Positions 1 through 37,030 of a stretch of DNA of 37,030 nucleotides are shown in pieces. A program made the translations under genes and the position numbers. The stretch lies in contig JAISTR010000044.1 of NCBI GenBank assembly GCA_031272515.1, positions 1 to 37,030 on the forward strand, given 5' to 3'. Within the stretch, counting starts at the first letter, position 1. Each line of letters opens with the position of its first letter. Below the pieces are notes generated by a model, which had not been told where the DNA came from, did no database searches, and saw nothing but the letters and a program-made list of their open reading frames with translations. This DNA comes from Erysipelotrichaceae bacterium (GTDB lineage: Bacteria > Bacillota_I > Bacilli_A > Erysipelotrichales > Erysipelotrichaceae).

Positions 1-702
1 TTCCGGCGCCAGTTGCATCAGGCGGTTGATGATACCTGGGATTCCAATTGCTTTGTTTTTTTTAAGGCAGTTGTAAGCATATTTTGCCACACCCTCCGCA
101 GACATGGTCCGGGCTGGTGTTTTCACGCCTTCCCTGACAAAGAACCCGGTTTTTGTTGCTCCTGGGCAGATGGTACAAACCTGTACACCTTTTTGTTTTG
201 CTTCATAGCGGATTGCTTTGCTGTAGCTTAAGACGAAGGCTTTGCTGGCAAAATAGGTGGCTGTATAAGGTCCGGGCTGAAATGCTCCAGTCGAGGCGAT
301 ATTTAAGATCTTGCCAAATCCCCTTTGAACCATGCCAGGCAGAAAACATTTACACAAAGAAACGACCGAAATCATGTTGAGAATCATCATTTTCCGGTCC
401 TGGTCCGCATCAATTTCTTCCGTTGCCCCCACCAGTCCGAAACCGGCATTATTTACTAGTATATCCACTGTTAAGCCATCAGCCATGATTGCTTCAAACA
501 GATTTTCACCTGCGTGTAATTCTGACAAATCCGTTTCATAGATATGGATATTGACATTTGTTTCTTTCTCTAAGAGCACTTTGGTGCTTTCTAAGCGCTG
601 CAGGCTGGATGATACCAGAATCAGGTTATATCCCTTCTTTGCGAAAACCTTTGCGAGGGCTAAACCGATACCGCTGGTTGCCCCAGTGATTAAGCAATTC
701 AT
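1..702 (-). CDS. Short-chain dehydrogenase/reductase, C-terminus outside window
   Basis: NAD(P)-dependent oxidoreductase of the classical SDR superfamily, probably cytosolic; substrate unknown. The translation opens with the Rossmann dinucleotide motif TGATSGIG (residues 6-13), then NNAG (84-87), the catalytic Ser of NIAST (about 137) and the YFASK Tyr/Lys pair (about 150 and 154), so every active-site element is present. The frame stays open to base 1 (234 codons), so the C-terminus is missing. The start at 702 is chosen because GAGGAGG lies just upstream of the ATG. It is oriented like the adjacent Crp/Fnr-type regulator and has its own promoter with an FNR-like palindrome, so redox or anaerobic control by that neighbour is a reasonable inference. 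Family assignment is firm; specificity is not. Confidence 0.93.
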   Translation of the reverse strand, partial: MNCLITGATSGIGLALAKVFAKKGYNLILVSSSLQRLESTKVLLEKETNVNIHIYETDLSELHAGENLFEAIMADGLTVDILVNNAGFGLVGATEEIDADQDRKMMILNMISVVSLCKCFLPGMVQRGFGKILNIASTGAFQPGPYTATYFASKAFVLSYSKAIRYEAKQKGVQVCTICPGATKTGFFVREGVKTPARTMSAEGVAKYAYNCLKKNKAIGIPGIINRLMQLAPE

Positions 703-738
703 TGTGCACCTCCTCTTCACTTGTGCTGTGTTATGGAA

Positions 739-782
739 AGTATAAGGACAAATGAAGAGGCAGTAATTGACATAGGTCAATT
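739..782 (-). promoter_or_regulatory. Class II FNR/CRP-type promoter of the SDR gene
   Basis: On the minus strand a -10 hexamer TATACT (739-744) precedes the SDR gene. The hexamer at the normal -35 position is poor (ATTACT, 762-767). Centred at 773.5 is a perfect 7-4-7 palindrome (765-782) whose core TTGAC-N4-GTCAA has the FNR box layout TTGAT-N4-ATCAA. With +1 taken at about 732, the centre falls at -41.5, the standard class II activator position. The palindrome touches the stop codon of the regulator gene at 782. Seen: sequence and spacing. Inferred: activation by the neighbouring regulator. Confidence 0.72.
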
Positions 783-1378
783 TATGAAACGATTTCTTTT
801 TTTCTAAGGCGGCTGAGGGTGGAAGGCCGGACACCGAGGAAAGAAGCGATATGCTTCAAGGGAACTCTTTTAATAAGTGCAGGATACTCCCTGCAGAAGA
901 ACCGGTATCGATCCGTCGCATCATACAGGGAAAACAGTTTTTGCCTTGCCTCCAACCTGCCCACTTCCCTCTCAAACAGCAAGCCGACCTGCTGGCTAAA
1001 AGCCGCATCTTCTTGTATCAGTTCCCGTATGATTGAATAGGAAAGCTTTAAACAAACACAATCTCTAATACATTCAATTGTGAAAGTGGACTCTCCCCCA
1101 GTGCGAAAACCTTCGGTTGCGAAAAACTCTTTTTCACAGCTGAAACATTTGGTGATATCATTGCCCTGTTCATCAATATAGTACCCGCGGACGATGCCGC
1201 GCAATATCAAAAAAATTGCGGTAGCCCTGTCCCCTTCATACAGGATAATCTCGCCTTTTTGAAATGATTGAATGGTAGAGAGCTCTTGAATTTTCATTAG
1301 AGTATTTAAACTGACGGCTTTGTCAAAAACGGTCTGCAGCAAGTCTGTTATTTGTGCTGTATGTTTATTGCCGGTCAT
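782..1378 (-). CDS. Crp/Fnr-family transcriptional regulator
   Basis: A 198-residue regulator with an N-terminal cyclic-nucleotide-binding-like beta barrel (about residues 20-120, including QKGEIILYEGD) and a C-terminal winged helix-turn-helix (about 170-198, with LKHIASFLGVRPSTLSRLR). The barrel holds several cysteines (KCFSC and ECIRDCVC), so a redox or metal-sensing role is possible, but the N-terminal four-cysteine pattern of E. coli FNR is not evident. A longer frame runs to 1552, but the ATG at 1378 is chosen because GGGGGAGGA lies six bases upstream and a good promoter lies at 1425-1453, which would fall inside the longer version. The likely target is the next gene downstream, an SDR with an FNR-like box. 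Confidence 0.9.
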   Translation of the reverse strand: MTGNKHTAQITDLLQTVFDKAVSLNTLMKIQELSTIQSFQKGEIILYEGDRATAIFLILRGIVRGYYIDEQGNDITKCFSCEKEFFATEGFRTGGESTFTIECIRDCVCLKLSYSIIRELIQEDAAFSQQVGLLFEREVGRLEARQKLFSLYDATDRYRFFCREYPALIKRVPLKHIASFLGVRPSTLSRLRKKEIVS

Positions 1379-1424
1379 GTTTTTCCTCCCCCGCCCTTCA
1401 TACCAAATTTGTCTCTTTGTGAAA

Positions 1425-1453
1425 AGGATAGCATGGGGAAACAGTTTTTTCAA
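1425..1453 (-). promoter_or_regulatory. Promoter of the Crp/Fnr-type gene
   Basis: Minus-strand -35 TTGAAA (1448-1453), 17-base spacer, -10 TATCCT (1425-1430) with an extended TG upstream of the -10. It lies 46 bases from the chosen ATG and supports that start. Confidence 0.6.
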
Positions 1454-1481
1454 AACGAAACCGGTTGCTTTTTTAAGGTAT

Positions 1482-1507
1482 AAAAAAGCCGCTACCAAAG
1501 CGGCTTT
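1482..1507 (-). terminator. Rho-independent terminator after the DinB-like pseudogene
   Basis: Perfect 7-bp stem AAGCCGC/GCGGCTT (1486-1492 and 1500-1506) with a 7-base loop. On the minus strand it is followed by a run of T. It ends the DUF2461/DinB-like transcript and separates it from the Crp/Fnr-type gene. Confidence 0.8.
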
Positions 1508-1529
1508 GTTGTTGCTATATCCTTTTGCT

Positions 1530-2348
1530 TCAGCAGATATATGCCCTTGCACTCAGAAGCGGTTCTAACAAACTCTTATCACCGGTACATGCCAGCTCTG
1601 CCTGTTGGAGCCCCGCCAGCATCCTGCATAATTGCAGGCAATCAACTGTGATTGCAATATCACTTTTGTCCGCTTTGCCCTGATACAAGCTCCACTCTTC
1701 TGACTCTTTGATTAAGACAAAGTCATTATTTAGTGTACCGGTTGTATGGATTTGAATCACCGTATTTTCTTTTACCGGCAAACTTTGGTAGGCCTTGGGC
1801 AGACAGCGCACAAAGATCTGTGACAGAGCTTGCAGGTGTTTTTTATCTGCCAGAGGTTCTGCGTGTAATGCTTCCCGAATCTGTTCGCTATGGATTCAGT
1901 GCTCACTGTACTCCCTTGCCAAATCAAACCAGACACAGGATACACTTTCATTTGCCCAGGCGACGCCCAGGGCTAGATCATAGGGATTTAGCGAACAGAA
2001 ATATTTATAGAGTGCATCCTGATAGTCATGAAATAATGACAGCACCAGTTGCGGGCTCACCCGCCGGAAGGTACCCACCCACTGGTCGGCAAGATCCTCC
2101 ACATAATTCACCAAATCCTGATAGCGATCCAAAACAACAGCCTTGGCTGGTGTATAGCGGTCCCGTCCGGCAGATAAGCGGCGCAGTATCACATCCACCA
2201 GATGCGAGAGTACATCCTTGACACTCCAGCCATCCACCGCAATCTGTTTTTGCCAGTCTTTTTCGGTAATGGACGACAAAAGATCGTAGAGCTTTTGATC
2301 TACCTCCCTTAACAGGTCATTGGTGAATAGCGGCAATAATGGTTCCAT
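1530..2348 (-). pseudogene. DinB / maleylpyruvate isomerase N-terminal-like protein with in-frame TGA
   Basis: One reading frame encodes about 272 residues, interrupted once by TGA at 1896-1898 (codon 151). The first part (150 residues) carries the family helix with WSVKDVLSHLVD, where the His is a metal ligand. The second part continues in the same frame with IHSEQIREAL and a C-terminal mixed region. In the DinB/TIGR03083-type family this junction normally reads EH-W-xH, with Trp at the position of the TGA, so the simplest explanation is a single TGG to TGA nonsense change. The second metal-ligand helix lies beyond the stop, so the truncated protein should lack a complete metal site. It starts 15 bases after the DUF2461 gene and ends before a good terminator. 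A sequencing error or readthrough cannot be excluded. Confidence 0.82.
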
Positions 2349-2363
2349 ATGTTTCTCCCGGTT

Positions 2364-3038
2364 TTAATGTGATGGCATTTGAAAGCCTTGTAAAGCTTGA
2401 TTCAAATAGTCATTGAAAGGCTTCATACCCTGAAACAGTATCGCTGCTTCTTCAGTAAAGTTGCAATCTGAAACCTGGTCATCTGTAAGAAAATTCTGCA
2501 AGTACCAACTTTTGTACTTCAGGTATTCAGCCTGCGGGTGTTCTTTATCATAGCCGCGGGGTACAGTTTTCAGGATTTCCCCTTCAATCTTGAAGTGACT
2601 TTTAAAATATGGCTCTGTAATGATGGAAAGAAACGCTTCATCATGGCTCACCAAGTAATCACGGATGCGGGTGGTCGCTCCGGAAAACATTGAGGCAAAC
2701 AAACCGCCGCCCAGAAAGCTCTGGTCATCCTGTGCGATGACCAGATAATAGCCGCAGGGAATCGGCAGCTTGCCGCCTATAGAAATGTGCGCCCTGAATT
2801 TGGGGTTGTAGGGGGCTTTATCATGGCTAAACCGGGTGTCACGCTGCAGCTTGAAAATGAGGTCATGGGGCGCAAAGCGCATGACCTTTGGATCAAATAC
2901 GGCGATTGCTGTCATCAACTCCCCTACCAGTTCCTCAAATTCCATATTCGCTTTTTGGTACCAGTCCTTATTGGCATGGTACCAATCGCGATTATTGTTC
3001 TCTTTAAGTGCAGACAGATATGCCAAAGCGTTTTTCAT
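2364..3038 (-). CDS. DUF2461 (TIGR02453) family protein
   Basis: A 224-residue soluble protein of the widespread DUF2461 family, whose biochemical role is not established. The diagnostic segment is RDTRFSHDKAPYNPKF near residue 80, followed by the GGGLF block. The ATG at 3038 is chosen over an upstream start at 3062 because AGAGGGG precedes it at a normal distance. A likely extended -10 (TGCTATAAT, hexamer at 3084-3089) lies upstream. It is co-directional with the DinB-like gene 15 bases downstream, so the two probably form one transcript ending at the terminator near 1490. Confidence 0.88.
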   Translation of the reverse strand: MKNALAYLSALKENNNRDWYHANKDWYQKANMEFEELVGELMTAIAVFDPKVMRFAPHDLIFKLQRDTRFSHDKAPYNPKFRAHISIGGKLPIPCGYYLVIAQDDQSFLGGGLFASMFSGATTRIRDYLVSHDEAFLSIITEPYFKSHFKIEGEILKTVPRGYDKEHPQAEYLKYKSWYLQNFLTDDQVSDCNFTEEAAILFQGMKPFNDYLNQALQGFQMPSH

Positions 3039-3258
3039 GGTGTTTCCCCTCTTAGAATACATCTCTTTAAGGCTGTTATCGTCATTATAGCACCTTGGAT
3101 TTTTCAGATAAAAAATAGATTACACGGCAACACAATATTCATTTTTGCATCGGTACATACAATGATGTGGACTGTCAGCTAAACACTCATTGCCGCAAAC
3201 CAATTTCAAGTTGCTTTTCCGATATGGCGCAGCTTATCATAGCATGTGATATTGTTAT

Positions 3259-3321
3259 CGGAATAATATAAGTTGATATCTCACAATTTCGTTTGATATT
3301 ATTCCGTTGATGCATTATACT
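3259..3321 (+). promoter_or_regulatory. Fic promoter with operator-like inverted repeat
   Basis: A strong promoter is visible: -35 TTGATA (3293-3298), 17-base spacer, -10 TATACT (3316-3321). A perfect 11-base inverted repeat, CGGAATAATAT (3259-3269) and ATATTATTCCG (3296-3306), brackets the upstream region, and its right arm overlaps the -35. This suits repression, possibly by the Fic protein's own N-terminal HTH; that last point is inference. The promoter also rules out a TTG start at 3326, which would lie upstream of the transcription start. Confidence 0.75.
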
Positions 3322-3346
3322 TGCATTGAAAGCGAGGTCCGGTCTT

Positions 3347-4276
3347 ATGGATTACATGACTGTAAAACAAGCCGCAGAGCAATGGAATATTTCCGACAGG
3401 CGTGTTCGTCTGCTCTGCGCACAGGGCAGGATAGACGGAATAATCCATCAGGGGCGTAGCTATCTGATTCCTGCAAACACGCTGAAACCGATAGATCGGC
3501 GCAGCTTGCGCGGAAAAGAACCATCCCCGCAATACTCAGCTTTGTTTGCGTCCATAGACGCGATGAAAGCAGAGCTTAACCGCCGCCGTCCGCTTACGCA
3601 AGGCGAACTGAAACGCTTGCAGGATGAATTTCTTGTTGAGTTCACCTACAATTCAAACGCAATCGAGGGGAATACCCTTTCGCTTAAAGAAACCGCGCTT
3701 GTGTTAGAGGGTGTAACGATTGACCAAAAACCGCTTAAGGATCATTTAGAAGCGGTAGGTCATAGGGATGCGTTTCTCTATGTTAACAAGCTTGTGAGCG
3801 AAAAAACGCCGATTTGTGAGCGGGTTATCCGCAACATTCACGCATTGGTGCTGATTGATAGACCAGAGGATAGAGGAGCATATCGCAGAATCCCTGTTAA
3901 AATCATAGGTGCATACCAAAAACCGCCGCAACCGTACCTTGTTCCTGTCCAAATGGAACAGCTTGTAGCGGATTTGGCACACGACAAACGCCACAGAATC
4001 GAAAAAGCAGCTGTGTTTCATCTGAAATTCGAGGGGATTCACCCCTTTATCGACGGAAACGGGCGCACAGGCAGACTGCTATTAAACCTTATGCTCATGC
4101 AAGCGGGATACCCTCCCATCGACGTGAAATTTACAGACAGGAAGCGTTATTACGCTGGTTTTGACAGCTATTATCAGGATAACGACGCTTCGCCTATGGT
4201 CAAAATGGTCGCGGAGTATACACAAGAACGGCTATTGCAAATGCTTCAAATCCTGCAAAACAGGGATGATGATTGA
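3347..4276 (+). CDS. Fic family protein with N-terminal HTH
   Basis: A 309-residue Fic-domain protein predicted to transfer AMP (or another nucleotide) to a protein target, as Fic enzymes do. Domains in order: MerR/excisionase-like HTH (about 1-45, VKQAAEQWNISDRRVRLL), Fic N-terminal helical region, inhibitory helix SNAIEG (103-108), which matches the (S/T)xxxE(G/N) class II autoinhibition motif, and Fic core HPFIDGNGRTGR (232-243) with catalytic His232. All active residues are intact. The ATG at 3347 is preceded by AGCGAGG and lies about 19 bases after the predicted transcription start. It stands alone between oppositely oriented genes, near a tRNA gene, and is followed by AT-rich DNA with inverted repeats, which hints at acquisition as a cassette. 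No separate antitoxin gene is seen. Confidence 0.93.
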   Translation: MDYMTVKQAAEQWNISDRRVRLLCAQGRIDGIIHQGRSYLIPANTLKPIDRRSLRGKEPSPQYSALFASIDAMKAELNRRRPLTQGELKRLQDEFLVEFTYNSNAIEGNTLSLKETALVLEGVTIDQKPLKDHLEAVGHRDAFLYVNKLVSEKTPICERVIRNIHALVLIDRPEDRGAYRRIPVKIIGAYQKPPQPYLVPVQMEQLVADLAHDKRHRIEKAAVFHLKFEGIHPFIDGNGRTGRLLLNLMLMQAGYPPIDVKFTDRKRYYAGFDSYYQDNDASPMVKMVAEYTQERLLQMLQILQNRDDD

Positions 4277-4460
4277 CCTGATAAATTTGTGATGACCGAC
4301 TTATTTCAAGTTATCAATCTAAATGGAAATAAAGAGCTAAAAGAGGTGATCCTTATTTCAATTTGTGTTGAGTACGAGATTTGTCTTGATAATTCAGAAA
4401 TCTCAAAAACATCCGAATTGCTGAAATACTTCGAGAAAACACAAAATGGAAGTATTCAAA

Positions 4461-4512
4461 ACAGTTGTGAAACAAAATCTGATATTAACTATTAATTTTG
4501 TTTCACAACTGT
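4461..4512. repeat. 18-bp perfect inverted repeat
   Basis: The arm starting ACAGTTGTGAAACAAAAT at 4461-4478 pairs perfectly with 4495-4512 across a 16-base loop. No T run follows on either side, so it is not a classic terminator. It could stabilise the 3' end of the fic mRNA, be a protein-binding site, or be a relic of a mobile element. Confidence 0.8.
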
Positions 4513-4564
4513 CGACAACAATCGACTCAATATATTATTGTAGAAATAGGTTAATAGTTAATAT
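4482..4564. repeat. 14-bp inverted repeat competing with the preceding hairpin
   Basis: ATATTAACTATTAA (4482-4495) is the exact reverse complement of TTAATAGTTAATAT (4551-4564). Its left arm is the loop of the 4461-4512 hairpin. The low-complexity AT composition lowers its significance. Confidence 0.5.
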
Positions 4565-4673
4565 GCAGGTTAATTTAAAATCGTTTCACTCATATTACAT
4601 AGCCGCCCCGCATTTTGTCAGCCGGAAATACAGCGGTCGCAAAAATTTCGAAGTTTTGCCTTCCAAGATGCTG

Positions 4674-4698
4674 AAAACCCGCTCAAGGAGCGGGTTTT
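4674..4698. terminator. Bidirectional rho-independent terminator
   Basis: An 11-bp stem AAAACCCGCTC/GAGCGGGTTTT with a three-base loop is followed by T6 on the plus strand and has a T4 tail on the minus strand. It lies about 30 bases beyond the tRNA 3' end and can terminate both the tRNA transcript and plus-strand readthrough from the fic side. Confidence 0.85.
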
Positions 4699-4728
4699 TT
4701 GCGCTGACATTTTTTTGCCAGTTATTTT

Positions 4729-4817
4729 TGGCGGAGCGGGTGGGATTCGAACCCACGTGAGCTTGCACTCAAACTGATTTCGAATCAGCCCCGTTATGAC
4801 CACTTCGATACCGCTCC
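4729..4817 (-). tRNA. tRNA-Ser (anticodon CGA), CCA encoded
   Basis: On the minus strand, acceptor GGAGCGG pairs with CCGCTCC. The anticodon loop is TTCGAAA, giving anticodon CGA (reads UCG) on a GCTGA/TCAGT stem. A long class II variable arm (GAGTGCAAGCTC region) and T arm GTGGG-TTCGAAT-CCCAC follow. Discriminator G and a genome-encoded CCA (4729-4731) end it. The long variable arm and the anticodon agree on serine. Confidence 0.95.
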
Positions 4818-4852
4818 GTGCACTTTCCATTATAGCGGAGCGGCGCAACTTT

Positions 4853-5080
4853 TCAAGGATTTTCGCGTGTTTCTTCGTCTTCTTTGTATTCCAGAATATC
4901 CCCAGGCTGACAGTGCAGGACCTTGCAGATCGCCTCCAGAGTTGAGAAGCGGATGGCGCTGATTTTCCCGGTTTTCATTTTGGACAGGTTCACATTGGCA
5001 ACCCCTACCCGCTCAGAGAGCTCGTTGAGCGACATCTTGCGGTCCGCCATAACCCGGTCCAGTCTCATGATGATTGCCAT
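4853..5080 (-). CDS. XRE-family small HTH regulator
   Basis: A 75-residue Cro/C1-type DNA-binding protein with the full helix-turn-helix (MSLNELSERVGVANVNLSKM, then the segment around FSTLEAICKVLHCQPGDILEY). This short single-domain form is typical of regulators paired with DUF2975 membrane proteins. The ATG at 5080 follows the stop codon of the DUF2975 gene by one base, so translation is probably coupled. It probably regulates its own two-gene operon; the DNA site is not identified. Confidence 0.93.
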   Translation of the reverse strand: MAIIMRLDRVMADRKMSLNELSERVGVANVNLSKMKTGKISAIRFSTLEAICKVLHCQPGDILEYKEDEETRENP

Positions 5081-5081
5081 A

Positions 5082-5636
5082 CTACAAGGTCTCGTCCGCC
5101 TGCTGCTGCAGCTGGGCACCATAGGCGAAGATCCGAATCAGGAAATAGAGCACCAGTACAAAGAAGATCAGCTCGCTGTTGATTTCATAGTCAAATCCGA
5201 CTCCCGGGGCCAGAAGTGCACCGCTGACAAACAGTGCGATTCCCGGTATAAAGATGTAGGCAATGCCGGTCCTGGCAGAATTGGTCAGGGCTTTGATGTT
5301 ATTGGCATCAAAGGGGGAATTCCCTTCAGCAATACTCTTGAAGACCTGGTCGAGAAAGTGGGTAATCACAAAGGCCATAATCAGGTCTACACTCAGGGCA
5401 ATGAAGCTTACCGTAATAATCTCTTTGGTCAGGGCAATATCCCCGCTCTGTTCGATATTGAAGCCAACCATAAACAGGTCGGTGCTGATTTTCGGCAGGT
5501 TGATATCGGTGACATTCATCACCACAATCGCACCCAGCAGAATCGCGCCAAGCACAATCATCAGCCCCCTGAAGATCAAGAGAATAATATGCAGGATTTT
5601 TCCCAATTTCATCATTTTTGTTTTTGTTTCGTCCAT
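5082..5636 (-). CDS. DUF2975 membrane protein
   Basis: A 184-residue protein with four predicted membrane segments (about residues 14-40, 72-95, 118-142 and 152-172), matching the DUF2975 family. These proteins are usually encoded with a small XRE-type regulator and their activity is unknown. The ATG is preceded by AGGAGG at optimal spacing. A near-consensus promoter drives the pair. A model in which the membrane protein modulates the regulator is inference from gene pairing only. Confidence 0.88.
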   Translation of the reverse strand: MDETKTKMMKLGKILHIILLIFRGLMIVLGAILLGAIVVMNVTDINLPKISTDLFMVGFNIEQSGDIALTKEIITVSFIALSVDLIMAFVITHFLDQVFKSIAEGNSPFDANNIKALTNSARTGIAYIFIPGIALFVSGALLAPGVGFDYEINSELIFFVLVLYFLIRIFAYGAQLQQQADETL

Positions 5637-5678
5637 TTTAACCTCCTACCGGGTGTGCACTTCCCTTAAGATAATCCC

Positions 5679-5707
5679 ATCATAAACCTCATAAATATGT
5701 TTGTCAA
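5679..5707 (-). promoter_or_regulatory. Near-consensus promoter of the DUF2975-XRE operon
   Basis: Minus-strand -35 TTGACA (5702-5707), 17-base spacer, -10 TATGAT (5679-5684). This is the best sigma-A-type promoter in the window. The AT-rich upstream stretch could act as an UP element. Confidence 0.85.
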
Positions 5708-5782
5708 CTATTTTTTAATGTTTTTCGTTAATTTTTTTGTTTTTATCATTTTGTGGATGAAGTGTATCCGCTATCGTAACTG

Positions 5783-5791
5783 TGCTATAAT
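5783..5791 (+). promoter_or_regulatory. Extended -10 promoter of the VanZ-like gene (leaderless type)
   Basis: TGCTATAAT, with the hexamer at 5786-5791, is followed by exactly six bases and then the ATG at 5798. Transcription would start at or next to the A of the ATG. No convincing -35 and no Shine-Dalgarno are present. Confidence 0.65.
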
Positions 5792-5797
5792 CTAGCT

Positions 5798-6757
5798 ATG
5801 CTAAGTTTTTTCAGTTCGTTTTCCCGCTCGTTTGCGGTTTCCCTGCTGGTCTGGCCTTTGTTCTCATTGCTGTTGACTTTACCGATTCTCTTATACCCCT
5901 ATATGAAATACCGGCGCATGGTGTGGCGGCAGGTGGTTTTGTGGTACATCTTTGTGCTCTACCTGGTCGCCGTTTTCTTTGGCTTCACCAACTACCCGAT
6001 GCCGGATGACCCCCAGCAGTATTGCAGCCTGGTGCACATCACCCCCAACCTGATCCCCTTCCAGTTTGTCTTTGACATCCTCAAAGACGGGACCAGGGCG
6101 ATCCTACAGGTTGTGACCAATGTAATCCTCTTTGTTCCCTTGGGCATTTACCTGACCAACTTCTTCGGGTTTAAGAAATTCCCTTCTTTGGTGATTGTCT
6201 TTCTTGGTTCGCTTTTGATTGAAGTCATGCAGCTGACCGGGTTCTTTTCCCTTTATCCCTGCAGCTACCGCCTGTTTGATGTCGATGATTTGATGCTCAA
6301 TACTTTGGGTGGCTGGCTGGGCATGGCAGCCGGGGGGATTCTTCCTGACTTAAGCAAAGAAAGAAGTGCTGAGGGTATCAACCATAAGCCGGGTTTGTTT
6401 CTGCGCTTTCTGGTGTTTTGCACAGACTATCTGGCATGTTATTTCACTTCAGCAATCCTGGTGGTGCTCTTCACGGGAAAGCTGACAGCGGATACCTTGA
6501 TCCTGTACAATCGGATTCTTTGTGGAATCTTCATCATCATCCTGCCCTACTTTACGGGCGGGCAGACCCTGTTTGCGAAGCTGACCTGGATCTCCATTGA
6601 AGACAAACCAAGGACAGGCTGGGCGAAGCTTCGCTTCTATTTACAAAGGGCGGTGTTTATCGGTATCTGCTTGTATGCACCGCGCTGGCTCTCCTCCCTC
6701 ACAATACTGGTATTTTTGGTTTACTATGCTTTCAAGCACCGGTTTCCGTACGATTAA
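5798..6757 (+). CDS. VanZ-like / RDD fusion membrane protein
   Basis: A 319-residue polytopic membrane protein. The N-terminal two thirds match VanZ: NLIPF, NVILFVPLG, SLLIEVMQ and FDVDDLMLNTLGGWLG (to about residue 185). The C-terminal part (about 205-315) resembles an RDD domain, with GGQTLFAKL where RDD proteins have a Gly-rich conserved segment. VanZ confers low-level teicoplanin resistance in the classical operon, but most chromosomal VanZ-like proteins have no proven role, so resistance should not be assumed. The start at 5798 lacks a Shine-Dalgarno and lies six bases after a TATAAT; no later Met has a better site. It converges on the RarA-like gene across a shared terminator. Confidence 0.88.
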   Translation: MLSFFSSFSRSFAVSLLVWPLFSLLLTLPILLYPYMKYRRMVWRQVVLWYIFVLYLVAVFFGFTNYPMPDDPQQYCSLVHITPNLIPFQFVFDILKDGTRAILQVVTNVILFVPLGIYLTNFFGFKKFPSLVIVFLGSLLIEVMQLTGFFSLYPCSYRLFDVDDLMLNTLGGWLGMAAGGILPDLSKERSAEGINHKPGLFLRFLVFCTDYLACYFTSAILVVLFTGKLTADTLILYNRILCGIFIIILPYFTGGQTLFAKLTWISIEDKPRTGWAKLRFYLQRAVFIGICLYAPRWLSSLTILVFLVYYAFKHRFPYD

Positions 6758-6810
6758 TGGGACCTGGGATGCAATTGTGAACCCCGAGGTTGCTTTTTCG
6801 TGAATAGCCC

Positions 6811-6846
6811 AACAAAAAACCTCTCCCTGAGGAAAGGTTTTTTGTT
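6811..6846. terminator. Bidirectional terminator between convergent genes
   Basis: A 12-bp stem AACAAAAAACCT/AGGTTTTTTGTT encloses a 12-base loop and has A/T tracts on both sides. It serves both the VanZ-like gene and the RarA-like gene. Confidence 0.85.
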
Positions 6847-6857
6847 GTTTCAGTGAT

Positions 6858-7490
6858 CTAAAACTGCCATCTGGAATAATCAAAGGCATTGGGACTCTTC
6901 TTTGGCGGATTCTTCAGATCTGCCTTTTTCTTTTCAATCAGTTTCTGGCGGTAGCTGTCATCCACCAATCCTCCCGGCTGAGCCTGTGGCTCCACCCGCG
7001 AAGCTTCTTCCAGAAAGTGCACGATATCGCGCCCCATCGCCCTGCCCTTGGAAGTATGCATATCAAAGGCATAGTCAGGAATTTCCGGCACAAAGCCTTC
7101 CTCAAATTTCGCAATCGTCAGATTCTTCAAGCAATCGGTACTGCGCTCTTTGGGTTGGGCGCAGAGATAGCGGATTGCCTGAATGAAGAACATCGGCCGG
7201 TCCCCATCATTGTAGGGAAATTCCTTGCGCATCCTGGAAAGTGTATAGACATAGTTGGGGGCATCGGTATTGCCGAAACCGACATCCTCGACACTGATGG
7301 CCAATAAGCGCCGCCACAGCTTATCCTCAAACTGTTCGCTGGTGATGTACATCTCATAGGCGATGTCCACCGCCGCTTCTGTTTTCCCCCGACGAATCGA
7401 TTTCTGCAAGCCGGAAATCAGTTCCTCCCCGGCAATCCCGTTGCGTGACACCACGTTCTTCCATGGGTCATAAGACATAAATTCAGCCAT
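6858..7490 (-). CDS. Stand-alone RarA/MgsA C-terminal-domain-like protein
   Basis: A 210-residue protein that aligns by eye with the C-terminal clamp and oligomerisation part of the replication-associated recombination ATPase RarA/MgsA: ISGLQKSIRRG, LWRRLLAISVEDVGFGN (compare RRCLAIASEDVG), then the IRYLCAQPK block. The N-terminal AAA+ ATPase domain (Walker A and B) is absent, and the upstream DNA encodes a different gene, so this is a separate small protein and not a fragment. AAGGAGG precedes the ATG. A minus-strand -10 TATACT lies just upstream, so it may be transcribed apart from lysS and the acyltransferase. Role unknown; an accessory or competitor of RarA at stalled forks is speculative. 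Confidence 0.6.
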   Translation of the reverse strand: MAEFMSYDPWKNVVSRNGIAGEELISGLQKSIRRGKTEAAVDIAYEMYITSEQFEDKLWRRLLAISVEDVGFGNTDAPNYVYTLSRMRKEFPYNDGDRPMFFIQAIRYLCAQPKERSTDCLKNLTIAKFEEGFVPEIPDYAFDMHTSKGRAMGRDIVHFLEEASRVEPQAQPGGLVDDSYRQKLIEKKKADLKNPPKKSPNAFDYSRWQF

Positions 7491-7522
7491 AAGTTCCTCC
7501 TTCTTTACTTATTCAGTATAGC

Positions 7523-8547
7523 TTATGCTTTGACTTTTTTCTTCACTTTGAGCTTCTGATACAGCCAACAAACACCCCAAGTCAATAAAGTCACACTGAA
7601 GAAGCGAAACCAGCCGTAGTTCCATAAATCATCCAGATGCAGCGGTGCCAATAACAAAGGCAGTACCGCAATGAAAAAGGCATGGGTGATATAGAAAGCG
7701 GTGAAATACCAGTTGAAGCTGTAGGGAACCTTCAGTTTATCAAAGCGTTCACTCTTGAGATATTCAAAGAAACAGACCGAGAACGGAACCTGAAACAATA
7801 ACATGTTGTAGTTTAAGGGAACCGTAAAAATCCGTAACAGCGAAGCCTCCAGCAATAATCCAACAAAGAACAATAGCGACAGCCGTCCGGGATGCTTTAA
7901 ATGCAGAAGCGATTCCTCCTTCTGCAGATCAAAGCCTATTACCGCGAAGATAAAGCCGAAAAATACCCCATTGCGGGTGGTCACAAACCACTTGAAATAG
8001 AAGTCGCTGGCGGTGTTCAAATAGGGAATGCGGGCGATGATATCCGAGTAGGTCTCACTCAAGCCAAACAGAAACAGCACCACACCGATTAATAACAGCC
8101 AGCCGGTGGACAGCTTCTTCTGGGCCAGGTAGACGACCGTCAAACTAAAGATCAAAGCCGGCAGATACCACAAATGAAAGTAGGAGCCGTGCAGAATCAA
8201 AGCCTCCACCAAGGCCCCGGCCCATAAGGCTGGTGTCATCTCTGTGCCCAGGTACTGGGGCAGATAATAAAGCCCGAAGGGCAGATAGAAAACAAAGGCC
8301 AAAAGATACAGCTTGATGACACTTAGGATATAAGGCTTGAAATACTGATTGCCGCGCTCGGAGATCTTCAAAGCCAGGAAGTAGCCGGCACTGATGAAGA
8401 AAAACGGTACGGTGATGCGGCATACCACATTAATCAGGATAAAGTTGCCCCACTTGGTGTAGGGCAAAAGCGGATTGGTGTGATTGGCAATCACCAGAAT
8501 CGAGGCGATGACCTTCATCGCATCGACCGCTCCGTAACGCTTCTTCA

Positions 8548-8548
<1 letters not shown>
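7523..8548 (-). CDS. Acyltransferase 3 family membrane protein
   Basis: A 341-residue polytopic membrane protein of the acyltransferase 3 family, whose members move acetyl or other acyl groups onto surface polysaccharides, peptidoglycan or small molecules. It opens with VDAMKVIASILVIANHTNP, where the His of the first helix is the conserved catalytic candidate, and continues with the VPFFFISAGYF segment and about ten hydrophobic helices. The start codon overlaps the lysS stop codon by one base (TAATG), so it is translationally coupled and the last gene of the hslO-dusB-lysS operon. Substrate unknown. Confidence 0.88.
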
Positions 8549-10053
<1,505 letters not shown>

Positions 10054-10076
10054 TTACTATTGTAGCAGAATCCGGC

Positions 10077-11072
10077 TTAAAAGCCTGATTCTGCCGGTTT
10101 TTGGCTGAGATAATTCTGTAATTGCTGCTGATAGTCTGACAAAATCTGCAGCATCTGTCTCTGTGTGACTGCCTCGTTGACCTTTACCTTGACGGGATTG
10201 CTTAGAGGCAGGCCTTTGAGATACCAGGCGACATGCCCGCGCATCTCCCGGATGGCGGCTTTTTCGCCCTTGGCCTTCACCTGGGCATCAATGTGCTGCT
10301 TCATCAAGTCAAAGCGCTCTGTAACCGTGGGTGAGAAATCCTTCTCTTGTACCAGGCTTTTAATCAGCCAGGGATTTCCCAAAAGTCCCCTGCCAACCAT
10401 GACGGCCGCACAGCCGGTTTCCTTTAGCATGCCCTGGTATGTCTTTAAATCAACTACATCGCCATTACCAATCACAGGAATTGTTACAGCCTGGACCACA
10501 TCCCGGATAATCGACCAGTCCGCCTTTCCGCCATAGAGCTGGGCTCTGGTGCGTCCATGGATGGTGATCATGCTTACCCCGGCACTTTGGAAAGCCTTGG
10601 CCAGGGGTACGGCATTGATGCTCTGACTGTCCCAGCCGGCCCGCATCTTCACGCTGACCGGTTTTTTGACCGCCTCAACCACAGCTTTGACGATTTCTAC
10701 CGCCTTGTCCACATCTTTCATTAAGGCACTGCCGGCCTTGGTCTTGGTGACCTTGGGCATCGGGCAGCCCATGTTGATATCGATGATGTCGCAGTCAGTT
10801 TGGCTGTCCAGAAAGATGGCGGCTTCGCGCATGCTTTGAGGATCGGATCCAAATAACTGCATCGCAATCGGATGCTCGTTTTTTCCTACCATGGTCATCG
10901 TTAAGGTCTTGGGGTTTTGATGACAGATAGCCTTGTCGCTGACCATTTCCGCAAAGACCAGACCGGCACCCATGGAAAGGCTCAAAGCCCGAAATACCGG
11001 TTCGCTGATCCCGGCCAAAGGGGCAGCGACCACCCGGTTGGCAATCGGGATTTCCCTAATGTACCAGGTCAT
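10077..11072 (-). CDS. dusB: tRNA-dihydrouridine synthase B
   Basis: FMN- and NADPH-dependent reductase that makes dihydrouridine in the tRNA D-loop. The 331 residues form a TIM barrel with APLAGISEPVFR at the N-terminus, DINMGCPMPKV containing the catalytic Cys, the SVKMRAGWD segment, TIHGRTRAQ, and the phosphate-binding GNGDV and GCAAVMVGRGLLGNPWL. A C-terminal helical tRNA-binding region (about 250-320) is present. The start overlaps the end of hslO by 17 bases in another frame, indicating co-translation. The order hslO-dusB-lysS resembles arrangements common in Bacillota. Confidence 0.96.
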   Translation of the reverse strand: MTWYIREIPIANRVVAAPLAGISEPVFRALSLSMGAGLVFAEMVSDKAICHQNPKTLTMTMVGKNEHPIAMQLFGSDPQSMREAAIFLDSQTDCDIIDINMGCPMPKVTKTKAGSALMKDVDKAVEIVKAVVEAVKKPVSVKMRAGWDSQSINAVPLAKAFQSAGVSMITIHGRTRAQLYGGKADWSIIRDVVQAVTIPVIGNGDVVDLKTYQGMLKETGCAAVMVGRGLLGNPWLIKSLVQEKDFSPTVTERFDLMKQHIDAQVKAKGEKAAIREMRGHVAWYLKGLPLSNPVKVKVNEAVTQRQMLQILSDYQQQLQNYLSQKPAESGF

Positions 11073-11940
11073 GGGGCAGTAAATCCCTTAGTTCCTGTTC
11101 GGTAAACTGGTATTTGGCATTGCAGTAGTTGCAGGTCACCTCGGCGCCATGGTCCTTCTCAATCATGTCGACCAGTTCATCACGGTCCACCACCGTCAAT
11201 GCCCGGTACATGCGCTCCCGGCTGCAGTCACAGCGAAAGTCAATCCGGCGGGCATGAATCAGTTTGGTATCCTCAAAGAGCTCTTTGGCAATTGCAGATG
11301 GGGTCTTGCCATCGCGAAGGCTGTAGGTGATGGGCTCGTGGTTTTTCAAGGCTGCTTCCGCAGCCACAATATCCGCTTCGGTAGCTTCCGGCATCATCTG
11401 AATGATGATGCCGCCGGCGCTGACAACTTCATCACTCTCCAATAAGACGGCAGCACTGACAGCTGTGGGGATCTGTTCACTGGCCGCAAAATAAAAAGCG
11501 AAGTCCTCGGCGATTTCCCCGGAAATTAATTCGGTGGTCCCGCTGAAGGAATTGCGCAGCCGGATGTCGCGGATGACTTTCAGATAGCCTTCTTTGCCAA
11601 CAGCCATCCCTACCGCATGGGTATTGTCTTTGTTGTAGGTGAGCTCGACATGCGGCTCACTGACAAAGCCGCGGACCGTGCCATGGCTGGTGGCATCGAC
11701 CATAATCTGGCCGATGGGGCCGCCGCCGCGAATCACAATTGTGAGCTTCTGATGGTCCCCTTTCAACAGTTCCGACATAATTGCCCCGATGGTGAGGGTT
11801 CTCCCCAAGGCGATGGTGGCCGTGCCCCAGAGGTCGTGTTTTTTTTGGGCGGTTTTTACGATATGTGTGCTTTGGCAGACATAGACGCGTACACGTCCCC
11901 CTCTGGCCAAGGCGGAGACTAAAATATCCTTGTTTTCCAT
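11056..11940 (-). CDS. hslO: Hsp33 redox-regulated chaperone
   Basis: Holdase chaperone activated by oxidation when its zinc centre is lost. The 294 residues show the N-terminal Hsp33 core (IVIRGGGPIGQIMVDA region) and the C-terminal zinc-binding cysteines: CDC (CxC) followed by CNYC (CxxC), so the redox switch is complete. A GAGGA ribosome binding site sits close to the ATG, and an extended -10 places the transcription start only about 11 bases upstream. It is the first gene of the hslO-dusB-lysS-acyltransferase operon. Confidence 0.97.
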   Translation of the reverse strand: MENKDILVSALARGGRVRVYVCQSTHIVKTAQKKHDLWGTATIALGRTLTIGAIMSELLKGDHQKLTIVIRGGGPIGQIMVDATSHGTVRGFVSEPHVELTYNKDNTHAVGMAVGKEGYLKVIRDIRLRNSFSGTTELISGEIAEDFAFYFAASEQIPTAVSAAVLLESDEVVSAGGIIIQMMPEATEADIVAAEAALKNHEPITYSLRDGKTPSAIAKELFEDTKLIHARRIDFRCDCSRERMYRALTVVDRDELVDMIEKDHGAEVTCNYCNAKYQFTEQELRDLLPHDLVH

Positions 11941-11957
11941 GTTTTCCTCGCTTTGAC

Positions 11958-11966
11958 ATTATAGCA
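11958..11966 (-). promoter_or_regulatory. Extended -10 promoter of hslO
   Basis: Minus-strand TGCTATAAT with the hexamer at 11958-11963. The predicted leader is about 11 bases and still contains GAGGA. No clear -35. Confidence 0.65.
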
Positions 11967-12006
11967 TAGGGGTCAAACGCTTAAAGTGCGGGTAAAAGAA
12001 ATGACA

Positions 12007-12015
12007 TGCTATAAT
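12007..12015 (+). promoter_or_regulatory. Extended -10 promoter of the small membrane protein gene
   Basis: TGCTATAAT with the hexamer at 12010-12015 and no convincing -35. It is divergent from the hslO promoter, about 45 bases away. Confidence 0.6.
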
Positions 12016-12077
12016 TTAGAAAGCAAGGAAAAGAAGATTTCTGTTGAAAGTATACAATCCACAAGCGGGGGGATCTG

Positions 12078-12512
12078 ATGGAACTGCCACTTTTGAGTAT
12101 TACCGGCGTTTGCCTGTTGGGGTTTTTACTGTTTGATACATTCTTTTTGATACGGGAACGCCAAAAAAAGAAAGCCAATGCCAGTGTATTGCCCATCATT
12201 TTGATGGCGGTCTTTCTGGTGGTCGGCTTTGTTTCTTTGACCTGGTATGCCTTTCTGGCGGATATCGGTGCCCAGGGCGGCTTATCTGCCTTCAGCATTG
12301 CCGTCGGTATTTCCATTCTGGCCTTTGGTTTGGCGCACGTTTTGGCAATGGTCTTCGGCTTGGCGTTTGGGGATTTGGACACCATCAATCCGGTCCGGGT
12401 GGTATTACTCTGTATCCTGTTTCTGATCTTTTTGTTTCTGGTCTTCTGCTTAGCTTACCCACCCATGCGCGAAGCGCTTGATAACATCATAGGCAGTTTC
12501 TTTGCCAAGTGA
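12078..12512 (+). CDS. Small polytopic membrane protein, unknown
   Basis: A 144-residue protein with four hydrophobic segments (about residues 5-26, 37-62, 70-95 and 106-130) separated by short charged loops such as RERQKKK. I recognise no family. GGGGGGA lies a few bases before the ATG. It stands alone between hslO, from which it diverges, and an unknown gene on the other strand, with which it shares a bidirectional terminator. Confidence 0.82.
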   Translation: MELPLLSITGVCLLGFLLFDTFFLIRERQKKKANASVLPIILMAVFLVVGFVSLTWYAFLADIGAQGGLSAFSIAVGISILAFGLAHVLAMVFGLAFGDLDTINPVRVVLLCILFLIFLFLVFCLAYPPMREALDNIIGSFFAK

Positions 12513-12524
12513 ATTTATTCAGAT

Positions 12525-12549
12525 AAAAACCGGTTTGCACCGGTTTTTT
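12525..12549. terminator. Bidirectional terminator
   Basis: A 10-bp stem AAAAACCGGT/ACCGGTTTTT with a TTGC loop, and T tracts in both directions. It lies between convergent genes. Confidence 0.9.
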
Positions 12550-12550
12550 C

Positions 12551-13009
12551 TTATCTTGTCTTTAATGCCTGCTTGCAGCGGTAGAGCTTCTTCTTCCATA
12601 AATCCAATACCGCTTCGGCTGTGTCTTTGGAGACATTTTCATCCACCAAATTGCCATTGGGGACACCAACCTCTTCTGCCAGCTGATTAATGGTGATACG
12701 GGATACCGCATCGATAAAACGGATGATCCGCTGCTTGTCATCAATCTTCTGCAGCCCCAACAGGTCAAAGAGCGCAATGTGGTTGTCATAGCACTTGCGG
12801 CTGTCCGCCCGAAAACTCTCGCAGCCCACCTCTTCGATAAAGCGCACCGCGTCCTCGTCATTGATCGGGGTTGTGACCCCGGTCAGTAAATCATCGATAT
12901 AGTATCGCGGGGGGTAAAGCTCACTCAGTAATCCTTCTCCCCCCGTCCACCTTAAACAGTACCCGTACTCCTTTTTTACGTCTTTGCAGGTCTTTTTGTC
13001 TTTTGCCAT
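12551..13009 (-). CDS. Hypothetical soluble protein
   Basis: About 152 residues, charged, no membrane segment, no family that I recognise. It has a Lys/Cys-rich N-terminus, an ELYPPRYYIDDLLTG segment and a C-terminal part with ITINQLAEEVGVPNGNLVDE that looks like a small helix-turn-helix; DNA binding is only a suggestion. The ATG at 13009 is preferred because AAGGA lies nine bases upstream; an ATG at 13015 is also possible but too close to that site. Codon use is like that of its neighbours. Confidence 0.7.
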   Translation of the reverse strand: MAKDKKTCKDVKKEYGYCLRWTGGEGLLSELYPPRYYIDDLLTGVTTPINDEDAVRFIEEVGCESFRADSRKCYDNHIALFDLLGLQKIDDKQRIIRFIDAVSRITINQLAEEVGVPNGNLVDENVSKDTAEAVLDLWKKKLYRCKQALKTR

Positions 13010-13077
13010 CTTCATCAATCCTTATCTGCTGAAAAATAGATTTGCGTTCTATCTTCCTCTTGATCCTGAATTGACCA

Positions 13078-13107
13078 AATAAAAGGCACAGGTCATGTCC
13101 TATGCCT
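13078..13107 (-). terminator. Terminator after the HAD phosphatase gene
   Basis: An imperfect stem AGGCA-x-AGG/CCT-x-TGCCT is followed on the minus strand by TTTTATTT. It lies about 95 bases beyond the HAD stop codon. Confidence 0.7.
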
Positions 13108-13200
13108 CTTCTCGGCGGTATTCCCATTGCTATGATATCATAATTTTTTGGCAGTGCAAGCAAAAATTTGTCGGAATTCTGTGGGATTTTCAAAAAGGGA

Positions 13201-14010
13201 TTAGAGCCTGGTTTTTGCGGCAATCACCTGGTCCAGAATTTGCATGACACCGTACTCTTCGTTACTGGGGCACTTGTAGCGGGCATACGCAAACATTTCC
13301 GGGGTGGCATTGGCAACCAGATAGCTGTAGTCAACCGCCTCCAGCATCTCTTTGTCATTGAAGGTATCGCCAAAGGCCATCATGTTGGCTCTGGTAATGT
13401 TCAGGGATTTTTTCAGGAAATCCATGGCTTGTCCCTTATTGACACCGGGATTGGTGATATCAATCCAGATGACATCCCCCAGGGTTACTGCGAATTGGTT
13501 ATGAAAACGGGGAAGATAATGGACTTCACACTGTTCTTTGGCGTTTTTGTCGGGGTAGTAGATGGTGAACTTGTCGGCATCGCAGTCGATTGTTAAAAGG
13601 TCATCGACATAGGTGATTTTTGTGTAGAAAGTGCTTAGCAGCGGATCATGAATCCGGTGTTTTGCTTCAATATAGGCGCACTGCAGTCCACAAAGGACGG
13701 GTATGCCCTGGGACAGGGATTTGCTGAAGCGGATGAGGTCTTTGATTGCGGTTTTCTCTAAGAGATTGCTGAAGATCCGCTTTCCCTTGTATTGGATGAC
13801 GCCGCCATTGTCGGCAATATAGCTGATGACTCCCTGCACTTTCGTAAACAGGCTTTCCAGGGTGTAGAGCGGCCGGCCACTGGCAATGACAAAATCAACC
13901 CCGAGTTGATTCAGTTTTAAAACGGTATCGAAAAACCCGGGAGGAAACTCTCCCGCTTCGGTTAAGAGCGTGTGGTCCATATCGGCGGCTATCAATCTAA
14001 TCTCTTTCAT
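13201..14010 (-). CDS. Cof-type HAD-superfamily hydrolase
   Basis: A 269-residue cytosolic phosphatase of the Cof/YidA group. Motif I is AADMDHTLLT (catalytic Asp pair), motif II the Ser/Thr of FVIASGRP, motif III the Lys of NKGQAMDFL, and motif IV FGDTFNDKEML, with a type IIB cap in between. Substrates of this group are usually sugar phosphates or FMN-like compounds; specificity cannot be read from sequence. The ATG at 14010 with GGGAG upstream is chosen over a TTG at 14022. A terminator near 13090 ends the transcript. Confidence 0.92.
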   Translation of the reverse strand: MKEIRLIAADMDHTLLTEAGEFPPGFFDTVLKLNQLGVDFVIASGRPLYTLESLFTKVQGVISYIADNGGVIQYKGKRIFSNLLEKTAIKDLIRFSKSLSQGIPVLCGLQCAYIEAKHRIHDPLLSTFYTKITYVDDLLTIDCDADKFTIYYPDKNAKEQCEVHYLPRFHNQFAVTLGDVIWIDITNPGVNKGQAMDFLKKSLNITRANMMAFGDTFNDKEMLEAVDYSYLVANATPEMFAYARYKCPSNEEYGVMQILDQVIAAKTRL

Positions 14011-14109
14011 GGAATCTCCCAATCATAAGAAACAGTGTAGCACAACTTTTGAAAGAATGAACCTGGACGCATCAAAGCGCTTTTTGCTTTGTTTAGGTCA
14101 GCCTTTGAC

Positions 14110-15570
14110 TTATTCCAGAACCAGTACCTTGGTAGCCACCTTCTCCATAAATGCCTGGTCATGTTCAATCACCATCAGGGTCGGCTGCATTTTCAGGATC
14201 AATTCCTCCAGCTGCAGGCGGCTGGGCAGGTCCACATAGTTGAAGGGTTCATCCCAGAGGTAGAGGTGTGCCGACTCGCAAAGGCTCTTGGCAATCAGCA
14301 CCTTCTTCTTCTGCCCTTCGCTGAGCTGCTGCAGGTTATGTTCAAGTTCCTTGCGCAAAAAACCAAGCCGGTTCAAATTACCCAGCAGCGTGGTATAGTC
14401 AACCTGCTGTTCTTTCGCAAAAGCAAGGAGGCTGCCGTTAACACTGCCGGTTGATTGCGGCAGGTAGGAAATGATCAGATTGCCCACCTTGAGGATTCCG
14501 GTACTCTCAATTTCCTGTCCCAGGATTTTTTTGAAGAGCGTGGATTTCCCGGACCCGTTGGGTCCGCTGACGGCGATTCTTTCTGACTGGTACAGCTCAA
14601 AGTTCAAGGGTTTTGTGACGGCTTTATGGTCATAGTAAAGCACCAAGTCTTTGGCATACACCAAAAGTTTACTGTGGTAAGCCATGGGGTTCATCTTCAA
14701 GGGCACCTGGATTTCCTCATCCTGCAAGAGCTGCTGCTTCTCCTTTATCGCCTGCTTTTGGCGATGCTCGATACTCTTGGCCCGCTTCATCATCTTTGCG
14801 GCCTGATGTCCGATATAGCCGCGGTCCACCGGACCATTGCCGGTTTTTGAGGCCTCCACCTGGTCCGACCAGCCGGCGGTACGCCGTGCCGCCTTTTCCA
14901 TGACCTTGATTTCTTTTTTCAGCTGCTTGTTTTTCTCCTGTTCAAAGCGCACCTGCTTTTCCTTCTCCTTTTGCCATACGGAGTAGCTGCCCTGGGTCAG
15001 GTCGATGCTGGCCTTATTGAGGGAAAGGGTATGGTCGGTAGCGCCATCCAGCAATTTGCGGTTATGGGAAACCAGGATAAACCCCTGTTTGCCCTTCAGG
15101 TAGTCCATAAGGATTTGTTGGCCCTTTAAATCCAGGTGACTGCTTGGCTCATCCAATAACAGAAACTGATTCTCCATTAAAAACAAAGCCGCAATCAAGA
15201 CCTTTGTACGCTCCCCCTGGCTTAAGGTTGTAAACGGACGCTCTAGTGCTTCCTCTTGTACCTCTAAAAGCGAGCACTCTTTTATAATCTGCCAGTTAAA
15301 AGCCTGGGGGGAGATGCTGTGGATTACTTCCATAGCGCTCTGATTTTGTTCTTTGACTGTAAACGGAAAATAGGAAAAGCCCACCGGACTGTTGATTTTG
15401 CCGGTGTAATCCAGTTGTCCCAGCAGAATCTTGAGAAAGGTGGTCTTGCCCCGGCCGTTGCGGCCGGTGAAGCCCAGCTTCCAGCTGGTATCAAAGCGAA
15501 AAGAAACCCGGTCAAAGACCAGGGTTCCGTCATCAAAAGAAAAACTGAGATTTTGTATATCAATCAACAT
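14110..15570 (-). CDS. ABC-F ribosomal protection protein, Lsa-like
   Basis: A 486-residue ABC-F ATPase with two nucleotide-binding domains and no membrane segment. Domain 1 has Walker A GRNGRGKTT, signature LSQGERTKV and Walker B FLLLDEPSSHLD. Domain 2 has GPNGSGKST, LSEGQKKKV and LYLWDEP. The linker contains the basic ARRTAGWSDQ and AAKMMKRAKSIEHR segments typical of Lsa/Vga-type proteins that bind the ribosomal E site and displace lincosamide, streptogramin A and pleuromutilin antibiotics. The N-terminus (DTSWKLGFTGRNGRGKTT) resembles LsaA. Whether this copy gives resistance is unknown. The ATG at 15570 follows GGAGG. The 95-base leader holds a six-codon peptide and alternative hairpins, suggesting drug-induced attenuation. 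Confidence 0.9.
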   Translation of the reverse strand: MLIDIQNLSFSFDDGTLVFDRVSFRFDTSWKLGFTGRNGRGKTTFLKILLGQLDYTGKINSPVGFSYFPFTVKEQNQSAMEVIHSISPQAFNWQIIKECSLLEVQEEALERPFTTLSQGERTKVLIAALFLMENQFLLLDEPSSHLDLKGQQILMDYLKGKQGFILVSHNRKLLDGATDHTLSLNKASIDLTQGSYSVWQKEKEKQVRFEQEKNKQLKKEIKVMEKAARRTAGWSDQVEASKTGNGPVDRGYIGHQAAKMMKRAKSIEHRQKQAIKEKQQLLQDEEIQVPLKMNPMAYHSKLLVYAKDLVLYYDHKAVTKPLNFELYQSERIAVSGPNGSGKSTLFKKILGQEIESTGILKVGNLIISYLPQSTGSVNGSLLAFAKEQQVDYTTLLGNLNRLGFLRKELEHNLQQLSEGQKKKVLIAKSLCESAHLYLWDEPFNYVDLPSRLQLEELILKMQPTLMVIEHDQAFMEKVATKVLVLE

Positions 15571-15585
15571 GTTTTGTCCTCCAAA

Positions 15586-15625
15586 GCAGAACTTCTGCCA
15601 CGGGCAAAACAAGCTTGTTTCGCCC
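15586..15625 (-). promoter_or_regulatory. Hairpins in the ABC-F leader (candidate attenuator)
   Basis: The minus-strand arm GGGCGAAACAAG pairs with CTTGTTTTGCCC (15602-15625, one G-U). A second short hairpin GCAGA/TCTGC (15586-15598) lies just before the Shine-Dalgarno. The 3' arm of the first hairpin (GCAAAACAA complement, 15604-15612) can instead pair perfectly over nine bases with the leader peptide codons at 15640-15648. The two folds exclude each other. Confidence 0.6.
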
Positions 15626-15632
15626 TATTCAG

Positions 15633-15653
15633 TTACGCTTTGTTTTGCAACAT
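15633..15653 (-). CDS. Leader peptide MLQNKA upstream of the ABC-F gene
   Basis: A six-codon ORF with a strong Shine-Dalgarno (AGGGGGTG) about five bases before the ATG at 15653, ending in TAA. It begins 11 bases after the stop codon of the TPR gene. Short translated leaders are common in front of ABC-F resistance genes, where a stalled ribosome changes the mRNA fold. Here codons 2-5 are part of one of two competing structures. Expression is not shown. Confidence 0.55.
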   Translation of the reverse strand: MLQNKA

Positions 15654-15664
15654 CTTTTCACCCC

Positions 15665-18109
15665 CTAATGTCCGGCAGAGCAGAAATAGCTGTCCGGGTT
15701 GTTTTGGATATAGTAGGTCCAGTCCGCCTGGGTGGAGATCAATTGCGGCGAGACATAGAAGCGTTCGTTTACAATCGAAAAGTAGAAATGATACCATTCC
15801 CCGGCACTGTCCTGTACCTTCGCATAGTAGAAGCTGTCCCCTACCGACTGGTAGGTTCCGGTATAGTAGGTATTCCCGCTGAGCATCAGGTTCTCCAAAC
15901 TCAAAGTCAAAGTCGAACCGTCATCACAAACCCAGCTCAAATTGTCATAGTACAAAGCACTGCCCTCTGGCATTTCCACAGTCGCGCCATCACTTGGCGT
16001 AAAGACCGACATGCCTTCAATCACCGCCACATAGCCTGAATCATCCGCCAAAGCCACCCAGGTATAACCGGCGACCTGGCTTGTGGTCACGCCCTTGACA
16101 GCGTATTCCCCCTTGGCCAAACGTTCCCCGGTATCGGTGCCATTGGGAGCGGTGCGGACCTTCACGGTCGTATCCACCAGCACCTGCAGGGTGCCGGCCG
16201 TCGACTGTACGGTCGCGCCGTTGGCTTCCCAGGTTTCGGCAGTCATTTTAATCGGGGTAAAGGTAATTGGCGTCTTATTGATGACAACATCTTCAATCGG
16301 TTCGTCATTACCGGTAGTGTCATTATTGCTTTCCTTCTTGGGAGAGAGCATCCGCCAGACAAAGAAGCCCAAAACGGCACCGACAATCAGCGCTCCGACC
16401 AAAACGATGATCCAGACCTTCGATCCGCCAGATCCTTCCTCATCCTCATCTTCGTCATCCTCATCCTCATCCAAATCAGGATCCTGCGGTTTTGGCTGAT
16501 CCACTAACAGCTTCTTGCCGGATTTCTTGGGGGCATAGGCCGGGAGTTCCTCCGCTGGCTGGACTGGTAAGGCTGTCTTGGCCGGTCTGAAAATCGGCAC
16601 ATCCGGCTCGATGCCGGGTTCCACATTGGGCAGGGTTCTTGAAAGCGGGCTGGCCGGCTGCACAGCCGGCTGATTCACCAAAGGCGGCAAGGTATTCTGC
16701 ACCGGCTGGGCCGGCGGTACCAGGGTTGGTGCCGGCGCTATCGATGGTAAAACCGGTTCTTCTGTCAGGGTGGGGGCGGGTTTTGGAGTAATCCGCGGCA
16801 GGCCGGTAGTGGTTTCCTCTTTGGCCTGATGGAACATCGCCAGCCGTTTCTTGAGGTCCTGCACCTTCTCCGCTTCCTTGCGGGAGAGCACTGCCTGCTG
16901 GCTCTCTGGTGAGGCTTTGGGATTGCTGGGATCGATAAACAGCGCCGTGTCATAGGCATAGCGGGCAATCTCCCGCTGTCCTTCCACCAAGCTCAAGCGG
17001 CCCAGTGCCGCCCAGCTGTCGCTGTCAAAGGGCGCATAGGTCAAAAGCGAATCGATGACCTTCTTGCCCTGTTTGGGATTGTCCTGCGATAAAAGATTAT
17101 CCAATAATGCAAACAAATCCAGGTAGTTGTTGCTGTTGGCTGCCCGGGTTTGGGCCTGCTTTTGAAGCAATGCATCCCTTAGTTCCTCGGGTTTGTTTTT
17201 GGCATAGCCTTTCAGGGATTCCATCAGTTCAAAGGGATCCCCGGTTTCACTGACACCCAGGGTTGCCATAATCTCTTCGAGATGGACCACCGGGTCGGTT
17301 TGGTTGAATTGGGAAACCACCTGCATCGCCCGTTGGCGCAGGTCGTTTCTTCTGGTATTGGAATTCAAAAATTCATTGAAATAGGCAAGGGCGGTTTCCG
17401 GGTCCTTGGGGGTAGTGATTCCCTCCAAAGCACTCAGGCCCTGGTAGTACAGGGCTTCCGGTACCCGCATGGTATCCAGCTTGTCAAAGATGCGGTAGGC
17501 CCTGCCGATATCCTGGTTGACCTGGGAACTGCCGGAAAGGCTGGTCTCTCCCAAACTCAAAAGCACATCGGCAACCTCTTGCACAATGTTCTGGTAGTCG
17601 TTGCGGTTTTCCAGCTGACCCCACTTGTCCAGGATGGTCATGCAGATCTGGACCAGGTGGTTGTAGTCCTGCTCGTCCTGATAGCTTAGGACAATCTTGT
17701 CATTGTCCCTTCCCAGGTAGTGATGCAGGTCGGAGAGACAGGAAAAAAAGATGGAAGTCTGAACGGCCGTAGATACGGATGGATCCGGTTTGATGTAATC
17801 GGAGAAATACTCGGCCAGATTGTTTACTTCACTGTATTGTTTCAAGGCAAAGCGCGAAAGGATCAAATCCTTCAATACACTGCCTACATCTACGATGCGG
17901 TTTTTCTCTATAATGGCCTGCAATGCCAGCTCCGCATAACGGGCGGCTTTCTGGTAATCACGGGCCGATCGGTAACAGGTTGCACAAAGGCTGAGCGCAT
18001 CGACATCCTTGCTGTCGGTTTCCAGCTCTCCGGCCAGAAATCCCAGCGCATCTTCGAATTGCTCATTCAAGATCATTTTCTCTATCGTCTTTTTGGTTAT
18101 TTCTTTCAT
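15665..18109 (-). CDS. Large transmembrane TPR protein with extracellular SH3-like region
   Basis: An 814-residue single-pass membrane protein. Residues 1-400 are helical with TPR-like repeats (for example ALGFLAGELETDSKDVDALSL and the ALAYFNEFLNSNT stretch), predicted cytosolic. A Pro-rich linker (about 435-530) and an acidic run (DLDEDEDDEDEDEE) lead into a membrane helix (about 565-588, VWIIVLVGALIVGAVLGFF). The C-terminal 220 residues, predicted outside, contain an SH3b-like segment (VKVRTAPNGTDTG, then WVALADDSGYVAV) and a C-terminal domain of unknown family. The layout suggests coupling of an outside signal or wall contact to cytosolic partners; no function is known to me. The start has GGGGG upstream and an extended -10 TATACT near 18170. 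Confidence 0.85.
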   Translation of the reverse strand: MKEITKKTIEKMILNEQFEDALGFLAGELETDSKDVDALSLCATCYRSARDYQKAARYAELALQAIIEKNRIVDVGSVLKDLILSRFALKQYSEVNNLAEYFSDYIKPDPSVSTAVQTSIFFSCLSDLHHYLGRDNDKIVLSYQDEQDYNHLVQICMTILDKWGQLENRNDYQNIVQEVADVLLSLGETSLSGSSQVNQDIGRAYRIFDKLDTMRVPEALYYQGLSALEGITTPKDPETALAYFNEFLNSNTRRNDLRQRAMQVVSQFNQTDPVVHLEEIMATLGVSETGDPFELMESLKGYAKNKPEELRDALLQKQAQTRAANSNNYLDLFALLDNLLSQDNPKQGKKVIDSLLTYAPFDSDSWAALGRLSLVEGQREIARYAYDTALFIDPSNPKASPESQQAVLSRKEAEKVQDLKKRLAMFHQAKEETTTGLPRITPKPAPTLTEEPVLPSIAPAPTLVPPAQPVQNTLPPLVNQPAVQPASPLSRTLPNVEPGIEPDVPIFRPAKTALPVQPAEELPAYAPKKSGKKLLVDQPKPQDPDLDEDEDDEDEDEEGSGGSKVWIIVLVGALIVGAVLGFFVWRMLSPKKESNNDTTGNDEPIEDVVINKTPITFTPIKMTAETWEANGATVQSTAGTLQVLVDTTVKVRTAPNGTDTGERLAKGEYAVKGVTTSQVAGYTWVALADDSGYVAVIEGMSVFTPSDGATVEMPEGSALYYDNLSWVCDDGSTLTLSLENLMLSGNTYYTGTYQSVGDSFYYAKVQDSAGEWYHFYFSIVNERFYVSPQLISTQADWTYYIQNNPDSYFCSAGH

Positions 18110-18221
18110 TGATGAGCCCCCGGACTCTTTGACTGCCGCGACTTCTTCCCCTGACTTAATCCTATGCGCAGTATAACATTCCTACCGGCTCTACGTCAAG
18201 GAAGACTATATGAGAAAACCT

Positions 18222-19037
18222 TTATTTCAAGCCGTTTTCACTGATTGTCTTTTCTTTTGAAAATTGTGAAAAAATGTGATTATTTCTGAAAATGTTATAA
18301 ATCAAAAACAGGAACAAAATGTTGTGGATAAGCAGGCAAAGTGTAGCCACTGAGCCGGTTAACAGCGAACTGATGAGGTTGCCGCCGGCATGCAACAAAA
18401 TGAGTAAAATAATATCTTTTTTGAAATACAGCAATAAAGTAAAAATAAAGCCGACATAAAACGGATAGGCAAAACGGCTGTACAGCAGCTCCCCCCAGGG
18501 GATGGCGGTACCGGGTGGCAGGTTGTAGAGATAAAACGGAATATGGGTCAAGGCAAACAGCAATGCCGAAAATCCTGCCACTGCCAAAAGCGTCCTGCCG
18601 TTTTTGACATAAGGGAAAAAACAGTTGGAGACATAGCCGCGAAAGATCAGTTCCTCTGTCACCGCTACCCCAAACAGTTGCTTTAAGGCTTCCCCCAAAT
18701 ACAGGGGTATGGGGTAGTAGTGCTTATTGAATTCAATCAGAAAGCCGATGGTGAGTATACCCAACTCCACAATCCCGCAAATCAGGGTCAGCTTATCCAC
18801 CATAAAGAGCTCGCTTTTTTTAAAGCGGTAACCCAGAACCAGACAGATCCAGGCCAAAGTAAAAAGGCCGGACAAAAGAATCGTCCAGAAGTTCTCGGTA
18901 AACCAGAACCGCCGGCCTTCAAAACTCAGGGGCAAAGCCAGATACAGATTCCAGAAAAAGCGTTCGCCGGTGATCCAGAAAGTCACGAGGTTGTCCAAGA
19001 CCACTGTGATTCCTGTCATCAGCATCAATTTTTTCAT
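18222..19037 (-). CDS. CPBP-family intramembrane metalloprotease
   Basis: A 271-residue polytopic protein of the CPBP (Abi/CAAX protease-like) family. Its motifs are EELIFRG (EExxxR), FALTHIPF (FxxxH) and HAGGN (HxxxN-type third motif), so the active site is complete. It spans about seven hydrophobic segments. The ATG at 19037 overlaps the pgm stop codon (ATGA), so a longer upstream frame is rejected and translation is coupled to pgm. Family members act as proteases or have roles in bacteriocin self-immunity; nothing here points to a substrate. The C-terminal tail after the last helix is charged and probably cytosolic. Confidence 0.9.
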   Translation of the reverse strand: MKKLMLMTGITVVLDNLVTFWITGERFFWNLYLALPLSFEGRRFWFTENFWTILLSGLFTLAWICLVLGYRFKKSELFMVDKLTLICGIVELGILTIGFLIEFNKHYYPIPLYLGEALKQLFGVAVTEELIFRGYVSNCFFPYVKNGRTLLAVAGFSALLFALTHIPFYLYNLPPGTAIPWGELLYSRFAYPFYVGFIFTLLLYFKKDIILLILLHAGGNLISSLLTGSVATLCLLIHNILFLFLIYNIFRNNHIFSQFSKEKTISENGLK

Positions 19038-20719
19038 TGCGCAAAAGCCGCCATGGCATTTTGATAGGCTTTGGTTTTCTCTTCGCACTGCGCCAGGCTC
19101 TTTGCCTTGACGCAGTAATAGAATTTGCACTTGGGTTCGGTCCCGGAGGGGCGCACCGCAATCCAGGAACCGTCCTCAAGAAAATACTTGAGCACCTCCG
19201 ACTTGGGGAAGTCAAGGGGGAAGGTCTTTTCCCCTTCTTTTGCGATGGATTGATTGAAGTCTTCGCTGCGGATGACCTTGATTTTGGCAATTTCTTTTGG
19301 CGGATTATTTTGAAGCCCTTCCATGATGGCCGCGATCTTTTTGGAGCCGGCCTCCCCCTCTAAAGTCAGGGAAACCTGGCTCTCCTTATAAGCGCCGAAT
19401 CTTTGGTAGAGCTCTAACAGCACATCCATCAGGGTCTTGCCCTGTTTTTTGTAGTAGTCCGCACACTCCGCGATGATTAACACCGCCTGCACCGCATCCT
19501 TGTCCCGGACAAAGGGTTTGATCAAATAGCCATAGGATTCCTCATAGCCAAAGACAAAGTTCTTGGCGTGGCTTTTCTCATAGCCCAGAATCTTGTTTCC
19601 GATAAACTTGAAGCCGGTCAGGGTCTTCTCGCAATCCACGCCATACGCCCTCGCAACCATCTCCCCCAAATCCCCGGTAACCACAGTATTAAACATCACC
19701 GGATTTTCGGGCATGGTATTTAAGTCACGGTAGCGGGAAAACAGGTATTCCATCAGCACCGCTCCGGTCTGGTTGCCGCTCATCAAGATCTCTTCGCCAT
19801 TGTGGGACACAACCACTCCCACCCTATCGCCATCCGGGTCGGTGGCTACCGCGATGTCCCCTTTGGTTTCTCTTAAAAGCGCAATTGCCTTTTCGTAGGC
19901 TGCCGGCTCCTCCGGATTGGGGGTTTTGGTATTACTAAAGGCTGGGTCCGGCGTGCATTGTTCCTCTACAAACACCAGCGGGTAGCCGGCCCTGGCCATC
20001 ACCGTCTTCACCGGCAGATAACCGGTGCCGTGCTGCGGTGTATAGATGGTAATTAAGCCGGAGCTGGGCGGATTTTGGTTCGTGCGGATGGAAAGGACCT
20101 CTTTATAGTAGGCTTCATCCACTTCCTCGCCAATGGGTAAAATCAGCTCTTTTTGTTCACTGCTTAAGTCAAAGCGCAAAGCCAGTTCGTCCTTTATTTC
20201 ATCGACAAAGCCGATGACCTGGTCAATCAGCTCAGGAACAAGCTGACAGCCGGTATCATCATAGACCTTGTAGCCGTTGTATTCCTTGGGGTTGTGGGAG
20301 GCGGTAATCATGATGCCGCCGGCACAGCCCAGATGGCGCACCGCAAAGGAGAGCTCCGGCGTCGGCCGCAGGTCTTCAAAGAGGTAGCTCTTGATGCCGT
20401 AATAGGCCAGCACCTCAGCCGATTCTCTGGCAAACTCTTTGGAATAGTAGCGGTTGTCATGGGCAATGGCAACCCCCCTTTCTTTGCCTTCAGGCAAAGT
20501 CAGGATGTATTTCGCAAAGCCAACATTGGCTTTGCGGATGGTGTAGATGTTCATGCGGTTGGGACCCGGCCCCAACAAACCCCGCATGCCAGCCGTGCCA
20601 AACTTTAGGGAAGTATAGAAGGCATCCTGCCGTTCGCTTGCGCTCATCGCTTCAATCTGCGCTTTCAGCTGTGGGCTCAGGTGTTTGTCTTTCAGCCATT
20701 TGTTTTCCAGTGAATTCAT
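19034..20719 (-). CDS. Phosphoglucomutase/phosphomannomutase, alpha-D-phosphohexomutase family
   Basis: Interconverts hexose 1- and 6-phosphates (most likely glucose), linking glycolysis to cell wall and polysaccharide precursors. The 561 residues contain the phosphoserine loop ITASHNPKEYNGYKVY, the metal loop DPDGDRVG, the sugar-binding GYEESYGY and the phosphate-binding RPSGTEPKCKFY. Length and N-terminal GTAGMRG fit the Bacillota PgcA type. AGGAGG precedes the ATG. It lies 58 bases after ptsH, with a terminator in between that should reduce readthrough, and is coupled to the CPBP gene at its 3' end. Confidence 0.96.
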   Translation of the reverse strand: MNSLENKWLKDKHLSPQLKAQIEAMSASERQDAFYTSLKFGTAGMRGLLGPGPNRMNIYTIRKANVGFAKYILTLPEGKERGVAIAHDNRYYSKEFARESAEVLAYYGIKSYLFEDLRPTPELSFAVRHLGCAGGIMITASHNPKEYNGYKVYDDTGCQLVPELIDQVIGFVDEIKDELALRFDLSSEQKELILPIGEEVDEAYYKEVLSIRTNQNPPSSGLITIYTPQHGTGYLPVKTVMARAGYPLVFVEEQCTPDPAFSNTKTPNPEEPAAYEKAIALLRETKGDIAVATDPDGDRVGVVVSHNGEEILMSGNQTGAVLMEYLFSRYRDLNTMPENPVMFNTVVTGDLGEMVARAYGVDCEKTLTGFKFIGNKILGYEKSHAKNFVFGYEESYGYLIKPFVRDKDAVQAVLIIAECADYYKKQGKTLMDVLLELYQRFGAYKESQVSLTLEGEAGSKKIAAIMEGLQNNPPKEIAKIKVIRSEDFNQSIAKEGEKTFPLDFPKSEVLKYFLEDGSWIAVRPSGTEPKCKFYYCVKAKSLAQCEEKTKAYQNAMAAFAQ

Positions 20720-20742
20720 GATAGCCTCCTGTGGTGAATATG

Positions 20743-20767
20743 AAAAAAAGAAGGAATGCTCCTTCTT
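20743..20767 (-). terminator. Terminator after ptsH
   Basis: An 8-bp stem AAGAAGGA/TCCTTCTT with a four-base loop, followed on the minus strand by seven T. It sits 10 bases past the ptsH stop. Confidence 0.88.
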
Positions 20768-20777
20768 AACTGCCTTG

Positions 20778-21044
20778 TCAGGCGATAACTTTTTGAGTTC
20801 TCAATACTTCTTCAATGGTGGTGATCGCTACTTCTTCGTCTTCGCCCTCACAGGCGATTTTGACTTCCGACTGGGTCGGGATCCCTAAGGACATGACACC
20901 CATGATCGATTTCATATTGACGGAGCGCCCTCGAAATGTGATTTTGACTTCACATTTAAACTTGCTGGCCGCATTGACTGCCACAGTCGCTGGTCTCGCG
21001 TGCAACCCTACCGGATCCACCACTAACACAGAAATCTCTTTCAT
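20778..21044 (-). CDS. ptsH: Phosphocarrier protein HPr
   Basis: Carries phosphate from enzyme I to sugar-specific IIA proteins of the PTS. The 88 residues include the active-site His15 in GLHARPA and Ser46 in KSIMGV, the site of HPr kinase regulation in Bacillota. GGAGG precedes the ATG at 21044; the longer frame to 21101 runs through the promoter and is rejected. Unlike many relatives, ptsI is not adjacent; the gene is flanked by its own promoter and terminator and is probably monocistronic, with some readthrough into pgm. Confidence 0.97.
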   Translation of the reverse strand: MKEISVLVVDPVGLHARPATVAVNAASKFKCEVKITFRGRSVNMKSIMGVMSLGIPTQSEVKIACEGEDEEVAITTIEEVLRTQKVIA

Positions 21045-21072
21045 TTCCAAACCTCCACTTCTTCTATATCCA

Positions 21073-21101
21073 ATCTTATCGTATTTATTCCAACTTTTCA
21101 A
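21073..21101 (-). promoter_or_regulatory. Promoter of ptsH
   Basis: Minus-strand -35 TTGAAA (21096-21101), 17-base spacer, -10 TAAGAT (21073-21078), giving a leader of about 22 bases that includes GGAGG. Confidence 0.75.
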
Positions 21102-21195
21102 GAGAAAAGCCGGAATTCTGAAAGCCGTTACAGGAATTTAACCATTTATAAGAAAAATTTAATGGCAAAGCGGTCACAAACGGCGGTTTTACACG

Positions 21196-21735
21196 TTACA
21201 CCTGCAGGTATTTCCCCAGAATCTCCTCAATTTTCGCAGCTTTCGAAACCCCTTTTATGATGAAGGTCTCGGAACTGTAGACCTCCTGCTGAGTGCGGAA
21301 TTTCTTCAGCTGGCCCTTGCGGGAAGTATCCTCCTTCTTGTTGATCAAGAAGTCAGCGGTATTCAGGGTGATGGTCTCACGGTCCACCTTCTTGATCCTG
21401 CCGGCGGTAATCTCGCGGGTGATGGCATTGTTTTCATCCGCCTCCACGACCCGTACATTGGTGAAGTAGTACTGGATCTTGCCCTTGTCCTTGCCTTTGG
21501 TCAGCCAAACATAAGCATAGTAGAGAAAACAGATGACAATGGCCAGCCAGCACAGCCAGACCAGCACCGAGAAGGCCGCAATGCTCTTTTGCACATAGTT
21601 GAAAAACCAGCCGACACCCACCGCGGCAATGCCGCAGTACAGCCAGACACGGGCCCGCTTTTCCCGGGCATAGAAGGGATTGCTATCGACTCTTAAGAGC
21701 AGTTTTTCCTTGGGGTTGAGTTCGTACTTTTTCAT
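21196..21735 (-). CDS. Membrane protein with bacterial PH-like domain
   Basis: A 179-residue protein with two membrane helices near the N-terminus (about 30-47 and 51-75) followed by a domain resembling bacterial PH (bPH2/YdbS-like) folds: YYFTNVRVVEAD, TREITAGRIKKVDRETITL and a C-terminal helix. Such domains occur in membrane proteins of unclear role. The assignment is by pattern only. AGGAGA precedes the ATG and an extended -10 (TGTTATAAT, hexamer 21759-21764) lies just upstream, so it has its own promoter even though it is close to the MscS gene. Confidence 0.65.
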   Translation of the reverse strand: MKKYELNPKEKLLLRVDSNPFYAREKRARVWLYCGIAAVGVGWFFNYVQKSIAAFSVLVWLCWLAIVICFLYYAYVWLTKGKDKGKIQYYFTNVRVVEADENNAITREITAGRIKKVDRETITLNTADFLINKKEDTSRKGQLKKFRTQQEVYSSETFIIKGVSKAAKIEEILGKYLQV

Positions 21736-21784
21736 ATCATTCTCCTGCTTGCCGTAGTATTATAACACAAAGCAAAAGTGCCTG

Positions 21785-22750
21785 TCATTGCACTTTGCGC
21801 AGCGGGACAACACTCTCTTTCTTCTTTTCCTCAGGGCTGTTGACGCCCTTGATGGTGAGGGTTTGATAGGGAATGGAGATTCCCACCTCATCAAACCTCG
21901 CCTTGATGGCCAAGCGCAGTTCGCGCTCGACCTGCCAATGCTTGAGCTGGGCGGTCTTGCAGCGCACCACGACATCAACGCTGGAAGCGTTGAAGGCGGC
22001 GATCGCAAAGACGTCCGGCTTGCCCGCCAGCAGGTGCCTGTTATCCTTCTCATATTCATCCACCACTTCATGCAAAATCGCCACGACCCGCTCGGTGTTT
22101 TCCTCATAGCGGGTGGGGATGGTAATCTTGGCGACGCAGGAGCCACGGGAGTAGTTGGTAACCTTGGTGATGGTGCCGTTGGGTATGATTACCTGCAAGC
22201 CGTCAAAGGTTCGCAAATAGGTAACCCGCATGGCAATTGCCTCGACCGTGCCTTCGTTGTCATCCAGCTTTACATAGTCGCCAACCGAGTACTGGTTTTC
22301 AAAGACCATCAAGATTCCGGTCAACACGTCCTTCAATAAGCTTTGGGCACCAAAGGCGATGGCCAATGAGCCTACAGAGGCAGTAATGACCAGGTTGGTG
22401 ACGATGGTGCCAAAGCCCAGGACATTGAGAATCATCGCCAAACCGGTGAAATAAATCAGGTAGCGCATGACGCTGCGCGCCAGGGTCATGATCGAGCGGA
22501 TGCGCTTGCGGTGCGCTTCCGCATGCTTGGAAGGCCGGTCCATCAAAAACTTGGTGACGCGGGAAATCAAAGACATCGCGAAATTGCAGAAGACAAAAAT
22601 CAAGACAATCTGTAAAATCCGAAACAGATGAAAGCCCAGATTTCCGAAGATTTCCTCAATCCAGGCGGTTGCTGCCAAAAGGAACTGTTCCAGGATATTG
22701 GAAGGTTCGGTATCGGTGGTTGTTACTTTCATAAGGGTAATCCAGTTCAT
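21785..22750 (-). CDS. MscS-family mechanosensitive channel
   Basis: A 321-residue small-conductance mechanosensitive channel protein that would release solutes on hypo-osmotic shock. The pore helix and start of the beta domain read ASVGSLAIAFGAQSLLKD followed by GILMVFENQYSVGDYV, the MscS hallmark. About three membrane helices precede it (about 28-55, 80-105 and 108-130), and the C-terminal cytosolic domain ends in a basic tail. The start at 22750 has no Shine-Dalgarno and lies exactly six bases after an extended -10 (TGGTATTCT), suggesting a leaderless mRNA. A Met at codon 7 has no ribosome binding site either. It diverges from the M50-like genes. Confidence 0.93.
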   Translation of the reverse strand: MNWITLMKVTTTDTEPSNILEQFLLAATAWIEEIFGNLGFHLFRILQIVLIFVFCNFAMSLISRVTKFLMDRPSKHAEAHRKRIRSIMTLARSVMRYLIYFTGLAMILNVLGFGTIVTNLVITASVGSLAIAFGAQSLLKDVLTGILMVFENQYSVGDYVKLDDNEGTVEAIAMRVTYLRTFDGLQVIIPNGTITKVTNYSRGSCVAKITIPTRYEENTERVVAILHEVVDEYEKDNRHLLAGKPDVFAIAAFNASSVDVVVRCKTAQLKHWQVERELRLAIKARFDEVGISIPYQTLTIKGVNSPEEKKKESVVPLRKVQ

Positions 22751-22756
22751 AGATTA

Positions 22757-22765
22757 AGAATACCA
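22757..22765 (-). promoter_or_regulatory. Extended -10 of the MscS gene (leaderless type)
   Basis: Minus-strand TGGTATTCT (hexamer 22757-22762), then TAATCT, then the ATG. Predicted +1 is at or next to the start codon. Confidence 0.55.
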
Positions 22766-22816
22766 CACAATCCTTTTTTTGAGACAAAGAGCGTAAAAAA
22801 CAAAGTGTTATCCAGT

Positions 22817-22822
22817 TATAAT
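22817..22822 (+). promoter_or_regulatory. -10 of the first M50-like gene (leaderless type)
   Basis: TATAAT followed by six bases and the ATG at 22829, with no Shine-Dalgarno and only a weak -35. Confidence 0.55.
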
Positions 22823-22828
22823 GAAAGC

Positions 22829-23821
22829 ATGGATATCTTGCGTATATTCACTTATCTTTTGGGTGCCATCTGCGGTTATCTGCTGTCTGCCCCCCTGCAT
22901 GAGTGCGGACACCTTTTGGGCGGTTTATTAACAGGATACCGCTTTGTTTCGCTGCGGGTGTTTCGGGTGGTGTTAAGCAGGGATGCGGGAGAATTCAAAC
23001 TTTCACTTCTCAAGTCACGCAAAGGTGCCGCCGCCGGTGCTTGTGATATGAGCCCGAAAGATGATCAGGCCGGGGTTTTTCTTGTGAATGCCGGTGGTCT
23101 CTTGGTAAATATGGGGCTTGCTATAATGGCGCTTTGGCTGCAGTATGTTTATCGAAGCTCTCCTGCCTTGAGCAGTTTCTTCCTTGGCTTTTTCCTTAAC
23201 AATATGATTGATTTTCTCTTCAATTTGATACCCCATACTTACCCCTCTGCCAATGACGGCCGCAATCTTTTGGAACTGCGCAACAAGGATGCCCGCAAGG
23301 CCTATATCACCTGTCTTCTCCTTTCTGATACTTTTGGTAAGTTCAAATGCTACCAGGATGTCACGGAAGCAGAGCTGATGCCTGCTGCCACTGCCAATAA
23401 AAACAACTACTTTGTCGTAGCGCTGTACATCATGTTAATCGAGTACTACCTGGCACACCAACAAATAGAGAAAGCCCAGCAGGTGTTGGATGATTTGCAC
23501 CCGGTGGGCTTGCCGCACTTTTATCAAAGCCAGCTGGAAGCCTACCGGCTCTACCTGGCTTTGATTCATCATGACTTGGAGCTTTCCAAACAGCTGCGTA
23601 CCAAAGAGGTCGAATCTGCCTTTTCGTTGGACGATACTGCCATGCTTTGCATTAAGGCCGCTTATGAAATACTTGTGGAAGGGGCTGATGGTGACGAATT
23701 ATTGGGTCAACTGCAGGCACATGTCAACCGCCACCCATTTGGAGAAAACCGGCTGGGAAATGAATACCTCAACCAGCTGCGAAGGCTGGTGGAAAATCAT
23801 CAAAACAAAGAAACAGTATAA
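22829..23821 (+). CDS. M50-like membrane metalloprotease with helical C-terminal domain, copy 1
   Basis: A 330-residue protein with a site-2-protease-like N-terminal half: HECGH (24-28, zinc-binding HExxH) in the first helix and FNLIPHTYPSANDG (the second motif N-x2-P...DG, with a metal-ligand Asp) after several helices. The C-terminal half (about 170-330) is soluble and helical with TPR-like character (IEKAQQVLDDL). The fold suggests intramembrane cleavage of a substrate recognised by the helical domain; this is inference. A longer frame to 22628 is rejected because it crosses the divergent MscS gene. A paralogue follows directly. Confidence 0.82.
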   Translation: MDILRIFTYLLGAICGYLLSAPLHECGHLLGGLLTGYRFVSLRVFRVVLSRDAGEFKLSLLKSRKGAAAGACDMSPKDDQAGVFLVNAGGLLVNMGLAIMALWLQYVYRSSPALSSFFLGFFLNNMIDFLFNLIPHTYPSANDGRNLLELRNKDARKAYITCLLLSDTFGKFKCYQDVTEAELMPAATANKNNYFVVALYIMLIEYYLAHQQIEKAQQVLDDLHPVGLPHFYQSQLEAYRLYLALIHHDLELSKQLRTKEVESAFSLDDTAMLCIKAAYEILVEGADGDELLGQLQAHVNRHPFGENRLGNEYLNQLRRLVENHQNKETV

Positions 23822-23822
23822 T
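23817..23822 (+). promoter_or_regulatory. Possible promoter between the M50-like paralogues
   Basis: TATAAT overlaps the stop codon of copy 1. Six bases later is an ATG (23829) that opens a 12-codon mini-ORF ending inside copy 2. Whether the mini-ORF is translated or only marks +1 is open. Confidence 0.4.
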
Positions 23823-23853
23823 AAACATATGAAAGGTTCTTTGGGGAAAAACG

Positions 23854-24873
23854 ATGCCGGCTTATAACAGCATGGCATTCATCGTGGCTTGGATCATCTT
23901 TAGCGCTCTTGGCTATTTGAGCGGTTTTCTTTTGTCGGTGCCAATACATGAATGCGGACACCTCTTGTTTGGCCTTGTCAGCGGTTACCGCTTTGTCTTT
24001 CTGCGCTTGTTTCGCTTTCTGTTTTATCGCGATAACAAAAAACTTGTGGTGACCCATTCGACACCGGTCCAGGGAATTGCCGGACAGTGCATCATGTGTC
24101 CGAAAAGCGATGCCACCGGGGTATTTCTTTATAATGCCGGCGGTTTTCTGGCCAATTTGATTGTCTCGCTATTTTGTTTCTGGCTTTGCTATGTACTCTT
24201 GAATACAAACACCTTGGCATTGACCTTCTATTTTCTGGGCTTTGGCTTGGTGAACCTGTTGACCGCCGCCATTAACCTGTTTCCCAAGACTAACCCAATC
24301 CCCAATGACGGCCGCAATCTTTTGGAGCTTCGTAACAAGGAGGCCCGCAAGGCCTTTCTGATTGGCTTGAAAGTCAATGCGCGACTGACAGAGGGAAACA
24401 GCTATTCGGTGTTTTCGCAAACAGAGCTGCTTCCCGCAATAAGCGCCGATAAAAACAACTACATGGTAGCCAACCAATATATCCTGCTGGCTTTGTATTA
24501 CAGCGAAGTAAACCAGCTTGAAAAAGCTGAAGCGGTACTTAAGAACCTGGATATTTCCAAGCTGCCGGTGATTTATCAGGGACAGGTACAGGTACACCTG
24601 CTCTATCTGGCCTTGTTAAAAAATGATCTGGGATTGGCGCGAAGTCTTTATACAGAAGCTGTGCAGCTGGTATTGACCAGCGGGGAGTTTGATTTGCTTT
24701 GTATCCGGGCTGCTTTTGATATCCTGGTACAGGGACACCCCGCCTTGGAAATACTGAAGCAGCTGGAAGAGATGGCAAACCGCTTCCCCACCTTTCAGCG
24801 GGCCAGGGCAATGGCTGATCTTGCGCAATTAAAACGGTTGATCCAAAAGAATTCAGCCTGGTTTCAATTTTGA
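23854..24873 (+). CDS. M50-like membrane metalloprotease with helical C-terminal domain, copy 2
   Basis: A 339-residue paralogue of the preceding gene with the same layout: HECGH (32-36), AINLFPKTNPIPNDG, then the shared NDGRNLLELRNK-ARKA junction and a soluble helical half (LEKAEAVLKNLD). Nucleotide identity is high around the second motif and low elsewhere, indicating an old tandem duplication. GGGGA lies before the ATG at 23854. The stop codon lies inside a 13-bp inverted repeat shared with the convergent AlaX-like gene; the two coding regions overlap by 10 bases. Confidence 0.82.
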   Translation: MPAYNSMAFIVAWIIFSALGYLSGFLLSVPIHECGHLLFGLVSGYRFVFLRLFRFLFYRDNKKLVVTHSTPVQGIAGQCIMCPKSDATGVFLYNAGGFLANLIVSLFCFWLCYVLLNTNTLALTFYFLGFGLVNLLTAAINLFPKTNPIPNDGRNLLELRNKEARKAFLIGLKVNARLTEGNSYSVFSQTELLPAISADKNNYMVANQYILLALYYSEVNQLEKAEAVLKNLDISKLPVIYQGQVQVHLLYLALLKNDLGLARSLYTEAVQLVLTSGEFDLLCIRAAFDILVQGHPALEILKQLEEMANRFPTFQRARAMADLAQLKRLIQKNSAWFQF

Positions 24874-24883
24874 AACCAGGCTG
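24854..24883. repeat. 13-bp inverted repeat in overlapping gene ends
   Basis: CAGCCTGGTTTCA (24854-24866) and its exact complement (24871-24883) flank a four-base loop. The hairpin could terminate both convergent genes, although it has no T tail. Read on either strand it encodes Ala-Trp-Phe-Gln at the protein end. Confidence 0.85.
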
Positions 24884-26027
24884 TGAGATTTTCAATATAG
24901 GGCCCGCCGCCCTGGGCGGTGTTGGGGTTGCCGCCGCCTTTGTAGCCAAACTCTGCTTTGAGCCGGTTGAATACCTCATCCGCCTTGAGTGAGCCAAAGT
25001 CTGGATGACGGGAGACAATCACATGTGCCTGTCCATCCTCTTTTTTGGCTTGCAATATCACGGCGAGGTTGGGGGTGCGCACCATGCGCGAAGCCAGATG
25101 CTGGAGGCTTTTGACGTCCGTATCAATGGTATTTACATAGATGGTTTCTTTGCTTAAGTCAAGGCTTGCCACGGTACTGTCCGCCCATAAATCCAAATAT
25201 TTCAAGCGCCAGCCATTGCCTTCAAAGTTGGCATTGGCCAATTGTTGCTTCAGGTTCTCCAGGCCCTGTTTGACCTGCATCTGCGGCAAAGCCAAAAGCG
25301 CGCTGCATTCGTTCAACAATTGATTGCGCTCACTTAAATACTGTAATAACTGCTCACCACAGACAAACTGTACCAGCGCCCCGCCCCGCGACTTGGACAC
25401 GGAGGTGATAACCACCCCGCGGATGCGGTTGAGATTGGGGACATGCAGACAGCCGCAGAGGTTGTAGTCAATATCAGGGATGATCACAGCCCGGATCTTG
25501 TCGTGGTCCAATGAGCCGGACGGGTCGTTTTTGGCTGCTTCCTCCTTGGAGGGATAGCGTATCTCCACCAGCAGGTTTTTAAAGATGAGCTCATTAGCCT
25601 CATCCTGAATCTTTTGGGCCCAGTCTGGATCTTCAGGAAAGCCGTCAAAGACAATGTCTGCACCCTGAGTGTGGACATGGTGACCGACGGTGTCGAGCTG
25701 ATAGTGTTTCATCATTAAAGCGGAGAGCAGATGCTGGCAGGTGTGGATTTGGGTTTTGATCAGACGGTGCTTGGCTTCTACCGCCCCGCTGATGTTTCCT
25801 GTGACTTTGTTTTGTAAGCGATGGTAAAGGACATCCCCTACCCACTTCAAGTCCAAAACCGGCTGTCCTGCAAGCTCCCCTTCATCATTTAGCATGCCGC
25901 CGGCTTCCGCATAAAAGGTCGATTCATCCAAGCCCACCCAGACTTCCCCGTTTTCTTCGATGATGTCAATTACATTGGCAGTAAACGCCAGGCGGTCGAC
26001 TTCATCATAATAGGTCACAGTTGCCAT
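24864..26027 (-). CDS. AlaX-like alanyl-tRNA editing protein with DHHA1 domain
   Basis: A 387-residue relative of the C-terminal two thirds of alanyl-tRNA synthetase, predicted to hydrolyse misacylated tRNA (Ser-tRNA-Ala). The order is a beta-barrel region with TFYAEAGGML (the FYAEGGGQ-type loop), zinc-site motifs HTCQH (95-99, HxxxH) and CGCLH (191-195, CxxxH), and a C-terminal DHHA1 domain with GYKGGGNPNTAQGGG. This matches long-form AlaX proteins. No aminoacylation domain is present. The start has GGGGG upstream. It is co-directional with the ATPase gene 52 bases upstream, but a weak extended -10 suggests its own promoter. Confidence 0.9.
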   Translation of the reverse strand: MATVTYYDEVDRLAFTANVIDIIEENGEVWVGLDESTFYAEAGGMLNDEGELAGQPVLDLKWVGDVLYHRLQNKVTGNISGAVEAKHRLIKTQIHTCQHLLSALMMKHYQLDTVGHHVHTQGADIVFDGFPEDPDWAQKIQDEANELIFKNLLVEIRYPSKEEAAKNDPSGSLDHDKIRAVIIPDIDYNLCGCLHVPNLNRIRGVVITSVSKSRGGALVQFVCGEQLLQYLSERNQLLNECSALLALPQMQVKQGLENLKQQLANANFEGNGWRLKYLDLWADSTVASLDLSKETIYVNTIDTDVKSLQHLASRMVRTPNLAVILQAKKEDGQAHVIVSRHPDFGSLKADEVFNRLKAEFGYKGGGNPNTAQGGGPYIENLTAWFQN

Positions 26028-26078
26028 ATCATATGCCCCCTTTTTTGTATTATCAAGATTTTAACATAAACGCGAAAA

Positions 26079-27401
26079 TCATTGACCCTGCACAAACTCC
26101 CTTAACTTAAAGAAGGCATAGAGCGGCAGATGTCTGTCATTTATCTCATCCAGCGAGGTCAGCACTGATTTTTCCGGATGAAACTGTTGGCAGTACCGGT
26201 GTAAAGACCGTGCATGTTTCGCTGATTTTGCTTTCACTTCTATCGGAACAAGATATTTGGTATCGCTGTCCTGAACAATGAAATCCACCTCAGCATGGCT
26301 TGGTGCAGATGCACTCCAATAGTACAGTTCCTTGTCCTTGGTCTTCCCATATAGTTTTTTCAGTTCACAGGCAATATGATTCTCTGCCATAGCACCTTTG
26401 AATTCACTGTAGACCTTGTTTTCATCATAAAGGATTTGTGCTGGCAAATCCGCCATCCTGCGCAAAAGGCCAATATCGCTGACATAGCACTTGAAGAACG
26501 TATGGTCCGCATAGGCTGAGAGCGGATAAGCTGGTTTTTCAATGTTTTCAACTTTGTAGACCAAACCAGCTTTCATCAGCCAGATAAGAGTATTTTCCAG
26601 ATCTTTTGCGCGCCAGCTTTTCTTTACCTGGCTGAAGATAAACTTGCGGTTCTCTTTACCCAACTGACTGGGAATGGATTGCCAGACAGCCAGAATTTTC
26701 GGATAATCCTGCGCGGGCGCATGTTTTCCGAAATCCTGCTGATATCCAAGCAAAATCTCATCCTGTATTTTTTCCACCATTTTGATATCCTGCGTATCCA
26801 GCCAAGCCTGTACCGCTTCCGGCATTCCGCCAATGATTTGAAAGTCACGAAACTTGTTTTGCAGCTCTTCCCTGAAGTCTGTCCAGATAGGATCCTTTAA
26901 TCCGCTGGATTTCAAATTTTCTGCAAGAAGTGAATTTTGGGCAAGGAGAAATTCATAAAAGCTCATCGGGTAAAGCGTCAGGAATTCGACTTTTCCCACA
27001 GGGAAAGAGGTGTCCTCATGCACTGCGACCCCCAACAAAGAACCGGCAGAAATAATATGGTATTCCGGCGCATCTTCACAGAAATATTTCAAACTCGTAA
27101 TCGCTTTGGCACATTCCTGGATTTCGTCAAATACGATTAAGGTCTCTTTTGGCATTATGGCTTTGCCCCGCCACAAACCCAGGTCTTTGATGATTCTTGC
27201 GGGATCGAGATCGCCTTCAAAAAAACTCTTGATCCTGGCATCTTTGTCAAAGCGGAATATTGCATAGTCCTGATAGTACCGCTTTGCGAAGTCTTCTATC
27301 AAATAGGTCTTTCCGCATTGGCGTACGCCTTGCAGAACCAGCGGTTTTTTCTTTGGGTTTTCTTTCCAAGCGATTAAATCCAACATCAATTCTCTTTCCA
27401 T
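26079..27401 (-). CDS. AAA ATPase with DUF4143 domain
   Basis: A 440-residue protein of a very common but functionally unclear family. The N-terminal ATPase has Walker A GVRQCGKT (25-32) and Walker B LIVFDEIQEC (about 90), followed by the FLTLYPMSFYEFL segment. The C-terminal DUF4143 part holds a restriction-endonuclease-like core HAEVDFIVQD followed by PIEVKAKSAK, a nuclease-type D...ExK pattern. Such genes are often accessory and present in many paralogues. GAGGTG precedes the ATG. An AT-rich upstream region with three TTTTGCA half-sites may control it. Confidence 0.92.
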   Translation of the reverse strand: MERELMLDLIAWKENPKKKPLVLQGVRQCGKTYLIEDFAKRYYQDYAIFRFDKDARIKSFFEGDLDPARIIKDLGLWRGKAIMPKETLIVFDEIQECAKAITSLKYFCEDAPEYHIISAGSLLGVAVHEDTSFPVGKVEFLTLYPMSFYEFLLAQNSLLAENLKSSGLKDPIWTDFREELQNKFRDFQIIGGMPEAVQAWLDTQDIKMVEKIQDEILLGYQQDFGKHAPAQDYPKILAVWQSIPSQLGKENRKFIFSQVKKSWRAKDLENTLIWLMKAGLVYKVENIEKPAYPLSAYADHTFFKCYVSDIGLLRRMADLPAQILYDENKVYSEFKGAMAENHIACELKKLYGKTKDKELYYWSASAPSHAEVDFIVQDSDTKYLVPIEVKAKSAKHARSLHRYCQQFHPEKSVLTSLDEINDRHLPLYAFFKLREFVQGQ

Positions 27402-27431
27402 AACAGCACCTCACAACAAAAGTATATCATG

Positions 27432-27490
27432 ATTTTGCATATATCTCTGCAAAATTAAAACCACACTTTTGTGTATTTCCTGCAAAATTA
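27432..27490 (-). promoter_or_regulatory. TTTTGCA half-sites upstream of the ATPase gene
   Basis: ATTTTGCA (27432-27439) and TGCAAAAT (27448-27455) form an 8-8-8 inverted repeat, and a further TGCAAAATTA occurs at 27481-27490, repeating 27448-27457 exactly. The inverted repeat lies just upstream of a minus-strand extended -10, TGATATACT (near 27421-27431). It is probably an operator; the regulator is unknown. Confidence 0.5.
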
Positions 27491-27537
27491 TAACTTATAT
27501 CCGTTTTTGAGGCGTTTGTGCCGGGTAGAAGCAGCTA

Positions 27538-27969
27538 TTACTGTTTCTTTGCAAAGGCAATATCTTGATAGCGCTCGATGATTTTCAAAATGTGCCCGAC
27601 ATTGCCATCCGCCGCAAAACGGGAACCATCAAAGAAATTGGTATCAAGGCTAAACCACTTCAAGGGATTCGCCTCCGCCACCAGGGTCACATCTCTCTTT
27701 AGTACCCCAAAGAAGATCTCCAGGGTTACCCCTTCCAAAGCATACGAGAAAGAGCCGAAGGCTCTCAGCTCTATATCCTCTTTGCCAATGCCGGTTTCTT
27801 CATAAAGTTCCCGGTAGGCGCCGCTTAAAGCGTCTTCCCCTTCATCCAATTTCCCTCCCACCAGGTTATACAATCCCTGATAGGGGTTCTTTTGGCGGTG
27901 GCAGAAGAGGACATGGGTGCACTCTTTGTTATAGACGGCTATCAGGTTGAGTCGCGGAAATTTATGCAT
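27538..27969 (-). CDS. Nudix hydrolase
   Basis: A 143-residue Nudix-fold pyrophosphohydrolase with an unbroken Nudix box, GGKLDEGEDALSGAYRELYE followed by ETGI, matching Gx5Ex7REUxEExGU. Substrate cannot be read from sequence; 8-oxo-dGTP-type or nucleotide-sugar/ADP-ribose-type substrates are possible, and the neighbouring ADP-ribose genes make the latter worth testing. The ATG at 27969 is chosen over an upstream start at 28011 because a TATAAT (27976-27981) lies six bases before it; there is no Shine-Dalgarno, so the mRNA may be leaderless. It diverges from the macro-domain gene with a 60-base gap holding both promoters. Confidence 0.92.
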   Translation of the reverse strand: MHKFPRLNLIAVYNKECTHVLFCHRQKNPYQGLYNLVGGKLDEGEDALSGAYRELYEETGIGKEDIELRAFGSFSYALEGVTLEIFFGVLKRDVTLVAEANPLKWFSLDTNFFDGSRFAADGNVGHILKIIERYQDIAFAKKQ

Positions 27970-27975
27970 ATCCAA

Positions 27976-27981
27976 ATTATA
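27976..27981 (-). promoter_or_regulatory. -10 of the Nudix gene (leaderless type)
   Basis: Minus-strand TATAAT, then TTGGAT, then the ATG at 27969. The -35 is weak. Confidence 0.55.
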
Positions 27982-28029
27982 CCTTGAACCTGATAAAATA
28001 AGTATGATCAAGAGTCAGGAGCCAAAACG

Positions 28030-29028
28030 ATGCCCTTTACCATCATCCGTCAGGATATTACCAAAATGAATGTGGATGCGATTGTCAATGCCGCCAATAC
28101 TGAACTGGCTATGGGTGGCGGGGTTTGCGGTGCCATCTTCAGGGCTGCCGGTATAGAGGAATTAGAGAAAGCCTGCGCGAAACTGGCTCCCATACAGACT
28201 GGGGAAGCAGTCATCACCCCGGGTTTTAACCTGGCCGCAAAATACATTATTCATTGCACCGGACCTGTCTATCAGGATGGCATGCACAATGAAGAAAAGC
28301 TTTTAAGAAGCGCATATACCAATGCCCTGAAGCGGGCGCTTGAGCACAAGTGCGAAAGCATTGCCTTCCCGCTGATTTCCAGTGGGATCTTTGGCTATCC
28401 CAAAGAGGAAGCGCTGCGGGTGGCAACCAGTGCCATCCAAGACTTTCTGGAAGACCATGAACTGGATGTGATTCTGACAGTCTATGATAAAGCTTCCTTT
28501 GCAATCAGCGAACAATTGCTGGGGGCGGTGGAAAGTTACATAGACGAGCACTTGATCCTAAAGGAACCAAAGCGCTGGTTGCGTTTGGCATCAGAGGAAA
28601 GGGTCCTCACCTCCCCTTTAAGCACTGCCGATACACAGATAAAGTTGGCTCTGCCAAGCGAAGAACCAGTTTTTAAAGTGATGCTGGATGAACCCTTTAA
28701 TGCGGTACTGCTGAAACTGATTGATGCCAAAGGCAAAACCGATATCGAAATATACAAGAAGGCCAATCTCGACCGCAAGCTGTTTTCCAAGATTCGCATT
28801 GGCCAGAACTATCTGCCAAGCAAGCGTACTGCCATTGCTTTGGCAATTGCCTTAAACCTGAATCTGCGGGAAACTGCCGACCTTTTATCCAGGGCAGGCT
28901 ATGCGCTCTCACGCAGTCAGCTCTTTGATGTGATTGTTTCGTACTTTATTGAAAGCGGCAACTACGATATCTTTTCCATCAATGAAGTCCTGTTTGAATA
29001 CGATCAGCCATTGCTGGGAGGGAAGTGA
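28030..29028 (+). CDS. Macro-domain ADP-ribose hydrolase with HTH-like C-terminal domain
   Basis: A 332-residue two-domain protein. Residues 1-175 are a MacroD-type macro domain: VDAIVNAANTELAMGGGVCG (ADP-ribose binding and catalytic loop) and LISSGIFGYP, so it should bind ADP-ribose and remove it from O-acetyl-ADP-ribose or modified proteins. Residues 230-325 form a helical domain with IEIYKKANLDRKLFSKIR, PSKRTAIALAIALNL and ETADLLSRAGYALS, which looks like an XRE-type HTH followed by more helices. This fusion occurs elsewhere in Bacillota, from memory, but its role is not established to my knowledge. CAGGAG precedes the ATG. It starts the ADP-ribose cluster. Confidence 0.9.
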   Translation: MPFTIIRQDITKMNVDAIVNAANTELAMGGGVCGAIFRAAGIEELEKACAKLAPIQTGEAVITPGFNLAAKYIIHCTGPVYQDGMHNEEKLLRSAYTNALKRALEHKCESIAFPLISSGIFGYPKEEALRVATSAIQDFLEDHELDVILTVYDKASFAISEQLLGAVESYIDEHLILKEPKRWLRLASEERVLTSPLSTADTQIKLALPSEEPVFKVMLDEPFNAVLLKLIDAKGKTDIEIYKKANLDRKLFSKIRIGQNYLPSKRTAIALAIALNLNLRETADLLSRAGYALSRSQLFDVIVSYFIESGNYDIFSINEVLFEYDQPLLGGK

Positions 29029-29150
29029 CGGCGCATTTTGTGGTGAACCTTTTCTTCAACGGTCTATCAGCCATTGCCACACTTCGCCATTTAATTTTTT
29101 ATTTGTCGCTTTGCAAGCGACCGTAAAGTGTCTGCCGCAATCTAAAATGA

Positions 29151-29174
29151 CCTTGTTCACAAAGAACAAGGAGG
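29151..29174 (+). promoter_or_regulatory. Hairpin occluding the VWA ribosome binding site
   Basis: CCTTGTTC (29151-29158) pairs perfectly with GAACAAGG (29164-29171) across a five-base loop, placing the first half of the Shine-Dalgarno AAGGAGG (29168-29174) in the stem. Translation of the VWA-ARH pair may depend on opening this hairpin. Another hairpin, GTCGCTT/AAGCGAC, lies at 29105-29121. Confidence 0.55.
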
Positions 29175-29181
29175 TTTGAAT

Positions 29182-29835
29182 ATGAAGAAACAAACAACAG
29201 AACTCGTATTTGTTTTGGACAAAAGCGGCTCGATGGGTGGTTTGGAAAGTGATACCATCGGCGGCTTCAACTCGATGCTGACAAAGCAGAAAGCCTTGGC
29301 GGACAAGTGCCGTATTACCACTGTGCTCTTTAATCATGAGGTACACCTGTTGCATGACCGCATTGACATCCAGGCTGTTTCTTTGCTTGGTGAAAATCAG
29401 TACCAAACCGGCGGTTCTACTGCCCTCTTGGATGCGATTGGCTTTACAATCCAAAAGATCAGCACGGTTCAGAAGAATACCGCCAAATCCTACCGGCCAA
29501 ACAAGGTCCTGTGTGTGATTATCACCGATGGCTATGAGAATGCCAGCAGGGAATTTACGTATGCGAAGGTTAAATCCTTGATTGAGAAACAACAGGGCAG
29601 ATATGGCTGGGAGTTCATCTTTCTTGGTGCCAACATCGATGCGGTTGCGACAGCCCGAAACGTTGGCATTCACTACCGCAGAGCCGCCAATTATATGGCA
29701 GACAGCCAAGGGACAGAATTGAATTTTTTGGCCGTGAATGATTTTGCCTCTGCCTATCGCCAATCAGTTTCTATTTCTGACAGTATCCTGGATACAATCC
29801 GGGAAGACCACCAGCACCGGGGAGGCGGGAAATAA
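29182..29835 (+). CDS. VWA-domain protein
   Basis: A 217-residue protein consisting of one von Willebrand factor A domain with a complete MIDAS: DKSGS (DxSxS), the Thr of TGGSTALLD and the Asp of VIITDGYEN. There is no signal peptide or membrane segment, so it is cytosolic and probably binds a partner through a divalent metal. The start has AAGGAGG upstream within a hairpin. The stop codon overlaps the ATG of the ADP-ribosylglycohydrolase gene (TAATG), a strong sign of a shared function. Confidence 0.9.
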   Translation: MKKQTTELVFVLDKSGSMGGLESDTIGGFNSMLTKQKALADKCRITTVLFNHEVHLLHDRIDIQAVSLLGENQYQTGGSTALLDAIGFTIQKISTVQKNTAKSYRPNKVLCVIITDGYENASREFTYAKVKSLIEKQQGRYGWEFIFLGANIDAVATARNVGIHYRRAANYMADSQGTELNFLAVNDFASAYRQSVSISDSILDTIREDHQHRGGGK

Positions 29836-30650
29836 TGTTTGGAGCGATTATCGGCGATATTGTCGGCTCCGTCTATGAGTGGCATAACATCAAAACCAAA
29901 GAATTCCCGCTGTTTTTGGATGACTGCTTTTTCACCGATGATACGGTGATGACAATTGCCTCAGCCGATGCCATCATGAGTGGTGCTACCTCAGAGGACT
30001 TTATCGATGCGTATAAAAAGTGGGGGCGGCTCTATCCCAATGCGGGCTATGGCAGCCGCTTTGGGGGCTGGCTGTTCTCGGATGACCGGGCACCCTACAA
30101 CAGCTGGGGCAATGGCTCCGCGATGCGGGTTTCCCCCTGCGGTTGGGCTTATCCTATGACACAGTCTGTACACGAAGGTATCGATAAAGTGAACAAACTG
30201 GCAGAAATCTCAGCCAGCGTCACCCACAACCACCCGGAAGGCATCAAGGGTGCCAAGGCGGTTGCCCTGTCCATTTATCTGCTTCGCAGCGGCAGAGCCT
30301 ATGGGATACCGGGCTCGAATCGTGAGAGAATAAAAGATTATCTCGACTACGACCTCAGTGCCACCTTGGATAAAATCCGTCCCGGCTATCAGTTCAATGA
30401 AAGCTGCCAGGATACCGTACCGCAGGCCATCATCGCCTTTTTGGAGAGTGACAGCTTTGAAGATGCAATCCGCAATGCCATTTCGCTGGGCGGGGACAGT
30501 GATACCCTTACTGCCATCACCGGCAGCCTGGCAGAGGCCGCCTATGGGATCCCTGAGTGGATTAAAGTGAAAGCCTGGAGTTACCTGGATGAGCCGCTGA
30601 AGGAAGTATGCAGGCGCTGGCGGGGGTTTGTCGCCAGCCAGTCAAAGTAG
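29835..30650 (+). CDS. ADP-ribosylglycohydrolase family protein
   Basis: A 271-residue enzyme of the DraG/ARH family, which removes ADP-ribose from protein or nucleic-acid acceptors. All metal-binding signatures are visible: GAIIGDIVGSVYEW, FTDDTVMT, GNGSAMRVSP, THNHPEGIKGA and SLGGDSDTLTAITGSLAEA. It is coupled to the VWA gene by a one-base overlap. With the macro-domain and Nudix genes nearby it forms an ADP-ribose removal cluster. No ADP-ribosyltransferase is seen in the window, so the source of modification is unknown. The substrate could be arginine, another amino acid or a nucleotide. Confidence 0.93.
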   Translation: MFGAIIGDIVGSVYEWHNIKTKEFPLFLDDCFFTDDTVMTIASADAIMSGATSEDFIDAYKKWGRLYPNAGYGSRFGGWLFSDDRAPYNSWGNGSAMRVSPCGWAYPMTQSVHEGIDKVNKLAEISASVTHNHPEGIKGAKAVALSIYLLRSGRAYGIPGSNRERIKDYLDYDLSATLDKIRPGYQFNESCQDTVPQAIIAFLESDSFEDAIRNAISLGGDSDTLTAITGSLAEAAYGIPEWIKVKAWSYLDEPLKEVCRRWRGFVASQSK

Positions 30651-30697
30651 CTGTTGTGATACAATAGAAAAAAGCTTTCTTTTAGGGGGGGAGACAG

Positions 30698-31492
30698 ATG
30701 AAGAAATTGGGGCTGACCATACTTAAAACAATCGTGTTCTTTTTGACTTGGGCTTTGGTCCTGTCCTTGTTTGATATTTCCATCGCCTCCCCTGCTCTTT
30801 CCCGCTTGTGGCTGGAAGCTTTGCCTCTTTTTATTATCCTGTTTTTGTCTTTTCTGTTTCTCTTCTTTATTGAGAAACGAAGATTCAAGGTTATAGTCTT
30901 TTTCAAGTTCTTTAGAAACCTCATCCTTGGTCTTTTGCTTGGGGTTTTCTGGTTGGGCAGTGTGGCCGTGCTGGAATATGTCCTGGGCGTGTTTGATTTG
31001 GGAAACGCCAATACCGTCAGTCAGCTGCCCGTTTGGATTTTGGCTGCCAGCCTCAATGTCATCATGCAGGAGCTGCTGGTCCGGGGCTATCTCTACCAGC
31101 TGTGGAAATACAACTACAGCCGTTTCTGGGCAATCGCAGTAACCACCACGCTTTTTGTCCTTATGCACGGCGGTGCCTTGGAAGCCGGAATCATTCCGGC
31201 TTTGAATGTAGTGACGATGAGCTTGTTTGTCAGTGCGCTGTTGGAATACAGCGGTTCGCTTGTGGCACCAATCCTGGTTCATCTGATCTGGAATGTGGTT
31301 GGTGCGCTGGTACTGGGCGGTGTATCGCTGGCGGGTGATTACCCGCAGCTGTTTACGGCGGCCTTCTCCGGCAGCCAGCTTCTTTCGGGCGGTGTCTATG
31401 GGTTTGAAGCCAGCATCATCACCCTGACAATCAACACCCTGTTATTTGTCCTGTTTCTGGTTTTGTTTATGCGTGACAAGAAGGCTTCATAG
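30698..31492 (+). CDS. CPBP-family intramembrane protein
   Basis: A 264-residue polytopic protein with CPBP motifs: QELLVRGYLY (first motif, normally EExxxR, here with Gln in the first position), FVLMHGG (FxxxH) and HLIWN (HxxxN). The Gln for the first Glu may weaken or alter catalysis; it is not proof of inactivity. GGGGGGGA precedes the ATG and a TGATACAAT extended -10 lies near 30660, so it is probably transcribed apart from the ADP-ribosylglycohydrolase gene. It is unrelated in detail to the other CPBP gene at 18222. Confidence 0.87.
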   Translation: MKKLGLTILKTIVFFLTWALVLSLFDISIASPALSRLWLEALPLFIILFLSFLFLFFIEKRRFKVIVFFKFFRNLILGLLLGVFWLGSVAVLEYVLGVFDLGNANTVSQLPVWILAASLNVIMQELLVRGYLYQLWKYNYSRFWAIAVTTTLFVLMHGGALEAGIIPALNVVTMSLFVSALLEYSGSLVAPILVHLIWNVVGALVLGGVSLAGDYPQLFTAAFSGSQLLSGGVYGFEASIITLTINTLLFVLFLVLFMRDKKAS

Positions 31493-31516
31493 TCAATCTG
31501 TCAGGAGGTACCACTT

Positions 31517-31981
31517 ATGTCTGAAACGATTACTGAGCTTGTTGTATCCAGCCCTGTCTTGGTATACGGCCGCATCCCTGAAAAGTATACCGGTGATGGC
31601 GAGGATGTTTCCCCGCCTTTGGTGCTCTCTGAACTTTCCAGCAAAGCCAAATCGCTGGCAGTGATAATGGATGATCTGAACAACCCGCTCTTTGGCGTTT
31701 ACAATCACTGGGTGATTTGGAACCTGCCGCCCAGCCAGATGATCCCCGAGCAGATCTTGCCCGGAAATCTTGAATCCGGGGCAATCCAGGGCATCGGCTA
31801 TGGCCGGCACCGCTACCGCGGACCCAAGCCAATCTTTCATCAAACCCACAGATACCAGTTCAATGTCTATGTCTTGGATTGTACTTTAAATTTGAAAGAC
31901 AAAGCCAAGAAAAATGATTTGTTGAAGGCGATGGCAGGCCACATCCTGCAGTATGGCTTTGTGATTGGCCACTATAAGTAG
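31517..31981 (+). CDS. YbhB/YbcL-type PEBP family protein
   Basis: A 154-residue phosphatidylethanolamine-binding-protein homologue (Raf kinase inhibitor-like). Visible signatures are DGEDVSPPLV, NHWVIWNLPP and the ligand-loop segment YRGPKPIFHQTHRYQF. The bacterial proteins have no firmly assigned role. There is no signal peptide, so it is cytosolic. GGAGG lies upstream of the ATG, 24 bases after the CPBP gene, so the two are likely cotranscribed. Confidence 0.92.
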   Translation: MSETITELVVSSPVLVYGRIPEKYTGDGEDVSPPLVLSELSSKAKSLAVIMDDLNNPLFGVYNHWVIWNLPPSQMIPEQILPGNLESGAIQGIGYGRHRYRGPKPIFHQTHRYQFNVYVLDCTLNLKDKAKKNDLLKAMAGHILQYGFVIGHYK

Positions 31982-32020
31982 TCTGCTATGCTAAAATGAA
32001 ATTGAAAGTGAGGACATAAT

Positions 32021-32815
32021 ATGGGAGCAGGCTTTACCACGGTATTTTCCCCGGCATTGGAGCATGATGTCCATCTGAGTTTTCTGTTGCCGGAAATTTT
32101 GAAAGACAAGTATTTCCCAGAGGGTGTCAAGGATGAGCCCTGGCTGATTTATTGCTTGCATGGCTATTCCAGCGGGTCCCAGGAATGGATTCGCAAGTCA
32201 CAGATTGAAGAGTTCACGAAAACCCTGAATGCGGTTTTCATCTTTCCGGATACCGCTACCGAGTTCTACTCTGACTCCAAGCGGGGATTGAAATATGGAA
32301 CCTTTTTGATGGATGAGCTGCCGGTCATTGTTGAGAAATGGTTTGGCATCAAGCACAACCGGGAGAAGACTTTGGTGATGGGCTTATCGATGGGCGGTTA
32401 TGGGGCCTTGAAGTGGGCCTTCAGCAGACCGGAGTATTTCGGCGGCTGCGGAAGCTTTGCGCCGGTGGTGGACCTGGCCAACTCAGCGGAATTTGATCCC
32501 TTGGCCTTTGAGAATCTACTTAAGATCTTCGGGTCGAAAGATGCAATGGTTGGCACTGATGCCGATGTCTTTCAGCTGGTCAATGATTTTAACAAGCAGG
32601 ACACACTGAAGATGCGGCTGTATCACTGCTGTGGAGAGGAGGACTTCCTCTATGCGCAAAACCTGGATTTCAACGATTTTGTCTTAAAGCACAATAAAAA
32701 TCTGACCTACACCTTTGAGACAGGACCGGGCCTTCATAACTGGCTGTACTGGAATCAGAAGATTGTCAAAGCCCTGAGCTTTCTGGGCTGCGATTTCAAA
32801 ATCAATTTCCAATAA
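32021..32815 (+). CDS. Alpha/beta-hydrolase, esterase family (EstA/esterase D-like)
   Basis: A 264-residue cytosolic serine esterase with nucleophile elbow GLSMGGYGALKWAF, oxyanion-type WLIYCLHGYSSG, an acidic residue in the GEEDFLYAQN segment and the catalytic His in GLHNWLYW. It resembles tributyrin esterases and S-formylglutathione hydrolases of the putative esterase family. GAGGA lies before the ATG and an extended -10 (TGCTAAAAT) ends at 31997, so it can be transcribed independently of the PEBP gene. A strong bidirectional terminator follows. Confidence 0.92.
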   Translation: MGAGFTTVFSPALEHDVHLSFLLPEILKDKYFPEGVKDEPWLIYCLHGYSSGSQEWIRKSQIEEFTKTLNAVFIFPDTATEFYSDSKRGLKYGTFLMDELPVIVEKWFGIKHNREKTLVMGLSMGGYGALKWAFSRPEYFGGCGSFAPVVDLANSAEFDPLAFENLLKIFGSKDAMVGTDADVFQLVNDFNKQDTLKMRLYHCCGEEDFLYAQNLDFNDFVLKHNKNLTYTFETGPGLHNWLYWNQKIVKALSFLGCDFKINFQ

Positions 32816-32839
32816 AAAAGAGCGCAAGCTCTTTTTTTT
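32814..32839. terminator. Bidirectional terminator between esterase and AEC genes
   Basis: A 10-bp stem AAAAAAGAGC/GCTCTTTTTT with a GCAA tetraloop and long A/T tails. It overlaps the stop codons of both convergent genes. Confidence 0.93.
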
Positions 32840-33773
32840 AGATTAAACCGAAAAAGGAAAAGACAAAGACCCAGGTAAAGATGGTCAGGATACAGAACAC
32901 AGTGCTAAGCAGTAGGCCCTGGGAAGCCAGCTCCCCATCCGCTCCCATGGCTTCTGCCATCGAGTAGGAAGCAATGGCATTGGGGGAAGCGAAAACCACC
33001 ATCAAGGTGACTAAGGACAAATCGCGATACCCGATTAGGATGGCGAGGGAAAGAAACAAGAGCGGCACAAAGACGAGCCTGGCGCTGACCATCACTGCCA
33101 GTTCCTTCAGATTATGAAGTAATGCCAAAGGCTGAAAGCTGGCACCCAGTACCACCAAAGCCAGAGGCGAAGCGACCCGCGAGAGGTTGGTTATGGTATC
33201 AGAAAGAAACACCGGCAGCTTGATATTTGCAAGCATCAGCACCAAGCCCAGAAATGAACCGATAATCAGGGGGTTGGTCAGGATTCCTTTGAGGATTTTT
33301 TTGATCTGGATGCCCTGGCCCCGGTACATCTCCAATACAATCACCGATAACATATTGGTCATGGGGACCACGACCGCCACCACCATGGAAGTCACTCCCA
33401 GGTCGGCGTTTTTATAGATGCTGGCAGCGATGGGAATGCCAAAGAGGGCAATGGAGGAGCGGAAGGTGTTCATCACCATCACGCTGAGCTTTTTGCGGTC
33501 ACGGGAGAACCTTGGCATAATCAGCAAAGCCAGCCCGAAAGACACCAGGACGCAGCTGACCGCAAAGAAAATCAGACCAGGGTCAATGGTAGACAGCTTA
33601 GTCTGGTAGATATTCAAAAACAGCGTACAGGGCAGAAAGATCCTGAACACCAATTGATTCATTTGGGTCAGGGCACTGTCGCTGACCAGTTTTTTTAAAC
33701 GGATTGCCTGTCCTACCAGAATCAAGAGCAGGATGGGAATCACTACATTCAAGGAAAGCGTCAGACTTTCCAT
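32838..33773 (-). CDS. AEC-family transporter
   Basis: A 311-residue membrane transporter of the auxin efflux carrier superfamily with about ten helices in two halves. It opens with VVIPILLLILVGQAIRLKK and contains the conserved VFRIFLPCTLFLN and FASPNAIASYSMAEAMGAD segments. Bacterial members export or import malate and other organic acids; specificity is unknown. GAGG lies five bases before the ATG. The predicted +1 coincides with an upstream ATG that opens a 10-codon mini-ORF overlapping the real start. Confidence 0.92.
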   Translation of the reverse strand: MESLTLSLNVVIPILLLILVGQAIRLKKLVSDSALTQMNQLVFRIFLPCTLFLNIYQTKLSTIDPGLIFFAVSCVLVSFGLALLIMPRFSRDRKKLSVMVMNTFRSSIALFGIPIAASIYKNADLGVTSMVVAVVVPMTNMLSVIVLEMYRGQGIQIKKILKGILTNPLIIGSFLGLVLMLANIKLPVFLSDTITNLSRVASPLALVVLGASFQPLALLHNLKELAVMVSARLVFVPLLFLSLAILIGYRDLSLVTLMVVFASPNAIASYSMAEAMGADGELASQGLLLSTVFCILTIFTWVFVFSFFGLI

Positions 33774-33799
33774 TGGTTCCTCGAAAAACTCATAGCACC

Positions 33800-33805
33800 A
33801 TTATA
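33800..33805 (-). promoter_or_regulatory. -10 of the AEC transporter gene
   Basis: Minus-strand TATAAT, then six bases and an ATG at 33793. The mini-ORF MSFSRNQWKV ends just inside the AEC gene in another frame. The AEC ribosome binding site lies within it. Confidence 0.55.
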
Positions 33806-34208
33806 GCGCGATTATGGGGGCTTGGCTTTAATGACTTTGTTGACTAGGGGTCGCTTTACTTGTACTTATGTCTTTAGTGGATTTGGTTTTTACAGAGTCT
33901 AAAAGTATTATTGTCTAACAAATGTGGTTCGGTTTAAAATCAGCACTTTGTATTTTTTTATATTCATATCTCCCTGTATCAAATACTCCCGGCGGAAGTA
34001 CTGCATCCGTTTTGAAAGATTTCCAAAATGATTGTCAGGCATGGCTGTAATCCTCCCGTAGACAAAAAGTGAACCGTTTGGTTATCTTTATTAACACACT
34101 CAGGATTTGGGGAATTACGAAAACAGGGAAGCGGTGAGCGGGTTTGGAACTTTCTCTGTTTTGCAAACGTGCAGGATACCAAGTTTAGACAAGATTCTTG
34201 ACACTGCC
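33806..34208. other. 400-base gap, no gene recognised
   Basis: This stretch marks the change from mid-GC genes to AT-rich ones. The one open frame (33979-34182, minus) has no ribosome binding site and no recognisable domain. I see no RNA gene, IS end or long repeat. It may hold the worn-out junction of an inserted block. Confidence 0.5.
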
Positions 34209-35285
34209 TCAGTTCGCGATCAACATCTTTAACAACACTTTATCATTATCACCGTAAACAAATAACCAATCCTGGACACGGATGACATTTATGTGTTCCT
34301 GCAAATAATAATCTGGAATGATGATGGATGAAAGCGTTTCTTTATCCAGGTTAACCTCTTCTATTTTTCCATCTCGCAGTAAATAAATCGAATCCTGTGT
34401 TATAGATACAATGAATTCTTCGCTTTCTGATAAATAGACTATTTCATTGTAAGAAAAATCATTCATATCTATTTTAAACACTACAGAGCTGCGAACATTT
34501 GCGCTAACAATATCCGGTGTACATCCATGTCCACCGGTATTATATCCGTTGTTTGTGCCAACTACATAAATCCAATTTTCTATGAAAGTACTCCCGGTTT
34601 TACAAAATTGATTGAAATCGTCGTTTGGTCCAATAAGACCTGATTTTTTTTCAGAAGTCTCGAAATTGAAATAATCATATTGGAGATAGTCAATCATTTC
34701 CCGCCCGAAATCTAAAATTATAATTAAATCATCGTTTTTGTAGTAAATCAGTTGATCATACCCATAGGTCTCGCTCGTATCAATCGGTATTCCATTTTCA
34801 TCAAAATATCTAAAAACAGTAAGTCGCTCGCCGGTGTTTGTTAGTTTAACAAAAGCCATCGTATGATCATCGTAGATATAATACCGCCCGTAAAATTCAA
34901 TATAGTTATTTTCTTTAAAATTATTATCTATATTTTTTATGTCGTGATATTCATAATTCTGCTCGCATTCGATGATATCCTTATTATTGATTGTCAGACA
35001 ACCATTATTCAAGTGAAAATTCTTGATTTCTTCATCGTACACAATGGTTGATTGATGTTCGCTGTCAATCACCCATAGTTTGCCTTCATCAAGATAATAG
35101 ATGTTTTCATTAATCGAAAAAACAGTTGACGCGACTTTCTGCTGGTAAGATACACTTTCGATACCAATCAACGGAGAAGGAATCTTTTCTTCCTTTTTCG
35201 TAAAAGTACTGCGGATAAATAAATACAGAACCAATACAAGAACAACACCTAAGTAATACAAGACTAATATCGTGCTTCTTTTCAT
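34209..35285 (-). CDS. N-terminally anchored extracytoplasmic protein, unknown
   Basis: A 358-residue protein with a basic N-terminus (MKRS) and a membrane anchor (about 5-26, ILVLYYLGVVLVLVLYLF), then a long polar, Tyr/Asp/Asn-rich region with repeated short beta patterns such as NENIYYLDEGKLWVID and QDSIYLLRDGKIEEVNLD. The repeats suggest a beta-propeller-like fold outside the membrane, as in DUF5050-type proteins, but I do not recognise the family. GGGGGT lies seven bases before the ATG at 35285; a longer frame to 35372 has no ribosome binding site. Composition is much more AT-rich than the genes to the left, consistent with transfer. Confidence 0.75.
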   Translation of the reverse strand: MKRSTILVLYYLGVVLVLVLYLFIRSTFTKKEEKIPSPLIGIESVSYQQKVASTVFSINENIYYLDEGKLWVIDSEHQSTIVYDEEIKNFHLNNGCLTINNKDIIECEQNYEYHDIKNIDNNFKENNYIEFYGRYYIYDDHTMAFVKLTNTGERLTVFRYFDENGIPIDTSETYGYDQLIYYKNDDLIIILDFGREMIDYLQYDYFNFETSEKKSGLIGPNDDFNQFCKTGSTFIENWIYVVGTNNGYNTGGHGCTPDIVSANVRSSVVFKIDMNDFSYNEIVYLSESEEFIVSITQDSIYLLRDGKIEEVNLDKETLSSIIIPDYYLQEHINVIRVQDWLFVYGDNDKVLLKMLIAN

Positions 35286-35492
35286 TTGTTTACCCCCAAC
35301 AATATAGAATATTTGGTTTCTGCCGTTCGCCATAATTTCTTGCAAAGATTGATCTATTGCATATGCTTCCACAGGTTGCTGTCATGATGCATTGGTGTTG
35401 CACTTCGGGATTAAAGGTGGGACTTGTAAAAAGATTCAGCCTGCAAATACTAGAGTGTTATCGCGTGTATAGCGCCAAGTTCTCTCTCCTTT

Positions 35493-35924
35493 TTAAAAAC
35501 ACTCGACAAAGTCCCCGACAAATATTGAGAATGTTGTCCTCATAATAAATATAAATTGACTGCTGGTTTGATATTTCAAAACTCCAACTGAATCATTGAG
35601 TCTTCCTTTATTTGTGCGGCATAAATAATCAGTATAAACAGATGCGCAGATTAACAAAAGCTTCTCTCGAGACAGATTCATCATCGAAAGCGTTTTGAAA
35701 TTCTCAGACATTTCTTCCAAAGAGTCGGGTAAGCGATTAAAAACCTTACAGTATTCTAAACAGTACTCATCTCTATTTTTTATTAATTGTTGCGCCGTTT
35801 CATTGGTAACAAAAAATACTTCCTGTTCTTTCTTTATTTGTGGAATAAGGACATCTATTATCTCTTTTGTTAAACGTATGCATTCATTTTCAAATTCTGA
35901 TAACGGAACCATGTTTGTATGCAA
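35493..35924 (-). CDS. C-terminal part of a probably frameshifted unknown protein
   Basis: The open frame encodes about 143 residues (IRLTKEIIDVLIPQIKKEQ, then LPDSLEEMSENFKTL), helical and soluble, no family recognised. The only starts are a TTG at 35924 and an ATG at 35912, neither with a Shine-Dalgarno, and both lie inside the end of the upstream gene. Adding one G to the G7 tract just upstream (C7 on the plus strand, 35933-35939) joins it in frame to the upstream ORF, giving one protein of about 400 residues. I therefore read it as the tail of that gene and not as a separate one. Confidence 0.6.
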   Translation of the reverse strand: MHTNMVPLSEFENECIRLTKEIIDVLIPQIKKEQEVFFVTNETAQQLIKNRDEYCLEYCKVFNRLPDSLEEMSENFKTLSMMNLSREKLLLICASVYTDYLCRTNKGRLNDSVGVLKYQTSSQFIFIMRTTFSIFVGDFVECF

Positions 35925-36700
35925 GGTAGGTACCCCCCCATAGGTTTGAGTTTCGAATTGCTTGAATAAAGTAATTGAATGAACTTAATGTCATTTTCAA
36001 AACTTGTTATATCGACTATAATGCAAGTGTTAATCGTTTCATTGTGGTTTCTTAAAAAATATGAACCATCGCGGCTTCGCTCTCTATCCAGAGAATAACC
36101 TTCTTTTTTCAGCTCTTTGACAATGGTTTTGGTTACGATTTTCCTTACAGAAATTGTATTTTTCTGTGCAGATAAATAGATGTATGAATCATCTTCTGTA
36201 CCATTGGAAAGATCTTTAAACTTTGTTGTAACTTCCACTAACCCGAATCCAAAGAAGCTAGGAAGTCGATGCAATATATCATCTGGATCCAACAAACTGT
36301 CACTAAAAACCCGATATAATGCGTCCGGTTTGAGCCAGGGAAAACTCTTTTGCCATAAATAAGTGTTTATAAATCTTTCATAATCCGGGAGCTTGTCAGA
36401 GGTAATCTCAATATTTTGACCTTCTTCGCTCGCCAGCCATAAAAAAATAGACTCACTGTCATTACATGCCACCATAAGTGAAGGAGCTTTAAACAAAGCA
36501 GATAACACGACAGGTGTTACATAATACAAGGATTGATTGATTGGAAGATAGAGAGACAGCCAATGCGATGATAAATCAAAGTGATAGAACAGCTTCTCCA
36601 CTTTTTTTGGCTCTACAATCGTCTCAAGTTTCGACTTGATCGTGTCATTGTTGGCCTGCTCATTTAATTTGATTTGAAAATTAATAATTGTCGTTCCCAT
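35870..36700 (-). CDS. Unknown protein, apparently frameshifted near its end
   Basis: A 276-residue protein with a very good ribosome binding site (GGGGGAGGAATT before the ATG). No family recognised. It is a mixed alpha/beta protein with no signal peptide or membrane helix. The last 23 or so residues, after the G7 tract (35933-35939), are read in a frame that overlaps the following ORF by 55 bases. One extra G would replace them with ...PMGGVPTLHTNMVPL and continue through the next ORF. AT-rich like its two neighbours, so part of the same block. Confidence 0.7.
   Translation of the reverse strand: MGTTIINFQIKLNEQANNDTIKSKLETIVEPKKVEKLFYHFDLSSHWLSLYLPINQSLYYVTPVVLSALFKAPSLMVACNDSESIFLWLASEEGQNIEITSDKLPDYERFINTYLWQKSFPWLKPDALYRVFSDSLLDPDDILHRLPSFFGFGLVEVTTKFKDLSNGTEDDSYIYLSAQKNTISVRKIVTKTIVKELKKEGYSLDRERSRDGSYFLRNHNETINTCIIVDITSFENDIKFIQLLYSSNSKLKPMGGYLPCIQTWFRYQNLKMNAYV
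35933..35939 (-). repeat. G7 homopolymer at the ORF junction
   Basis: Seven consecutive C on the plus strand (G7 in the coding strand). Gain of one base fuses the two ORFs, so the tract is a candidate phase-variation or slippage site, or a sequencing error. Confidence 0.7.
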
Positions 36701-36751
36701 AATTCCTCCCCCAGCGAAACCCGCTATAAGAACCTGTGTGATAACACTTGC

Positions 36752-37030
36752 TCACCCTTTTGTAAAGACATAAATCCCGGCACAATCAGAGATCTGTGTA
36801 TAGTATCCACTGATTCCTTTGAGCCTGTGCAGCAGGTCGGGGGCGATGCTGTAGTGCTCACTGGTATCAAACTTGTCTCCAGCCTGTTCCTTGCAGCGTT
36901 TATAGGCAGCAACGGACAGAAAGCTGACATCACCGACGAATATCTGACCATCCGCTTTTAACAGCTTCATCATCAAAATGATGAACTCTGCCTTCTGGTC
37001 CTCATCCAAGTGATGAAGCGCATAAGTGGA
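36752..37030 (-). CDS. Class I SAM-dependent methyltransferase, N-terminus outside window
   Basis: The C-terminal 92 residues of a Rossmann-fold methyltransferase. The frame is open to the window edge and reads STYALHHLDEDQKAEFI, then LLKADGQIFVGDVSFLS, the characteristic motif order after the SAM-binding core (acceptor-strand AxHHL, then LxxGGxxxxGD). The end YYTQISDCAGIYVF matches YrrT-like small-molecule methyltransferases. The TTG at 37009 is an internal Leu codon and not a start. The SAM-binding GxGxG motif lies outside the window, so the substrate cannot be judged. Confidence 0.88.
   Translation of the reverse strand, partial: STYALHHLDEDQKAEFIILMMKLLKADGQIFVGDVSFLSVAAYKRCKEQAGDKFDTSEHYSIAPDLLHRLKGISGYYTQISDCAGIYVFTKG

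Follow-up and report, generated by a model that had tools for sequence, protein, structure and literature searches.

How is an Lsa-type ABC-F gene regulated, if it is regulated at all, when only 94 nt separate its start from the stop codon of the gene upstream? Both a six-codon leader ORF and a palindrome are found inside this interval. The locus belongs to a contig of an Erysipelotrichaceae bacterium (JAISTR010000044.1), of which a stretch of 37,030 nt was analysed; further in this study the whole stretch is referred to as the window. A preliminary description of the window suggested ribosome-mediated attenuation by mutually exclusive hairpins. Following the analysis given below, we consider it probable, at roughly 0.6, that the interval attenuates translation of this Lsa-type ribosome-protection gene, in a compact form and without a terminator.

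The ABC-F gene and its surroundings

The top-scoring family for the ABC-F product, by a wide margin, is NCBIfam ABCF_Lsa_all (NF000167), with 608.8 bits, a score under the curated cutoff of 750. The product scores above the curated cutoff of NF000355 (ABC-F ribosomal protection-like protein; 429.3 bits, cutoff 380) and is matched by Lsa(A) of known structure (7nhk) with an E-value of 4.9e-118. Two intact ATPase sites are present (Walker A 36/336, signature 116/416, DEP 140/440). These sequence matches point to a probable antibiotic-protection protein of the Lsa type and agree with the earlier assignment of the downstream gene as Lsa-like ABC-F.

The genes and the elements of the intergenic region are listed in Table 1. 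The region is flanked by an imperfect direct repeat (15575-15591 and 15669-15685, 82% over 17 nt, the copies being 94 nt apart). Elsewhere in the window, at 22628-24873 on the plus strand, two adjacent and similar membrane-protein ORFs of 397 and 339 aa have an HECGHLL motif each; this is likely a tandem duplication of a metalloprotease-like gene.

At the gathering level, Rfam gave no match in the window apart from a tRNA elsewhere, and its matches for the leader region were at chance level only (E 2-4). Comparison of the 111-nt region with 272 genomes of the family retrieved only the region itself and chance-level matches. No viral contigs were found.

Leader ORF, palindrome and competing pairings

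The leader ORF MLQNKA begins 12 nt past the stop codon of the upstream gene, and this stop codon overlaps the leader Shine-Dalgarno (SD) sequence. The leader SD is calculated to pair more strongly with the 16S tail than does the SD of the ABC-F gene. Ribosomes leaving the upstream gene might read the leader. The strong SD of the ORF on the minus strand, the near-perfect 24-base palindrome behind it and the complementarity of nine leader bases to the palindrome 3' arm had all been noted before, and each was recovered here.

Table 1. Genes, leader elements and pairing segments of the ABC-F locus, with the leader region of a related locus (L142, in its own coordinates). SD energies are computed pairings with the 16S tail.
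Feature	Position	Strand	Remarks
ABC-F gene, Lsa family	14110..15570	-	486 aa, ATG at 15570; profile matches and motifs
Upstream gene, TPR-repeat protein (weak matches)	15665..18109	-	ORF list, TPR matches
TAG stop of upstream gene	15667-15665	-	overlaps leader SD
SD of leader ORF, AGGGGGTGA	15666-15658	-	sequence and duplex energy, -15.2 kcal/mol
Leader ORF MLQNKA	15653-15633	-	ATG TTG CAA AAC AAA GCG TAA, six codons
Segment 1, leader GCAAAACAA	15648-15640	-	9/9 complement of 15612-15604
Leader end CAAAGCGUAACU	15642-15631	-	pairs with AGUUCUGCUUUG in the ribosome-free fold
Palindrome GGGCGAAACAAG/CTTGTTTTGCCC	15625-15602	-	24 bp, 12-nt arms, 92% complementary, no spacer
Segment 2, palindrome 5' arm GGGCGAAACA	15616..15625	-	hairpin 2:3, -13.7 kcal/mol
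Segment 3, palindrome 3' arm UGUUUUGCCC	15602..15611	-	can pair with segment 2 or 4
Small hairpin GGCAGA-AGU-UCUGCU	15585..15599	-	-5.7 kcal/mol, between segments 3 and 4
SD of ABC-F gene, GGAGG	15578..15582	-	-9.3 kcal/mol
Segment 4, GGACAAAACA	15579-15570	-	9/10 complementary to segment 3
L142 leader region	about 1418-1491		ABC-F ATG at about 1492

The dyad of the palindrome passes through a centre AAGCTT. Three inverted repeats share its 3' arm, the partners being the 5' arm (12 nt, 92%), the leader codons (9 nt, 100%) and GGACAAAACA (10 nt, 90%). The last of these, segment 4, covers the end of the ABC-F SD and the bases that follow it as far as the A of the AUG; the small hairpin is nested within helix 3:4. 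Further, the minimum-energy fold contains a helix between CAAAGCGUAACU (15642-15631) and AGUUCUGCUUUG (15593-15582) with 11 pairs and one mismatch (-9.5 kcal/mol), and its downstream strand reaches the first G of the ABC-F SD. Neither this helix nor the one between segments 3 and 4 was noticed in the preliminary description.

Folding with a ribosome on the leader

To model a ribosome on the leader, 30 nt of the transcript were masked for each codon position in turn; after folding, we computed how much energy is needed to open the start region of the ABC-F gene. For the transcript extending to +15, this cost equals 6.7 kcal with no ribosome and 6.9 kcal when the A site holds the stop codon. With a stalled ribosome it equals 2.7 kcal at codon 1 and 1.9-2.6 kcal at codons 2-5. 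In the same transcript, the probability of hairpin 2:3 is 0.99 when the ribosome is at codons 1-5, and that of helix 3:4 is 0.98 when it has reached the leader stop. Without a ribosome, most of the ABC-F SD is unpaired, pairing being confined to its 5' edge and the AUG. In the model, 2:3 and 3:4 are mutually exclusive folds and one of them hides the start site, in a manner that depends on the ribosome footprint and the transcript length. The idea of exclusive hairpins thus holds in silico for this pair, but not for the leader codons as a partner of segment 3, which are never populated in that role.

Sensitivity runs showed that the OFF state at the stop codon requires a 3' ribosome footprint of at least about 15 nt. 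The gap between the start-stalled and the ribosome-free states is smaller at +35 and reversed at +50, because the SD pairs with the early coding sequence; beyond about 45 nt of coding sequence, stalling at the start no longer gives a more open site than the ribosome-free state does. This length dependence of the folding is a genuine weakness of the model.

From the sequence elements and the pairing probabilities we infer translation of the leader, stalling by drugs and induction of the gene. In the absence of drug, either of two folds would make the ABC-F start site hard to reach. With no ribosome on the leader, hairpin 2:3 would stand atop the helix that joins the leader end to the bases next to the SD, whereas a ribosome at the leader stop would cover the foot of segment 2, and the freed segment 3 would pair with segment 4. 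A PTC drug (lincosamide, pleuromutilin or streptogramin A) would halt the ribosome while it reads the first codons of the leader. Such a start-stalled ribosome would mask the leader end and leave segment 2 free, so that hairpin 2:3 would form alone and the SD would be open. The logic would resemble that of the trp leader, with translation initiation instead of termination as the output. This specific scheme, in which completion of the leader represses, a ribosome frozen at the start opens, and the leader is readable from the upstream gene with no terminator involved, is put forward tentatively, as one possible form of the attenuator.

Leaders of Lsa-like relatives

For comparison, we used 114 Lsa-like loci for which upstream DNA was available. 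An SD-led leader of the form M-x-x-x-S-[C/Y] is present in 60 of the 114 relatives and near 1 of 205 control genes. Examples are MIITSC, MKMFSC, MIIISC and MYNFSC, the last from the mobile lsa(E) plasmid locus (L151), and most have six codons. The distance from these leaders to the ABC-F start ranges over 70-380 nt, and a terminator generally accompanies them. A perfect downstream complement of at least 8 bases exists for the leader in nearly half of the 60 S-[C/Y] loci. In one locus (L015), as read by eye, a recurring element would let the leader, a middle segment and the terminator arm exchange partners. Rfam gave nothing at the gathering level in the 12 relatives' loci searched.

MLQNKA is outside this family: it has six codons, but positions 5-6 are neither S-C nor S-Y. 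The GCAAGAAA element, the S-C peptide and a terminator are all absent from the window. The closest homologue shares about 52% identity, and the DNA upstream of it is unrelated. Loci with S-[C/Y] leaders occur in many parts of the protein tree; the window protein forms a long branch of unsure placement among them. Hence MLQNKA may be a replacement. A literature search whose coverage of subscription journals was thin retrieved no relevant paper either for MLQNKA or for the S-C leaders.

A compact terminator-free leader also occurs in another genome of the same family (L142), where MKTISC precedes an Lsa-like gene by 74 nt. The leader codons themselves are able to pair with the SD of that gene, and the opening cost is 10.7 for the free transcript, 3.6 for the start-stalled one and 6.6 with the ribosome at the stop.

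As a separate observation, the DNA of locus L127 from a genome of the same family (G069) is 96.4% identical over 1887 nt to the lsa(E) locus of the Enterococcus plasmid (L151). The stretch takes in about 400 nt upstream, and the identity suggests recent transfer.

Chance and other explanations

The ABC-F gene could be translated constitutively as part of an operon, the leader ORF and the hairpin having no regulatory role. Taken singly, the elements are indeed modest. With control genes drawn from the loci of the relatives compared here, an SD-led uORF of 3-12 codons was found within 119 nt of 16 of the 349 genes, and 4% of dinucleotide shuffles yield a stem of 10 bp. The leader ORF alone is therefore unremarkable; together with the switch it is remarkable. 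The modelled switch size (3.93 kcal) was reached in 0 of 600 shuffles of the spacer in which the leader, SD and start were kept, and in 1% of whole-sequence shuffles. Upstream of other ORFs in the related loci, 14 uORFs from 342 control genes were suitable for scoring, and all stayed at or below 1.3 kcal, compared to 3.9 kcal here. One of the 14 is MIITSC, probably itself an ABC-F leader that was reached via an alternative ORF. Moreover, leader control is usual for ABC-F resistance genes of the Lsa family. The combination of elements is unlikely to have arisen by chance, and we regard the constitutive explanation as unlikely, though it deserves to be kept in mind.

A near-perfect 24-bp dyad with no spacer could also be a DNA operator bound by a transcription factor. 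The palindrome, however, is located downstream of the leader ORF, and no promoter-like site was found just upstream or nearby on the minus strand. The palindrome has no second copy in the window, and no similar site was found among the DNA matches in the same genome. An operator would also leave the match of the 3' arm to the SD-AUG segment unexplained. We consider this explanation very unlikely.

Slightly less probable still is the switch proposed in the preliminary description, where segment 1 pairs with segment 3 until a stalled ribosome releases the latter to hairpin 2:3. The perfect nine-base complement gives it some appeal (p=0.007 with the 3' arm held fixed). However, the probability of 1:3 is 0.00 for all ribosome positions, mask sizes and transcript lengths tried. 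Hairpin 2:3 is local, the first to form and stronger (-13.7 kcal/mol against -8.9 kcal/mol for 1:3). Furthermore, pairing of 1:3 would leave the SD free and hence would not be an OFF state. Ribosome-mediated attenuation as such remains the best reading of the locus and fits the leaders of the family; it is the choice of pairing partners that is not supported.

Finally, transcription attenuation with the hairpin as a conditional terminator, suggested by terminator-like hairpins upstream in 87 of the 114 Lsa-like loci, is extremely improbable here, since GTGGCAG follows the hairpin in the window, no U-tract lies between the hairpin and the gene, and the hairpin is thus not a terminator. Given that no terminator is present, the control would be translational attenuation by drugs that stall ribosomes at the start of the leader.

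Comparison with known systems

Attenuators of the ermC and trp types have mutually exclusive hairpins that are read by the position of a ribosome on the leader ORF. The translational attenuator proposed here would share with them exclusive hairpins governed by the leader ribosome. It differs in the same-sense motif that recurs in segments 1, 2 and 4, and in that the proposed OFF helix would form with the ribosome at the leader stop, the output being access to the SD. The M-x-x-x-S-[C/Y] leaders precede genes of the same protein family and likewise are mostly six codons long with an SD. Their peptides, however, are unrelated to MLQNKA, and usually they lie 140-380 nt upstream and have terminators.

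Very short uORFs control the ABC-F genes vmlR (MIN) and vmlR2, and a uORF MAGN has been predicted for lsaA (PMC10201436). For cplR from Clostridioides difficile, with the uORF MRI, the translational and transcriptional layers were tested separately, and translational attenuation by sequestering the SD was shown experimentally (PMC10201436). The window resembles cplR in having an ABC-F gene under a very short uORF. In contrast, cplR has an intrinsic terminator and belongs to another ABC-F subfamily (ARE1), whereas the window has no terminator, a leader of six codons and a 94-nt spacer after the upstream gene. In vmlR from Bacillus subtilis, a short uORF (MIN) likewise precedes an ABC-F gene for lincosamides, pleuromutilins and streptogramin A; there, translation attenuation is one of several layers, and transcription attenuation and RNA polymerase pausing also take part (PMC9226507). 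In S. coelicolor genes, lincosamides, tiamulin and pristinamycin IIA have been described to stall ribosomes on the start codon of the uORF (PMC12421871).

Implications

Leader attenuation of ABC-F genes is a known kind of control, and its form in the window is unusually compact and terminator-free. If the proposed translational attenuation is true, an Lsa-like gene would be kept silent until a PTC drug comes, with 94 nt and no terminator. This suggests that the sequence of the leader peptide may drift freely where drugs act at the start codon, in which case the RNA pairing would be the constraint. The common leader type, shared by half of the Lsa relatives, mobile lsa(E) among them, would provide a testable signature of inducible resistance.
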